A stretch of DNA of 64,000 nt from Naegleria lovaniensis (taxonomy: Eukaryota; Heterolobosea; Eutetramitea; Acrasida; Naegleriidae): NCBI RefSeq assembly GCF_003324165.1, contig NW_025407835.1:372001-436000 (forward strand). Direction: 5' to 3'. The number at the start of each line of letters is the position of its first letter. Within the stretch, counting starts at the first letter, position 1. Below are positions 1 to 64,000 of the stretch, in pieces. The position numbers and the translations under genes were made by a program. The notes beneath the pieces were generated by a model, which did no database searches, was not told the DNA's origin, and worked only from the letters and a program-made list of their open reading frames with translations.

Positions 1-1
1 A

Positions 2-3000
2 GGTTATCTGGGAAGAACTGAGTTACCAGAGTCTTTGAAAGCGCTTTTCAGACCTGTTACTGTCGTAGTACCAGACTTGGAGTTAATTTGTGAAAACATG
101 CTAATGGCAGAAGGTTTCAAAGAGGCAAAACAATTAGCGAAAAAATTTATTACCCTGTACAGTTTAAACAAAGATTTACTTTCAAAGCAAGACCATTACG
201 ATTGGGGACTTCGTGCCATCAAATCTGTCTTGGTTGTTGCTGGTACCTTAAAAAGATCCGAACCGTCTATGCCTGAAACTCAAGTACTTATGAGAGCTCT
301 CAGAGATTTCAATCTACCAAAGATTGTACAAGACGACTTGGAAGTCTTCACTGGTTTAATTAATGATTTATTCCCAGGAATCGACCCTCCTCGTAAGGTA
401 GATAAGGAATTTGAGCAAATAGCTGCTGAACAAATTGCAGAAATGAAATTGCAACCTGAAGACAGCTTGGTGCTGAAAGTGGTTCAGTTAGCAGAATTGT
501 TAGAAGTACGTCATAGCGTCTTTATTATTGGTCCTTCTGGCTCTGGAAAATCTGTTTGTTGGAAATCTCTTGCTGCAGCAAAACGAGCAAGACATGAAAA
601 AGTTCTTGTGAGGTATCTCGACCCCAAGGCAATTACGTCTCATGAGCTTTACGGTTACAAGAATGATCAAACTGATGAATGGAGAGATGGATTGCTGAGT
701 AGTATCATGAAAAATTTGGCAGAGAGAGAAGATACAGATCCAAAATGGATTATACTCGACGGTGACCTTGATACTGAATGGATTGAGTCAATGAACTCTG
801 TCATGGACGACAATCGAATTCTAACTCTTGCAAACAATGATCGTATTCCATTGCTTTCACACATGAGGTTGATATTTGAGATTTCACACTTGAAATACGC
901 AACGCCTGCCACAGTCTCGAGAGCCGGAGTACTATTCATTGGAGAAAAGGACATAGGATGGCAACCTTATGTAGCTTCATGGATCGACACTAGACCTCAG
1001 GTAGAACGTGCCCATTTAGTTATTCTGGTTGACAAGTACATACCTGAAACTCTAAAATTTATCAGAGCTAATTTCAAGCATTTAATTCCTCTTTCAGATT
1101 TTGACATGGTATCATCTCTTTTCCAAATTTTAGAAAGCTTGTTCGTAAAGTATCCAACCCATGGAGAGAAAGAAACAATAGAAAGCTTCTTTGCTTTTTC
1201 AACAATTTGGGCCTTCATGGGAGCTGTGGTTGACAATGAAAAACACACAAACAAAGGATTATTCGATAAGTGGTGGCGTACTACTTTTAAGACCGTCAAA
1301 TTTAGTGATGAATATTCTGTTTTTGACTTCTACTACAATCCAACATCAAAATGTATGGAACCTTGGAAAGATATAATGCCAAGTTATGAATTTGATGTTG
1401 ATATTCCAGTACCTCAAATTATGGTTCCAACAGAAGAGACAACATGCATTAGATATTTAATGGACCACGTTGTTGATTTTGGCAAGCCACTTATGTTGGT
1501 TGGAAATGCGGGAGTTGGTAAAACTCAAATCATTCAGGATAAGCTCAATAATTTGGATATTTTAAACTTTTCATCAACAACCATTAATTTCAACTACTAT
1601 ACCGACTCGGAGTCTCTTCAAAAGTTCTTGGAAAGCTCCTTAGAATCAAAGGGAGGAAAGAGACTTGGGCCACCAGGTAACAAAAAGATGATTTTCTTCA
1701 TTGACGATTTCAACATGCCAAAAGTGGACGCCTACGGCACGCAAACACCAATTGCTTTACTCAGACAGCACTTGGATTATGGATGCTGGTATGAACGAGC
1801 AAAATGGAATTTGAAAGAAATCATTAAGGTTCAATATATTTGTGGTATGAACCCCACAGCTGGTAGTTTTGTTGTAAATCCTCGATTGCAACGTCATTTC
1901 ATAACTTTGGGCATTAACTTCCCATCAAGAGCTAGTTTACAGAAAATTTATGGCGCAATCTTAAGTGGTCATCTGAAAAGATTCTCTTCAGATATCAGTA
2001 ACTTGGTCAATAATATCATGAATTCAGTTATTGACGTTCACGAAAAGGTTGTGAATGTTTTCCCAAAGACTGCCCACAAATTCCATTATGAGTTCAATTT
2101 AAGACAGCTCTCAAGCTTGTTTGAAGGATTGTTACGAAGCGAGCCTTCCGAGTTCAAAGACCAAAAAGCTGGAGCATTTAAATTTGCAAGATTAGTCGCC
2201 CATGAAATTTGTCGTGTATATGGAGATAGATTGTCTTCGAGGACTGATGTGGCTCTCTTTGAAAAAGATATTAAGGGAATTTTGAACGACAAATTCCCAG
2301 AGTTTGGTGGTGAAGCTGTTACAAGAAAGCCATTAGTATTCTCTCACTTTGTTAATGGTGCAGATGGATCGTATGATGAGTTCACCAGCATGGACAGTAT
2401 TAGAGCTGTCCTTGAGGAAGCGCTCGGCAGATATAACCAAACAAAGGCTTCCATGGATTTAGTCCTTTTCGAAGATGCTCTTGAACATATTTGCAGAATC
2501 AACAGAATCATTAAGGGAGCCAATGGTAATGCGTTATTGGTTGGTGTTGGAGGTAGTGGTAAACAAAGCTTATCAAGACTTGCTGCCTATATTGGAGATT
2601 TTGAGATTTATAAAATTGTTATCACGAAGGAATATGGAGTTAACAATCTAAAAGAAGATTTAAAGATAATGTACAAGAAAGCAGGGAAAGGACAAAAATT
2701 AGTTTTCCTGATTAATGATAACCAAATTATTGACGAAAGATTTTTAGTATATATCAACGATTTACTTTCAACTGGTAATATACCAGACTTGTTTGCAAGT
2801 GATGAGCGTGAAGAAATTGCAAACTCTCTAAGAACAGAAGTGAAATCTGCAGGTATTTTTGACATCTCGAAGGAAAGCTGTTGGAAGTTTTTCATTAACA
2901 AAGTGAGGAAAAATCTACACGTTGTTTTGTGTTTCTCACCAGTTGGTGACAATCTTAGAATAAGAAGCAGAAATTTCCCTGCCATCATTAACTGTACTCA

Positions 3001-6000
3001 GATCGACTTTTTCTTCCCATGGCCTCAGGAAGCTCTTCTAAGTGTTGCTGATAAGTTTTTGAGACCTGAACAAGCGATTACTGGAGAAAACCATCCTTCC
3101 ATTGTAAAAGCAATGTCTTTTATGCATGAAAAAGTGAATGAATTCAGTGAAAAGTTTTTACAAGATTTAGGAAGACATACATATACCACTCCAAAGAGTT
3201 ATTTGGAATTTATTAAGCTTTACAAGTCATTGCTTTTCAAGAAGAGAGAACATATTAAATCACTCATTGACAGACTAAGCCAAGGAATACAAAAGTTGAG
3301 GGATACCACACAAAATGTTACAAAGCTTCAAAAGCAATTAGAGATTCAAGAGAAAGAGGTTAAAGAAAGAGAAGCAGCTGCTGATGTTATTCTGGAGAAA
3401 GTTAAAAAAGAAAGAGCCATTGTTGAAGCTGAAAATAGAAAGGCATTAACCGAGGAGAAAAATGCTTCAGAAATAAGCCAACAAGTTGCGCAACAGACTC
3501 TTGAATGTGAGGAAGAAGTTGCTAAAGCGAAACCAATTTTGGAAAGTGCAGAACAAGCTCTAAAGACGTTGAACAGAAACGAATTGACAGAATTAAGATC
3601 GTTCAAGACTCCAAACAAAAATGTATTGCTTGTTTTCCAAGCAGTTCTTATTTTGCTAAGTCCAAAGAATGGAGTATCAAAAGATTTGAGTTGGTCTGCA
3701 GCTCAAAAAGCCATGGCTAAAGGAGCAGACAAGTTTTTATCGTTACTAGAAGCATACGATGCTAAAAACATTCACCCACACATACTTCCAGCTATCAAGC
3801 CCTTTATGGACAATCCAGACTTTACTGGAGAGCAAATCAAGAAGCATTCATCTGCATCTGCTGGTTTGTGTGATTGGGTGAGAAATACCATTGAGTACAA
3901 TAGAGTGTTTGTGGATGTGAAACCTAAATTTGACAGTCTAGAAAAAGCCAAGATTGACAAAGCCAACGCCGAAGAAAAGTTGAATAAGGTGAGGAAGACA
4001 GTTTCCAAACTGCAAAAGCAGCTTAAAAAAATCGAAGCAGACTATCAAGCTGCTGAAGACGAGAAGAATGCAGCACTTGATATTGCAAGAAAAACACAAG
4101 AAAAACTTGACTTGGCTCAAAGATTCGTGAAAGCATTGTCTTCAGAAAATGCTCGTTGGGTAGAAGAAATTCAAAAATTACAAGCACTTAATAATGTTTT
4201 GATTGGAGATGTATTACTGGCTTCTGCTTTCATTTCGTATGCTGGTAGTTTCGATATGCATTTCAGAAACGATTTAGTGGAGTCTTGGAAGAAAGAAATG
4301 TTAGAGTTGAAGATACCAATTTCTGAAAACGTGAATATAGTTGATGTACTAACTAACGATGCTGAAATAGCCAAGTGGGGAAATCAAAAGCTTCCATCTG
4401 ACAAAACCAGTATAGAAAATGGCTGTATTTTACTGAATTGCGAAAGATGGCCACTAGTGATTGATCCTCAATTACAAGCAATTACCTGGATCAAGAATCA
4501 GTTCACAGATATTGTGTTACTGAGACTTGAACAGCATGACTTAATTGAAAAGATGGAGAGAGCAATACAAAAAGGAAGTACGGTGTTGATAGAAAACATT
4601 AAGGAGTCAATTGACGCAATTCTATCTCCGGTAGTTGGAAGAAACATTATTCATAGTGGCTCTGGAAAGTACATCAAACTTGGCAAAAACGAAGTTGAGT
4701 ATAATGAGAACTTTAGATTAATATTGCACACCAAGTTGAGTAACCCTCATTATAACCCTGAAATTCAAGCCGAAACAACATTAATCAATTTTTCAGTTAC
4801 GGAGGAAGGTTTAGAAGAGCAACTTTTAGCGCTAGTTGTACAGAAAGAGCGTTCAGATTTGGAAGAGAAAAAATCAGAGTTGAACACCAAGAAGAACGAG
4901 TTTAAGATCAAGCTAAAAGAGCTAGAAGACAATCTTCTTGAAAACTTGAAGTACAAGGGTGACATTCTTGGAAATGTAGATCTCATATCAGGTTTAGAAA
5001 ATACCAAGAAAACAAGCGAGGAAATCAAACTACAAGTTTTGGAGTCTATTGAAACAGAGAAGGATATTAACTCTGCAAGAGAAAATTATAGAAAAGTGGC
5101 TAAGAGAGGTTCCATGTTGTACTTCCTCTTAGATCAGCTTCAACTTGTTGAACACATGTACAAGTATTCTTTAGGAGCCTTTACTGTTGTTTTTAACAGA
5201 GCTATAACCAAAACGGAGAAGGTTGAAAATGAAGATCTTTTCGTCAGAATAGAAAAGTTGATTGATTCAATTACATTTTCATGCTATGAATATGTTGAAC
5301 GCGGTTTATTCGAAAGACACAAGCTCATATTTATTACAAACTTATGCTTTGCAATTAATCATGACAAGTTTAAGCCAGACCATTTAGACTTTTTAATTAA
5401 ATGCTCCCCTGATCCAAATACACCCAAAGAGAACCCATTTTCAGATTGGCTTTCAGATTTTAGTTGGAGAGCAATTTACAAGTTAAACCAATTGGAAGGT
5501 TTTGAAAAGTTATATGATGATATTGTGAATTCTGGAAAACGATGGAAGTTATGGTCCATGTTGGAAGCTCCAGAAAAAGAGAGTCTACCTCAAGAATGGA
5601 AGAAAAAGTCTGGCTTTGAAAAACTTCTCATCATTAGAGCGTTGAGACCTGATAGAATCACTCAAGCCTTGAAAGAATTTGTTGGAGAGATCATGGGCAC
5701 CAAGTATGTCGATTCAATTCCATTCTCATTAGATAAGATATTTGCAGAGTCAAGACCAAATACCCCTCTCTTCTTTATTTTGTTCCCTGGTGCTGACCCT
5801 ATCAAAACGATTGAGGCACTCGGAAAAAGACTTGGATTCTCTGAAGAGAATGAAAAGTTTGTGAACATTTCAATGGGTAAAGGCCAAGAAGAACATGCAG
5901 AAAGGCAACTTCAACGAGCCTATGAAATTGGTGGTTGGGTGGTTCTACAAAATATTCATCTCATGAAAAAGTGGTTACCAACATTGGAAAGAAAATTAGA

Positions 6001-7519
6001 AAAACTGTCAGAAGGCTCTCACAAAGATTTTCGTGTTTTCCTCACGGCAGAGCCAACACATCATCCTGTTATTCCTCAAAGTATTCTTCAAAACTCGATC
6101 AAAATTACAAACGAACCACCTCAAGATCTTTCAGCCAATTTACACAGAGCGCTTTCTAACTTTTCACAAGAGTTCTTTGAGTCCTCAATTAAGCAAAGCG
6201 AGTTCAAAACAATTCTCTTTGCACTTTGCTTTTTCCATGCTGTAGTATTGGGAAGAAGAAAGTTTGGCTTCCAAGGTTGGAGCAGAAGCTACAGTTTCAA
6301 CAATGGAGATTTAACAATTAGCGCTGATGTGTTGTATAACTACTTGGAAACCAATGACTCGATTCCATGGGAAGATATTAGATATATATTTGGAGAAATT
6401 ATGTATGGTGGTCATATCACGGATTACTGGGATCGTAGAACTTGCAGTACATACTTGAAATGTCTGTTAAGAGAACAATTATTTGATGAGATGGAATTGG
6501 GTCCTGGATTTAAGGCACCATCAAGCATGCAGTCTCTTGATGATTATCACGAGTTCATTAATGAAAAGTTACCATCCGAGTCACCTGCTCTGTTTGGGCT
6601 TCACCCTAATGCCGAGATTGACTTCCTGACCAACCAAGCTGAATCTCTATTTTCTTCAATCATTAGAATTAGAGGAGAGAGTGGTTCTTCCTCTCACGAT
6701 GCTATTGATGATTCAACGGCACATCAAATTGAAGAATTGTACAATATGCTTCCTGACAATTTTGATTTGGATGAAATTGCAAGTCGAGCAGACAAAAAGA
6801 TTCCTTTCGTAGCTGTTTGTTTGCAAGAATGTGAACGAATGAACATTCTGTTAACAGAAATCAAAACTTCACTCACAGAACTTCGAAAAGGTTTGAATGG
6901 AGAGTTAACCATTTCGGAACAAATGGACCATTTGAGAAAATCACTTTCCTATGATCAAGTTCCAGATCGATGGCATAAAGTTGCATATCCCTCTCGTAAA
7001 CCTCTCAATCCATGGTTTGAAGATTTAATCAAGAGAGTACGACAACTCGAAGAATGGAGTTCTGAATTGACTCTTCCAAAAGTGGTATGGCTTTCAGGTT
7101 TGTTCAATCCAATGGCATTCCTCACAGCAATCATGCAAACATCTGCTCGTAAGAATGGATATCCATTAGATAAGATGTGTATTCAAACAGAAGTTCTCAA
7201 AAAGACTCGATCTGAAATTCCACCCACTCCTCCCAGAGAAGGTTGTTATGTGGATGGATTTATTCTAGAAGGAGCTGGATGGGACATGAAAACAGGTATT
7301 CTGAGAGAGAGTGATCTCAAAGTATTACATACTCCAATGCCAGTCATTCACATCAAAGCAGTTCCAATTGACAAGAAGGACGTGAAAAGTATTTATGAAT
7401 GTCCTGTCTATATTACTCCACAACGAGGACCAACGTATATTTTCACAGCACAACTCAAAACGAAACATGATGTTTCCAAGTGGATTCTTGGTGGTGTTGC
7501 TTTACTACTTGGAAATTAA
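2..7519 (+). CDS. Axonemal outer-arm dynein heavy chain, beta class (5' truncated)
   Basis: Motor subunit of the flagellar outer dynein arm: couples ATP hydrolysis in an AAA ring to microtubule sliding. The frame is open from base 2, so the tail, linker and most of AAA1 lie upstream; about 2505 residues are in the window. Residue numbers count from base 2. P-loops: AAA2 GPSGSGKS near 177, AAA3 GNAGVGKT near 501, AAA4 GVGGSGKQ near 848. The stalk coiled coils lie near 1090-1190 and 1300-1370 and flank the microtubule-binding tip; AAA5, AAA6 and the C-terminal domain follow. AAA3 contains CGMNPTAGSFVVNPRLQRHF, which resembles outer-arm beta chains (DNAH9/11/17, sea urchin beta) and not DNAH5/8 or inner-arm chains. 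The C-terminal PVYITPQRGPTY and WILGGVALLL fit the same class. No intron is visible in this part. The next gene starts 76 bp downstream on the same strand. Confidence 0.95.
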   Translation, partial: GYLGRTELPESLKALFRPVTVVVPDLELICENMLMAEGFKEAKQLAKKFITLYSLNKDLLSKQDHYDWGLRAIKSVLVVAGTLKRSEPSMPETQVLMRALRDFNLPKIVQDDLEVFTGLINDLFPGIDPPRKVDKEFEQIAAEQIAEMKLQPEDSLVLKVVQLAELLEVRHSVFIIGPSGSGKSVCWKSLAAAKRARHEKVLVRYLDPKAITSHELYGYKNDQTDEWRDGLLSSIMKNLAEREDTDPKWIILDGDLDTEWIESMNSVMDDNRILTLANNDRIPLLSHMRLIFEISHLKYATPATVSRAGVLFIGEKDIGWQPYVASWIDTRPQVERAHLVILVDKYIPETLKFIRANFKHLIPLSDFDMVSSLFQILESLFVKYPTHGEKETIESFFAFSTIWAFMGAVVDNEKHTNKGLFDKWWRTTFKTVKFSDEYSVFDFYYNPTSKCMEPWKDIMPSYEFDVDIPVPQIMVPTEETTCIRYLMDHVVDFGKPLMLVGNAGVGKTQIIQDKLNNLDILNFSSTTINFNYYTDSESLQKFLESSLESKGGKRLGPPGNKKMIFFIDDFNMPKVDAYGTQTPIALLRQHLDYGCWYERAKWNLKEIIKVQYICGMNPTAGSFVVNPRLQRHFITLGINFPSRASLQKIYGAILSGHLKRFSSDISNLVNNIMNSVIDVHEKVVNVFPKTAHKFHYEFNLRQLSSLFEGLLRSEPSEFKDQKAGAFKFARLVAHEICRVYGDRLSSRTDVALFEKDIKGILNDKFPEFGGEAVTRKPLVFSHFVNGADGSYDEFTSMDSIRAVLEEALGRYNQTKASMDLVLFEDALEHICRINRIIKGANGNALLVGVGGSGKQSLSRLAAYIGDFEIYKIVITKEYGVNNLKEDLKIMYKKAGKGQKLVFLINDNQIIDERFLVYINDLLSTGNIPDLFASDEREEIANSLRTEVKSAGIFDISKESCWKFFINKVRKNLHVVLCFSPVGDNLRIRSRNFPAIINCTQIDFFFPWPQEALLSVADKFLRPEQAITGENHPSIVKAMSFMHEKVNEFSEKFLQDLGRHTYTTPKSYLEFIKLYKSLLFKKREHIKSLIDRLSQGIQKLRDTTQNVTKLQKQLEIQEKEVKEREAAADVILEKVKKERAIVEAENRKALTEEKNASEISQQVAQQTLECEEEVAKAKPILESAEQALKTLNRNELTELRSFKTPNKNVLLVFQAVLILLSPKNGVSKDLSWSAAQKAMAKGADKFLSLLEAYDAKNIHPHILPAIKPFMDNPDFTGEQIKKHSSASAGLCDWVRNTIEYNRVFVDVKPKFDSLEKAKIDKANAEEKLNKVRKTVSKLQKQLKKIEADYQAAEDEKNAALDIARKTQEKLDLAQRFVKALSSENARWVEEIQKLQALNNVLIGDVLLASAFISYAGSFDMHFRNDLVESWKKEMLELKIPISENVNIVDVLTNDAEIAKWGNQKLPSDKTSIENGCILLNCERWPLVIDPQLQAITWIKNQFTDIVLLRLEQHDLIEKMERAIQKGSTVLIENIKESIDAILSPVVGRNIIHSGSGKYIKLGKNEVEYNENFRLILHTKLSNPHYNPEIQAETTLINFSVTEEGLEEQLLALVVQKERSDLEEKKSELNTKKNEFKIKLKELEDNLLENLKYKGDILGNVDLISGLENTKKTSEEIKLQVLESIETEKDINSARENYRKVAKRGSMLYFLLDQLQLVEHMYKYSLGAFTVVFNRAITKTEKVENEDLFVRIEKLIDSITFSCYEYVERGLFERHKLIFITNLCFAINHDKFKPDHLDFLIKCSPDPNTPKENPFSDWLSDFSWRAIYKLNQLEGFEKLYDDIVNSGKRWKLWSMLEAPEKESLPQEWKKKSGFEKLLIIRALRPDRITQALKEFVGEIMGTKYVDSIPFSLDKIFAESRPNTPLFFILFPGADPIKTIEALGKRLGFSEENEKFVNISMGKGQEEHAERQLQRAYEIGGWVVLQNIHLMKKWLPTLERKLEKLSEGSHKDFRVFLTAEPTHHPVIPQSILQNSIKITNEPPQDLSANLHRALSNFSQEFFESSIKQSEFKTILFALCFFHAVVLGRRKFGFQGWSRSYSFNNGDLTISADVLYNYLETNDSIPWEDIRYIFGEIMYGGHITDYWDRRTCSTYLKCLLREQLFDEMELGPGFKAPSSMQSLDDYHEFINEKLPSESPALFGLHPNAEIDFLTNQAESLFSSIIRIRGESGSSSHDAIDDSTAHQIEELYNMLPDNFDLDEIASRADKKIPFVAVCLQECERMNILLTEIKTSLTELRKGLNGELTISEQMDHLRKSLSYDQVPDRWHKVAYPSRKPLNPWFEDLIKRVRQLEEWSSELTLPKVVWLSGLFNPMAFLTAIMQTSARKNGYPLDKMCIQTEVLKKTRSEIPPTPPREGCYVDGFILEGAGWDMKTGILRESDLKVLHTPMPVIHIKAVPIDKKDVKSIYECPVYITPQRGPTYIFTAQLKTKHDVSKWILGGVALLLGN

Positions 7520-7595
7520 CAGTACAATAAAACTCGATTTTAAAAGTTTCAGGTTCGCGAAAAAGTGGAATTTTTTTTAACCACCATCAAAAAAA

Positions 7596-8942
7596 ATGAT
7601 GCAACTCACACCCGAATTACAAAGTCTACTTTTCGGTTTTTCATCAACGGAGGAAGATACACAGCTGGAACAACATTTAGAGGAGCATCATAGACATGCA
7701 CAATCATCAACTACTACTGATTATCAATCAACAAGAAGCTCGGATTTTAATCATCACAACGATTTGAACAAATTATTTGCCGAACACAAAGTTTATTCCG
7801 AGAATGCTCTAGCCTTTATGAAGCGAAAGAAAACAGATGCCATGCAGACAGGTATAGAACCTTTTGATTCTATTATTGGTGAGATGAAACTTGCAGGATC
7901 CATTATTGAATTATACGGAAATGAAGGTCAGGGAATGACACAAACTTGCTATACAAGTATTTGCCATATGGCCATGCCAACACATTTCAAAATATTACAA
8001 TTTTCAGGAGATGAGAAAACAAAACCTAGGGAAGGATATCATGTATTATATTTTGATTTGGATGACAAATTCGATCAACACCGATTTATTGAAATTATTG
8101 AAATGTGTATTTTTAAATCGTATTTTGATTTGAAGAAAAAGAGAGGTGAACACATAAATTATGATGACATTACGGAAGAGAATGTAGTAGAAGAAGTTTT
8201 TGAATCTTCTGAAAGTAATTACAAATCATTCATCATGGAAGTTTTAAGTCGAGTACATATCTTTCGTATTGATAATTCATTTCAACTAGCACTCGCGTTC
8301 GAAGCTTTGTACAAACGCCATTTGGAAAGTAATAAGCTCAGAGACAAGTATATTTCACAAGATGTGGATGAAGACGAGAATTTTCTCACTCAACAACGAG
8401 TGTCTCTCAGATCTGTGGATAAAGGAGATAAGGACGCTCTTGAACAACTCAACTCTTACAAGGCCATTGTAGTGAATAGTTTAACACAATTCTACAAGAC
8501 ATACAATGAACATGACAGAAAGAATTGGGAGAGGGCTATAGAGTTGCTTGTACTTTTAACACATGGAAAGCAAATATTTACTCTCGCAACAGTATATGAC
8601 CCTTTCAGCAAAACATCTCGCCAAAAGTACAATCAAAAGAGGAATACGAGCTTTTACCAAGGAGCCAACAGACAATTTAATGAAGATCGATTAGCATCTG
8701 AACTCATACAGTTACATCGTGACGTTTTGAAGTACCCAACATGGACGCAACAAGTGAATTATCGTTTGCTTTTTGGAGGTGATTATCCTGATGCTTCATT
8801 GATGCCAGCAGGGGTCAAGTATGCATATCTACAAACTCTTCATAGTGGCAACACTGCCTCTAGCAATTTCCAAATTCCACACGGATACAAGGATCTTTTT
8901 AAGATTCAAATATTGGATCACGGTACCTTGTTTTTCAAATAA
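7596..8942 (+). CDS. XRCC2-like RAD51 paralogue with degenerate Walker motifs
   Basis: 448-residue single-exon gene. It resembles XRCC2, a RAD51 paralogue that acts in homologous recombination: an N-terminal extension of about 85 residues, a P-loop-like segment near 105-117 (ELYGNEGQGMTQTC), VLYFDLDDKFD near 150 matching XRCC2 VLFIDTDYHFD, a Walker B-like segment IVVNSLTQFY near 291, and an end resembling the XRCC2 C-terminus. The Walker A lysine is replaced by Met (GQGMT instead of GxGKT) and the Walker B aspartate by Asn (VVNS instead of ILDS), so ATP binding or hydrolysis is unlikely. Published work on human XRCC2 found ATP binding dispensable, so this need not mean loss of function. The frame is intact and long, which argues against a pseudogene. 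The XRCC2 assignment is by motif order; another divergent RAD51 paralogue is possible. Confidence 0.7.
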   Translation: MMQLTPELQSLLFGFSSTEEDTQLEQHLEEHHRHAQSSTTTDYQSTRSSDFNHHNDLNKLFAEHKVYSENALAFMKRKKTDAMQTGIEPFDSIIGEMKLAGSIIELYGNEGQGMTQTCYTSICHMAMPTHFKILQFSGDEKTKPREGYHVLYFDLDDKFDQHRFIEIIEMCIFKSYFDLKKKRGEHINYDDITEENVVEEVFESSESNYKSFIMEVLSRVHIFRIDNSFQLALAFEALYKRHLESNKLRDKYISQDVDEDENFLTQQRVSLRSVDKGDKDALEQLNSYKAIVVNSLTQFYKTYNEHDRKNWERAIELLVLLTHGKQIFTLATVYDPFSKTSRQKYNQKRNTSFYQGANRQFNEDRLASELIQLHRDVLKYPTWTQQVNYRLLFGGDYPDASLMPAGVKYAYLQTLHSGNTASSNFQIPHGYKDLFKIQILDHGTLFFK

Positions 8943-9011
8943 ACATGGCGAACACTTGTTGTCAATGTGTAATTGATGATCCTCTTGTCACAAATTAAAT
9001 CAACCAAGAAT

Positions 9012-12000
9012 TTATTGGTTTATTTTCGTGAATTGGTTAGTAATAATAAAGTTCCTTAAACTTTCTTCAAAATTGAACTGCACACCCGACAAGTCAGAAG
9101 AACCATTGGGCTGAGTTTGCTTAGGTGGTTGTTGCTGGATAACCTGCGAAGTTTGAGTTATATTACATGGTTGTGTGAACACAGATAAAACCTTATCAAC
9201 ATCTCCATTTGAAGGCATGAAAGCCTTAAGTTTTAGGGCAACCTGCAATAAAAGGTTACCCCATTGCTTTTCAACTCTTGGATATCGTTTGTTGATGGCA
9301 ACAAGAATAGAGAACGAAGTCTGTAATAAATTGTACAGGTCGACAAGGTCATCTCTTGATCTTCGACCGCTCTCTGCATCTAAAATTGTTTCATAGTGAA
9401 TTTCGGTGGCCTTCGCAACAAATGGAGCAATCACAGCGTGTAATAACAAGAAATAGTCCGGACAAGATATGACAGTAATATTTCTAGCATATTCCTCAAC
9501 CAGTGGACCTTTGACGCCACTGTTGTGTAACAACCATGCTCTAACTCCATTGTTCACACAAAGTAGCAAAGCTGTGGCCAGTTTTGTTTGTAATTCAGAA
9601 TAAGTACGCATTTGTTCATGACCAGTATAAGCATTTTCCATTTCGTTCAAAACAGATAAATATTCTGGAAGGGTATTCGAGTCGAGACGCTTTGTCAAAA
9701 TTGTCAAGTCAGATTTCGATATTTTTCCAGTAAACAAAATTATACACTCTGCAATAAAAGCGCCAATTTCTTCCATGAACGTATAACCTTTCAAAGCAAA
9801 ATATCCAGTTGTCAGTGGTGGCATAACACCCGATCCCAAGAAGCCAGAAATGCAAGCAACAAGTTTTAACTTCTCAACTTTAAACTCGTCTTCAGTAAGA
9901 TATGCGTACATGGAGGGGCAATTTTCATCAACATCTCCAACAAATCTCAATGCGACATCATTAGAGACAATTCCAGCTCTTTCTTTTCTCCTATTGATTA
10001 AATAAATATCAGTAGATGTTATAAATTGATATGCAGTATCAGTATCTCCAATTCCTGCACAGTACAATGCTAAATTGCTATAAGCTCCAACTACTATAAT
10101 ATTGTTTCGATCTTTGATATCCTTGAGCTCCAATAAGCTTCTATGGTACGCTTGTTTGGCTTGCAAAGGTTCACAAAATCGTTGGCATGTTACGGCATAG
10201 ATAGCGTAAATAAGAGCAAGTTGATCTGGGCTGTATTGACCTCGAACATAGTGTGGACTAAAAAGTGCATCCTCCATAATTTCTGTACTTATTAGAGGAT
10301 AGCCCAAGCTTATAACTTCGTCATAAAAATCAATGGATTTCCTCTTGATCGCACTAATGTTCAAATTTTCATTGGAGGCCATGTAACTTTCCAAGCTATA
10401 TGAATTGTTTACCAAATCTTTTACTCCGTTAGAATCAGCAGATCGCATCAGAGTGTCCAAAATTTGAAAGATATAGGCCTTGTCAGGGCTAGAGAGCAAT
10501 ATTGAAAGTAGCTGACAAAGAGTGTTTTGGGGCATATTGGGATTTGATAGAGCATTAAGTAAGGCCTTTGCGGACTCCATATCAATTGATTGGCCATTCA
10601 CAAAATGGCTGGGGTTAATGTTATTTTGGCTCTCGTTGCCAGTGTTTGGCGCCGTAACAATCATGCTATTTTGATTGTCATAAACAATGTTAGTTGATTG
10701 GGACGAAGTGGCCACGGTTGTTGGTACAGGATGAATGGTTTCAACATTTGTCTGCATTTGCTCGTTTGTTAGTGAAGGACTGCTTTGATTATTAGGAGAA
10801 ATTATGATATGTGTTGTGTCAGGCTTGAGCTGATTGGAGTCAGATATAACAGTTTCGAGATTTTGTTCAGTCTTGATTGTCTTCTTTTTTTTCTTTGCGT
10901 CTGTTTCTTCTGATTTCTTGCGTTTCTTTACGTTTGTAGTGTTTTCAAATGTCACATTAGTTGTAATCTTCATATTTGGAGAAGAGGAGCCTGAATTGCT
11001 GTTAGAATCAAGTTGTGATAAATCTATTTCACCGGCACTTTGAGGTATATATTTGATTTGATCAAGGGAAGTGTAGGGTTGAAATTGTTCTGAAGCATTC
11101 AAAGCTCTTCCTTTTTTTCTTGGTGTTCTGTATTGACATGGAATACCTTTGGAAGCGCAAGAACTGCATGACGGAAGAACTCTGTTGCATCTCTTGTGCC
11201 GCTGTCTGCATTGAACACAAGCAATTGGGAAAAGCTTAGCTCCACTACAAGCCAATGCAGATGAAACGTCGTCCAATTGGTTGTTCACAGAAATTTCCAT
11301 TTTTGATTGTTGGGTTGTGATATCCTGATCGAATTTTGTGTTTTCCTTTTTGAGCTTTTTTTTCTTTGGTGCCTGTTGTTGATGGTTGCTCTTACTTGGT
11401 GATGTTGTTGTTGCATCACTTGGAGCATACATGTTGAATGTCATTTCTTGATGTGATGATCCTTGACTTGGTTGTTGTTGTTGAGGATTAAATTCTACGA
11501 ACTTTCTGTCATATGAAATAGTGTTGGGATAATCATACGTCGATGTAAAAGTACGAGGGGAAGATTCTCGTGGTTGTACTACGCTGACATGCGACGATGG
11601 CATGACGTTGTCTACCACGTTGGAGATGCTATTGGTATTACTACTAGGAGTGTTGGTCATCATATTCGGAGAAGAGCGTTGAATTTGATAGTTCATCATG
11701 CTAGGATTATTGTGTTGTCTGTACTGGTGTTGTGTTTGTGAGTTGGCATACAATAGAGACGAAGAGAGGGATTGAGTATTTAATGAGGTGTTTTGTTGTT
11801 GTGGGATGTGCTGTTGATATGATGTGGACGGTATCCTATGTTGTTGATCGTATGAATGCAAATTACGGGTGGGTAATGTTGATGGTTGTTGTTGTTGGTG
11901 ATAGTGATACAAGCCGTGGTGCGGCGATGATTGATATTGCATGTTTGTTGTTGATGATGATGGCATCACATTCATGCCCGACAAGGATGATGACGATGGC

Positions 12001-12170
12001 ATTCGTTGTGGTGGAGTGTAGGGTTGTGGCTGAGAATACGACAAAGACGAACCGCTCAAGTGTTGCTGCTGCTGTTGCATCCTGTTACTACTATCCACAG
12101 GTAGACCTTTCGGCATAGAAGACGACAATGATTGTAATGGTGGTGGCATCGGAGATTGATTCATCATGCG

Positions 12171-12202
<32 letters not shown>

Positions 12203-12371
12203 GCTGATTATGAAATGGTGAAGAGTACATGTGAGGAGAGGAGTAGGATTCATGATGAGGGAGATGTTGTGGTTGCAATGAAGGAGTTATTAGAGGTGGT
12301 GTTGTCGCACCCTTTGAAGTATTGCCGGTAGTTGAAATGCCTGTGGTCGCAGAGAATGCATTGCTTCTCAT
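9012..12371 (-). CDS. Zn2Cys6 binuclear-cluster transcription factor, Gln/Ser-rich
   Basis: 1119-residue protein in one exon. Residues 1-330 are low-complexity Gln/Ser/Pro/Asn, including an 11-Gln run near residue 57 encoded by a CAA-type repeat. A Lys-rich patch KKKKLKK lies near 335. At about 385-413 there is a perfect CX2CX6CX6CX2CX6C array (CVQCRQRHKRC then NRVLPSCSSC then ASKGIPC), the fungal GAL4-type zinc cluster, followed by a basic RTPRKKGR. A second basic patch KKRKKSEETDAKKKKK follows. The C-terminal half, about 590-1080, is mostly helical without low complexity and may be a regulatory domain like the fungal middle homology region; I cannot assign a family. Predicted nuclear DNA-binding regulator; target genes unknown. 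Its stop is 69 bp from the stop of the convergent XRCC2-like gene. Confidence 0.85.
12172..12201. repeat. (TTG)n / (CAA)n trinucleotide run
   Basis: Pure TTG repeat on the plus strand. It encodes the longest polyglutamine run of the Zn2Cys6 protein on the minus strand and is likely to vary in length between strains. Confidence 0.9.
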
Positions 12372-12726
12372 TTTTAATAAATTATGCTGAATCAGCCTTT
12401 TGAAGCAATAGTGAGTTGTCCGAGTGAGTCAGAATTTGGCAATTAAAAGATATTAATTTGGTGAGTTTTTTTAAAAATTGATCATACAACCTAGGTGCTT
12501 ACTCTTACAGAAATTGGTTGACCTGCGAATACTATTGCCGAAAAAAATCAATTGGTTGACCAAGTACAAATGCATCTAGCAGAAGAAATTTGTCGTGTTT
12601 GTATTTTCACAAGCTGAAAAACGGAGTCATTTCAAACTGGGAAGAGAGATAGACATCTCGTCGGTGTTATGAACCACAATGGCAAGCATGTACGAACGTT
12701 GTTTCTTCAACAGTTCTTGGTGTGAA
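12372..12726. other. Intergenic region upstream of the Zn2Cys6 gene
   Basis: 355 bp between the start of the Zn2Cys6 gene and the stop of the membrane F-box gene, both on the minus strand. It must hold the 3' end of the latter and the promoter of the former. I see no coding segment. A 12-nt direct repeat AATTGGTTGACC occurs at 12512-12523 and 12550-12561, 38 bp apart, and could be a protein-binding site. Confidence 0.5.
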
Positions 12727-15546
12727 TTAATCGTCTCGACCCAAAGCAAAGCAAACGAAAAAAAAGCAGGCAACACATGCTACAACACTCAGAATTATCA
12801 ATCCTAAACCATAAGCAATAGAAAAAACAGCAACAAAAGGAAATACTGTTTGTAAAATGAACGAATCTAGAACAGCACCAATTAAAGGAGCTACAATATA
12901 GATTGGGCTAACAATAAGGAATAAAACAAAACCAAATCCACATCCAGTTCCCAAACCAGCCCAAAATTCTTTGTTAATAATAAAAACTATCATTGGTACA
13001 AGTAAAAAGCCCAGTGGAAGACATCCTACAGCAGCATAGAGAGGAATAAATATTAAGGACCAAGGAATATTAAGGGCGTATTCAAGCCCGTCAATCTTAC
13101 AATTGTTAAAAATTAATTGTCATTAGTATTAAAACAACAAGTGAAAAATTATTATGAACGTTTTGTTGTGAACAAGTAAATACTACCAACCTTGGCAAAT
13201 AATAAAATAATAAACAACACAGAGAAGGCTAATAAGAAGCCGTACATTATTGTTGAAACGTAAAATCCTGCAATCTCTTTTGCAGACATTTGCAAACTAC
13301 GTTCAATCAATGGGAAATTGAATTTTCAAAGCCAACATTTTGGTGAGCAAAAGTCATGTCCAAATTTCACAAACTCAACGCTTACCTTGATTTCAGAGAA
13401 GGAATGCCACACATATAAGATAACAAACACCATACATAGGCAGGAATAGCAATATAGCTCAAAATTGGTAAATCTGGAAAGATAGCATACTTCAATCCTC
13501 CAACAAGCCATATATAGGGAATCCACATCCATGTAGAGCTAAATAATATAAGAGTTTGTGTAGTATATTCAATACGAAAATCCCCCAACTGTTTTGAGGT
13601 CCAAGCAGGATAAAATTCATATAAATGTGAATGACGAGCAATCATCAAATAGAAATAGGGGACTGTAACAATTCCGATTGATAGCCATGAGAATAACCAG
13701 TAGTAGGTTCCAATATCATTAGGAATGTATTCATCCATGGAAAGCGGAATTAAGATTAATCCAATCACAGCTGAAACGATGGCAACGACGATAAATCCTA
13801 TCCAAGCTCTAGTAATACTGTCCTGTTGTTCATAGTCTCTGTTAGAGATGTCATTTTGCTTATTTTGAATGATGTTATTTTCAATCTCCATCACTCGTTG
13901 TTGGACAAGTTGTTCCTTCTTGTATTTGGCGTATTTTGATTTGAAGGATGGTTGTATCATTTCTTCATCATTGTTTGTAATGGGTTGTTGGTCTTGTAGC
14001 TGCACAGTGGTCATATCTTGATTGATCTTGTCGAGTTTTTCTTGCATGAAAACTGGAACCTGATGAAGTTTTGTGTAAAACAAGTTGTCCATTCTTGCCA
14101 ATTTCCATTTTCCGAAATAGGTATGGTTTTTAGTGAAGACATTATATTGATCGACCTCATAAGGTTCAATTAAACCATTTCGACCTTTTTGACCTTTGCT
14201 TGTCCAAAAGTAATCGGATGAGGCACACTTGTTGAAGTATTGATTCACAGCTGACATTTGTAGATTGTTTCTCTTATCCAAATATTCAAGGATCTATGAT
14301 TGTGTTGAGTACGGTTTTGATTTGAAATTAATAGACCGTAGATTGTAGAGAAATAAAAATTGATGGAGTGGAGAATTAGTATACTTACATGTTCAAGAGA
14401 ATCATTGGGCAATTGGTTAATGTTCACAATATTTCTACCTTCTTGCTTTAACTTTTCAATCTCCTCGACTGGTATTGGAATAGACGGATTTTTATCCCAT
14501 GTTGTTGGAGCAACATAAAGTGCCTTTGGTGGAGGTGCTCCACCATTATCCAACAATGTACTTGCATCACATTCTTTCAAATAATCCACTGTTTGTTGCA
14601 CATCATTATCGTTCAATTGTAACAAATTAAGTAAAGTACTATCTTCAACGTTTTGTATGTTCTTGGAATCTTTCAATTTCATTTTGACGCTTCTAATCTT
14701 GAGTTGCATATCTAAGGTAAGAGCAGAATGGCGTCTCTTGGTCTTATCTTCATTGTAAATCAAATTTAAAGGATCATCTACTGAAATATCACTGGAGCTC
14801 TCATCATCCAAATTATCATGGACATCATGTATCACAATTTTATCGGTATTTTGAACGTCTGTTCCACCATTACTACTTGATGCAACCACAGGATCATTAG
14901 TACCACCATTATTGTTTTTTGAAAGAATGAATTCTAGTGTGGTATTGACATCTTCATTGTGATCCTCTAACAATTCAGCCAATACATGGTCATCTTTCTT
15001 TTCGAATTGATTAGCCATTGGTGTCTCACGAAGTCTCAACCGTAGAGTTCGAACTTTCATTTGCATGGACAGCGGCAAGGCTTTCTTTGGTTGTGAAGGT
15101 GATTGTTCTTGGGTAGTGGTGTCGTCGTGTGGATTTGGCAGTGTGCTTGTGTTTCCATTACTGGATGATGCTTGTTTCCCATTGCCATTATTCGTGTCCT
15201 CGTCTTCTTCAATCATAATCTCCGAACTACTTAAATTCAAATTGTTTGTATTGACACGACCCGTGTTAACACTACTGGAACCAGTAGTGCTTTTAGATGA
15301 CTTTTCCTTATAGTATTGATCCGTAATTTCAGAAATATTGACTTTGGATGGAGTGGGATCCCTCCCATGAACCATTGAAAAACTGGCCATCAAATCTCCT
15401 CCGTTCATTTCAATGAGCTGTTCAAGAGTGGATATATCCGATGATCCATACAGAGTGCTATTCTCTGCCATGAGCATTCGTTTCAGGATTTGAGCCAGAT
15501 CCGAATAGGTCTGCTTCGAGGATGATGATGAAGATGATGCAGACAT
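12727..15546 (-). CDS. Multi-pass membrane F-box protein with UBA/CUE-like repeats
   Basis: Four exons: 15546-14389, 14293-13386, 13296-13191, 13095-12727; 846 residues. All junctions are GT-AG and keep frame. The N-terminal half has three similar helical segments near 8-48, 160-215 and 265-325 (the last two with SMQMKVRTLRLRLRE and TLDMQLKIRSVKMKLK), each followed by a UBA/CUE-like pattern (ELLEDHNEDVNTTLEFIL; NLLQLNDNDVQQTVDYL). An F-box-like motif is created across the first intron: INQLPNDSLEH then ILEYLDKRNNLQMSAVNQYF. The C-terminal half holds about eight hydrophobic helices, starting with WIGFIVVAIVSAVIGLILI. This suggests a membrane-anchored SCF substrate receptor. The F-box and membrane segments are read directly; UBA/CUE identity and ligase role are inference. 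The transmembrane family was not recognised. Confidence 0.72.
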
Positions 15547-15644
15547 TTTTTGTTGTTCTTTTGGCGTGATCTTTGAACAAGGAACATTATAGTCGTTTAC
15601 AAGGTTCCAGTTTCAAAGAATGGAAATAATGTGATGTCAGAAAA
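15547..15644. promoter_or_regulatory. Shared divergent promoter region (98 bp)
   Basis: 98 bp separate the divergent start codons of the membrane F-box gene (-) and the PLP decarboxylase (+). Both promoters and 5' leaders must fit here or overlap the neighbouring coding sequence. No TATA-like or other motif is convincing. Confidence 0.45.
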
Positions 15645-17711
15645 ATGTTTCGTCAACCTTTCCGCAAAAGTTGGTCATTTCCTCTCCATCAGCGTTCTTC
15701 TCACTTTTTCATTCAAAAAATGATTCCAAATAATAACAACAACTACAACAACCTACCATCATCATCATATTACTCGACGACCACTAACCACTCGGATCCA
15801 AATTCAACAACCACAACCACAACAGCTATTACAGAAACAACCACTGCCTCTTTAAATTTTCAACATCCTTGGTCTTCTGATGATTTTAAAAATCATTTAC
15901 AAACAACGGGAGAGTTCATTACTGAATATTATGAAAAATTAATTCATGCATCATCATCAAAGGATCAATCCTTTCCGGTATGCTCTCAAGTTCAACCAGG
16001 ATATTTAGCCAAGTTGTTGCCATCAGAGGCACCTTTGAAAGGAGAACAATTTGAGGATATTTTGAAAGACATTTCGGAAAAGATTATTCCTGGAGTTACA
16101 CATTGGCAACATCCAAATTTTTACTCGGTGTGTGTTATTGTTTGAATAATTTACATAATCTTAATTTTAATTAATTTAAATTATTTTAAAATGAATAATT
16201 GTTGATATAATTTTTAAATAATTATTTCTAAATTATTGACCTATATTTTCATATTACTCATCATTTACAACAGTTTTTTAGTGCCAACTTTTCTTACCCT
16301 GCTTTAATTGGTGACATGTTTTCTGGAATGTTCAATGTAATTGGCTTCTCTTGGATCACATCGCCTGCATGTACTGAGCTTGAAACTATTGTCATGGATT
16401 GGCTTGCAAAAGCGTTACATTTACCAAAATTTTATTTGAGTGAAACAACTGGAGTAAGTGATTTCTCATTTCACACGTGTGTGAAATTCCAAAAAACAAT
16501 TATTAATATCAACTATACACATAGGGAGGATCCATTCAAGATACTGCTTCTTCAGCAGGAATTGTAGCTATTTTATCAGCTAAAGAGGCTAAACGTTCTC
16601 AACTCAAATCTCAATTAGGTCAAGATCAATTCAATGAGGCTGATTTTCAATCTAAACTCGTTTGTTATGTTTCAGATCAAACTCACAGTTCCATTCAAAA
16701 AGCATGTATGGTTACCGGTGTGCTACATCTTCGAAAAATTCCATCTTTTCCTTCAACATATGACATGAATTACAATGAACTAGAAAAAGCTATCGAACAA
16801 GATGAAAAGAATGGCCTTATTCCATTTTTTGTCTGTGGAACCATTGGAACTACATCCTCCACAGCCATTGATGATTTATCGAAAATTGGACCCATTTGTA
16901 AACAACATGGAATTTTCCTTCATGTGGATGCTGCCTTTTTAGGAGCGACATTGTTGTTGCCAGAATGCAGAAACAAATTTGTTGGAGATGAATGTGAAGC
17001 TTTGAAATACAGCGACTCATTCACATTCAATCCACACAAGTGGATGTTAACAAATTTTGATTGTTGTGCGTTTTGGATTAAGGGTATGTTGTGAAATTTT
17101 GTATTTTTTTGAATATATTTTCACCATGATGGATGTAAACGCTACAACATGAATTTATCATAACAGAAAGAAAACATTTAAAGAATGCTCTTTCGATTGA
17201 TCCAGAATATCTCAAAAATAAGGCATCAGCTACTGGCCTTGTTACAGATTATAGGGATTGGCAAATACCATTGGGTAGAAGATTTAGATCGTTAAAGTTA
17301 TGGTTTGTGATGCGAATTTATGGAATTGAAGGACTTCAAAGCTATTTGAGACATCACATTGAATTAGCAAAATATTTTGAAAATCATATCCAACAACAAG
17401 CGTCACGCTTCGAAATTGTTGCTCCTCGAGTTGCATCTCTAGTATGTTTTCATGCAAAATTGTCCACCGAACACGAAAAAGAATGGACGTTGCAAAAGGA
17501 AAATCGTTTGAACGAAATACTAGTAGAGAGAATTAATGCCAGTGGATTAATGTATCTTAGCCACACAGTGCTCAGTGGAAAATATAGCTTGCGAATGGCA
17601 ATATGTGGCTCATTTACCAATTTTCAACATGTTCAATTTGCAATTTCCACAATCGAAGATCATTTGAGCAAGTTGTTGGAGTCTGTTAAAAACGGAAGTG
17701 TTGCATTGTGA
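15645..17711 (+). CDS. Group II PLP-dependent aromatic amino-acid decarboxylase
   Basis: Exons 15645-16127, 16274-16453, 16525-17083, 17167-17711; 588 residues. Decarboxylates an L-amino acid to the amine using pyridoxal phosphate. Features shared with animal DOPA decarboxylase: SDQTHSS with the PLP-stacking His, the DAAFLG segment with the PLP-binding Asp, the Schiff-base Lys in NPHKWMLTNFD, and TDYRDWQIPLGRRFRSLKLW. The catalytic-loop Tyr is kept in DPEYLKN; aldehyde-synthase relatives carry Phe there, so true decarboxylase activity is predicted. The substrate (DOPA, tyrosine, tryptophan) cannot be told. The protein has about 85 extra N-terminal residues relative to human DDC (about 480), rich in Arg, Asn and Thr and starting MFRQPFRKSW; this could be a mitochondrial presequence, or translation may start at the Met codon at 15723. 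Introns are 146, 71 and 83 nt. Confidence 0.9.
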
Positions 17712-17741
17712 TCCACATAAATACTAGTGTGATTTATTCTT

Positions 17742-20700
17742 TCAAACTTTTTCAACAAACAACAAACTAGCATAATTGCTTAATGTATGAACCTTGGAAA
17801 ACAAAATTGGACATTCCAAAGAAATACATTTTTCTTCAATCGATGGAAATTTAGAGTTTGGTAATAATCCATTTGTCATATCCAATTCATGGTTGCAATG
17901 TCGACATATTTCAGAAAGCATATTCTTATTCTTTTCCACACTTCTCAATCGAAGCAATAACACCAGTGGGTATTCCTTGCACTTGACGCACATTGGCTCT
18001 TCCGAAGTCTTTGTTCCTTCGTCATGGCTCAATGACTTGCAATCAATGATCGCTCCACAACTCACACAAGGCACACTAATGGGCTTGAAATATCGCTCAA
18101 TAAAATTTTTGGATTTTCTAAATAATTGTTTTCTCCAATCGGCCATCAAATAAACATCACGTTTCGGTAAATTCATATACCAAACATTACAATTCACAAA
18201 ACATAACGAAAATAATCGATCCAAAGAGGGTAACAATTGTCGTGTGATGTAATAATTATAATGAAGACGATATTTTTGACGAGTGTTATGAATTACTACT
18301 TGATGATGGCAGTATGACGTATTACTACTAGTTCCCATACGATCTGCAATATAATACTTCGGATGAATGACCATATCTGATAATTTTGCCTTAGATGGAT
18401 GTAAGGGACTGAACACAACGACATAGGGAACTCGTTCATTAAATCTTGGCTCTGCTCTTGGATCACGTTGCATTTCTCGAATTGCTACTCTTGCAGAAGG
18501 AGGAAGATTCTTCTCAGATTTGTAATATCCAAGTTTGACCTTTTTCCAAAAAATAAAATCTTGTAACGAGCACTTTTCTGAGATGATTCTATAGAATTGT
18601 CTGGATAGATAGGATTTCACAAGAGAAAAATCAAGAGTTTCAAATAGAATTTCTAAACTCTTTTCCATTAAACTTCGTACCATTAAACAATTGTCTCTTC
18701 TTACGGCTTCAATGCCTTTGCAGAAAAGAGTACCTTTGGTTTGTGAAGGATTTTCAAAAGCTAGACCGACATATCTCTTCTTACTGACCAAAAAGCTAGG
18801 ATGAAATATTCGTTCCATTTGTAAAGTGATTGGTTTTGGATTCGAGTTGGTCACAATTCGAACAATTTCTTTGCCAAGTTTGAATGCTTCTTCTCGTGAA
18901 CAGTCAATACACTCGACAAATAGCGAGTCGGTATCTCCATATGCAACACGACACTTTCCTTTGAAGTGTTGATTGACAGTTTCAATTGCATTTTCAAGAG
19001 TTTGTCTTGCAAGTTGCACAATAGCATCTGCTAAATCAGAAAGTGGCATTCTTCCTGAGAAATTTGCTGATGTATAGCCATAGGTGACATTGGCAATAAG
19101 CTTTAAACCTAACTGACGAGCATTAAGAATTCGTTGAGTTTCAGTATCTTCCTTACTCGTTTCCTTCATTGCTTGCTTTACCATGACTCGAGTGTTGAGA
19201 ATTTCTGTACACATTCGTGGAAGAATTCCTTGTCTTACACTTGGTTTTACAAAAAGACATTGATTGGGAGTTATCAGAATATCTTGTTCAATAGATTTTC
19301 CATCGTTTCTGTTTTTTAACAATTTTCGCAATTCACTATTTGGTTCATAACCATCCAATGTTCCAAGCTTACTCTTCTTTTGATCCACAAATGCCATCTT
19401 TCCTAAACATGTACTATAACATAAATTATATGCAATAATAATGGATGGATAAAGAGATTGAAAATCTAGAACAATGACTGGATTCGTATATAATTTGCTT
19501 TGTGGCTCCATGACTAATGGTAAACACTCGATTGCTGCTTGTTCCATCACCTGCTTTCGTGTGGGTGAAAGAGCGACATAATTATACAATCGTGCAAGTC
19601 GAAGCATCATACTTTCTACTCGATATTGAGAGCCTCGGTTAAGGACTGAGAAAAATTCAATACCAAACACTTTCGCTAATTCTCCAGTTCTGTTCAAAAA
19701 GTCCAAATAGTTCAACAACTCGAGTGTGATGCTTGCCTTGGTGTAATAGTATTGAAGAATAATTCGATATTCAAAGCTGTCTTTTCGATGATGGCAACTG
19801 TTTGATAGGTCGCTAAGTGTTTGGTATGAATATTGTGGAATTCGCTTTCCGAGAATGTTAAAGGCAACATTATTTAGCGTGTACATATCCAGTTTCATTT
19901 CTCCATTCATAAGTCGCCAAACATTGATCACCACTCTTCCCTTAATCATCACACCAGATTGTTTGTTTCTTGCGTATTCTTGTGCCTTTTTCAAGATTTT
20001 GTCCTGTCTCTTGTCCTTGTTGGCATTATTGGCTTTGTTTTCACTTTGATAGAAAATTGAACGTGACAAGTCATAACAAATGTTCTTCCCAAGTACAGTG
20101 AATCCCCTCTCGATTAAATATCCAAGACCTTCAGTTTGCATTTCATATCCCAATAAAATGTCAGGATCTTCCTTGCAAATAAAATCAATGAATCCATTCA
20201 ACAGGTCTTGTTCCGTGTTGAATTCAAAGAATCGGTCAAAATTAAGTGGAATACATGTTAACTTGTGCTGTATGATGTCACTATCCTCTAAATCTCGATT
20301 GAGCAATAGGATACTCTCTGTACTGTTTGTAACATCTGCACAATTTTGAGAGCAAATTACAATGGCTTGAACTGGATCATAAATTGGATTTGGTAAAAAA
20401 TCTGCTCTTGTCATGACATGACATTCAATCGACATGACATTAATATTTTGCTTGGAGACGAGCTCCTTCTTATTTGAAGAGTCATCTTTTTCGTGAGCGT
20501 CTAAATTAAAGGCAGCCTTTTTTCGCTGGCTAGTTACAGATAACTCCGATACAAGTGATTGAGGTGCTCTTCTTCGTCTCCGTGACGGTGTGTTAGGTGG
20601 AGTGGTGTTGAGTGAACACAAATTCTTAGGAGGGAGTGAAGAAGCAACATCCAAAATGGGTTCATCAAACTCTGGAGATGGAATTCTGTTTGTAAAACTT

Positions 20701-23700
20701 TCAGAGTCATCACTTGAAGATATCTTTGGGTCTCTATGAAGTTCATTCATAACCTGCTTTAGTGTTGGTGGTCTTGGTGCAAATTCTAGTATCGTTTTGG
20801 AGTGAATGGTACTTGCTTTCAACTCAAATTTTGTAAAATGCTTTTGAAATGCAAAAACATCAAGTTCATCCAAGTGCTTACTAATAGGCATTTCTCCCTT
20901 CACTCTTTTTTTACCAAATATTGAAGAAAATCGAATAATGGAGCTTCTCTTACTTTCCAAATAATCTGCATGATTGCTGAAAAAAGGTCTTCTTTCGAGA
21001 CTCTTGACCATACCTCGATATTCCTTTGCTGATTCATGAAGATCGTCTAGTACCATGTCTAATGAGGGAGGAGAGTGTTTGTAATTCAGCGTGTACAAAG
21101 AAGCCTGGTCATCATTTTCACCATGTGATGTCCCGCTTAACGGTGGTGTACCAATATTGTCATCTCTACCATCTTGTTCGGTATTTTCATATTGTGCGTT
21201 GGGAATAATCAAAAGTGGAGGTGATAAACTGTCTCGAACTTGGACCTCATCCTCTGGTATGAGTTCGCTTTGGTGTTCATGTTGTAATTGTACTGAACTA
21301 GTTCCTAGTATTGGTGAAGATGGTTGGTTGCGGCTTTCTTCAGCAATAATTGCAGCTTCTCCAAACAAATCATTCCCTTCTTGAGGTGGTTCAATAGGAT
21401 TTTGATCTTCACCACCAACACTCATAGGTTGATGTGAAACCTCTGCAAATAGAAATCGTTCAGGTCTGACATCAAGTGCTTGTTGAAATAGAGAAAAAGA
21501 AATTTCCTGAGAAGGAATATTTGAAGACCCTTCGTGAGTAGAAAGTATTGATTTTTCCTGGAATGGAAAAAAGTTATCAAGAAAGAATTGGTCGTGCTCA
21601 TTTTCAATATTCTTCTTTGGTGTTGATGCTGATTCTTCTTGAAATGAAACTTTTCTCTTTTTGCTGGGAAGTAGATTGCTCTTGTTTCCTTCATGAGTAA
21701 AAATGTCCATTGACTTGTTGGAAAGCTTTCTAAAACTATTGTTTTTCACCGAGTATTCAAATCTACAAAAATATGTGTCTTTTGGTTGTTCAACAAATTC
21801 TTCGGGAAGTTTCTCTTCATTCAAGAAGCTATCAACAACAATGTTGGTAGGAAGGTCCTTAAAGTACTTATCCACAAGAAGTACGTTGCATTTTCCAATG
21901 ACTGTATCAATTAAATTAGTGTCGCAATGAGAAATCAAAAACACTTCATTCTCTCCATTCCACTCTCTTCTTCCACCTTTTGTTTCTTGAGGTCTATAAA
22001 ACCACCTCACTGTAACAGTTTTAGATTGGCTATTTTTGTCAACAACACATGCAATATATGGCTTACAATTTTTTGGAGCTCTCAAATAAACAAACTCTCC
22101 TATGGATACATCTTCAATGGTGAATTTGGTATTCTTGTCTTTTTTTCTTGTAGTCTTGTCAGAATAGCCATCATATTGAGGTATAAGTTCGTACATGTCA
22201 CCGTCGCTGCTGTCAGATGAATAGGTTTCTTCAGCATCAGATAAATGGTCGTCATCGACCTCAAGAACATGAATTGACTCATCCATGTCAATGACCTCCT
22301 TCATGGAGTTTATAATCTCCTGCTCCTCGTTTTCTGTGATATCTTCCATCTCTTCATCTTCGTCATTTTGATCCTCAAACCCCAGGTTGTTATATTCATC
22401 CTCCTTCAGCTCAAAATCTTTTTCTCGCATCCAATTTAAGATGCTTTCGAGCGCTTCATCGCTTTGGGTTAATTGAATGTTGTAACTGCTGCCATTCTGG
22501 TTGTGACTTGCCTCATAAGAACTTCCTCGTTCTTTAATTTCTTCATACGTGAGGAAAGCACTTGGGTACTTGGATAACAAGTTATTCAGAGCTTCTTGAG
22601 ATTGCTTAATCGTGGGTGTGTCATCTCGCAATCCGTTTGGTACTTGGCTGGCAAATATGATCTCATCTTCTTCTTCGTTTTTTTGGACCTTTGATATAAT
22701 ATCTACCAAATTATCGTACATGATATTTTCAAGCTCGTTTTTCACTGTTGGCTCTCTCTCAAATGGTGAAAAAGGGATCGGTGGCTGTGAAATTTCCATA
22801 TTGATGGATCGTCTCCTCTTTCTCTCTTCTTCCCAAATAATGTTCAGAGATTGAAGAAGCTTTCTGTCTTTTCCAAACTGATTGTCTTTTTCTTTTTCAA
22901 GAGAAAGTTGAACATTAATAATCTCTTGTCTATTCAAAATATCCCTGGAGAAAATGTCCATTTCAATCTCACATTTAGATAGCCTCTTGACATTCTCTGG
23001 TAAAATTGTTCCATAATTTGTAGCGTTTTGGCTGCATATCTTGTCAGTACTTTCGCAATTCTCAGCCGTGTGAAACGGTAACCTGAAAAACAGTTTTTCA
23101 ACATGCAAGTCTCCCATTCCATACACGTTGTAATCCATCATGAACTGTAAAGAAAAAGGAATGTGGGCCTCATACACAGAAAATTTATGACCCATCACAC
23201 TACTATTTCCGAACATGGCTGCCATTTTACCAACGTGACTAGGATTGTACACATAGACTTTTAAGAATAATTGAGGATTAAACCAGTATCCGTAGAATGG
23301 TGTACCTGTCACAACAACAATATCATGAATAAATTGTCTTTGGTTTTTGAAAACAGATTGATCTTGTTTGAAATTTTGTTGCATGTTGTTCGGAAGTGGT
23401 GTTCCATAGAGTGATCTATGAAAGGTTTGTTCAATAGTATTTCCTAAAACATGAATGAAATCGTAAACCTTTTTCATATTCAAGTTTAGTAAATGATCAG
23501 TACTCTTTGAATTTTTCATCGTTTCACCTTCCTCGAGGAACAATTCGTATGGAAATGACAACATAAAATACGGATACAATTGATGAATGTGCAAACAAGC
23601 TTTTTGTTTTGTTTCCTGTATTGTTCCATAGATATGCATAATAGGAACCAAATCAATATTTCTTCCTCCAAAGAATGAGCACTTTCTATCATCAAACAAA

Positions 23701-23750
23701 GCCTGAGGCAAACAGAGAGAGTACTCCAAGGAAAGTACTTGAAGACGCAT
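17742..23750 (-). CDS. REV3: DNA polymerase zeta catalytic subunit REV3 with BAH domain
   Basis: Family-B polymerase for error-prone translesion synthesis; 2002 residues, no intron. The N-terminal domain begins MRLQVLSLEYS and includes ACLHIHQLYPYF, matching human REV3 KTCLHLHGIFPYL. A BAH domain occupies about 540-675 (see its own entry). A long charged, Ser-rich linker follows, then the exonuclease-like domain, where the DxE motif reads SIE and is presumably inactive as in REV3. Polymerase motif A is DFQSLYPSIII and motif C is YGDTDSLFVE. The C-terminus carries CysA (CVSCGAIIDC and CVKC) and CysB (CRHC and CISLEC), the latter being the Fe-S ligand site that binds accessory subunits. The frame extends upstream to 24014, but the extension lacks REV3 similarity and overlaps SDHA by 42 bp, so the Met at 23750 was chosen. 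Confidence 0.93.
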   Translation of the reverse strand: MRLQVLSLEYSLCLPQALFDDRKCSFFGGRNIDLVPIMHIYGTIQETKQKACLHIHQLYPYFMLSFPYELFLEEGETMKNSKSTDHLLNLNMKKVYDFIHVLGNTIEQTFHRSLYGTPLPNNMQQNFKQDQSVFKNQRQFIHDIVVVTGTPFYGYWFNPQLFLKVYVYNPSHVGKMAAMFGNSSVMGHKFSVYEAHIPFSLQFMMDYNVYGMGDLHVEKLFFRLPFHTAENCESTDKICSQNATNYGTILPENVKRLSKCEIEMDIFSRDILNRQEIINVQLSLEKEKDNQFGKDRKLLQSLNIIWEEERKRRRSINMEISQPPIPFSPFEREPTVKNELENIMYDNLVDIISKVQKNEEEDEIIFASQVPNGLRDDTPTIKQSQEALNNLLSKYPSAFLTYEEIKERGSSYEASHNQNGSSYNIQLTQSDEALESILNWMREKDFELKEDEYNNLGFEDQNDEDEEMEDITENEEQEIINSMKEVIDMDESIHVLEVDDDHLSDAEETYSSDSSDGDMYELIPQYDGYSDKTTRKKDKNTKFTIEDVSIGEFVYLRAPKNCKPYIACVVDKNSQSKTVTVRWFYRPQETKGGRREWNGENEVFLISHCDTNLIDTVIGKCNVLLVDKYFKDLPTNIVVDSFLNEEKLPEEFVEQPKDTYFCRFEYSVKNNSFRKLSNKSMDIFTHEGNKSNLLPSKKRKVSFQEESASTPKKNIENEHDQFFLDNFFPFQEKSILSTHEGSSNIPSQEISFSLFQQALDVRPERFLFAEVSHQPMSVGGEDQNPIEPPQEGNDLFGEAAIIAEESRNQPSSPILGTSSVQLQHEHQSELIPEDEVQVRDSLSPPLLIIPNAQYENTEQDGRDDNIGTPPLSGTSHGENDDQASLYTLNYKHSPPSLDMVLDDLHESAKEYRGMVKSLERRPFFSNHADYLESKRSSIIRFSSIFGKKRVKGEMPISKHLDELDVFAFQKHFTKFELKASTIHSKTILEFAPRPPTLKQVMNELHRDPKISSSDDSESFTNRIPSPEFDEPILDVASSLPPKNLCSLNTTPPNTPSRRRRRAPQSLVSELSVTSQRKKAAFNLDAHEKDDSSNKKELVSKQNINVMSIECHVMTRADFLPNPIYDPVQAIVICSQNCADVTNSTESILLLNRDLEDSDIIQHKLTCIPLNFDRFFEFNTEQDLLNGFIDFICKEDPDILLGYEMQTEGLGYLIERGFTVLGKNICYDLSRSIFYQSENKANNANKDKRQDKILKKAQEYARNKQSGVMIKGRVVINVWRLMNGEMKLDMYTLNNVAFNILGKRIPQYSYQTLSDLSNSCHHRKDSFEYRIILQYYYTKASITLELLNYLDFLNRTGELAKVFGIEFFSVLNRGSQYRVESMMLRLARLYNYVALSPTRKQVMEQAAIECLPLVMEPQSKLYTNPVIVLDFQSLYPSIIIAYNLCYSTCLGKMAFVDQKKSKLGTLDGYEPNSELRKLLKNRNDGKSIEQDILITPNQCLFVKPSVRQGILPRMCTEILNTRVMVKQAMKETSKEDTETQRILNARQLGLKLIANVTYGYTSANFSGRMPLSDLADAIVQLARQTLENAIETVNQHFKGKCRVAYGDTDSLFVECIDCSREEAFKLGKEIVRIVTNSNPKPITLQMERIFHPSFLVSKKRYVGLAFENPSQTKGTLFCKGIEAVRRDNCLMVRSLMEKSLEILFETLDFSLVKSYLSRQFYRIISEKCSLQDFIFWKKVKLGYYKSEKNLPPSARVAIREMQRDPRAEPRFNERVPYVVVFSPLHPSKAKLSDMVIHPKYYIADRMGTSSNTSYCHHQVVIHNTRQKYRLHYNYYITRQLLPSLDRLFSLCFVNCNVWYMNLPKRDVYLMADWRKQLFRKSKNFIERYFKPISVPCVSCGAIIDCKSLSHDEGTKTSEEPMCVKCKEYPLVLLLRLRSVEKNKNMLSEICRHCNHELDMTNGLLPNSKFPSIEEKCISLECPILFSKVHTLSNYASLLFVEKV
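21727..22132 (-). other. BAH domain inserted in REV3
   Basis: Segment of REV3, about residues 540-675. Read in order: SIGEFVYLRAP, PYIACVVDKNSQ, TVTVRWFYRPQETKGGR, NEVFLISHCDTN, TVIGKCNVLLVDKYF, DTYFCRFEYSVKNNSFRKL. This reproduces the whole bromo-adjacent-homology consensus, including the WFYRPxET core, the NEVFLS-H-D element and the IxGKCxV strand. BAH domains mediate binding to histones or other chromatin proteins. It lies in frame in an uninterrupted exon between the REV3 N-terminal domain and the polymerase. Confidence 0.85.
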
Positions 23751-23972
23751 CTTGTAACATTTTTTTGGGTTGATCTTCGACAAAGCATTGGAATTAAAAA
23801 CAAATAATCTTTTCCAAATTATCTTTAAATGTTTTGAAATTATCATAGAGCAATTTTGATGATGTTGTTGTTGGTATCTCATGGAAACTCTCCGATGATG
23901 ATGAATTTGAGTGCTTGAACAGCGTTCATCCAACACGAATGAAAATTGCATTAAAAAAATTAAACGCAAAAA
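23751..23972. promoter_or_regulatory. Divergent REV3 / SDHA intergenic region
   Basis: 222 bp between the chosen REV3 start (-) and the SDHA start (+). REV3 in-frame upstream codons run through it without a stop, so part may encode an extended REV3 N-terminus if an earlier Met is used (for example that at 23846). Otherwise it is the shared promoter and leader. Confidence 0.4.
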
Positions 23973-26000
23973 ATGATGAAAAACTGCCGAAAGCTCCAAC
24001 GTGTGGCTAACCAAGTCAAGAAGAGCGTTCTCTCATCATCATCTCCTTCGACTAAAAGTACTCCTTCTCTTCTCACTACAACAACAACAACAACTAACAA
24101 TCTCCAAAATAGATGTTTCTCATCAAATATTAAAAATTTGGTGGTTTTAGGAAATAGCGCTGTTAGAGAAGGAACTATGAACGAAAAGGGTCCACAACTC
24201 TCTCAAGTATATCCAGTGATTGACCATACGTATGATGCCGTCATTGTTGGTGCTGGTGGTGCTGGTCTTGTGTGTGCAGCCAACTTGGCTAAAGCCGGAT
24301 ACAAGGTGGCCTGTATTTCCAAGCTTTTCCCAACAAGATCCCACACAGTCGCTGCCCAAGGAGGTATCAATGCTGCTCTTGGTAATATGACCGAGGACCA
24401 CTGGACTTATCATGCCTACGATACAGTCAAGGGAAGTGATTGGCTTGGTGATCAAGATGCCATTCACTATATGTGTAAGGAAGCTCCACAAGCTGTTATT
24501 GAATTGGAACATATGGGTTTACCATTCTCTCGTACACCAGAAGGAAAGATTTATCAAAGAGCTTTCGGTGGTCAAAGTATTAAATTCGGTAAGGGAGGAC
24601 AAGCTAAACGTTGTTGTGCTGCTGCTGACAGAACCGGACACGCTTTGTTGCACACCAACTATGGTATGGCATTGAAATATGATGTCCAATTCTTCATTGA
24701 ATACTTTGCATTGGATTTGTTGATGGAGGGTGATGAATGTAGAGGAGTGATGACCTATAACCTTGAGGATTCAAGTTTGCATCGTTTCCGTGCTCACTAC
24801 ACTGTGCTAGCAACCGGAGGATATGGTAGAGCATATTCATCATGTACAAGCGCTCACACTTGCACTGGTGATGGTACAGCAATGGCTTCAAGAGCTGGCT
24901 TACCAAATCAAGATTTAGAATTTGTTCAATTCCACCCTACTGGTATTTATGGTGCAGGTTGTCTCATTACTGAAGGTGCTCGTGGTGAAGGTGGTTTCTT
25001 GAGAAATGCTGAAGGTGAACGTTTCATGGAAAGATATGCCCCAAGCGTAAAAGATTTGGCTTCAAGAGACGTTGTCAGTAGAGCCATGACAATGGAAATT
25101 TTAGAAGGAAGAGGTTGCGGACCAAAGAAAGATCATATTCACTTGCACTTGGATCACTTGCCAGCAGAATTGCTCCATGAAAGATTGCCAGGTATTACTG
25201 AGACTGCTAAAATCTTTGCAGGTGTTGACTTAACCAAGGAACCAATTCCTGTTGTTCCAACAGTTCACTACAATATGGGTGGTGTTCCTACTCTGTATAC
25301 AGGTCAAGTAGTTTACAAGAAGAGTGAAGATCAACCCGATTACCCAGTTAAGGGATTGTTAGCAGCTGGTGAAGTTGCATGTGCTTCTGTACACGGTGCT
25401 AATCGTTTGGGAGCTAACTCACTTTTGGATCTTGTCGTTTTCGGACGTGCTTGTGCTTTATATGTCATGGAAAATTTACCAAAGGATACCAAGCATAAGC
25501 CTCTTCCTTCAGATGCTGGACTCAAATCAATCATGAATTTGGATAGAATTTTCAATAACCCTAATGGTAGCATTAAGTGTCACGAATTAAGAAAGGAAAT
25601 GCAAAGCGTCATGCAAAATTATGCTGCTGTTTATCGTAAGCAAGATACTTTAGACATGGGTGTCAAGTTGATTAAGGAAGCATACTCAAAACTTCCATAT
25701 GTTAAATTGGGAGACAAATCACCAGTTTACAACGTTAACCTTTATGAAATTCTTGAATTGCAAAATCTCTTGGCTAACGCAGTGCAAACAATGATTGCTG
25801 CTGAAAACAGAAAAGAATCTAGAGGTGCTCACGCTCGTGATGATTATCCAGAAAGAGATGACGTAAATTGGATGAAACACACGCTTACAACTATGGACAC
25901 TGAAACTGGTGAAGTGAAGATTGACTATAGACCAGTCCATAACTATACTTTGGATGAAAAGGAATGGCAATACATTCCTCCATTTAAGAGAGTGTATTAA
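23973..26000 (+). CDS. SDHA: Succinate dehydrogenase flavoprotein subunit, mitochondrial
   Basis: 675 residues in one exon. Oxidises succinate to fumarate in respiratory complex II and the citric-acid cycle, passing electrons to covalently bound FAD. The N-terminal 50 residues are Lys/Arg/Ser/Thr-rich and lack acidic residues ([18 protein letters not shown]), a mitochondrial presequence. The FAD dinucleotide site is [20 protein letters not shown] near 88, and the flavin-attachment His is in [16 protein letters not shown]. Substrate-site elements are [23 protein letters not shown] and [13 protein letters not shown]. The C-terminus ends at the usual [17 protein letters not shown]. Length is close to human SDHA (664). 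Met codons at 23973 and 23976 are both possible starts. Confidence 0.97.
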
Positions 26001-26226
26001 TTAAGAAAAGCGCTTGAAAATTATTCTGTATAGTTGCCATTATCAATAATAATATCAATTTAATTACTGGGTCATCATGACGAGGGACCATGTAACTTGC
26101 CAATAAAACAATCATAAATATTTATTCTTTATTATTGACTTGTGCTTTGTGGCAACACAATTTCGGTAAACACTTGTGGCTTGTGCAACTAGCTTCGCGA
26201 TGATATTCCAGCAAACAAAAGAAAAA
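26001..26226. other. Intergenic between SDHA and the MRNIP-like gene
   Basis: 226 bp holding the SDHA 3' end and the upstream region of the next gene on the same strand. AT-rich (TATCAATAATAATATC). In-frame Met codons for the next gene also occur at 26176 and 26200. Nothing else is recognisable. Confidence 0.4.
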
Positions 26227-26952
26227 ATGTCTCGGGAGTATGCGGTTTTTCAATGTTATCAATGTTCTGCCTTCAGCGTCAATCAAATAACAAAGAATAG
26301 AAAATGGAAATGCAAGCTTTGTGGGTCCCAACAAAGTATTCGCAAAATGTATGCTACATCTCACCAACCTAAAGATCTTCGACCTATCGTTCAACAATAT
26401 AATGAGAAAAGAGGAGAAATTGAACAAGAGTTGATACAAAACGAGATGGAGTCGTTAGATCATCATCGCCATGTTGAAGCAACAACAGAGAGGGCGGAAG
26501 TGATTTACAAACAATCCACCCAGAGTAAATGGGCCAAATATAATCCCGAAGCATCTTCATCAACAGCACTCCATCAGCAATTTTCGGACGATGAAGAGCA
26601 AGACTCTTCTGACGTGCAAGTGATCACATCGCTACCACAGAAGGAGAAGAAGAAACGGAACAACACTAGCAAGACTAACAGCTCATCAGCTAGTTCTAGA
26701 AGGAAACGAAAAACCAAGAACAATGATGAGGACTCGGAAAATGATGACAGAAATGATTTGGATGATGATTATTCATTCATCCCTGATGAAGATAAGGCTT
26801 ATTTTGAACCCTCGCAAAAGAAGACCAAACAATCATCTCGCGCTTCAAAATTGAGTAATGAAGATGATGATGATGAAACCGTCCCATCCAAGCCACCCCC
26901 AAAACCAGCGATCAAAACAACATCATCCTCAAAGTGGTCCAAATACCTTTGA
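26227..26952 (+). CDS. MRN complex-interacting protein-like (MRNIP family)
   Basis: 242 residues. The N-terminus reads MSREYAVFQCYQCSAF, then WKCKLCGSQQSI, a four-Cys zinc-ribbon-like pair matching human MRNIP (VLRCCSCRLFQ, WTCKACGEKQS) in spacing and flanking residues. Human MRNIP binds MRE11-RAD50-NBS1 and promotes the response to double-strand breaks. The middle is Ser/Lys/Asp-rich and probably disordered, with nuclear-localisation-like KEKKKRNN and RRKRKTKNN. A SKWAKYN motif near 100 recurs as SKWSKYL at the very C-terminus, a repeated short motif seen in this family. The start at 26227 was chosen because it aligns with the family N-terminus and has an A-rich leader (AAAAAATG); upstream Met codons at 26176 and 26200 would add 17 or 9 residues. 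The next gene begins 49 bp downstream. Confidence 0.75.
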   Translation: MSREYAVFQCYQCSAFSVNQITKNRKWKCKLCGSQQSIRKMYATSHQPKDLRPIVQQYNEKRGEIEQELIQNEMESLDHHRHVEATTERAEVIYKQSTQSKWAKYNPEASSSTALHQQFSDDEEQDSSDVQVITSLPQKEKKKRNNTSKTNSSSASSRRKRKTKNNDEDSENDDRNDLDDDYSFIPDEDKAYFEPSQKKTKQSSRASKLSNEDDDDETVPSKPPPKPAIKTTSSSKWSKYL

Positions 26953-27001
26953 TTGGCTTCAAATTCAAAACGAATGAAGACAAAAACAACGCAAACAAAA
27001 A

Positions 27002-28666
27002 ATGAGCAATTTGTTAGTACCACCAATTTTACTTCATGATGACAATGATCATTCGGAATTACCAGACGATCATCAATACGAGGAAGCAGATAAAAATGGT
27101 ACGATGGAAGAGTCATCAGATCGGAGGCAAGCCTCTTCGTTATCGTCATATCATCATCAATTAGCTTCCTTGATACCTCCATTCGCCCGAGATATTCGAT
27201 TAATTTTGAATAAATTCGTGGAACTGAACACGGCATCTCTCCGAGAGTTTAAAACATTGTGGATGTCTCTCAAATTTTCGTACATTCACGGAGGAAAACC
27301 TGATGAGGTGAATTATGACACCTATATCCAAGAAGTGTACACAACTTGCATTGGATATTTAATGTTCTCGCAAGAAAAGTCTTCTAATCAAACTAATAAT
27401 GCGGACCACAACAATGAAGGAGCATCATCTATCGATTTATCAGTTAACTTTAGATGTAGAGTTGGAGTTATTTATTTATTGTATTATCTTTATTGCACGC
27501 AACCGAAACGAAAAATTGGAGCCTTTCAACAAAAACGAGTTCAAATCAAAATATCCATTGAAGCATTTCAAGAAATGTTAAAATTGTTGGAAGAGTTTAT
27601 AAAGCGAGATTTAACAGAGCCATTTATTGTGTGGCATAGATTGAAAAGTCTCTCTGCTTTTGAATATTGTGCCATGGTGTATGTGGATCCATTGATGAGC
27701 TCTCTACGGAATCCTTTTGACAATGTAGAGGAAGAAATGTTGTCAGATGAAAGAGCAAAAATTGCAAAAACAAATCATGCGCCAAATATTGACTATCAGG
27801 CTGTAAAAACAATTGATGATTCTTATCAATCAGTTAAAAGCGACATCATAAGTGCCACTGAAAGAGCTCGTGACAATATTACCCATCAATACAATCCAGT
27901 TGTTGGCACTATATCCGTCAAGCATGCTTTGAGTTTAACCAAGCCTAATTTTGTGGACGAATTGAACAATGCAACAGCTGAAATTAAGTTAACTCCAGAA
28001 CAGAAAATAACTCAATTTTTGGACAAGTATGAAAATGATCCTGCTGGCACCTCTTTAATCAAGAAAAAACGAAGAAAGAAACGAGTGGTAAAGAAGAAGG
28101 AGGAAGAGCAAATTAGACCAAGACCTAGCATGAAGAAGACCCCTTCGAAAGCCTCTCTGGAGGTCAGCCGATCTGTCAACGACTTTATAACATCAAATAT
28201 CAACGACGACATTGAAGAGGGAGGAAAAAAGAAGAAAAAGTCTAAAGATTCAACAGAAGAAGGTAAAAAGAAGAGAAAGAAAACTAAAGAAGAGAGCAAT
28301 CATGATGAAACAAGTGAGGAGCCCAAAAAAAAGAAAAAGAAAGAGAGGAACAAGGAGGAAGCAACCAATCAAGATGAGGAGGAAGAAAAAAAGCAAAAGA
28401 AAACTAAAAAGACCAAAAAGAAGTCAAAGAAAACAGAGGAAGAGCAAGACAACAATGATGATCACAAGGAAGAGAAACCAAAGAAAAAGAAAGACAAAAA
28501 GAAAGAAGCGCCAGAGAAAAAAAAGAAAAAGAGCAAAAGCAAAGATGAAGAAAACAATGGAGACAGTTCAAGCAAAAAAGAGGAGTCAGCGGAACCCGAA
28601 AAGCCAGCCCCACGAAGGTCAACCAGAGTAATTAAGAAAAAGAAATATGACAGTGATACGGAGTAG
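27002..28666 (+). CDS. SNAPc subunit 1-like (SNAP43) with Lys-rich tail
   Basis: 554 residues in one exon. Residues about 60-240 follow SNAPC1/SNAP43, the subunit of the snRNA-activating complex that recognises the proximal sequence element of snRNA promoters for RNA polymerases II and III: ELNTASLREFKTLWMSLKFS and IHGGKP (human DFTELWRNMKF, IFCGR), FRCRVGVIYLLYYLYCTQP (human FQIRVGALYLLYGLYNTQ), and EAFQEMLKLLEEF. Residues about 345-540 are extreme low complexity Lys/Glu/Asp, which likely favours nuclear retention or nucleic-acid contact. The tail is much longer than the family needs. The stop codon occupies 28664-28666 and directly abuts the reverse-strand stop of the RFWD3-like gene. Confidence 0.78.
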   Translation: MSNLLVPPILLHDDNDHSELPDDHQYEEADKNGTMEESSDRRQASSLSSYHHQLASLIPPFARDIRLILNKFVELNTASLREFKTLWMSLKFSYIHGGKPDEVNYDTYIQEVYTTCIGYLMFSQEKSSNQTNNADHNNEGASSIDLSVNFRCRVGVIYLLYYLYCTQPKRKIGAFQQKRVQIKISIEAFQEMLKLLEEFIKRDLTEPFIVWHRLKSLSAFEYCAMVYVDPLMSSLRNPFDNVEEEMLSDERAKIAKTNHAPNIDYQAVKTIDDSYQSVKSDIISATERARDNITHQYNPVVGTISVKHALSLTKPNFVDELNNATAEIKLTPEQKITQFLDKYENDPAGTSLIKKKRRKKRVVKKKEEEQIRPRPSMKKTPSKASLEVSRSVNDFITSNINDDIEEGGKKKKKSKDSTEEGKKKRKKTKEESNHDETSEEPKKKKKKERNKEEATNQDEEEEKKQKKTKKTKKKSKKTEEEQDNNDDHKEEKPKKKKDKKKEAPEKKKKKSKSKDEENNGDSSSKKEESAEPEKPAPRRSTRVIKKKKYDSDTE

Positions 28667-30818
28667 CTATTCTTTATAAACATACAACGAGCAATGATCA
28701 GGAGACATCTTTCCAAAGAATGTACCCATGGAGTTATTCAAATAATCTAAACTCGTGATTGGAAGAAGGTTTTCTGAAGGTAGATGTTGAAAAACACGCC
28801 CAGAGTTGACATCGAATAAGGATACATTTTTGAGAGCAGTGTATGCCATCAGAGTGGTTCCATTGAAGAAAGCAAATGGAGAGGAGTGATTATTTGACTC
28901 TAAATCTATAGCACCCGAATTTGTTAAATTGAACAATGCCGTTGGAGACTTAAATTTTCCAATAGGAGTTGGATGGTGTTCCACTAAGACCGGATGATTA
29001 ATGAATTAAGATTTCTTCATACACAAACCTACCTCTTTCAAAAATTGTAAATTGGTGAGATGGTGGCAGCATGACTGTTGGTTCTGATATTACAATGTTG
29101 CTTGGGTTAAACCTTCCATTCTCTTCGTTCATTATCTTTTGTTTTGGTTAAATGGCCAAGACATATTCTAACAAGAAACTTACACAATGGTCAATGTTTC
29201 GTTTTGACTCTCCAAAGGTCGAGTAAGAAATTATGGCTTTGTGTGAAAACGAGTCGTAGCAAATATTGAAAGGATGAGGAACGTTTGTTCTGTTGTTTGC
29301 CTTTAAGGTAGTGAGCTGATCTTGAAACCAAGCCAATTTTGTTCCTTCACTCTCAGAATTGGAATGATAATTGTTCTGTACATTTAACTTGGCATGAAAC
29401 ACTCCAGAGCCAAGAGTTGCAAAAATTAATGAATCATTACTTGGGACGTACTGCATAGAAAGAATGGAGTTAGCGTGACTAGTTCGTGGAGTGTTGGGAA
29501 CATCAAATCTAAAAACTACCCTTCCTGGCATTCTTAAATCCATACCACAAATAGCCCCATTTTCAAGCCCTGCCAAAAGTAGGCTATCATGAGTGTCATC
29601 CGGAATTGCAAGACAGTTTGGCACGTCCTCCATTTCCATATCAAAGATAATTCCGTTTCTAGATTTTACATCAACTACTTTTACAAATTTGTTATCAGTA
29701 GCACAATATATCAGATTGTTTTTTCTTGAAAAATACATATCATTGATATCAAACGCTTCCACCACTTGTTGATTTTTGTCTAGTGATATCTCAGTGGTTG
29801 TGTATTTGACGGTAGAATAAACTACAAGGGAATGTTTTTTTCTAGAATCAAAGCAAAGATAAGAAGGGTCATCCAAAAATCTAAATATTTTGTGTTGTGA
29901 GTGAATATTAAGCTCCAATACTGAGGTAAAAATGTTATTTTGTCTCAAAGATGGATCTGCAGGCGTCGTGACAATTACATCTTGTTCGTTGTCAAATACA
30001 TCTCGTTTTCTTTTTTTTGCAAACTCATTGTTGGTGTCAAATAGTTTGATCTCAAATGGACATTCCTCAATATCTGTTTGCAGTTCTCTCAAGAATGGAA
30101 TGACAGAAGAAGGAGTACTCTCAGATGTAATTTCAATAATATCGTGATCATCATGTACTAGTTCATTATTTTCATGTTGTGAATCCAAGAGCTGATGATT
30201 TTCAATGGAGTTTAAATAATTTGTAATTTTCTTTCGTAATTCCAACAACCGTTTTTCAAACACTCTTCGTTTCTTTCTTTCCACTCTCAATTTTGATCGA
30301 ATGTCTTGCTTTTCCTTCTCACTCATCTTCTTGACTTTATGAATGGCAAGCCTATTGGCACTTGACTCGCCCAAGAATATGGGTCGTAATTCATTCGGAC
30401 GAGCAGGCTTCTTGCACATTGGGCAGTTGGGTTTTGTGGCTAACCATTGGCTGATGCAACTCTGGCCAAAGAGATGACCACATGCAAGTGCTACTACTTT
30501 GTGTTCTCCTTCTTCTTTCCATTCATCTTGGCAAATCAAGCAAATATTGTCCTTTTCAGATTCATCATCATCAGCATCTTCTTGTTCAATCACATCATCA
30601 TCTTCATTCGTGTTTTGTTGTCCATTCATTCCGATAGAATTTGGAATTTGTTCACGAATGATTTTATTCGTTGATGATGATGAAGAGGAATGGCTACTAT
30701 TATTAAAGATAGCTTTCCCAATGGGATTGGATGAATTCATTGTTGTTCCGAGAGTTTGTACTTCATCTTCTTCTTCGTCTAAATGAATTACATGTGTGCT
30801 AGATTGTGCTGGAACCAT
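28667..30818 (-). CDS. RFWD3-like RING and WD40 ubiquitin ligase
   Basis: Exons 30818-29184, 29135-29033, 28983-28667; 684 residues; introns of 48 and 49 nt. Human RFWD3 is an E3 ligase acting on RPA and RAD51 in interstrand-crosslink repair (Fanconi W). After an acidic Ser-rich N-terminus, the RING-H2-type finger at about 92-140 reads CLICQDEWKEEGEHKVVALA, CGHLFGQSCISQWL, CPMCKKPARPNEL, matching RFWD3 CTICFEQW and ALRCGHLFGYRCISTWL. A basic coiled coil follows (KKMSEKEKQDIRSKLRVERK). The C-terminal part has beta-propeller-like repeats with weak WD signatures (FVKVVDVKSRNG; SILSMQYVPSND). It begins only 4 nt after the TSEN34 stop on the same strand and ends against the SNAPC1 stop. Confidence 0.8.
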
Positions 30819-30822
30819 TTTT

Positions 30823-31711
30823 TTAGTTTACAACAGATTTACTTTCTTCGCTTTCCTTGTCGCAAAGTTCTTTGATTTTCCAAGGTTTAATGGGTTGAGG
30901 ATTGAACCAATTCAAGCTCACATATTGTACACTCTGTGTTGAGGAATTCCATGAAGCAAAAAGGACAGTTTTATGGACGGTATTTCCTAATCTTCCGATA
31001 CTGATGATGAGATGAGGCTCAATTGGCTTATCTATTTCTTGTACATAGATCATGAATTCTGCATGATGCAATACTGGATCTCCTCGATATGCAAGAAAGT
31101 CACAACCAAATTTGTCTCCACTACTTAAAAAGAATCCACTGTTGTGTAAATCTTTGAAAACTTTGTACTTTTCTTGTTGGAATGGTGTTTGTGGAAATGT
31201 CCACAATCGAGTAATATCTTTTGGTTCTTCATATATCCGCAAACTAGTTTGATTGGATGGTTCATATCCTATTTGGAATTTGAAGAATACTTGAGATATT
31301 CCAGAATTATGACCCGATGGAGCTGTAGTCGAATTCGATTTTGCTGCAGGATTTAACATTAAGTCTTGTAATCGGGTGATATTTGATGAATGCAAATCTT
31401 CAAAAACTCGAATAAATCCATATTCAATTCCTAATGTAACGCTCTCGGGTGTTATCAAGCAAGGTAAAGAGCTAAAATCGTTTTGTTGTGTATAATTCGG
31501 AAGTGATCCAAAGGGTATGGCCAATATCCGATACTGATTTCTCAAAATTTCAACGCCTGTGTTCCATACGGAAATATTTAAAATTCTTCACTTTTACTCG
31601 TGCTTCTCACTTACTCTTAGAATCATAAATTAAACACTTGTGATTGGAAACAGAATCTCCAACGACCGCCGTCGGCACGAGGTAAACTTTGATCACTTCC
31701 ATTTGTTGCAT
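30823..31711 (-). CDS. TSEN34: tRNA-splicing endonuclease subunit TSEN34/Sen34
   Basis: Two exons, 31711-31615 and 31556-30823; 276 residues. Catalytic subunit of the tRNA intron endonuclease, cleaving the 3' splice site of pre-tRNA in the human and yeast enzymes. The C-terminal nuclease fold carries VFKDLHNSGFFLSSGDKFG and CDFLAYRGDPVLHHAEF, then GRLGNTVHKTVLFAS. By alignment to human TSEN34 the catalytic triad is Tyr of AYRGDP, His of LHHAEF and Lys of VHKT, all present. The first exon was found upstream of a phase-1 intron: MQQMEVIKVYLVP ending YDSK, joined to SVEILRNQYRILA. Met codons at 31711 and 31702 are both possible starts. The stop (30823-30825) lies 4 nt before the RFWD3-like start. 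Confidence 0.88.
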
Positions 31712-32094
31712 TTTTTATAATTCCGAATTTTTACTTGAATTTTCAAGCAATATTGAAAATTACAAATAGGATCGTTTTACAACATTGTTTTGAATTGTAC
31801 TAATTATGCTCATTGAATGCTTGCACGGAAGAGTGCTGCTGTGTTCTGGGGTCAACAGGCACTAATTTTGGAATCATGTCAAAAAAAAATACTCCTCACA
31901 ATTCAATATTGTTCGGCGACCACACATTACGAAAACACGTGCTACGGAAAGTCATCATTTTGTATGGTCGAGTTTTATTGTTAAAAGAACATTTGAGTTG
32001 TTGAACAGTATTTTGCTTGTCTATATTTAAATTATTAGTATATTCCGAGAGGATTTTTAAATTGAACACACGGACTACTGCTTGGAAAAGAGAG
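31712..32094. promoter_or_regulatory. Divergent TSEN34 / CDK8-like intergenic region
   Basis: 383 bp between the TSEN34 start (-) and the preferred CDK8-like start (+). An in-frame Met at 32017 would add 26 residues to the kinase. I see no tRNA, no repeat and no convincing coding exon; AT-rich with short A and T runs. Confidence 0.4.
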
Positions 32095-33558
32095 ATGAAT
32101 AATTTGAGAGCCAAATCGGAACAACATTTTGAAACTTTCAATAGAAAGTACAAAAATCTTGGAGTTGTAGGAAAGGGTGCCTATGGTTCTGTGAGTTGTT
32201 ACGAAGATAAAAGTAGAAAGAAAGTTGCTGTCAAACAATTCTTCATGAGGAGTGGTAAAGACGATGGTATTCCTATCACACTCTGCCGAGAAATCAATTT
32301 GTTGAGAGAATTGGAGCATGAAAACATTCTAAAAGTTCAAGATATTGTCATTAGTACGGACGGAAGCTTTAATATGATTTGTGATTTTTGCAAAATAGAT
32401 TTAGAAAAGTTGCTCACGTATCATAAATCACAGATAAGAGCACATAACACCTCACCACCTCTCCCTTCAAAACTGGATGATCACATGATTCGATCAATTT
32501 TGTATCAAATTTTGAAAGGAATTCACTATTTGCACAGCAAATGGGTAAGTTACTCAATTTCATATGCTGTTAAACGATCTGGTTTTTCAACATATTGTAC
32601 TAGGTGATACATCGTGATTTGAAACCCTCAAATATTCTCATTAATGACGTGGACGGTGCAGATAGAGGGTGTGTCAAGGTTGCAGATTTTGGTAAGTCTC
32701 AACAACAATTATAGTATGGCCTTTGAATTTCTAACATTACATGATTCAGGATTGGCACGTATTTTCAAAGCTCCCTTACGAAAGCTTGTGGACGATGGAC
32801 CTGTTGTCACCATTTGGTACCGATCACCTGAGTTGCTTCTTGGGTCAAAACACTATACACCTGCGCTCGACATTTGGAGTATTGGATGTATCATGTATGA
32901 ACTATATGAATTGAAACCTCTCTTTAAGGGTGAGGAGGTAAAACAAGGAAATAATCCAAATCCATTTCAAAAAGATCAACTCGATAAGATATTTCAAGTA
33001 TTGGGCACTCCAACCGTTGACCAATGGCCTTCATTGAGCAGCCTTCCAGAATTCAAACAATTGAGTAATTTCACAAAATATGAAAATAAGCTGGAAGCTG
33101 AGTCTCACTTTAGCAAAGACTCCCCTGAATATGATTTGCTTAAACGATTATTGGAATACGATCCTTCCAAGAGAATTACTGCTAAGGAAGCACTTCAACA
33201 TCCTTATTTCAATCCAAAGCCAAGTTCCAATTGCTTTGAACAACACAGATACATTTATCCTGAAATTAGACCAGTGTTACATCCTACGCCCAATGTGATG
33301 AGGCCTCATCCTCCACAAAATCAACCAAGTTATCCACACCCTAATCCTCATTCTTTACCACAGCCACAATACCCTCAACCCAGTTATCCACCTTCTCAAC
33401 CACAGCCATCAATGAATCCCATGAATCCTTCAAGTAACAGTGCCAACCAAAATCAAAAGCCAGTCATCAACAACTCATCAGGCTCATCCTCCAATAAGAG
33501 GAAAAAGAAAGACGAGTCCAGCAAAATGTCGTCAAGTTCAAAGAAAAAAAAGCAGTAA
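32095..33558 (+). CDS. CDK8-like cyclin-dependent kinase (Mediator kinase)
   Basis: Exons 32095-32544, 32604-32691, 32750-33558; introns of 59 and 58 nt; 448 residues. Serine/threonine kinase resembling CDK8/19, which with cyclin C forms the Mediator kinase module. Glycine loop [12 protein letters not shown], catalytic Lys in VAVKQF, a [16 protein letters not shown] helix aligning to CDK8 SMSACREIALLRELKHPN, catalytic loop [13 protein letters not shown] in VADFGLARIF, and [20 protein letters not shown] matching CDK8 [40 protein letters not shown] matches the CDK8 segment TSNPYHHDQLDRIFNVMG. The C-terminal 110 residues are Pro/Gln/Ser-rich, as in CDK8. CDK11-like kinases are a less likely alternative. 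It converges on the METTL23-like gene, 58 bp between stops. Confidence 0.85.
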
Positions 33559-33616
33559 TATACCTACTTGTGGAAAATAGGTATATTTTACTCCTATCAA
33601 TTGTGACTGTAAATAA

Positions 33617-34513
33617 TTACGTTATTAAAACAATTTGGGTGGCTTCATACAGCTCAAAGAATTGTTTTTCCAAATTATCGTAATCATTGTCAGCACCCAT
33701 GATTGTTAAGTAATGTTGAAGATCAATTGTCTCTTGCCAGTTCAGAATCCTTGCAGATAAATTCCACCTCTTCAGTTGAAATGTGATATTATCGCTCTCG
33801 TTTCTCTTGTATTGAGCAAGTAATAAAGGCAAAGTAGGTTTCTTCAACAATATCTTTAGCAGATAAACTGTAGAAAAGAAATTGTCGTACAACTTCTTGT
33901 CATACAGACAGTCAGTAGCAACAATAAGATCAATATTCTCTTCCATACTGGTTTTCAAAATACTAGTGAAATCATAACCCCATTCTAATGGTAGAATTCG
34001 AAATTGATTCTCAGAAATTTCATTTAATTTGCATTGTGTTAAACATCGCTCTTCAAAATCTGAAGTATTCAAATCGGTCATGATAGATCTATTTCTTGCA
34101 TTGAGTTTACAGTTTAATATTGAGGGTAGCCCTAATCCACATCCTAATTCTAATATGGTGATAGGCTTTGTCTGAATGACAGGCAATTGAAATCCATCAA
34201 AGATTTCAGAATGATCCGTACGAGTCATCTCATGAAGAAAATAATTAGCCAATAAAACAGAACAATTCCACAAATGAGTTCCCGTGTGCTTGTTGTGTTC
34301 GGATATAAGCACTCGTAATTTAATTTGCAACTGTTGAAGACTCGGCTCGGCAATCGCACTCTCCCCCGAGTACAAAGGGTATGAAAATTGAAACCGCTGA
34401 TCAAACGTAAAAGTGATTGTTTCATCTTCATCAATTAGATTAACTTCTTCATCATCATCATTACATTCTTCTTCCTCTGAATTACATTCCTCTTGATCGG
34501 AATGGCCAATCAT
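33617..34513 (-). CDS. METTL23-like lysine methyltransferase family protein
   Basis: 298 residues, single exon. Seven-beta-strand SAM-dependent methyltransferase of the family-16 (METTL21-23) type. An acidic N-terminus (EECNSEEEECNDDDEE) precedes GTHLWNCSVLLANYF, the substrate-side W element of this family. SAM motif I is ILELGCGLGLPSI near 140, and the post-I acidic residue is in IMTDLN. The DLIVATDCLYD segment takes the place of the family (D/E)XX(Y/F) motif, and FFSTVYLLKILLKKPTLPLL then QYKRNESDN match METTL23 best (DILATIYFLMHKNPKVQLW, TYQVRSAD). Human METTL23 is a nuclear histone H3 arginine methyltransferase; the substrate here is unknown. Its start codon is only 17 bp from the divergent BCS1 start. 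Confidence 0.72.
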   Translation of the reverse strand: MIGHSDQEECNSEEEECNDDDEEVNLIDEDETITFTFDQRFQFSYPLYSGESAIAEPSLQQLQIKLRVLISEHNKHTGTHLWNCSVLLANYFLHEMTRTDHSEIFDGFQLPVIQTKPITILELGCGLGLPSILNCKLNARNRSIMTDLNTSDFEERCLTQCKLNEISENQFRILPLEWGYDFTSILKTSMEENIDLIVATDCLYDKKLYDNFFSTVYLLKILLKKPTLPLLLAQYKRNESDNITFQLKRWNLSARILNWQETIDLQHYLTIMGADNDYDNLEKQFFELYEATQIVLIT

Positions 34514-34530
34514 TTTTCTTCAAAGAAAAA
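34514..34530. promoter_or_regulatory. 17-bp symmetrical spacer between divergent start codons
   Basis: TTTTCTTCAAAGAAAAA lies between the METTL23-like ATG (-) and the BCS1 ATG (+). It is nearly palindromic, so both genes have the same A-rich context, AAGAAAAATG or AAGAAAAAATG. Transcription of each gene must begin inside the other's coding or leader sequence, unless BCS1 starts at a later Met (34660 or 34663). Confidence 0.5.
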
Positions 34531-36155
34531 ATGTTGAAAGGCGTTACGAAGAGTGTTTTGACCGTATCCCGAAAACATAAATTAAATACTAATTTATTGT
34601 TGAATCATTGTTGCAGTGGAAATGGCACCTTTAATTTTAGAGGATTCGATTATCCAGTGATGATGAATACTCTCAACCAATCATTCCCTAGAAAATTTCA
34701 TCTTTATAGAAATAATTCCTCGATGAATGATCCGAAGGTGGATGATTCTCCGAAGATTAATACTCAAATCCCATCCAGTAATGTAAATATTAAATGGTGG
34801 AAGTGGGCACTTGCTGCTGGAGCGTTTTATCTAACCTATGAATTAATGTCTGAAGCGATTCTTCCAATAATAGAAAGAGAAACAACTCTTCACTTATCAG
34901 TTGAACAAGAGGATGAAGCTTATCATTGGTTAATGTCATATTTTGCTCAACATTCATACACACAAAATTGTAGACATTTGTCTGTTCTTTCTTCTGATAA
35001 CAGAGCTATTTCAAATGTTTTGGGAGGCTTATTTGGAGTTTTTGGAGCTATTCTAGCTTCACAAAATGAGACTTCTCAACATGAAGAACATTCAGTTCTG
35101 TATGTTCCAGTACATGGGGAAAGGCACTTTTTCATGTATAAGGGTAAATTAATGTGGCTATTAATTCAAAAAATTGAACAAGGAGGAGAAAAACATAAAC
35201 CCACAAGAGAATCTTTAAAGTTGACAATATTATCCAGAGACAAGAAATTACTTACTGACCTTGTTGAAGAAGCGAGACAATTGTTCAAGGAGCACAAAAA
35301 AGATAAGACAGTAATTTATTCTCCAAGCTTGGATTGTTACGATTGGGAAGAATTGACAAGAAAACCAAAACGACCACTTAATTCGTTAGTACTTCAAGGA
35401 AATGTGTTAGAGGAAATTACGTCAGATGTAAAGTCCTTTGTTGAGGGCTCTTCGTTCTATTACAACAGGGGAATTCCATACAGAAGGGGTATTTTGCTTC
35501 AGGGTATGTTTTACATGAAACGGATTTTGAATGTTTCTTACTCCTATCAACAACAACAAAAGGTCCTCCAGGAACAGGCAAATCAAGTACTGTCATGGCA
35601 CTCGCAGGAGAATTAGGAATGGACATTTACATTCTCAACGTTAGCAGTAATCAACTCAATGACGAGAAATTATCTAGACTTCTTCATAAGGTTCCACAAA
35701 ATTCTATTGTTCTAATGGAGGATGTTGACTCATGTCAATCTGCCGTGGATCAATCTTTGGATCAATCACAACGATATGACACCGAAGCTCACCGCATCTC
35801 AGTGAGTGGATTACTAAATTCTATTGATGGCCTTAGTGCTCAAGAAGGTCGAATATTGTTCCTCACGACCAATCATCCTGAGAAATTGAATCCAGCTCTG
35901 GTTCGACCTGGAAGAGTTGACAGAAAATTTTCTATCAGCTATGCTGACTCGACACAAGTGAGAAAGCTCTTTCAAAACTTTTATCAAGATGAAAAGGGAT
36001 ATGAAGAGAAGATGGCACAACATTTTGCAGATAAATTAACACGATTCAAACAGGAAAATATTACACCAGCCCAACTTCAAGGATACTTTATGAAATACAG
36101 AGGACAGCCTCAATGCGCAATAGAAAATATTCGTGAGCTATTCGAGCAAGAATGA
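34531..36155 (+). CDS. BCS1: BCS1-like mitochondrial AAA-ATPase
   Basis: Exons 34531-35503 and 35563-36155 with a 59-nt intron; 521 residues. BCS1 sits in the mitochondrial inner membrane and translocates the folded Rieske protein for complex III assembly. A transmembrane segment WWKWALAAGAFYLTYEL lies near 88-105, then the BCS1-specific domain (TQNCRHLSVLSSDN; VHGERHFFMYKGKLMWL). The AAA domain has Walker A GPPGTGKSS, formed across the intron, Walker B VLMEDVDSCQ, sensor TTNHPEKLNPAL and arginine fingers in VRPGRVDRKF. The C-terminal ITPAQLQGYFMKYR is nearly identical to human ISPAQVQGYFMLYK. It is about 100 residues longer than human BCS1L (419), mostly at the N-terminus, where a presequence-like stretch precedes the membrane helix. 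Translation could instead start at Met 44 or 45. Confidence 0.93.
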
Positions 36156-36250
36156 GCAGTACTGCATACATGGTAATACACACTGTTGGCTTTTTCGTCA
36201 GAAAGAGAAATGATAGAACATTATTTTCAAATGAATGCGTATTCTGCACC

Positions 36251-39200
36251 TCATCGATACCTATAATGGGAAACAATTTTTGGTTTAGGGAGAGTGTTTG
36301 TTTTTACAATACCCATATGCTCACTTCGTTTCAAGTATTTTCTCACTAACTCTGGGTCTAGATCTTCTACCACTTTACGTTGTGGTTTCTTCATCAGAGC
36401 AGCAGTAGTAGTGATAGCATTTCGTGAGATGACACTTGCAGATGCTGGTCGTTTTGGAATTTTGCTACTATATTCTTCTTCCCATTGGTCCAACAACGAT
36501 GTGGGCTTGTTGTTGTTTTGCTGGTCCATGATCAATTTTTGTTTTTTGTGAATTTTCTTATTATACACGACGGTGTTTGCAAAAGTACCACTTCCTCCCA
36601 GTTTCTTAAATAAATCAGTAGTGTCCTCTTTTTTTGAGTCTTTGCCTTGTGAATGGATATGTTGTGAATGAATGGGAGCGTATTCTCTGCGAGAGATGAA
36701 TTCTGCAAGCCTGATTCGACTGTCTGTAGACGTAGGTTGGTAGGGAATGAATTCGTTCAAGCAAGAAGTGCTGTTGTTATTTGTGATGGAATTGTTCTTT
36801 TGGCCCGTATCGTAATGGTGGTTGTGGATTTTTGGCCTATAATGCAGCATGGGATTTTGAAGCATTCGTTTTCTTCTAGCTTGCTCGTCTTCCCAGTTTT
36901 CACTTGCTTGTCGAATTAACTGTTCACGTGAATAACAAATGTGTTATTATAATTTGGAAATCCTTAAATGAAAAGACATACCTTTTCAACAATTTGTTCA
37001 TTTTCCTTTTTCTCTCTCACAAAGTGGAGTAAGAACGTTAGAAATCTTTGAATACGCGAGAAGAGCATATATTTTCGAAGCTTTTTTTGCTTTTCCATTT
37101 CAAAAAACTGAAGAAATCGTTGCAGAAATTGACAAAACGAAGAGCAATCACTGAAATTTGTTTTTTCAGTAAATACATGATCCTTGTGAGTAAGCTGAAG
37201 CTTTCTACAATATGAAGGTAATAAAGCTGAAAGAGTTGAAGGGCTTTTCTCGCCAATCATGCATAGGCCTTTAGCAGAAATCCGCTTCAAATGACTCAAT
37301 AAATTGCTATTAATAAAAATTGTGAGATAATGCAACGCTATCATGTTCAAGTCCAAATTAAACCAAACATAATCTTTTGTTAAAATAGATGTCAGGGTTG
37401 TGAAGCACGTAATTCTTTGATAAAGATACGAGTTGTAATCTTCATTGCAACGCACCAAATTAAGGCATTTGTTGTAAAGAATATTCCAGAAATTGTGGAT
37501 GGGTGAGTTGGCTATTCAAAGAAGTGAGCTAAAAACAATGAAGATATTGCAACACTTACAATGTTGAGAATAAGCAGATATTAGTTCAATAACTTTGGCA
37601 GAGAGCGAAAAATTTCGAGAGGTGATATTCTCAACCACCTTACATAATTTTTTCTCTGGTACCAGTTTGAGGTTGGCATTTCCAGAGCTCTCCTTATTTG
37701 CTGTTCACATATGTGTTATTAGTTAAATCGTAAAATATTTAGATCTAACAACCTACCACTGTTCACATAGGAAATGACAATTATTAAACATTGTATCATT
37801 TTCATGGGTACAGTATTTGGATCTTCTAAAATATCAAGTAACTTGTTAATTCCTCCCGATTGAACAAAATAAACTCTAAATTCTCTTGTTTCTGAAATGT
37901 TAGACAAGATAGAAAGTGTGCTAATGAAAATGAAATCCTCAACTGGATCTGTACTTTGGGGATGTGTCATTAAGAAACAGTTGACTGCAGGCCTTACAAC
38001 TGAAAATTGCTTTACAAACTGAAGCGCAAATTCCTTGGATCGAATAATTCTCGCCAATGTTCTCACGCACCAATATTTCGAAATAACATCTTTGAAGGTG
38101 AGAGCAGGAATTAATATTTCTCCTCCTCGAGCATCCACAATTTCCTTCTTGAACCTGTCCATTCCTGAGAAATGATAAAGAGCTTCATCACACATTCTCT
38201 TCACACTAGTTGATATTGTTTCCTTGATCGTTTGAACGAGACTGGGTACGAACGTGGATGAAAACAAATGGCTTCTGTCAGCGCATATCCATTTCCGACT
38301 GATAAACAATTTTAACACCATAACTTGGATACGATCGCATCCATTTGATTTTATCATCCATTCGATGAAACCAACATCCATATTTTCCTCAATAATTTTC
38401 TGGACAGCTTCTTCCGAGTATTGGGTGATTGCATTGTCTAGAGTTTTTGCCAATGTATGCCTGATTAAAAAGTCTTTTTCTGAATGCCGTTGCATGATGA
38501 AAATTATAAATTCACGATTGAGCATCACTTGACCATTAATATTTTCATTGTTGATAATATTAAGGCATGTCTTTGCTGCTGCTCTCTTTGCAACAACTGA
38601 AACGCCATGTGATCCCAAAAGTATGTGCAACAGCTCAACCAAGCGTAATTTTTCAGTATTCATCATGCAAATTGCAATCTTGGGAAAGCTAGAAAAATTT
38701 GCAAACACTTCAGTCACGTGTGACACGACCGAGACGGCCTTTTCATGGTTGGCATGGATATACTGTTCGATAAGTTGACCCAGTTTCTCAAGTCCCCAAA
38801 CTTCAACAATTCTAGCAGCACAATCACCTTTCATGATGTGTGAGTTATTGAGAAGAGGGTGAGGAGCAGTGCACAAACACCAAATACTAACCTCTCATTT
38901 GGGCTACCGAAAGAGCCTTACAAACCTCAATGATGAGATCTGTATCTTGTTCAGGTTTAAGTAAGAAAAGCATTGGTAGAAGCGCTCCATCTGTTGCAAA
39001 GGTTTTTCCGCAAGCAGGATGTCGAGCCAACAATCCCACACATTTGATGGCCAGTAATTGAATATTCATATTGTGATTGCATAATGTTCGTGCCAATCCC
39101 TTAAAACATGATGTATCTCGTATACTAGGAATATACTTTTTCTCTTTGCAAATATTAATAAAAGTCATCAGAGAATATTTTACAATTTCCGTATTATCCT

Positions 39201-39471
39201 CTGTTGTCATTAAGTGGATCAAGGCATCTACAGCTTCAACTAAGAGTCCTAATTTTGAGTCATCTATTTTGAATTTGTTATGATTGTTTCAATAGTTACG
39301 TGATGATATTATTGTTGTTGTTGGTTTTAAAAGCAATCGGATGATTCATTTTACGAAACTATTTTCAAACGTACTCTGTTCCGAAAATTTGAAAAACACT
39401 TTGGCACTTTCCAACTTGGCATCTTCAGCTCCTTGGAATGCCAACTTGATGTAATGCTCCAAAAGACTCAT
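36251..39471 (-). CDS. ARM-repeat protein, unrecognised subfamily
   Basis: Six exons: 39471-39375, 39263-38892, 38827-37757, 37700-37560, 37511-36982, 36919-36251; 959 residues, all junctions GT-AG and frame-consistent. The first about 720 residues are leucine-rich helical repeats of armadillo type, for example LLAIKCVGLLARHPACGKTF and TDLIIEVCKALSVAQMRGDC. Residues about 700-790 are basic (MEKQKKLRKYMLF; HFVREKKENEQIVEK), and the C-terminal about 170 are polar and probably disordered, ending with DPELVRKYLKRSEHMGIVKT. I do not recognise the protein. ARM solenoids bind proteins, so a scaffold role is likely. The gene is divergent from ARMC8, itself an ARM protein, with 210 bp between starts. 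Introns are 111, 64, 56, 48 and 62 nt. Confidence 0.75.
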
Positions 39472-39681
39472 TGAAACAAATTTTTGGCGGTCGATTGCAG
39501 CTAACAGTAGAAGTGATGATCAGAGATAGAAATCCCGTTGCAAGCATTATTATGATAATAATGCTTGCAACGGGATTCGATTTTTCAATCCATCATTCCT
39601 CGTGTACTCAATATATTCAACTAAAAATATTGACAAGAAGGATGAGCGTTGGAAGAAAAAAAATACCTCTCGCCACCAAGC
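39472..39681. promoter_or_regulatory. Divergent promoter region between two ARM-repeat genes
   Basis: 210 bp between start codons at 39471 (-) and 39682 (+). It contains the perfect inverted repeat at 39531-39577, described separately. There is an in-frame stop just upstream of the ARMC8 start, so its first coding exon begins here. Confidence 0.5.
39531..39577. repeat. Perfect 22-bp inverted repeat with 3-nt loop
   Basis: The left arm at 39531-39552 begins AATCCCGTTGCAAGC; the right arm at 39556-39577 is its exact reverse complement; the loop is TGA. All 22 pairs match and the flanking bases do not pair. It would form a strong hairpin or cruciform in DNA, or a hairpin in either transcript. 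It is not coding in the gene models here. Confidence 0.95.
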
Positions 39682-42078
39682 ATGTACCCCTTCAAACAAC
39701 CTTCGGAATTGATTCAAGCCTTATGCGATGGTAGCAACAATGACAGTAATAGCGGTATTTTGAATATTGGTAATGTTAGTGGAGTTACTAACAACAATAT
39801 GGAGGATGAATCGATCATCAAAGTAACAATGAAGCAGTATCAACCATCATCGGGATACAAAGTTAATGCTTTGAAAAGTTTGAAAAATCTGGTGATTGGA
39901 AACCCCAAAAAGAAGCAACTAGTTGCTGAAATGGGTGTGTTACCAATGTATGTTTGTCATTCTAGTTTCTTTCTTGATTTACATCAATTCCGATCACGAT
40001 CAATAATCAAGTCTTGTGAACATTCTACAAAACTCGAAAGACGAAGAGCTGCTTATTCAGAGCGCAGCTACCATCGGAAGTTTAGCTCATTGTAACGAAT
40101 TAATTTTCCTTATCATTCAAACGGAGCCCACACTAAACTTCCTCACTCGCCACCTTATCCATTTTAATAACACTAATAAGCTCACAGAAACAGTTGCTCG
40201 AAGTGTATATAATATTTTCTCCAAAGATATTACGAGTATAATATCGTCTAATAATTTAGGGTTTCAGAATGCAGATTTTGAAATTACCAAGGTAGGTAAT
40301 TTACATTCTTGAAGACTACAATTTTCTTCAACATGCTATGTTTTTTCACGATCAAAATCCACATTTTATTATAATTTCATGCCTCGTTACTCACCACTGT
40401 AAAGAATATGCCTCTTTTAATAGAACTATTGAGCTGTCCTAACCACACTGTAAATGAAATGGCAGCTGCTGTCATAAGATTTTGTTTTTCTTCAGAACAA
40501 AGAGCTCAACACTACTCTGCGTTTAGTGAAAAAATTTTGCCTCAGTTATTCAGATTGCTCTACACTAATTATTCCTCTCATGAGATAATTTTAGACTCTA
40601 TTTGTAAAATACTTTTATTTTCTAAGAGCAAGGAAGTTGCTGATTTTATATGCAATGAAAATTCAAACCTTGAATTATTGACAGGATTTTGCTTTCATGA
40701 TAAATTAGAAATCAAACTAAGCGCCATCGACTGTGTAGCACTACTACAGAAACTTAATTCAGCTGCAGGCAAAATTTCGCATCGAGATATTTCCACAAAT
40801 ATTGTACCAGAGTTTTCTAAGATATTGAACGACATTTATGACACGTCTGTTCTTTCAGTGCAGAGTGTTAAAAAGGTACTTCTATCGATGTGCCTTTGTA
40901 TGGAATGTGATTTGGAAATCCAATCAGATTTTGTTTCTGCTAAATTTATTTCCAAATTGATTAACATTTCACAAAAGATGCTGGCAGATGCTGGTGGTGA
41001 TTGCAAATTTGGAAATATAACTGCTAGTCTTGAGCTAATTTTGGCTATTGCCATGATGTGCTCCAGCAATGAAGAAGCACGTTCACAAATTATTGAGTCG
41101 TCTTTCTTTATCAAAAGCATATTAATTTCATGTTTGGACTTGGAAAAGAATCCTCAACTTTCAACGTCACTGGTAGAAGCTGCATTATCTTGCACCAAAG
41201 TCCTCTCGAGGGCACAGAAACCACTTCGATCAAGTTTAATATCATCTGCCGGAAATTTACTTTCTATTCTATGCAACTACATTGTTGATAGCTCTAACGA
41301 AATTAATATTCGGAAGTTAGCTATTCAGACCTTTCACAATTTAACTCTGGACTTGGAATCTGTGAAAGATTTTGTCCAAAACAATCAGAAATTGCTGGAA
41401 ACAATATCAGACGTTTGCCAACAAGCATCCATCTCTTCACCAACAATTAGAATGAGCATGGTTACACTTGCAAGGAATATTCTCTACCGAGCTGAATTAT
41501 CCTTGAAGAAGAAGTTCCTCGAACATTTTCCAGTTTCTAAAATGGTTGACCTTTTATCATCAAACGACAGTGAGTCGAACATTGAGTTTAAGATTGGAGT
41601 ATTGAGCTGCATTAGAAATTTAATATTTGGAGAAACGAACGCAGTCGAACATGAAATTATGTCTTCGGAGGTGTGCCAACAGCTGGTTTTAACACTACTT
41701 GATCATCTCAAATCTAGTTCCGTTCTCGATCCAGCCTTCGTTTCGGAAATTTATTTTGTTTTTGCCAACATTGTTGCTACATGCAGGAATGAAATGAAGC
41801 GATACGTCTTACAAAAGGATATTTTAGATATGGCTTTTAAAGTGAAGCAAGAACATGTGACAAATGAGGAGGTTGTGAAATCTACCTTATTCTTTCTTAG
41901 CAATCTTGTTTGGGAAAGAAATGATCAGGCTTTCCAAAAGGAGTGTTATCAACAACTCAGAGCATATGTACAGGGAGACAAGCTGGTCAATGACACCACA
42001 AACGAGAGCTATGCTGTTCAGACTCTCGTGCAACAAGTGAATTCTCAATACAAGCAGTTGGAAGATCGTTGCAAATAA
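39682..42078 (+). CDS. ARMC8: ARMC8 / GID5 homologue, CTLH ubiquitin-ligase subunit
   Basis: Exons 39682-39947, 40012-40291, 40405-42078; introns of 64 and 113 nt; 739 residues. ARMC8 (yeast Gid5/Vid28) is the ARM-repeat scaffold that links the substrate receptor GID4 to the CTLH/GID E3 ligase. The N-terminus KVNALKSLKNLVIGNPKKKQ then LVAEMGVLPILVNILQ matches human [20 protein letters not shown] and GAVPRLLYLLQ. The C-terminus includes KMVDLLSSNDSESNIEFKIG, LSCIRNLIFGE (human LGLLRNLLS), and LQKDILDMAFKVKQEHV then FFLSNLVWERND (human CISNLIWNEEE). The whole length is ARM repeats. The first exon has an Asn/Asp-rich N-terminus. Its stop lies 52 bp from the convergent helicase stop. Confidence 0.82.
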
Positions 42079-42130
42079 AGTGTCGTGTCATTTATGAAAA
42101 TTCATTAGCAGGTTCTTTCCACAAATTTTG

Positions 42131-44495
42131 TTAAATATCAATAATTTCCTTACTTCCTCTCGTGATGTGGTGCTCATTTTCAAGTTCCTTCTCACCATTC
42201 AAAGTCTCTGAAACCACATCAATTTTATGCGATAACAATTCCCAAATATATTCATCCAAAGTGTTTCTAGCAATCAAATAGTGAATATCAACGGTACTCT
42301 TTTGTCCAATTCTGTGAGCTCTATCTTCACATTGCACCAATGATCCGCTGTTCCATGTCAATTCTCCAAACACCACTGTTTTACAAGGCACAAAATTCAA
42401 TCCAACACCAGCCACTGCAATACTCAAAATTGCTACCTTTACATCAGGATCTTCTCTGAATTGTTGTGAAATGTCTTGTCGTTGATCGATTGGTGTTTCT
42501 CCATCAATTCTCACAAACTTGTAGGTTTTTCCTTCTCGAACCTTAATATCTTGAATTTCATCACGAATGTGCTCCTCGATGGTGTTCATCACAGATCTGT
42601 GATGAGCAAAAATTAAAAACTTTTCTCCTTTTCTCAAATACTTTCTTGCAAAGAGTCCAATAGATCTCTGTTTAGCCACAGCTGTGAGATTATATTTCTG
42701 TAACACTTCAGAGTCATTGGGATCGAGAATACTTCCTTTCTTTCTTTTTCTAAAACTTTCAAAAGTTAATCGGTGAGGTCCAATATCTTCTTCTGGTAGA
42801 TTCAAATAGGTTAAAAATCGTCTCTTTGGAGGTAATTGAGACAATACATCTCGCTTCAATCTTCTTATCATTACAGATCGACTTAACAGAACATGTAATT
42901 CTGACAATCGTTTGCTTCCTCGGTAATCAGCTCCTGTAAAATAAGTGCTTTTCAAATCGCAATATCGTTCACCGAATTGAGTCTTTTTCAAAAGTGTTGC
43001 CTTTCCTTTTTGTGAAGATAAAAGTGCTTTCATTTGAGTGAACAGTTCAATTGGTCTGCTTGGAGAAGCTGTTCCAGATATCAAAATTACTCGCTTGGAT
43101 GTTTTCAATAGAGGTAGAATGTTCTTGGCTCGTTTCGAATCATCGTTCTTAATCATGTGAGACTCGTCACCAATAATTAAAGAAAACTTAGATAACCATT
43201 CACTAATTTTGGTATCATTAGTGGAATTCTTGGATATTAGGTCGTAAGAAATGATAAAAGCTAAATATTTCTTTGGTTGAACGGATGTCTCGTCGATCAG
43301 TTTCATCAAATTTTGAGTACTATCCACAATGGCAATATATTGTTCTAAACTGTCTCCTTGAATGTTAAAAGTGTCACCAACTGTTTTCTTTACCCAATCC
43401 ATGTCAATCCATGTCGTCAGCTCTTTTTTCCAATTATTATGAAGGCTACAAGGTCCAACAATAAGCATTGGCCAATCCTTGGTATAATAGCATGCAATTC
43501 CTAAAGCTTGCAATGTCTTTCCTAAACCCATTTCATCACTAATTACAGAATATATTCAGCAGCTTTTGTAACAATTTGAAACCATCTCACACTTACCATA
43601 GCATGACTCGTCCATCTCTAGATATTCCAAATTCGATGCCTTCTTTTTGAAAAGGTAAAATACTACTGAACATTTTAGCTGGAAGTCTTAATGAGAGATC
43701 GTATTCACTTTTGTTTCTTTTTTGTCGTGTCTTAAAAGCCTTTACCATCATATCATAATGATCCAAAACTTCAAACACAAAGTTTGGTATTGGCTCCAAT
43801 AGAATGTCATCAAAATTTTCTGTGAAAAACTTTAGAATTTCGTCATAGTCAAAGTACGAAAAATATAGAACTGGTGGAATTTGAGACAAAGTAGGATTAG
43901 GACGATCTTGAATTACTTGTATCACTTGTTCTTCATTATCAATGACATTTTCTTCAGAGGTCGTGATGGATTGTTCTTCCGATTCTGATGAATGATGATT
44001 CAGATGTGAATGAGGTTGATAAACCTTTTCCACGTGAAAGGTGGATGTTAACGCATCTTTGACTCTGTTGTAAACATTCATACTTGGAAATATTAATTTA
44101 ATACTCAATTTGTCAGTGATAGAATGAATCTCTAAGTGTTTCTTGTTTCTAAAAGTATCAACTTCAAATTGAATTCTTCTGCTCCTTTCTGTTTCTTCCT
44201 TTTTATGATCAGCCATTCGTTGAACAGCAGCTCTTTTTTTCCAATCCCAACCCAATGTCTTTCCGATCATGTTTGAAAATTCTCTTCTCATCATCACATC
44301 ATTGTAAGATTTTACAATATAATTGGAATGAGATATTTTTGTGATGAATGGATCGGAATTGATGAGATGCATGTATGGTATACTTTCCTTTCGGCGGATG
44401 TGTGTCGGGATGATAGGCTGACCGATCATTGGTAGCAGTAAGGACGAGAATTGTGCACACCTAGAGGATGTATTTGTTCTTGCAAATGCTAGCAT
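42131..44495 (-). CDS. SNF2 annealing-helicase family protein (SMARCAL1/ZRANB3 type)
   Basis: Exons 44495-43597 and 43538-42131; 58-nt intron; 768 residues. ATP-dependent remodeller of forked or bubble DNA in the SMARCAL1/ZRANB3 group. The motor starts LPAKMFSSILPFQKEGIEF, with motif I CDEMGLGKTLQALGIA formed across the intron, motif II IIGDESHMIKN with the DESH box typical of SMARCAL1, motif III ILISGTASPSRPIELF, motif V VAILSIAVAGVGLNF and motif VI QCEDRAHRIGQ. The N-terminal 300 residues hold a weakly HARP-like segment (KLSIKLIFPSMNVYNRVKDA) that I cannot assign firmly. The first 36 residues (MLAFARTNTSSRCAQFSSLL onward) contain Arg but no acidic residue, as in a mitochondrial presequence. 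RPA-binding and zinc-finger modules were not seen. Confidence 0.85.
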
Positions 44496-44717
44496 TTTTT
44501 TTGAAATTCAATCAATTCTCTTATGGACCATCCGTCTTGAAAGAATAATTAATTAATAATTTCATCAAGTTCAACCTGATACATTTTCGTTTTGATACAG
44601 TTGGAGTCCAACATCGGCAACATACCGACATCTCAATCATGGCTTGTTAGCTTGACATAATGTTGAGAGAAATGACGTTGGCGGGTGTCATTTACAACTT
44701 AGTAAATCGTTGAAAAA
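44496..44717. promoter_or_regulatory. Divergent helicase / SCAR promoter region
   Basis: 222 bp between start codons at 44495 (-) and 44718 (+). The SCAR ATG has the A-rich context GAAAAAATG common in this window. No further motif is convincing. Confidence 0.4.
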
Positions 44718-46562
44718 ATGTCTCTCATCATGTCCTATGGCCTCGAACACTCTCAAACCGTGGGAGAGAGGTTATATGGTAATGATGTGTTTGAAAAGGT
44801 TAAGAATAGTCTTTCAAGCCTCCAACCATCAACAACAGAAAATATTTCTTCTCATCTCGAAAATCACGATTCAAACAAAATCCATACTGGTAGCAAGACA
44901 AAGACAGCCTACAAGAGTCAACAATCATCGGAGAGTCACACATTGACAGCTTCTACAAATTCAATATCTTCGACGGAGAGTTCAAAAAACAAGAGAATCT
45001 CTTCTTCGATCAAGTCATTGTCAATTACATTAGACACGAGCCATCAAAACTACAAAGGAAAGGCATTGGATCATCAAACAACCAATCAATGCATTTATCT
45101 CACCACATTACTAGGCATGTTGGATAATTTAAGAAAACTGTCCATAGCTTCTCAAGTTGCAATTGCGAACATCACGTCATTGAGTGACAAAACGTTTAAG
45201 AGAGTGTGCCTTGTGCATGACAAGTATCAAGAGTTGAGGGCCAAACTTGAGAGTATGGAATATGATCATTTACGTACCAAGGATGAAACGAAACCTGTGG
45301 TGAGATATCAAGAACCTGAGCAAGGACGTTTCAATCCAAGTACCATGAGTGACGGATGGTATGAACAATACTTGAAGTGTCCTGATAATCCCAATTTCAA
45401 ACCACTCGAAGACTTGATTTTGAAACCTGGCTATGCCAATACAACCATTTCTCAAAATTATTCAAATCCAGACGGTATATTTTCTTCTTGGAAAGATAAT
45501 TATGTTCGACAAATGAAGAATGAAATCAAAAACAATTCGGCTCTAGCGTCTTCAAGAAAATCCTTACAAATTGGAGATGTGGTTGTACCTGAGAAAAAAG
45601 TGAAAAGAATCAAACAGGCATGGAAACAGTTTGATAAAGATAATGGTCTCAAGCAACTAGTACAAAAACGAGAAGGAAGTTGCAGTAGTAGTACACAACT
45701 GTCAGAATCACAAAAGATTGTCATTACAGGTTGTCAACAAGCAGCCCCAACTAGGAAAACAAAGATTCATTCCGTCATGAGATCTGCAAGTCAAAAAACG
45801 ATTCTGACTACAGCCACAAATGTTTCATCTCCACCTAAAGCAGATGTAAGGCGAAAACCATTACCATCAATACCGAAATCTAACAGTCAAGCCAGTGGTG
45901 AGTCAAATATTTCTGAATTATCACTGAACTTGAAAATATCATCACCTTCACACGAGTCTTCCCCAATTCCATCGTCGACAAGCGAAGAAGTTTCCCAACC
46001 AATCAGCTCAACAAACAGTTCAATATCAGAGAGCACTGCAACTGCATCAACCATCTTGTCACAACAAGATTGTTCTCACACAGACAGTTCTTCTATTGGA
46101 ATGAATCATGAATCTAGAACTCTCATTCCTCCACCTCCATCAATACCAGCACAAAATTATATTCCACCTCCCCCGCCAATGTCATCAGCCCAGTCTGTAC
46201 TCGTCACTTCTCCAACAATTCCTCCTCCACCTCCTCTTACTTCCATATCCCTTACCTCAAACGCCGTTGGTATTAAAATCTCTGAGTTGGCAGGTGTCAG
46301 CAGACAACAGAAACAATCAGTCTCACCAAGAGATCAAACGGTTAGAAATGATACTATGGCTGATTTGCTTGAGAGTATACGAAAAGGAATTAAGCTTTCT
46401 AAGGCCACAGAACGAGTCATTGCTCAAAAACCACCTCCTACAAAAGAAGCATTTGATGTGTTCAGTGTTCTCAAAGAAAAGTTCAAACTTGCAAGAGGTG
46501 GAGAATCATGTGATGAATCGTTTCGTCATAATTATGGAGAGTCAGCCTCTGAAGATTGGTAA
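44718..46562 (+). CDS. SCAR/WAVE-family actin nucleation promoting factor
   Basis: 614 residues, single exon. Activates Arp2/3 downstream of Rac in pseudopod formation. The N-terminal SCAR-homology-like region has coiled-coil character (QCIYLTTLLGMLDNLRKLSI, NITSLSDKTFKRVCLVHDKY), consistent with packing into the WAVE regulatory complex. A long Ser/Thr-rich linker leads to Pro-rich runs near 470-515 (IPPPPSIPAQNYIPPPPPM and IPPPPPLT), which bind profilin or SH3 domains. At about 545-568 the WH2 motif reads DTMADLLESIRKGIKLSKAT, followed by a connector-like helix (DVFSVLKEKFKLARGG) and a short acidic end ESASEDW with the terminal Trp needed for Arp2/3. The acidic stretch is short. The WASP family is the alternative, but no WH1 or CRIB domain is present. 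Confidence 0.85.
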   Translation: MSLIMSYGLEHSQTVGERLYGNDVFEKVKNSLSSLQPSTTENISSHLENHDSNKIHTGSKTKTAYKSQQSSESHTLTASTNSISSTESSKNKRISSSIKSLSITLDTSHQNYKGKALDHQTTNQCIYLTTLLGMLDNLRKLSIASQVAIANITSLSDKTFKRVCLVHDKYQELRAKLESMEYDHLRTKDETKPVVRYQEPEQGRFNPSTMSDGWYEQYLKCPDNPNFKPLEDLILKPGYANTTISQNYSNPDGIFSSWKDNYVRQMKNEIKNNSALASSRKSLQIGDVVVPEKKVKRIKQAWKQFDKDNGLKQLVQKREGSCSSSTQLSESQKIVITGCQQAAPTRKTKIHSVMRSASQKTILTTATNVSSPPKADVRRKPLPSIPKSNSQASGESNISELSLNLKISSPSHESSPIPSSTSEEVSQPISSTNSSISESTATASTILSQQDCSHTDSSSIGMNHESRTLIPPPPSIPAQNYIPPPPPMSSAQSVLVTSPTIPPPPPLTSISLTSNAVGIKISELAGVSRQQKQSVSPRDQTVRNDTMADLLESIRKGIKLSKATERVIAQKPPPTKEAFDVFSVLKEKFKLARGGESCDESFRHNYGESASEDW

Positions 46563-46627
46563 ATTATTATTCTTCGATCATGTTCAGAGAGGATCACGGT
46601 TGTTTTTGTCGACAACAACAAATAAAA

Positions 46628-47092
46628 ATGAAAGACATTTCCTACTTTCAACATCATCCTTCACACTCCTCTCGATCCACACCATCATTAAACACCACAC
46701 CCATTACTCGGAAATGGTACAATATCAACTTCCATTCACCCTACATTAAATACCTGTTACCTCTCTCTTTGTTAGGATTTATTATGTGCTATAATCAAGA
46801 GTATTTGAGATGGGAGTGGAATCAATTCCAAACTTCAAGAAGAAAACGACAACGCTTTCTTGCAAATAATGCATATTATCAAAAGTATCAAACGAGACCA
46901 CCTGGTTATGCTGGGTCTCTTCAAGAATTGTTTGAACAGAGAGAGCCTGTGGGTTTTTTGAGGAGAGTTCTCTTCCAAATTAAACTATTCATTATGAAAC
47001 ATGAAAGTAAGCTAGATCCTTATCTCAACACGGGAAATGATATCGAGAACCGAATGAAGGCCTATGAATCATTGCTAAAGAAACGGCAATAG
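46628..47092 (+). CDS. Small single-pass membrane protein, unrecognised
   Basis: 154 residues from the Met in AAAAATGAAAGACATT. A Ser/His/Thr-rich N-terminus with few acidic residues leads to one hydrophobic helix (YLLPLSLLGFIMCYNQEYL, about residues 43-61), then a basic segment SRRKRQRFL and a charged C-terminus (MKAYESLLKKRQ). The layout, with a basic N-terminus and a single helix, would fit a mitochondrial inner-membrane protein, but this is inference. An alternative Met at 46580 would add 16 residues. It starts about 65 bp after the SCAR stop, in a different frame, and its stop lies 8 bp from the convergent next gene. No family recognised. Confidence 0.6.
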   Translation: MKDISYFQHHPSHSSRSTPSLNTTPITRKWYNINFHSPYIKYLLPLSLLGFIMCYNQEYLRWEWNQFQTSRRKRQRFLANNAYYQKYQTRPPGYAGSLQELFEQREPVGFLRRVLFQIKLFIMKHESKLDPYLNTGNDIENRMKAYESLLKKRQ

Positions 47093-47100
47093 TAATTGGA

Positions 47101-47430
47101 TTATATGTTGTTGTCCGATTGTGCTTCTTGTGGGTTGGTGGTAACATCATGATGGTTAGGAGACGATGAATTCGATTTCGGGTCCAAAGGAAATTGTTTG
47201 TTGATGATTGAAAATATCTTCAATCTCTCGCATTCACTAAATTCCAAATCTTCCACTTGTTGGAGAGTATCAGCAAATTGAAGAACATCTTTCACTTTCT
47301 CTTCCAATAAATTCATTTTACCCTTTAATTCATCCACTGTTTCGTTAATTGATTGTTCGAATTGTGAGGAATAGTCTCCCGATGAATTTGCAACTTGTTG
47401 TTGTTGTGGATGATGCATCGTTGGCCACAA
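47101..47430 (-). CDS. Small coiled-coil protein, unrecognised
   Basis: 109 residues. A polar N-terminus (MWPTMHHPQQQQ) leads to a heptad-like helix FEQSINETVDELKGKMNLLE, EKVKDVLQFADTLQQVEDLE, then a Ser/Asn/Asp-rich tail. The compact size with one central coiled coil resembles small subunits of assemblies such as Mediator or BLOC/BORC, but I find no identifying motif. Its start is 200 bp from the divergent downstream gene, so this is not simply an antisense shadow. Confidence 0.5.
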   Translation of the reverse strand: MWPTMHHPQQQQVANSSGDYSSQFEQSINETVDELKGKMNLLEEKVKDVLQFADTLQQVEDLEFSECERLKIFSIINKQFPLDPKSNSSSPNHHDVTTNPQEAQSDNNI

Positions 47431-47630
47431 TAAAACTTTTTTTGTAAAATATTTGGAAATTTAAAAAAATGTTGAATAGACTTGCTACAAAAGTAGGTTA
47501 GGCCTTGTTGTTGTTGGATTGGGCATTCAATCATTTATTATTAATATCATTTGATGACACATCAATAATATATGGATATATTGGAAATCACGATGGAACA
47601 CTACTATCTATCGTGATGAATTAATACCCG
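47431..47630. promoter_or_regulatory. Divergent intergenic region with a short inverted repeat
   Basis: 200 bp between the small coiled-coil gene (-) and the next gene (+). Contains an 8-bp inverted repeat ATCACGAT ... ATCGTGAT separated by 15 nt, close to the plus-strand start, and an AT-rich segment AATAATATATGGATATATTGG. Confidence 0.35.
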
Positions 47631-48202
47631 ATGAAAATTGTTGTTCTTCAATCATCATCATTCTCTTCATATTTGCACAACAACAATAGAAATCATCAAA
47701 GATTATCTGTAACAACGCCACCACCAGATCATACGCTGTTGTTGCTCAAACTCCAAAGGCCTATGATACCAGCAAGGAAGTTTTCAAGGCTGCCTCTCCA
47801 CTTCAATCTCTCTGGAGTATTGGTTCTTATGAGGACAGATTGATTTCTCTCTTGAGCGCTATTCGTCCATATAAAATCACCCCAGAATTTGTTAACGCTG
47901 CCAACGAAGTTCTCAACAAACAATATAAAACTGCAGACATCATTCCAAAGGAAAAGACACTCGATTTTGCAAAGTGTATCCAAGGAGTTGATACCATCGA
48001 ATTGGACGAACACACTTTAACTGCTTACTATGGCGAGGACTACAAGGACATTTTACAAGAATTCTTTGAATTGAAGCCATCTCTTTCGCAAAGAGCAATG
48101 GACAGATATCTCCAATTGAATGCTGCCAAATACGAACAAATCAAGAAGGAACGAGCTGAGAGAATTTTGGCTTGGTGCAGAGAAACTGCCAAGAAGTTGT
48201 AA
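47631..48202 (+). CDS. Probable mitochondrial protein of unknown function, 5' end uncertain
   Basis: The certain coding part runs from about 47690 to 48202 in one frame: ATTRSYAVVAQTPKAYDTSK, then SIGSYEDRLISLLSAIRPYK, ending AERILAWCRETAKKL. It has no Met for its first about 130 codons and is preceded by an in-frame TAG at 47687. The likely solution is a 9-nt first exon (ATGAAAATT, 47631-47639) and a 50-nt intron GTTGTTC...CAACAATAG (47640-47689), giving MKIKSSKIICNNATTRSYAV and 173 residues. That N-terminus is basic and free of acidic residues, as in a mitochondrial presequence. The alternative is a frameshift, because the Met frame from 47631 also reads presequence-like residues. The conserved-looking helical C-terminus was not assigned to a family. 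Confidence 0.55.
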
Positions 48203-48260
48203 ATTCATGAATTGAGTCATAAACAAATATTAGGGTTGTTTACTCTGTTTGATAAGAGGA

Positions 48261-49019
48261 TTATCGTGCACTTTTTTGCTGTTCAAATTGACGTAATGTC
48301 TCCAACTTGTCTTGATAGGAAATTCTTTCAAAATTCAATCTGGCGAGCTCTCTATTCGAATAAAACTTTTCTCTGTTGAGAGCTCGTGTCTCCCTAACGT
48401 CTCTGGGTGGTTTGTCTGCATAAAGTGACAAATTAAAAAGAGAATAACTTGCTTCGTTTTGCATTGCTCGTTCTAGTTTTTTCTCGTTCCTTTCCAATAG
48501 TTTGGCTTGAAGCCAAATGTGAAATTCTAAAATCAAATAGGTTGGTAAAAACAGCACTAAAAAGTAGAACAAATAAAGGTGACCTCGTCCTTTTGCTTTT
48601 CTCAATTCTTGACGTTTTTTAATGGTCTCTGCTCCAATCCTGAGGCGTTCATTCCATTGTTGCAGACTGAGCGGATTTCCAGTTAATTTTTCAACAAATA
48701 GATGTGGCAATGATTTTAATTTATCTTCTAATTTGCGAATGTCCTCTTCAAGGCTAGATTCTTGATTGTTGTTGATATTGTTTTGTGCATCGTTATTTTC
48801 TTGAATTTGTGATGATGATGGGAAACGATTCATGTCGTGATTATCACCTTTATCTGAAAGTGCGGAAGATGTAAATCGTAGAGATGTATGATAAGTACGT
48901 TTCAAATTACAAATTGTTGGTCCAATAATTTCCGAAGTTTTTACAGCTGCTGCATGAAACCGCCGTCGAGTGATGGATGTAAATCCCCTGCAGTTTAACA
49001 TCATTTTTATTTGTATCAA
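48261..49019 (-). CDS. Predicted mitochondrial membrane protein, unrecognised
   Basis: 252 residues. The N-terminus is rich in Arg, Ser and Ala (CRGFTSITRRRFHAAAVK, then KRTYHTSLRFTSSAL), a good mitochondrial presequence with a possible cleavage region near 45-55. An Asn/Gln-rich segment and a short coiled coil (SLEEDIRKLEDKLKSL) lead to a hydrophobic helix, LYLFYFLVLFLPTYLILEF, near 148-166, then a basic amphipathic helix (KLLERNEKKLERAM) and a charged C-terminus. Single-pass topology predicted. Met codons at 49019, 49004 and 49001 are possible starts. Convergent with the preceding gene, 58 bp between stops. Confidence 0.65.
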   Translation of the reverse strand: MIQIKMMLNCRGFTSITRRRFHAAAVKTSEIIGPTICNLKRTYHTSLRFTSSALSDKGDNHDMNRFPSSSQIQENNDAQNNINNNQESSLEEDIRKLEDKLKSLPHLFVEKLTGNPLSLQQWNERLRIGAETIKKRQELRKAKGRGHLYLFYFLVLFLPTYLILEFHIWLQAKLLERNEKKLERAMQNEASYSLFNLSLYADKPPRDVRETRALNREKFYSNRELARLNFERISYQDKLETLRQFEQQKSAR

Positions 49020-49100
49020 AATCTAGTCAATTCATGCTCAATGCTCCATGCTATCAGGCTGACATTAAAGGGCAATGTTGGGAACTTGTTTATTGCAAAT

Positions 49101-50032
49101 TTATCGAACCTTTTGTTTTAATTTCTGAAGATTTTGAATGTCGTTAATCTTTCCATTACTTCTTCCTTCAAAACCAGCTCTCTTTCTTTCCGAATTTGTT
49201 GAATTTGTTTGTTGCTTTTTCTGTTTTTGTTTCCTTTTGGCAAGCTGTTCTTGTTTCTTTAATTTAGATTGCAAAACTCTCACATCATTATCATCTCTAC
49301 CTTTAACAATTTTAGTCATGGCCGATTGCATCTTCTCTTCCTTTGCAATTTTATCACCATGTTTCATATGACTCAATTTCGATTGATGTTTAAGTTTTTC
49401 TGAAATGGCCTTCTTAATTTGTTTTTTAGAATTGCGGGATGAAGAGGGTTCATCACTTTCAGCACCATCATCAAAAACATCAACAACTTTGGAGAATTTC
49501 ATCGCGTTTGAATCATTGTCATCTTTTCGTTTTCTCTTTTTAGAATTTTCAGAAGCATCATCATTAAATATTAAGTCTTCATCTTCAGAGTCATCTTCAT
49601 CATCGGATTCAATTGCTAATTTGTTTTTGTATCGCTTTTTGGCCAGCTTGGACATTTTGGATTTTTCATACTTTTGTTTCTTGGCAGCAAAATGTTTGAG
49701 TATTTCATCATCCTCTTCATCGGATTCCACTTGAAGAGGAGTCTTGTTGGAGATGATCGATGAAGGAGAGAACATGGAATAAACTATGTATGTACATCAA
49801 TTGGAATGATAAAAGGTTCGTTAGTAACAGCAATCATCATTATTTAAACAAATGATAATAATAATAATATTATTATTAACAACATTCAAAATGATTCGTT
49901 TAAAACAATAAAATACATACATTTTAAAAAGGTGTTTATATTTTGCGTTAATTCCTTTTGATCATCGACATTGTTTTCGTTGCTGTTGTTGTTCTGCTCC
50001 GATGGCGCTGCTGTTGAAGAATGAGAAGTCAT
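49101..50032 (-). CDS. Charged Lys-rich nucleolar-type protein
   Basis: Two exons, 50032-49921 and 49783-49101, with a 137-nt AT-rich intron; 264 residues. Exon 1 reads MTSHSSTAAPSEQNNN to TFLK; exon 2 joins in phase as FYSMFSPSSI. The protein alternates acidic blocks (VESDEEDDEILKHF; IESDDEDDSEDEDL) with basic ones (KKQKYEKSKMSKLAKKRYK; KKQEQLAKRKQKQKKQQ), typical of ribosome-biogenesis factors. A C-terminal SERKRAGFEGR resembles the end of SURF6-family proteins, but the rest does not match well enough to name it. The intron contains a near-palindromic run of AAT/ATT triplets around 49855-49880. Confidence 0.6.
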
Positions 50033-50125
50033 TTGTTTTTTTTTTCATTCCAATCACAAACTCAAATTTATTGTTGAAAATGTTAATTTCAGTTTCTGAC
50101 TAACAAGAAATCCAGAGTTGATCCT

Positions 50126-53100
50126 CTACGCAGATTTATAATTGAGATACAAAGGACCAATCACAAGAGTAATGGTGGCAAGAAGCTTTGCAAGCACGTG
50201 GAGAGAAGGACCCGTTGTGTCCTAAAGAAACAGCGATCATAACGTTCAATGACAATAAATAAACAACAATACTCCATGTTACATACCTTAAATGGATCTC
50301 CAATGGTGTCACCAATGACGGTTGCTTTATGTACGGAAGACCCTTTTCCACCCAAACTTTTATCCATCTCAGTCAACTTTTTAGCATTATCCCATGCACC
50401 TCCACTGTTATTGAAAAACTGTTGTTTTCAAACAAGGAATGACATTCATGATATAACAATAGCAACAAAATCGATTTGACTTACCAATGCCATTAAAATA
50501 CATGCAATGGTTGCAACCATCAAAAATCCAGCTGATACTTCAGCTCCTAAATAGGGTTGACCAATAGCTTGTCCTATTAATCTAAAGAAGAATCCGACAA
50601 TGGCAGGAGCAAGGAAAGCCAATAATCCAGGAAGAATCATTTGAATCAGAGAAGCACGAGTGACAATAGCAACACATCTCTCATAGTTGGGCTTTTGTCT
50701 AAAGTCCATAATTCCTGGAATTTCTCGGAATTGTCTTCTCACTTCTTCAATGACAGTTTGAGCTGTGTTTCCTACAGCCTTAATGGTGAGAGAGGAGAAG
50801 ACAAAAACAAGACAAGCACCTAAAAGACCGCCAATGAATACTTCTGGAACGGCCAAATTCACAACTCTGAAACTAATTCCGATATATGCTTCAATAGTGT
50901 CCAGAAACGCAGAAAATAGTAAAAAGGCAGCAAGTGCAGCCGATCCTACAGAATAGCCTTTCGTGAGCGCTTTGGTTGTGTTACCAACCGCATCGAGACG
51001 ATCTGTGATCATTCGAATATTTGGTGGTAATGACGACATTTCAGCAATACCTAAATCCAATTCAATACGATGTTTAAAATAGTGGAAGGATTATGATGAG
51101 CACATGACAAGATTGTCACATGTGTTGGATCGTACGAGCTCAAAGACTTACCTCCAGCATTGTCGACAATAGGACCAAGAGCATCCATAGCAAGGATGTA
51201 ACTTGAACTTGAAAGCATACCAATGGTTGCAACTGCAGTTCCAAATAAACCTCCAATAGGAGATCCATATTCATCTAAAATTCCACTACTTCTTCCCAAA
51301 TAGTACGACCCTAAAATTGCAATTGAAATGACAAGGACTGGTACAGCAGTAGACTCCAATCCAACAGCAATACCTGCAATGATATTTGTGGCAGGTCCTG
51401 TCTTGGATGCTTCAATAATGCTTTGAACTGGACGCCAATTGTAGTCTGTGTAATAAATGGTGATGCAAACAAATGCAAATGATGTTAAAATACCAATCAA
51501 TCCACAAAACATAAACTTCCACCATGCATCAGGATATTGATCCGATCTCAGGAACCAATAGGAGCAAGCAACGAAAAGACATGTGGTAATCAACACACTA
51601 ATCACATAGCCGATATTAAGGGCTTTCATTGGGTCATCTAAATGTTCTTGTTTGATCGCTGGTTCATTTTCTTCTTCATTGTCCTCAATTTGTGTCTCAG
51701 ATACTTCAGTCTTCTCTGGAATTTCATTACGAATAAGGGAATAGCTCTCATCGCCGTGAGTCATTTCTGAAAGGTCACGTACTCGAACAAAGAACATTCC
51801 TACCCATGTACCAATCATACCACAAATATGAACAATTAAAGGATAAATGATAAATGAAATGGGTGTGGAAATTTGAGGAAATGCTTGAGTGGTTAGAGTA
51901 CCTCCTAAAATCATCACACCAATATTTTCAGCAGATATGGATTCGAACAAGTCACTGCCACGCCTGTTAAGAGAGTGATATTATCAAAATGTTAGAAAGG
52001 TGATCAAATGATTCGAAATATCATGATGTATCACATACCCTGCGCAATCACCAACATTGTCTCCAACAAGATCTGCAATCACAGCTGGATTACGAATATC
52101 ATCTTCAGGAATGTTTTGTTCCACTTTACCTACAAGATCAGCACCAACGTCAGCAGCCTTAGTGAAAATACCTCCACCCAGTTGAGCGAACAATGCCGAT
52201 AAACTACAACCAAATGAAAAGCCAACAATCATACCAACAATTTGAGTTGGAGTAATGATTTCTTTTGGAATGGCAAGATAAAGGATCGAAAAGAGTACAA
52301 TTACACCCAATATACTTCCTGATACGACCAAAAATCCAACAAATGCTCCTGATCTCATTGCAATGTTAAGGGCCTCTCGATAACTTCTAGTAGCAGCACT
52401 GGCCACTCTTGAATTGGCATTGACACTCACAAACATTCCAACAAATCCTGATAATGCGCTGAAAATCACACCCAATAGAAAACTAATTGTCACAAGTGTA
52501 GCAATAACTGCAATATGCAAGTCAGGATCAGTAGCACTCTTTGCTCGCAACATGTACAACCCGAATAATGCCAAAGCAACAGGAATTGTAATTCCTACAC
52601 CACAAAAATTAAATACTACCTTGCATGTCATTACATACCTGCAATGGCCAAGTACTGTGTTTTTAAAAAACCTTGTGCTCCTTCCTTAATAGGATCTGCT
52701 ACAGCAATCATTTCAGTTGTTCCTCTATTCTTTCTCAGTACGTGAGTGGCTAAAAAGAAGGCACCCACGATCGAAGCAATTGACAAGAATATAATTGTTG
52801 CAATTTGTCCCCATGCCTCTCCATATATTGGGCTGGTCACAACATATTCAAATCTGGCAAAGGAAGTTGTTGAGGGATTAAATGATTGTTTTGGAGTTGC
52901 TGTGACTGTAATGGAACCATTTCCTGGTGTATTTCCAGCATAAAAATCCACACTTGCACTTCCAGAGGCGTCAGTTTGTACTTGTCTTGGTGAAAAGTAT
53001 GGTCTTAATTTTGAATGGACGCCAGGAGTTTCATAGAAATAAATCGTTACATTTTGGGCAGGACCTTTTGTGATTAAGCTGTTCACCGTTACTGTCAATC

Positions 53101-53371
53101 GTGATCCGTATTTTGTTGATGCTTCCAAAGTTACCTTGCTCAAGAAAGGCTGATTCAATGTGAAGGAATATGATTCAGCCTCTGTGATCGGAATCAATTC
53201 ATGAATTGATTTGTTTTTGAATTTAAAATAAATGATTTAAAGAACGTTCGCAATGCACGAGTATTTGATCTATTATTGGCTGTGTAACTGCCTGTACTTA
53301 CTGATCAAGGAGCAGCACAAAATTGTTGCCACGAGGAGAATCAGTGCATGCACAATCAGGCTTATTTTCAT
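50126..53371 (-). CDS. H+-translocating pyrophosphatase with N-terminal Ig-like domain
   Basis: Seven exons: 53371-53302, 53181-52639, 52594-52039, 51963-51152, 51050-50485, 50418-50287, 50221-50126; 924 residues. Pumps H+ into acidic compartments at the expense of pyrophosphate. Exon 1 encodes a signal peptide ([20 protein letters not shown]). Residues about 24-155 form a beta-rich domain with [20 protein letters not shown] and [20 protein letters not shown], like bacterial Ig-like (Big) domains. The pump follows with about 16 helices. The pyrophosphate site is [18 protein letters not shown] and [18 protein letters not shown], with [11 protein letters not shown] and [16 protein letters not shown] near the end. 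[10 protein letters not shown] has Lys where K+-dependent enzymes have Ala, so a K+-independent (type II) pump is predicted. An acidic insertion ([20 protein letters not shown]) lies in a loop. Confidence 0.93.
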
Positions 53372-53684
53372 TTTTATGAATTGAAAAATTAAATTTAATT
53401 ATTATGATTTTCAATTTTGTTGGAACTTCCAAATCATGAGTTCAAAGGAATAAAACTGTTTCTCCAGTCCGTACACTTTTGGTTGGACAGAGGTCAGAAG
53501 TAGAAATCATTGGACGACAGAAACCACAACAAGTGTTGTCATGACAGCAGCCATCAATTGTTCCGTAAATTTTAATAAGGACGTTACGCACGAGTAATTC
53601 CCAAAAACAATACTAAAAAAATTTCATAACGGCTAAGGGAAACCACCCAAGAGAGTTGTTTCCATCCATACTAAACACCATCTC
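53372..53684. promoter_or_regulatory. Divergent pyrophosphatase / STPGR intergenic region
   Basis: 313 bp between start codons at 53371 (-) and 53685 (+). No coding segment or repeat is evident. The A-rich leader CATAAAAATG precedes the pyrophosphatase start. Confidence 0.4.
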
Positions 53685-55165
53685 ATGAGGTCCTCTTTCA
53701 CCTCTTCCTTGAACTCGAGTGTTCGCTTGACTCCGGTACGAGAGAGGGACGGACGACCACTCACGACAAAGGCTCGTAAGTATCAATGAATGAGGTCCGG
53801 AGTGACCAACCTCTACAATGATGATGATAACCTTAATGATAGAGACCGAAGTACCTGGGCCAGGAAATTACAACGTACGATCCAGCTTTGGTGAAGGTCT
53901 AAAGTTTTCTCTTTCTGGTCGTACAGGACAAAGTAATCGTAAGTAATTGAACCTCATCACTATTACATTGCAATTTATTTTGATCCGATGAATGATCTCT
54001 TCTCCGATACACAGTGGAGAGAAGACCTGGACCAGGGCCAGGAAGCTATACCGTACGAGGAGATTTTGAATTGGACTCAAATAGAAATAGAAAAGGATTC
54101 AGCCTTAGTAGTAGACACAAGGAAATTTCAGCCGGAGGGAATCCAGTCGGACCAGGTACCTACAATCTTAAATCTGATTTCGAGGCTTCGCCAAAGAAAG
54201 GCTTTAGTTTGTCTGGAAGAGCCAATTCGGCATCTGCATCAAGCAGGTCATCAGTGCCAGGTCCCGGATCCTATTATTGTGATAATCAATTCAAAGCTTC
54301 GTCGTCCCCAAGATATTCCTTATCTGGAAGAACGAGACAAGTAACTTCAGCTATCAATACAAACATTGGACCTGGCTCATACAAACTTAAATCAGATTTT
54401 GAAAGCTCAGGAAAAGGATTTTCAATATCAGGTAGAACAACATCTAATCATCATTCTGGAACAGCTCCAGGGCCAGGACAATATGATAGCAAAAGCGATT
54501 TTCGAAATGATGGAAAGAAAGGATTTTCACTGTCAACTCGTCACAAAGATCTAACTCCATCCAGTTCTTCTCCAGGACCTGGTACCTATAATGCGCCTAG
54601 TAGTTTCTCTGGAGTTCTAAGTGCATCGTTGAAAGGCAGGCCAAAAGATAACTCAATTTCATTTAGCCCAGGACCAGGTGCTTATCAACAACGGTCCGAT
54701 TTTGAGTTGTCAACAAAGAGAGGTTTCTCATTGTCGGGTAGACCTAAGGAATCATCACCTCATTCTGCCTCTCCAGGACCAGGGACCTACAAGACAAGAT
54801 CTGACTTTGACTCTAACAGCGGATTAAGGTATTCTATCTCTGGTAGGCCAAAAGATCTTTCTGCTTCAGTTAGCTCAGTCGGTCCCGGTTCTTACTCGCT
54901 AAAATCAGATTTTGATGAACACAAGAAAGGATTTTCTCTTTCTTCACGTCACAAGGAGCTTGCCTCTTCTATGGCAGTGCCAGGCCCCGGAACTTATAAA
55001 CCTGTGTCAGATTTCGAAAACTCCAAATCAAAGGGGTTCAGTCTCTCCGGACGAACAAGCATTCTAAACAAGTCAATGGAAAGTGTTCCAGGACCAGGTA
55101 CTTACTCCCTAACAAGCACCATTGGTAAAGGATCTGTTGCGCATGTATTTGGAACTGGTATGTAA
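53685..55165 (+). CDS. Sperm-tail PG-rich repeat (STPGR/SHIPPO) protein
   Basis: Exons 53685-53775, 53843-53938, 54015-55165; 445 residues. After a short basic N-terminus (MRSSFTSSLNSSVRLTPVRE) the protein consists of about 12 repeats of 30-37 residues, each with P(G)PGxY followed by a SDF element and GFSLSGR, for example SVPGPGSYYCD, SSPGPGTYNAP and ASPGPGTYKTR. This is the sperm-tail PG-rich repeat of ODF3/SHIPPO and CIMAP proteins, which line or cap axonemal microtubules, so a flagellar or microtubule-lumen role is likely. The repeats FSLSxRHKE and FSLSGRPKE are highly regular. The first two exons each add a splice-joined part of the repeat array. It ends 42 bp before the convergent KIF-binding-protein gene. 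Confidence 0.9.
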
Positions 55166-55207
55166 AATATCTTGAACTAGGTAAATAAATAGGTTTCTAC
55201 ATACCAT

Positions 55208-57335
55208 TTATTGTCTAAGAAGAGAGTTAATTTCGCTAATCTTCATCGGTAGCAATGTACACATTTGCTTTGCCAGATCCATCTCCGCTTGTACCCTCTC
55301 CAATATCTCCACGTTAGAGTTATAGAACTTGACACAAAACTCATACGCATGAAGACTTTTTCTCATGTAATCAATGGTTTGAAGAGGATCTGAGGAGATA
55401 AAGTTGTAGTACATTCTTCCTAGAAGAAGATGAGCTCTGAAAAACGCAGGCTTATTTTCAGGTTCCACATTCAAAACACCTTTATCTGTAAATAGGCCAA
55501 TAAACTTGGTAAGGAAGGAAAGAGACTTGGTAATGCTAATATGTATTACAGATACAGATAGTAAATTGTAACAATACGCAAATTACTTACATGGAATTCA
55601 ATTTTTTAAAGCTCACTTCTTTGTATAGATCTTTAAGCTTATTTTTCAAACTTAAAAGTTCGAAGATGGACACATATGTTTCTGCCACCTCAAAACAAAG
55701 CTGTTTCAGTAGGTCTCTATAGTACGCTACGTTCAGTTCTCCTGTGTTCTTTTCTAGAAGATCTAATCTCCTTTCATGCATTGCTCTAATACATGTAATT
55801 ATGAATAACTTTTGATAAACACTTCTCAAACTTACACTTTTCTATCGAGGTTCTCCTCGAAAAATATTACACATCGGTAGAGTGAGCTCAAATCTTGGAG
55901 CAATGAGATGTGGTCAGAAACAAAGCCATCTATGACATAATATTCTAAGGCTTTTTCAAACGCCTTTTTACCATCTTTGAATACTTCAAGAGCTTCTGAA
56001 AAGGATCTGCACACATACGAATCTGTTTCATTGTGTTCAATAGGTATGTTATCAAAATAGAACGTGGAAAACCCAGTATTGGTTTTTTCAATTAATATCT
56101 TCTCACCACTATCAGAGGGAAGAGGTGTTAAAATTTGTCCATGTTGAATCCGAGATGGTTCATACTGTTCAACCCATTCCTTACTGTACTCAAGCTTGTC
56201 AAGAAAAAGTTTTCCTTTAGCCATACTAATTTTGGCCATTAATTCTTTTTCTTCTTCTGTTTCAGTAAATGTTTTCATTAGAATATATTCTGCTGCCTTG
56301 ATGAAATGGATAGCGGTCTTGTAGTCAAGTTTCTCAAGAAAGAAAGAGCTTAGTTGGATGCTGTTTTCTATCCATTCGCTCTTACTATATTCAAGTCCGC
56401 TATTTAATTGGCGTTGTAATGTTAAAAAGCAATAACGAGATGCTTGATCTCCATCCTTTAAATGTGTATATACTTGGGCTAAGTAGTATGCTGTTAGGGT
56501 GTAATCATTTTCCAGATCTTGTTTCGTTGATGGGTCAACATTTGCTTCATTCAATTTGAAATAGTTATAAATTTCTTCAGATTTCATGAGATATTTAAGT
56601 GCCGTATGATATTCACTTCTATTTGTCCAAATAGCACCCAAATAATAATATGACTCATTCATGTAATGAATAAAGTTGATATCTTTTGGAATTATTGTAT
56701 CATTTTTAATTCTGTCCTCAGATAAATCATCATTTTGTGATGAAGTTCCCTTTGTTTCATCTCCGAGAGTATTGATTGACTTGATGAAGAATCTTTCTGC
56801 GTTAGAGAACTCGTCAGTATCATAATAATTCACGCCTAATAAATGGAATACCTTCCCAAGAAGCATTTCATTGTCAAGACTGGTTTTTTCCTCGTGTTGC
56901 ATCAATTCATTCATAACACTCTCCTAATCATCATTATTTCCTTGCCAATTGTAATTTCAGATCTGTTCATTCACTTACCAACACTTCTCTTGATTTATAC
57001 AAATTTTTGTATGGTTTTTCTTCAAATTCCGATGGTGTCTTTCCAATCATCACAGCTTGTTGTATTCTCTCGGGAACACTTCCTTGCACAACAAGATTTT
57101 CCATACATGTTTGTGGGTGCTCTTCATGATGGGGTTCCATAGTAGGATCTTTGCTTTGAATACGCTCTAAAAAACTTTGAAATGATTCTTGAGGCATAAT
57201 TGTATTTGGTTGTAAAGGTTTAGGCTTATTTTTTTCGGCTGAACTTTTCCAGCCTCTCTGAGGTTGTACGTACACCACTGTTAAGGACCAATCTATGATG
57301 TAGTTTGTATCTGTATTGCGGGCGATCCTAATCAT
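55208..57335 (-). CDS. KIFBP: KIF-binding protein homologue
   Basis: Exons 57335-56979, 56923-55836, 55785-55591, 55535-55208; 655 residues. KIFBP (KBP) is a TPR-like protein that binds kinesin motor domains and blocks their microtubule attachment. The central region reads ENDYTLTAYYLAQVYTHLKD, then ASRYCFLTLQRQLNSG and IENSIQLSSFFLEKLDYKTA, aligning to human KKYTQTLFYLAQIYKHLGQ, AAHYCHVTLKRQLE and LNAATLSQYYLNKGNFKAA. The joined exons 2-3 give VAMHERRLDLLEKNTGELN (human RRIDMLEPLVKDLN), and the C-terminus MCTLLPMKI matches human MVSLLPTKM. Introns are 55, 50 and 55 nt. The N-terminus is uncertain: Met at 57335 or 57197. The human protein is 621 residues. Start codons are 62 bp from the divergent actin-related gene. 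Confidence 0.87.
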
Positions 57336-57397
57336 TGAGGTTAAGAAAGATTAATTCGAGCGAGGAATGACCTCAGAGTTTGTCATTTCCCCATCAA
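57336..57397. promoter_or_regulatory. 62-bp spacer between divergent starts
   Basis: Separates the KIFBP start at 57335 (-) from the actin-related-protein start at 57398 (+). If KIFBP starts at 57197, the shared region is about 200 bp. Confidence 0.35.
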
Positions 57398-59219
57398 ATG
57401 TCATACACTAGCAAAAAAAATATGAAACTTGGTGCCTTGTCCAATCTCGTCAAACAGCAAAAGCTGCAACAAGCAGTAAAAACATTCCGACAAGAAGAAA
57501 TCGAAGGATCATCTTCCAATGAAAACACCACAAAAAGTCTCCTTTTTGATATTGGTACCTTTTCATTGAGAGCTGGATTATTGTCAAGTAATAGTATTAC
57601 TGAACCACAAATTCCAGATTTTCATTCTTGGGTGTATCGATATGACTTTACTCATGGATTTTCTAGAGGTCTCGATGAAAACAAACGATATTTTGGTTTT
57701 AAAAGCCATGAATCAGCATCCTTTGTTCCATATCCAATTTTCAAACAAGGTGGATGGTTGAGTAATTTGAATGATTTTTCACATTTAGTGTCCGAAGTTG
57801 TGAAAAATGTCGATCCATCCAAACTTCGATCCAGTACTGAGAGTTTACCATTTCTAATGACTGGATTTGAGTATTTGAATGGTCAGAAAATAGCATTGGG
57901 AAAATTAACACAAGTCGTCTTTGAAGAATTGAAAAGCTCAAAATTTGCCTTCCAGGAACAAACCAAATGTGGACTAGTTGCCTCAGGATTGACTACAGCC
58001 ACCGTTATTAACATTGGATATGGTACTAATTATTCAATTTCTTATCAAGATGGTCAAGCACAAACACATGTAGAAAATCATGGTTTGAATGGAAATTATT
58101 TGACTGATGTTTTTGTCAAAATTATGACTGATCGAGAACAATATGTCGATACACGTTCCGAACGTATTCGAGTCGTGAAAGCAAAGGAAGGTGCTTCTTT
58201 TGTTTCTTTAGATTCAGAGAATGAAAATGTGCCTGCCATCGATTATCAATTGCCTGATGGAAAAACAATTCATTTGGAGAATGAGAGATTTGAAGCGTTT
58301 GAAAGGTAAGGAGAATGACAACAATGAATGTCAATATTCAATACGAAATGATGATGATGATCATACTTTGTGTTTTGATAAATCCATCTATGAAATGTAT
58401 GGCCATGGAATTCAAAATGTCCAATTTGATGAACCTATCATTGAATGATATGTATACATATATATATATGAATATATTCAAAATGATAACAGCTTGTTTG
58501 ATCCAACAAGAAATATTATTAATCCTTACAAGCCTATTGAAGAAAAATTTATGTCTCTTCAAAAGATGATTTCTACCAGTGCACCATCTGCACCATCTAG
58601 TAAAAAAGCCATGATTGAGAATATTCTCTTGATGGGAGGTGTATGTTGTGTAGAGAATTTACAAAAGAGACTCTTTATGGAATTGGATAAAGAATTCAAC
58701 GACGATACCATGAATTGGAATATCAAACAGCCAAGAGATGTTAATTTAGCATATAAGGGTCTTTCCATGCTTGCTTCTCTTTCATCCTTTGAATCTTGTT
58801 ACATTACTCGTCAAGAATATGAAGAGAGTGGAGAAGGTGTTTATGTCAGACGTTTCCCTCGTATCAAAGTGGTTCAGAATGAAGAAGTGGAAGAGAAGAG
58901 ACGAATTCAAGAGGAGATTTATGAAAGAAATGAGGCATTGAAAACAAAAGAAGAAGCTGAACAAGAAGAAGAAGCAAAACACCAACCACCAAAAGAATCA
59001 TCAGCAAGCGAACCATTGTCAGCAGGAACTACCTCAACAGCCAGCACAAAAACAGCAACTGCTGTGGAGAAACAGAACCCACCTCAAGAGAAAAAACCTG
59101 TTGCCCTCGACTTTGATGCTCAAATGGAGCAATTAAAGAAGCTCAAAGAGTTATTGGATTGTGGAATTCTAACCCAAGAAGAATTCAATGAAAAGAAAAA
59201 GAAGATTCTTGGACTATAA
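57398..59219 (+). CDS. Divergent actin-related protein with SHOCT-like C-terminal tail
   Basis: Exons 57398-58305 and 58493-59219, with a 187-nt intron; 544 residues. Actin-fold elements in order: LLFDIGTFSLRAGLL (phosphate loop 1 region, replacing actin DNGSG), LPFLMTGFEYLNGQK, GLVASGLTTATVINIGYGTN (phosphate loop 2, with IGYG for DSGDG), QLPDGKTIHLENERFEAFES then LFDPT across the intron (actin [21 protein letters not shown]), and ILLMGGVCCVENLQKRL (actin LSGGTTMYPG). Both nucleotide loops are altered, so ATP binding is doubtful. A Glu/Lys-rich linker of about 100 residues follows, and the protein ends with QMEQLKKLKELLDCGILTQE then EFNEKKKKILGL, the pattern of the SHOCT short C-terminal domain. 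I cannot place it in a named ARP class. The Met at 57422 is an alternative start. Confidence 0.75.
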
Positions 59220-59244
59220 ATATTGACTTGTTAAGGAAATAATA

Positions 59245-60286
59245 TTACTTTTTAGCAGCTGCTTGCTCTTTTGCTCGTTCAACAAGTGGAAGAAGCTCTT
59301 TCTCTTCGGCCAAGACTTTTAACAAGTTGACAAGGAATGGCACATAGTTATGTCTTCTTCGTGCATTTTCTTGTCTCCAATTTGATAGTTTCTCCTCTTC
59401 CATTTGGATCTTCTCTTGCAAAATTGAAATCTTATCCATATTTTCTGGAGTTTGAGGAAGGCTATTTAATTCTTCCAAAAGCACATCTTTTCTATTTCTG
59501 ACGACAGCCATCAAATTAAACTTAATCTCTGTTTGAGCATACTTGTTAATTCTATTTTGAATTTCTGGAACAACCTTTTCTAACCAATTTTCTTGAGTAC
59601 ATTCTCCAAGCAAAATAGGTCCTCCCTTCAGGCCATCCAGTTCATACAAATTTCCTTTGAAAGGTAAATAAGCAATAAAGTGGAAAACATCTTCGTCTTT
59701 CTTTGGTTTTTTGCTCTCTTCAATAATAAAAGGTTCAGGTCTTGCAAATGAATTGTGGGCCTCCTTGATCATTTCACTAGCTCCAATAGTTTCTCCGATT
59801 ACATCAGCAGGTAGACCCAAGGAAAATGACTTGAATTGAGTCAATTCTTCTCCGAGATCAACTTTTTCTGTGGTTGTATCAATATTCATCAAAATTGACA
59901 AGATAGCTTGTGTAGCACATGCATTTGTAACGATTTGTTGAGCATAAAACATATTTTCTGGAGCTTGTTCAAGAGCAGGTCTTTCATCCTTTTCACCCAC
60001 CCATTTAAATAGAAAGATTAAGCCATAAATTGGTCTGAATCGTTTTAAATAATAGAAATTGTAAATGATCATGAAAATAAATTCATCATGTTCCGATCAA
60101 ATATTAAAATACATCATCAATCTTTGATCATAAGCTTAGAAAAACGTACTTCAATTCCGATAATGTTTCCGAGTCCAACGACCACAACTCCTCCACTTGC
60201 AACCCTTTGACTCCAAACTTTTCGATCAACTCGGTAAATACTCCTGGATCAGACTCGATGGTACTCCATGCACTAGAAGCAGACAT
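59245..60286 (-). CDS. UCHL5: Ubiquitin C-terminal hydrolase UCH37/UCHL5
   Basis: Exons 60286-60150 and 60034-59245; 115-nt intron; 308 residues. Deubiquitinase of the 26S proteasome (through RPN13) and of INO80 in animals. It begins [20 protein letters not shown], with [15 protein letters not shown] and, across the intron, [14 protein letters not shown], very close to human [15 protein letters not shown] and [13 protein letters not shown]. The catalytic triad is present: Cys in [11 protein letters not shown], His in [10 protein letters not shown], Asp in [10 protein letters not shown]. The ULD-type C-terminus carries [20 protein letters not shown] and [15 protein letters not shown], the RPN13-binding tail. 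Human UCHL5 is 329 residues. Upstream in-frame codons extend to 60391 but lack family similarity, so 60286 was chosen. Confidence 0.96.
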
Positions 60287-60411
60287 TTTTTCTATTTTTA
60301 TTGCTTGCTTCCTCTCTTCGTTTGAAAGAATCAACAGCGTTACAGCATGAATACCGAAGGCTTGAAATTTGTTATTGTTGTTGCAACTCAAAATACAATA
60401 CAGAACAAAAA
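60287..60411. promoter_or_regulatory. 125-bp divergent promoter region
   Basis: Separates the UCHL5 start (-) from the dynein intermediate chain start (+). The + start has an A-rich context (ACAAAAAATG). No specific element recognised. Confidence 0.4.
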
Positions 60412-62371
60412 ATGTCTTTAAATCTTCCCCCTTTGGACGAAGATATCAAATCCGAGATTGAAAAAAGGAAAGAAGAAATTCGAAAAAAGAGAGAACTACT
60501 GGAGCAATATAAAAACAAGAAGAATGCCAGTTTATCAACCCAAATTCGATTCAATAATTTAATATCTAGTAATACAAACCAACATCATAGCGAATTAATA
60601 TCATCGGAGCCTCAAAAGAATACAACCAGCAAAGGAGCCTCCACTAATTCTTTGGTGGAACCTAAAGCTGCGTCATCCTTTCCACAAGCTGTATTAATGA
60701 ATCAATTACAAGGAGGCAGTGCTGCTCTGGAAGTCAACAGACCTAGGGTTTTACAATTATATGCTAGGATAAATGAAATTGATGTGGCCCCGTTGGTAAG
60801 CGTCATCTTCTCAGTTTAAGTCTTACTGTTGATAGGTGCCCCTTAAATATTCTAAAGAAACACAATCAGACGAAAATTTTGCAAATTATAGCATAACAAG
60901 TATAGAAAAAGATCTTCTAAACGATGAAGGAATTAATATTGACATTATGGACGATGATGATTCAGATTATTTTTCATCACTTAATACATTAGAGATTTTG
61001 GACGTAAAAAACGTGGAAGAAAAGAAAAAGATGCCTTCCGAGGACACAGAGAAAAGGTATAAGGACATTATTTCCACAAGAGAGTTTCAAGAATTTTTCT
61101 TTAAGGCTTCACATTATGTGGAACGGTGTATAAAACAACCGTTTGATCCCCTTGTAGACTACACCGACGATCGATCATGTTCCTTTCAAGCCAACACTTC
61201 TGGTGCGGCCAAGATTGAGGCTGTATTTTTTGATTCAGAGCTATGCCAGCACAAGTCCGTGACTGATCTATCATGGTCACCAAAATTTGAAGACTTATTT
61301 CTTGTTGCATACAGCAGCACCGACGTTAGCCATGACCACGAAGGTCTTGTTCTGATTTGGTCACACCACTATCCAAAGCGCAAAGAAAATGCTCTTTTTT
61401 GTGACACATCAATAAGTGCAGCACAATTCTATCCCTACAATCCAAGCCTTGTCATTGGAGGAACATATACCGGACAAATCGTAATTTGGGATTTAAGAGA
61501 AAAAACATCATCCCCTGTTATTAGAACAGCCATAAGTTCGAGAACTCATACAGAGCCAATCTTTGGCATGGAGGTGGTTGGCAGCTCAGAAAATAGTCAT
61601 AATCTTGTGACAATGAGCACCGACGGAAGAGTATGTACTTGGTCAATGAATAAGCTTGATTCTCCTCCCGAGGTGATTGACCTGTACATTAACGCAGTTA
61701 AGTCACAAGAACCAGAACAGATGGCTCCACTTTCACAGAATACTGACCTCAATCTTCAATCAAAAAGTTTCTACAGTCCAGTTACGTTATTGAGCCAAAG
61801 TATGACATTTCCCAAAGGAGAAGTTAATAGGTTTTATGTAGGCACTGAGAATGGTTCAATTTATTCAGCTCATCGCTTTGGAAGCAAAAAAGGAGCTAAC
61901 AATGAAATTTATTCAGGTCATTTTGCTCCTATTACTTCATTAGTTTCTCATCCATCTCTTGAATTCTCAGAAATTATGTTATCATCAAGCATGGATTGGA
62001 CATGTAAATTATGGAGTCATAAGAAGCACACACCTCTCCTGTCATTTGATGAGTTTGAGGATTATGTGTTTGATGTTAAATGGTCACCGTCAAATCCTTC
62101 ATTATTTGCAGCTTCTGACGGGTCTGGGTGTTTGAGCTTGTGGAATATCAACCAGGACCAAGAAATGCCAGTTTTCAAAATTTCAACTGGGGCTTCTGCT
62201 CTGAACAAACTTCAGTGGTCAAATGACGGAAAAAGAATTGCGACTGGATCAATATCTGGAAATGTTACAATGTTAAAGATTGATGAGGAAACAGCAATTC
62301 CAAAGGCAAGAGATCTTGAATCTAAATTATTGGAATCCATTATTGTAGATCTACTCACGGAAAACTATTAA
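60412..62371 (+). CDS. DYNC1I: Cytoplasmic dynein 1 intermediate chain
   Basis: Exons 60412-60795 and 60836-62371 with a 40-nt intron; 639 residues. Links the dynein heavy chains to dynactin and the light chains. The N-terminal helix [20 protein letters not shown] is the p150/NudE-binding coiled coil (human [20 protein letters not shown]). [13 protein letters not shown] corresponds to human VVSYSKETQTPLA, the light-chain-binding linear motif, with TQS in place of TQT. The conserved helix [20 protein letters not shown] precedes a WD40 propeller: [40 protein letters not shown] (human PNLVVGGTYSGQIVLWDNR), [30 protein letters not shown] and [17 protein letters not shown]. Axonemal intermediate chains (DNAI1/2) are less similar. 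Its stop lies 26 bp from the convergent LAMTOR5-like stop. Confidence 0.94.
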
Positions 62372-62397
62372 AATGTTTTCAAAATTATGATGTAAAT

Positions 62398-62792
62398 TTA
62401 TTCTTTTTCTTGCTCTGACTCCGAAGACAAGTTGTTTTGTGATGATTTCCGAACAACACAAACATTAGCATTGTCTTGGCTTTGCAAAATATACTTGGTA
62501 GAATCACATTCCACAACCACAACCGGGTTTGATTGACCGTTAGAAAGTGCCAAGCGATTTGCTCTTTTTAAAATTCCTCTAATATATCCTGATGTTGCCT
62601 CTGCATTATTTTCAAGATTCCCAAAAGAATTAATACAAAATCCATTGTTGTCTGCACAACAATATCCCAAAATTTCCTCTTCTTGTGATTGACTAATTTA
62701 TCAAAATGGTTCCAATAATAAGTATGATATTTTCCACAATTAATGTATGATATTCCGAACATATTCTTCTCAAATGGATCATTCCGAGCCAT
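62398..62792 (-). CDS. LAMTOR5-like Ragulator subunit (roadblock fold)
   Basis: Two exons, 62792-62761 and 62692-62398, with a 68-nt intron; 108 residues. LAMTOR5 (HBXIP) is a small longin/roadblock-type subunit of the lysosomal Ragulator scaffold for Rag GTPases and mTORC1. The spliced N-terminus is MARNDPFEKNIQSQEEEILG. Then YCCADNNGFCINSFGNL, GILKRANRL, NPVVVVECDSTKYILQ and NANVCVVRKSS follow human GVLCTDSQGLNLGCRGTL, AQQAAKL, IPVVCLESDNGNIMIQ and GITVAVHKMAS in order and spacing. The tail SSESEQEKE is extra. The 5' splice site GTTCGG is weak and rests on frame and similarity. Human LAMTOR5 is 91 residues. Confidence 0.7.
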
Positions 62793-62896
62793 CTTACCAC
62801 TTACACCTGTTGATTCAACTGTTTCACAGATTCATCCATTTTTTATTTTAAACTTTTGCTCCAACAATCCTGTCAGGTTCATTAACGACACAAAAA
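62793..62896. promoter_or_regulatory. Divergent LAMTOR5-like / F-box-like intergenic region
   Basis: 104 bp between divergent starts at 62792 (-) and 62897 (+). No element recognised. Confidence 0.35.
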
Positions 62897-63623
62897 ATGA
62901 TCACACACAACAATCCAACAAGCTCACAAACACTCGGGACAAGTCAGGATCTCGTTTCACAACTTATTCTTCCCTTTTTGCAGAATAGTCCTCGGTCAAT
63001 TTCATGCATGTCGATCACTCTATCAAATAATTGCAAACAACAATATTTGGTTGGAAATTCTATGTGATCGTTTTGATGAAGTAAATCCATCCCTTGTGCA
63101 TGATTATCATTCCAAGAAGACTGAATTACCATTCTCAAACGTTGAAAATCAGAAGAAAAATGGTCACTCTACTCCAACCCTCATGACCTTGTATTTTCGA
63201 ATGAATTATTATTCAACACATCTCGATGAATTACCTGATAGCTTTTATGAGAAATCAACCATGTCCATGCAGCAACAAGCATCACGCCCAATTCTTTTAG
63301 CGGCCGCCTCTTCGGGTGGATTTCCCTATGCAGAGGAATTTGCATACTCCATTGCTGTTCAAACATCAGGTCATTGGGAACAAGATAAAAAAGTAGTGCA
63401 ATTCGTTCGAGATTATATCAAGAAGAAGTTTAAATTGAGAACTTTTCATCTTGTACTGTGTGATTTAAATGCAAAGGATCAAGTGGAGGCAGTCGTAATC
63501 GATACATTGAAACTCGCACAAAAATTCCAAGTGGACATGATGAACCGTCTGTTCATCTATCTTTCCAATGATGAAAATCACATCAAACCATTGAATCATT
63601 CCAAAAGTTGTCTCACCATGTAA
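62897..63623 (+). CDS. F-box-like protein with apparent frameshift
   Basis: The first Met is at 62897 and its frame reads MITHNNPTSSQTLG, then TSQDLVSQLILPFLQNSPR, like the first half of an F-box. The second half, QFHACRSLYQIIANNNIWLE, is in the +1 frame, and that frame continues to the stop at 63623 through LAAASSGGFPYAEEFAYSIA and VVQFVRDYIKKKFKLRTFHL. The change of frame falls between about 62985 and 63020. No GT-AG intron connects the two frames there with correct phase, although the tract TTCTTCCCTTTTTGCAG at about 62967-62983 looks like a 3' splice site. The causes could be a one-base assembly error, a mutation, programmed frameshifting or a missed upstream exon. The C-terminal 120 residues were not assigned to a family. 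Confidence 0.45.
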
Positions 63624-63633
63624 TCTTAATTTC

Positions 63634-63962
63634 TTTGATTTCTGACCATGTCCTGTAAATGGAGAGGTCATTAGGAAGACTGAAGAACCTGGTTTTGGAA
63701 CTGTAGCAAGCTTGTCTTGAATTACATACACCAGATGGTAGGGATTATTAACAAATGTAATCATCCATCAACAAGAAAAGATGCTGTCGTTCATGCTGAA
63801 CGATATGCAGTTGCTGTTATGAAAATTGGAAAGCTTTATAAAACCAAAAGGAAGAGTTGGATCAGTTGGAGCTTGAGAAACCAATAATGGCGTTTCAAAT
63901 GCATTGTGTGATCTTGTGGGCAGACTCACATTTACAGATAATAAGATTTGAATTCTGATATT
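63634..63962 (-). other. Possible coding segment of a minus-strand gene running off the window
   Basis: The last 377 bp after the F-box-like gene hold no plus-strand gene I can support. On the minus strand, from about 63962, a frame reads IRIQILLSVNVSLPTRSHNA, then PLLVSQAPTDPTLPFGFIKL and ISFSMNDSIFS. A phase-1 intron (GTTGATGG ... AATTCAAG) could join it to YKLATVPKPGSSVFLMTSPF and TGHGQKSKK. The composition looks coding, but no family is recognised and both ends are unresolved. Confidence 0.3.
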
Positions 63963-64000
63963 TCAATGCTAGGATATAAAATTGGCAATGGACCGGTCGG

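Follow-up and report, generated by a model that had tools for sequence, protein, structure and literature searches.

A BAH domain of the SHL/EBS type, with conserved methyl-lysine reader residues, inside the REV3 polymerase of Naegleria lovaniensis

Repair proteins with built-in histone readers are already known, as are BAH domains that read H3K27me3. The class of BAH domains that read this mark, with a Tyr-Trp-Tyr aromatic cage, takes in SHL, EBS, AIPP3, BAHCC1 and BAHD1. H3K27me3-reading BAH domains have been described from plants, mammals and fungi (PMC13068663). In plants, the BAH-PHD proteins SHL and EBS act as repressors of flowering genes; in SHL, nine residues lie at the H3K27me3 peptide (Met31, Arg32, Tyr41, Trp63, Tyr65, His88, Asp90, Gln92 and Asp95), and alanine mutants of Y41, W63, Y65, H88 and D90 abolish binding (PMC6013494). 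Among repair proteins, MSH6 carries a built-in PWWP domain in animals and a built-in Tudor domain in land plants, by which it is steered to marked chromatin (PMC12292046, PMC13305816). Translesion synthesis is also tied to repressive marks: chicken cells without REV1 lose such marks near G-quadruplexes (PMC3145961), and in the mouse REV7 (Mad2l2) influences H3K9me2 and H3K27me3 by way of G9a/GLP and Ezh2 (PMC3757036), although these links run by routes other than a built-in reader. A literature search at the level of titles and abstracts, in a collection with few subscription papers and no bioRxiv preprints, returned no report of a BAH domain in REV3.

The window, a stretch of 64,000 nucleotides from Naegleria lovaniensis, contains a single open frame on the reverse strand that encodes 2,096 amino acids from stop to stop (Table 1). 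Residue numbers refer to this frame unless they are counted from the probable start. We chose Met95 (window position 23750) as that start because the REV3_N match begins at residue 97, and the protein would then be 2,002 amino acids long. Running hmmscan on the whole protein gave, in order, REV3_N, POL3_N, BAH, the exonuclease-fold domain, the polymerase domain and the C4 zinc finger. A seventh family in the output, MCPVI, was rejected as a chance match (0.036).

Table 1. Features of the REV3 gene, with positions in the window and residue numbers of the stop-to-stop frame.
Feature	Window position	Strand	Basis and remarks
REV3 (DNA polymerase zeta catalytic subunit)	17742..24032	-	open frame; probable start Met at window 23750
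REV3_N (PF24065), residues 97-150	23583..23744	-	1.2e-06, 29.1 bits, just below cut-off 29.9
POL3_N (PF24055), residues 217-267	23232..23384	-	39.7 bits, cut-off 24.1; region aligns with solved polymerase zeta
Acidic linker preceding BAH, residues 421-627	22152..22772	-	27.5% Asp/Glu
BAH domain (PF01426), residues 641-770	21723..22112	-	Pfam profile match
Putative cage residue Tyr659 (PtSHL Tyr41)	22056..22058	-	alignment
Putative cage residue Trp677 (PtSHL Trp63)	22002..22004	-	alignment
Putative cage residue Tyr679 (PtSHL Tyr65)	21996..21998	-	alignment
His702 (PtSHL His88; in SHL contacts H3S28 and H3P30)	21927..21929	-	alignment
Asp704 (PtSHL Asp90; in SHL contacts H3S28)	21921..21923	-	alignment
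Family B exonuclease-fold domain (PF03104), residues 1166-1389	19866..20537	-	Pfam; no FDxE
Family B polymerase domain (PF00136), residues 1460-1942	18207..19655	-	Pfam; contains DFQSLYPSI and YGDTDS
C-terminal cysteine region (PF14260), residues 1989-2080	17793..18068	-	2.7e-06, 28.0 bits, just below cut-off 28.9

The identification of the protein as REV3, made in a preliminary description of this DNA, held up well. Compared with solved structures, it matched polymerase zeta best (3e-184 and 3.7e-184), as against 2.1e-71 for the top polymerase delta. The N-terminal half on its own also aligned with solved polymerase zeta (4.8e-18, over residues 231-320), and the alignment of the core starts at residue 1023. 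By motif scan, both signature motifs of the polymerase domain are intact, and no FDxE motif occurs anywhere in the protein; intact polymerase motifs together with a degenerate exonuclease are what is expected of REV3. The C-terminal region contains a CVSC...CVKC pattern; the match there to the C4 zinc finger of polymerase delta (PF14260) falls just short of its cut-off. Comparison of the whole protein with the genome recovered a single full-length copy, together with two fragments of a different polymerase, located on another contig, that we read from its sequence as polymerase delta. A search for close relatives of the whole protein in prokaryote genomes and IMG/VR, collections that are non-eukaryotic, returned none. 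We also observed a PIP-box-like sequence, QFFLDNFF (residues 815-822, window 21567-21590), within the linker downstream of the BAH domain, and that REV3 lies head to head with a frame at 23964-26000, which resembles a succinate dehydrogenase flavoprotein gene, with about 220 bases between the likely starts (window 23750-23973).

The same description had proposed that a complete BAH pattern lies in frame between the N-terminal domain and the polymerase core. Indeed, all five of the peptides that it quoted fall within the one open frame, and the domain sits between the two parts that align with polymerase zeta. The match to the Pfam profile PF01426 has an E-value of 2.5e-16; its score of 60.1 bits exceeds the curated cut-off (30.8), and it spans positions 2-120 of the 121 in the profile. 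The domain is where it had been placed (21727..22132), with ends that differ from ours by 4 and 20 bases; the residues originally given, 540-675, come near to the 547-676 obtained by counting from the probable start. A six-frame search of the genome returned the same stretch as its top BAH match (67.3 bits), and the genome holds at least three such matches, a lower bound since this search scores exons singly. No solved polymerase zeta chain appears among the PDB matches of the BAH stretch. A single-protein search for close relatives of the domain in IMG/VR and phages, collections without eukaryotes, found none. Fold prediction gave unusable models, with a mean pLDDT of 34.3 for the stretch alone and 36.3 when two BAH exons from the genome were added in an alignment. 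At the level of sequence, the presence of a BAH domain inside REV3 is confirmed.

The subtype of the domain is apparent from its relatives of known structure. Against the PDB, the stretch matched 27 sequences at E-values up to 1, a few of them plainly non-BAH proteins. The top three were SHL (6.2e-16) and EBS (1.2e-13 and 2.2e-13), followed by polybromo, BAHCC1, 7cce, which is AIPP3 (PMC13068663), TNRC18, two other BAH chains and Rsc1. Far weaker matches were obtained with ORC1 (0.0062 and 0.07) and DNA methyltransferases (0.0083, 0.011 and 0.28-0.29). In the alignment, the counterparts of the nine SHL contact residues are Leu650, Arg651, Tyr659, Trp677, Tyr679, His702, Asp704, Asn706 and Asp709, such that seven of nine are identical and the remaining two are conservative replacements (Met to Leu and Gln to Asn); EBS itself keeps eight of the nine. 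All five residues essential for binding by SHL are kept. This is not so in the controls: of the five, two are present in a DNMT-like gene of the same genome (L003), one in a BRCT-BAH gene (L002) and two in polybromo BAH1, the last from an alignment read by eye. Therefore, membership of the BAH family is not in itself sufficient to keep them. Counting against the explanation that we favour below, REV3 and SHL are identical at 36 of 84 aligned residues, with less likeness in the flanks of the reader residues. Because Pro30 is lacking from the H3 of the host, we describe the domain as SHL/EBS-like and stop short of classing it among the H3K27me3 readers. Taken as statements about sequence, the presence and completeness of the domain, its SHL/EBS subtype and its reader residues are shown; that it acts as a methyl-lysine reader is, on the strength of those residues, quite probable, and that it reads K27me3 in particular falls a little short of even odds. 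Of the two control genes, L002 (G000:C39:262782-263240) joins a BRCT match at its N-terminus to a BAH domain within a single frame, with 764 amino acids within the locus and an open 5' end, and L003 (G000:C3:448123-448356) has a BAH exon followed by a C-5 cytosine methylase exon (PF00145, 2e-29).

The host histone itself is unusual. All three full-length canonical H3 copies (L023, G000:C35:375729-376112; L024, C29:199002-199385; L025, C6:236499-236882) read KAARKSAKQPSTGG, that is ARKS-AKQP with a lysine at position 30, and a partial H3 exon (L026) reads KTSAKQP, likewise without a proline at that position. K27 and S28 are kept, and two extra residues lie between K27 and the K36 region (ARKSAKQPSTGGLKKPH); the usual H3 tail has ARKSAPATGGVKKPH in the K27-K36 region. 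Of the 22 histone matches, 14 were inspected in translation, and scanning the retrieved loci for the motif returned no further H3 tails. Naegleria H3 is mentioned in an earlier paper, in passages that name neither Lys30 nor the extra residues (PMC2939574). In SHL, His88 stacks on Pro30 of H3 and K27 is thereby told from K9 (PMC6013494). Since the host H3 has no Pro30, this stacking cannot form as described for SHL. Either Lys30 is tolerated, or a methylated ARKS is read without discrimination between K27 and K9, or the target is K9me3, or it is not a histone at all. The chromatin-reader role put forward in the preliminary description, which specified no particular mark, stands in part: the relatives and contact residues of the domain point to a putative methyl-lysine reader of the H3K27me3 type, while the H3 of the host lacks the Pro30 of such a target. 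Within our sequence data, Lys30 is the one result that does not fit a plain H3K27me3-reader picture.

Possible writers of the relevant marks are present. Among 12 SET-domain matches in the genome (PF00856) was an E(z)-like protein (G000:C22:541725-542069) whose best PDB match is EZH1 (1e-20), with EZH2 also matched. Two of the four SET proteins that were scanned with Pfam contain a Pre-SET domain, one at 53 bits, above the cut-off of 29.1, and the other below it at 23.6 bits; Pre-SET is typical of H3K9 methyltransferases. Profiles for CXC and the VEFS-box gave no match in the genome and were also silent in 14 prokaryotic controls, so that this is no evidence of absence; the Tet_JBP profile was likewise silent in both genome and controls. 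In Naegleria gruberi, E(z) has been reported, with Su(z)12 not found in Discoba (PMC9018016), and H3K27me3 and H3K9me3 occur at silent regions with cytosine methylation (PMC12344493). As a measure of kinship within the genus, an enolase piece of the 30.7 Mb genome studied here differs at two of 284 residues from PDB chain 7ugh_A, the Naegleria fowleri enzyme. One SET-domain gene was seen on three contigs (L013, L014 and L021, on G000 C12, C92 and C83), as two copies of 539 amino acids and a third cut by a contig end, with similar translations; this reflects either assembly redundancy or recent duplication.

The usual partners of REV3 were harder to find. A search for HORMA domains (PF02301, at E-values up to 0.001 and up to 10) returned two genes (G000:C41:344366-345025 and C14:454835-455362), which we take to resemble HOP1 and MAD2, and neither was recognisable as REV7. 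The REV1_C profile gave no match in the genome and was equally silent in controls. Within REV3, the only candidate REV7-binding motif is an imperfect PxxxPS at residue 1145. The results for REV7 and REV1 both count against the explanation that we favour, although the REV7 gene may be too diverged, or too split by introns, for a profile search.

That explanation, to which we assign a probability of roughly 0.6, is that the BAH domain keeps polymerase zeta, probably within silenced chromatin, on H3 tails that carry methylation at an ARKS motif. By analogy with the aligned contacts, Tyr659, Trp677 and Tyr679 would form an aromatic cage around the methylated lysine, and His702 and Asp704 would grip the serine that follows it in the ARKS of the H3 tail. 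Binding would keep polymerase zeta on the nucleosomes of silenced chromatin, such that lesion bypass and gap filling would be preferred, or would last longer, in regions with H3K27me3 or H3K9me3. The acidic linker before the BAH domain and the linker after it, which is of low complexity and rich in disorder-promoting residues, could allow the reader to reach a nucleosome beside a stalled primer end. The effect may be either to protect silent chromatin from replication failure or to raise its mutation rate, and sequence cannot separate the two. We consider it unlikely that the arrangement serves a mark-directed mutagenesis, in which error-prone synthesis is concentrated on silenced transposons and virus-derived genes in H3K27me3 or H3K9me3 chromatin and speeds their decay; if true, this would be a polymerase-based counterpart of mutational genome defence. 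On that unlikely reading, the reader pocket may have co-evolved with the altered H3 tail of these amoebae, with its Lys30 and two extra residues.

Different readings of the domain have to be weighed against this one. The BAH stretch might be an artefact of annotation: it could be intronic, belong to a separate gene or result from mis-assembly. Splice-like sites are indeed present; when a few fixed patterns were scanned for, donors came up at residues 656 and 675, and a site resembling an acceptor at 839. However, one open frame runs through all the REV3 domains, REV3 is a single locus on a contig of 718 kb, and a BAH match over 119 positions is not expected to persist in a stretch that is spliced out. 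Codon usage is also at the mean of the gene: when scored against REV3's own N-terminal and polymerase parts, the BAH stretch has 0.158 per codon compared with a sliding mean of 0.143 (SD 0.071), and the linkers score -0.02 before and 0.138 after it. With a frame that is open throughout and a complete domain, splicing-out is very unlikely, and we regard an artefact of any kind as highly improbable. Only a little more credible is a vestigial domain, gained by fusion and since deprived of its function, given the near-complete profile match and the intact key residues.

The remaining alternatives concern what the domain binds. It could be a general module for binding nucleosomes or proteins, recruiting or stabilising polymerase zeta whatever the mark and without any reading of methyl-lysine. 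Binding to unmethylated histones, to the nucleosome core or to other proteins is known for some BAH domains (PMC13068663), and the lack of Pro30 in the host H3 would be in keeping with this. We nevertheless consider it unlikely, since the five reader residues are kept in REV3 and not in the other two BAH domains detected in the genome, and the nearest solved relatives are methyl readers. A stronger contender, possible though still the lesser prospect, is that the target of the domain is H3K9me3, or some other methylated ARKS site, and not H3K27me3; as a sub-case of the favoured explanation, it shares part of its odds. The intact ARKS around K9 could provide a serine contact through Ser10, the K27-specific Pro30 is missing from the host H3, and TNRC18 provides a precedent for an H3K9me3-reading BAH domain (PMC13068663). 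Against it, SHL does not accept Gly12, the residue at n+3 of K9 (PMC6013494), and His702 and Asp704 match the K27 type.

If binding bears out, error-prone DNA synthesis would be coupled directly to a chromatin mark through the BAH domain in REV3. By having a reader of its own, probably for a repressive mark, a translesion polymerase would physically and directly connect that mark with mutagenic synthesis, and the finding is also relevant to the known relation of translesion synthesis to repressive marks. Mutation rate differs between chromatin states: relative to euchromatin, Neurospora shows an increase of about tenfold in H3K9me3 domains and of 1.4-fold in those with H3K27me3 (PMC10234303).

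Amongst known systems, the closest in sequence are the plant H3K27me3 readers SHL and EBS, the nearest solved BAH domains, whose cage and His/Asp contacts are kept in REV3. Unlike these BAH-PHD proteins, REV3 has its BAH domain inside a DNA polymerase and contains no PHD finger by Pfam. In its N-terminal domain, core and C-terminal region the protein aligns with solved polymerase zeta (6v8p and 7lxd, which we take to be yeast Rev3), whereas the BAH stretch is unmatched there, the alignments stopping near residue 320 and resuming at 1023. Like ORC1 and DNMT/CMT, it places a BAH domain within a replication or DNA-modifying protein (PMC6013494), although the BAH domains of ORC1 and the DNMTs match that of REV3 much more weakly in sequence than do those of SHL and EBS. 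Finally, REV3 resembles MSH6 as a DNA-repair protein with a built-in, here putative, histone reader. In MSH6, the readers recognise marks that label active genes, where they lower mutation (PMC12292046, PMC13305816); in contrast, if an error-prone polymerase carries a reader for a repressive mark, that reader would work elsewhere in the genome, perhaps in the opposite direction.
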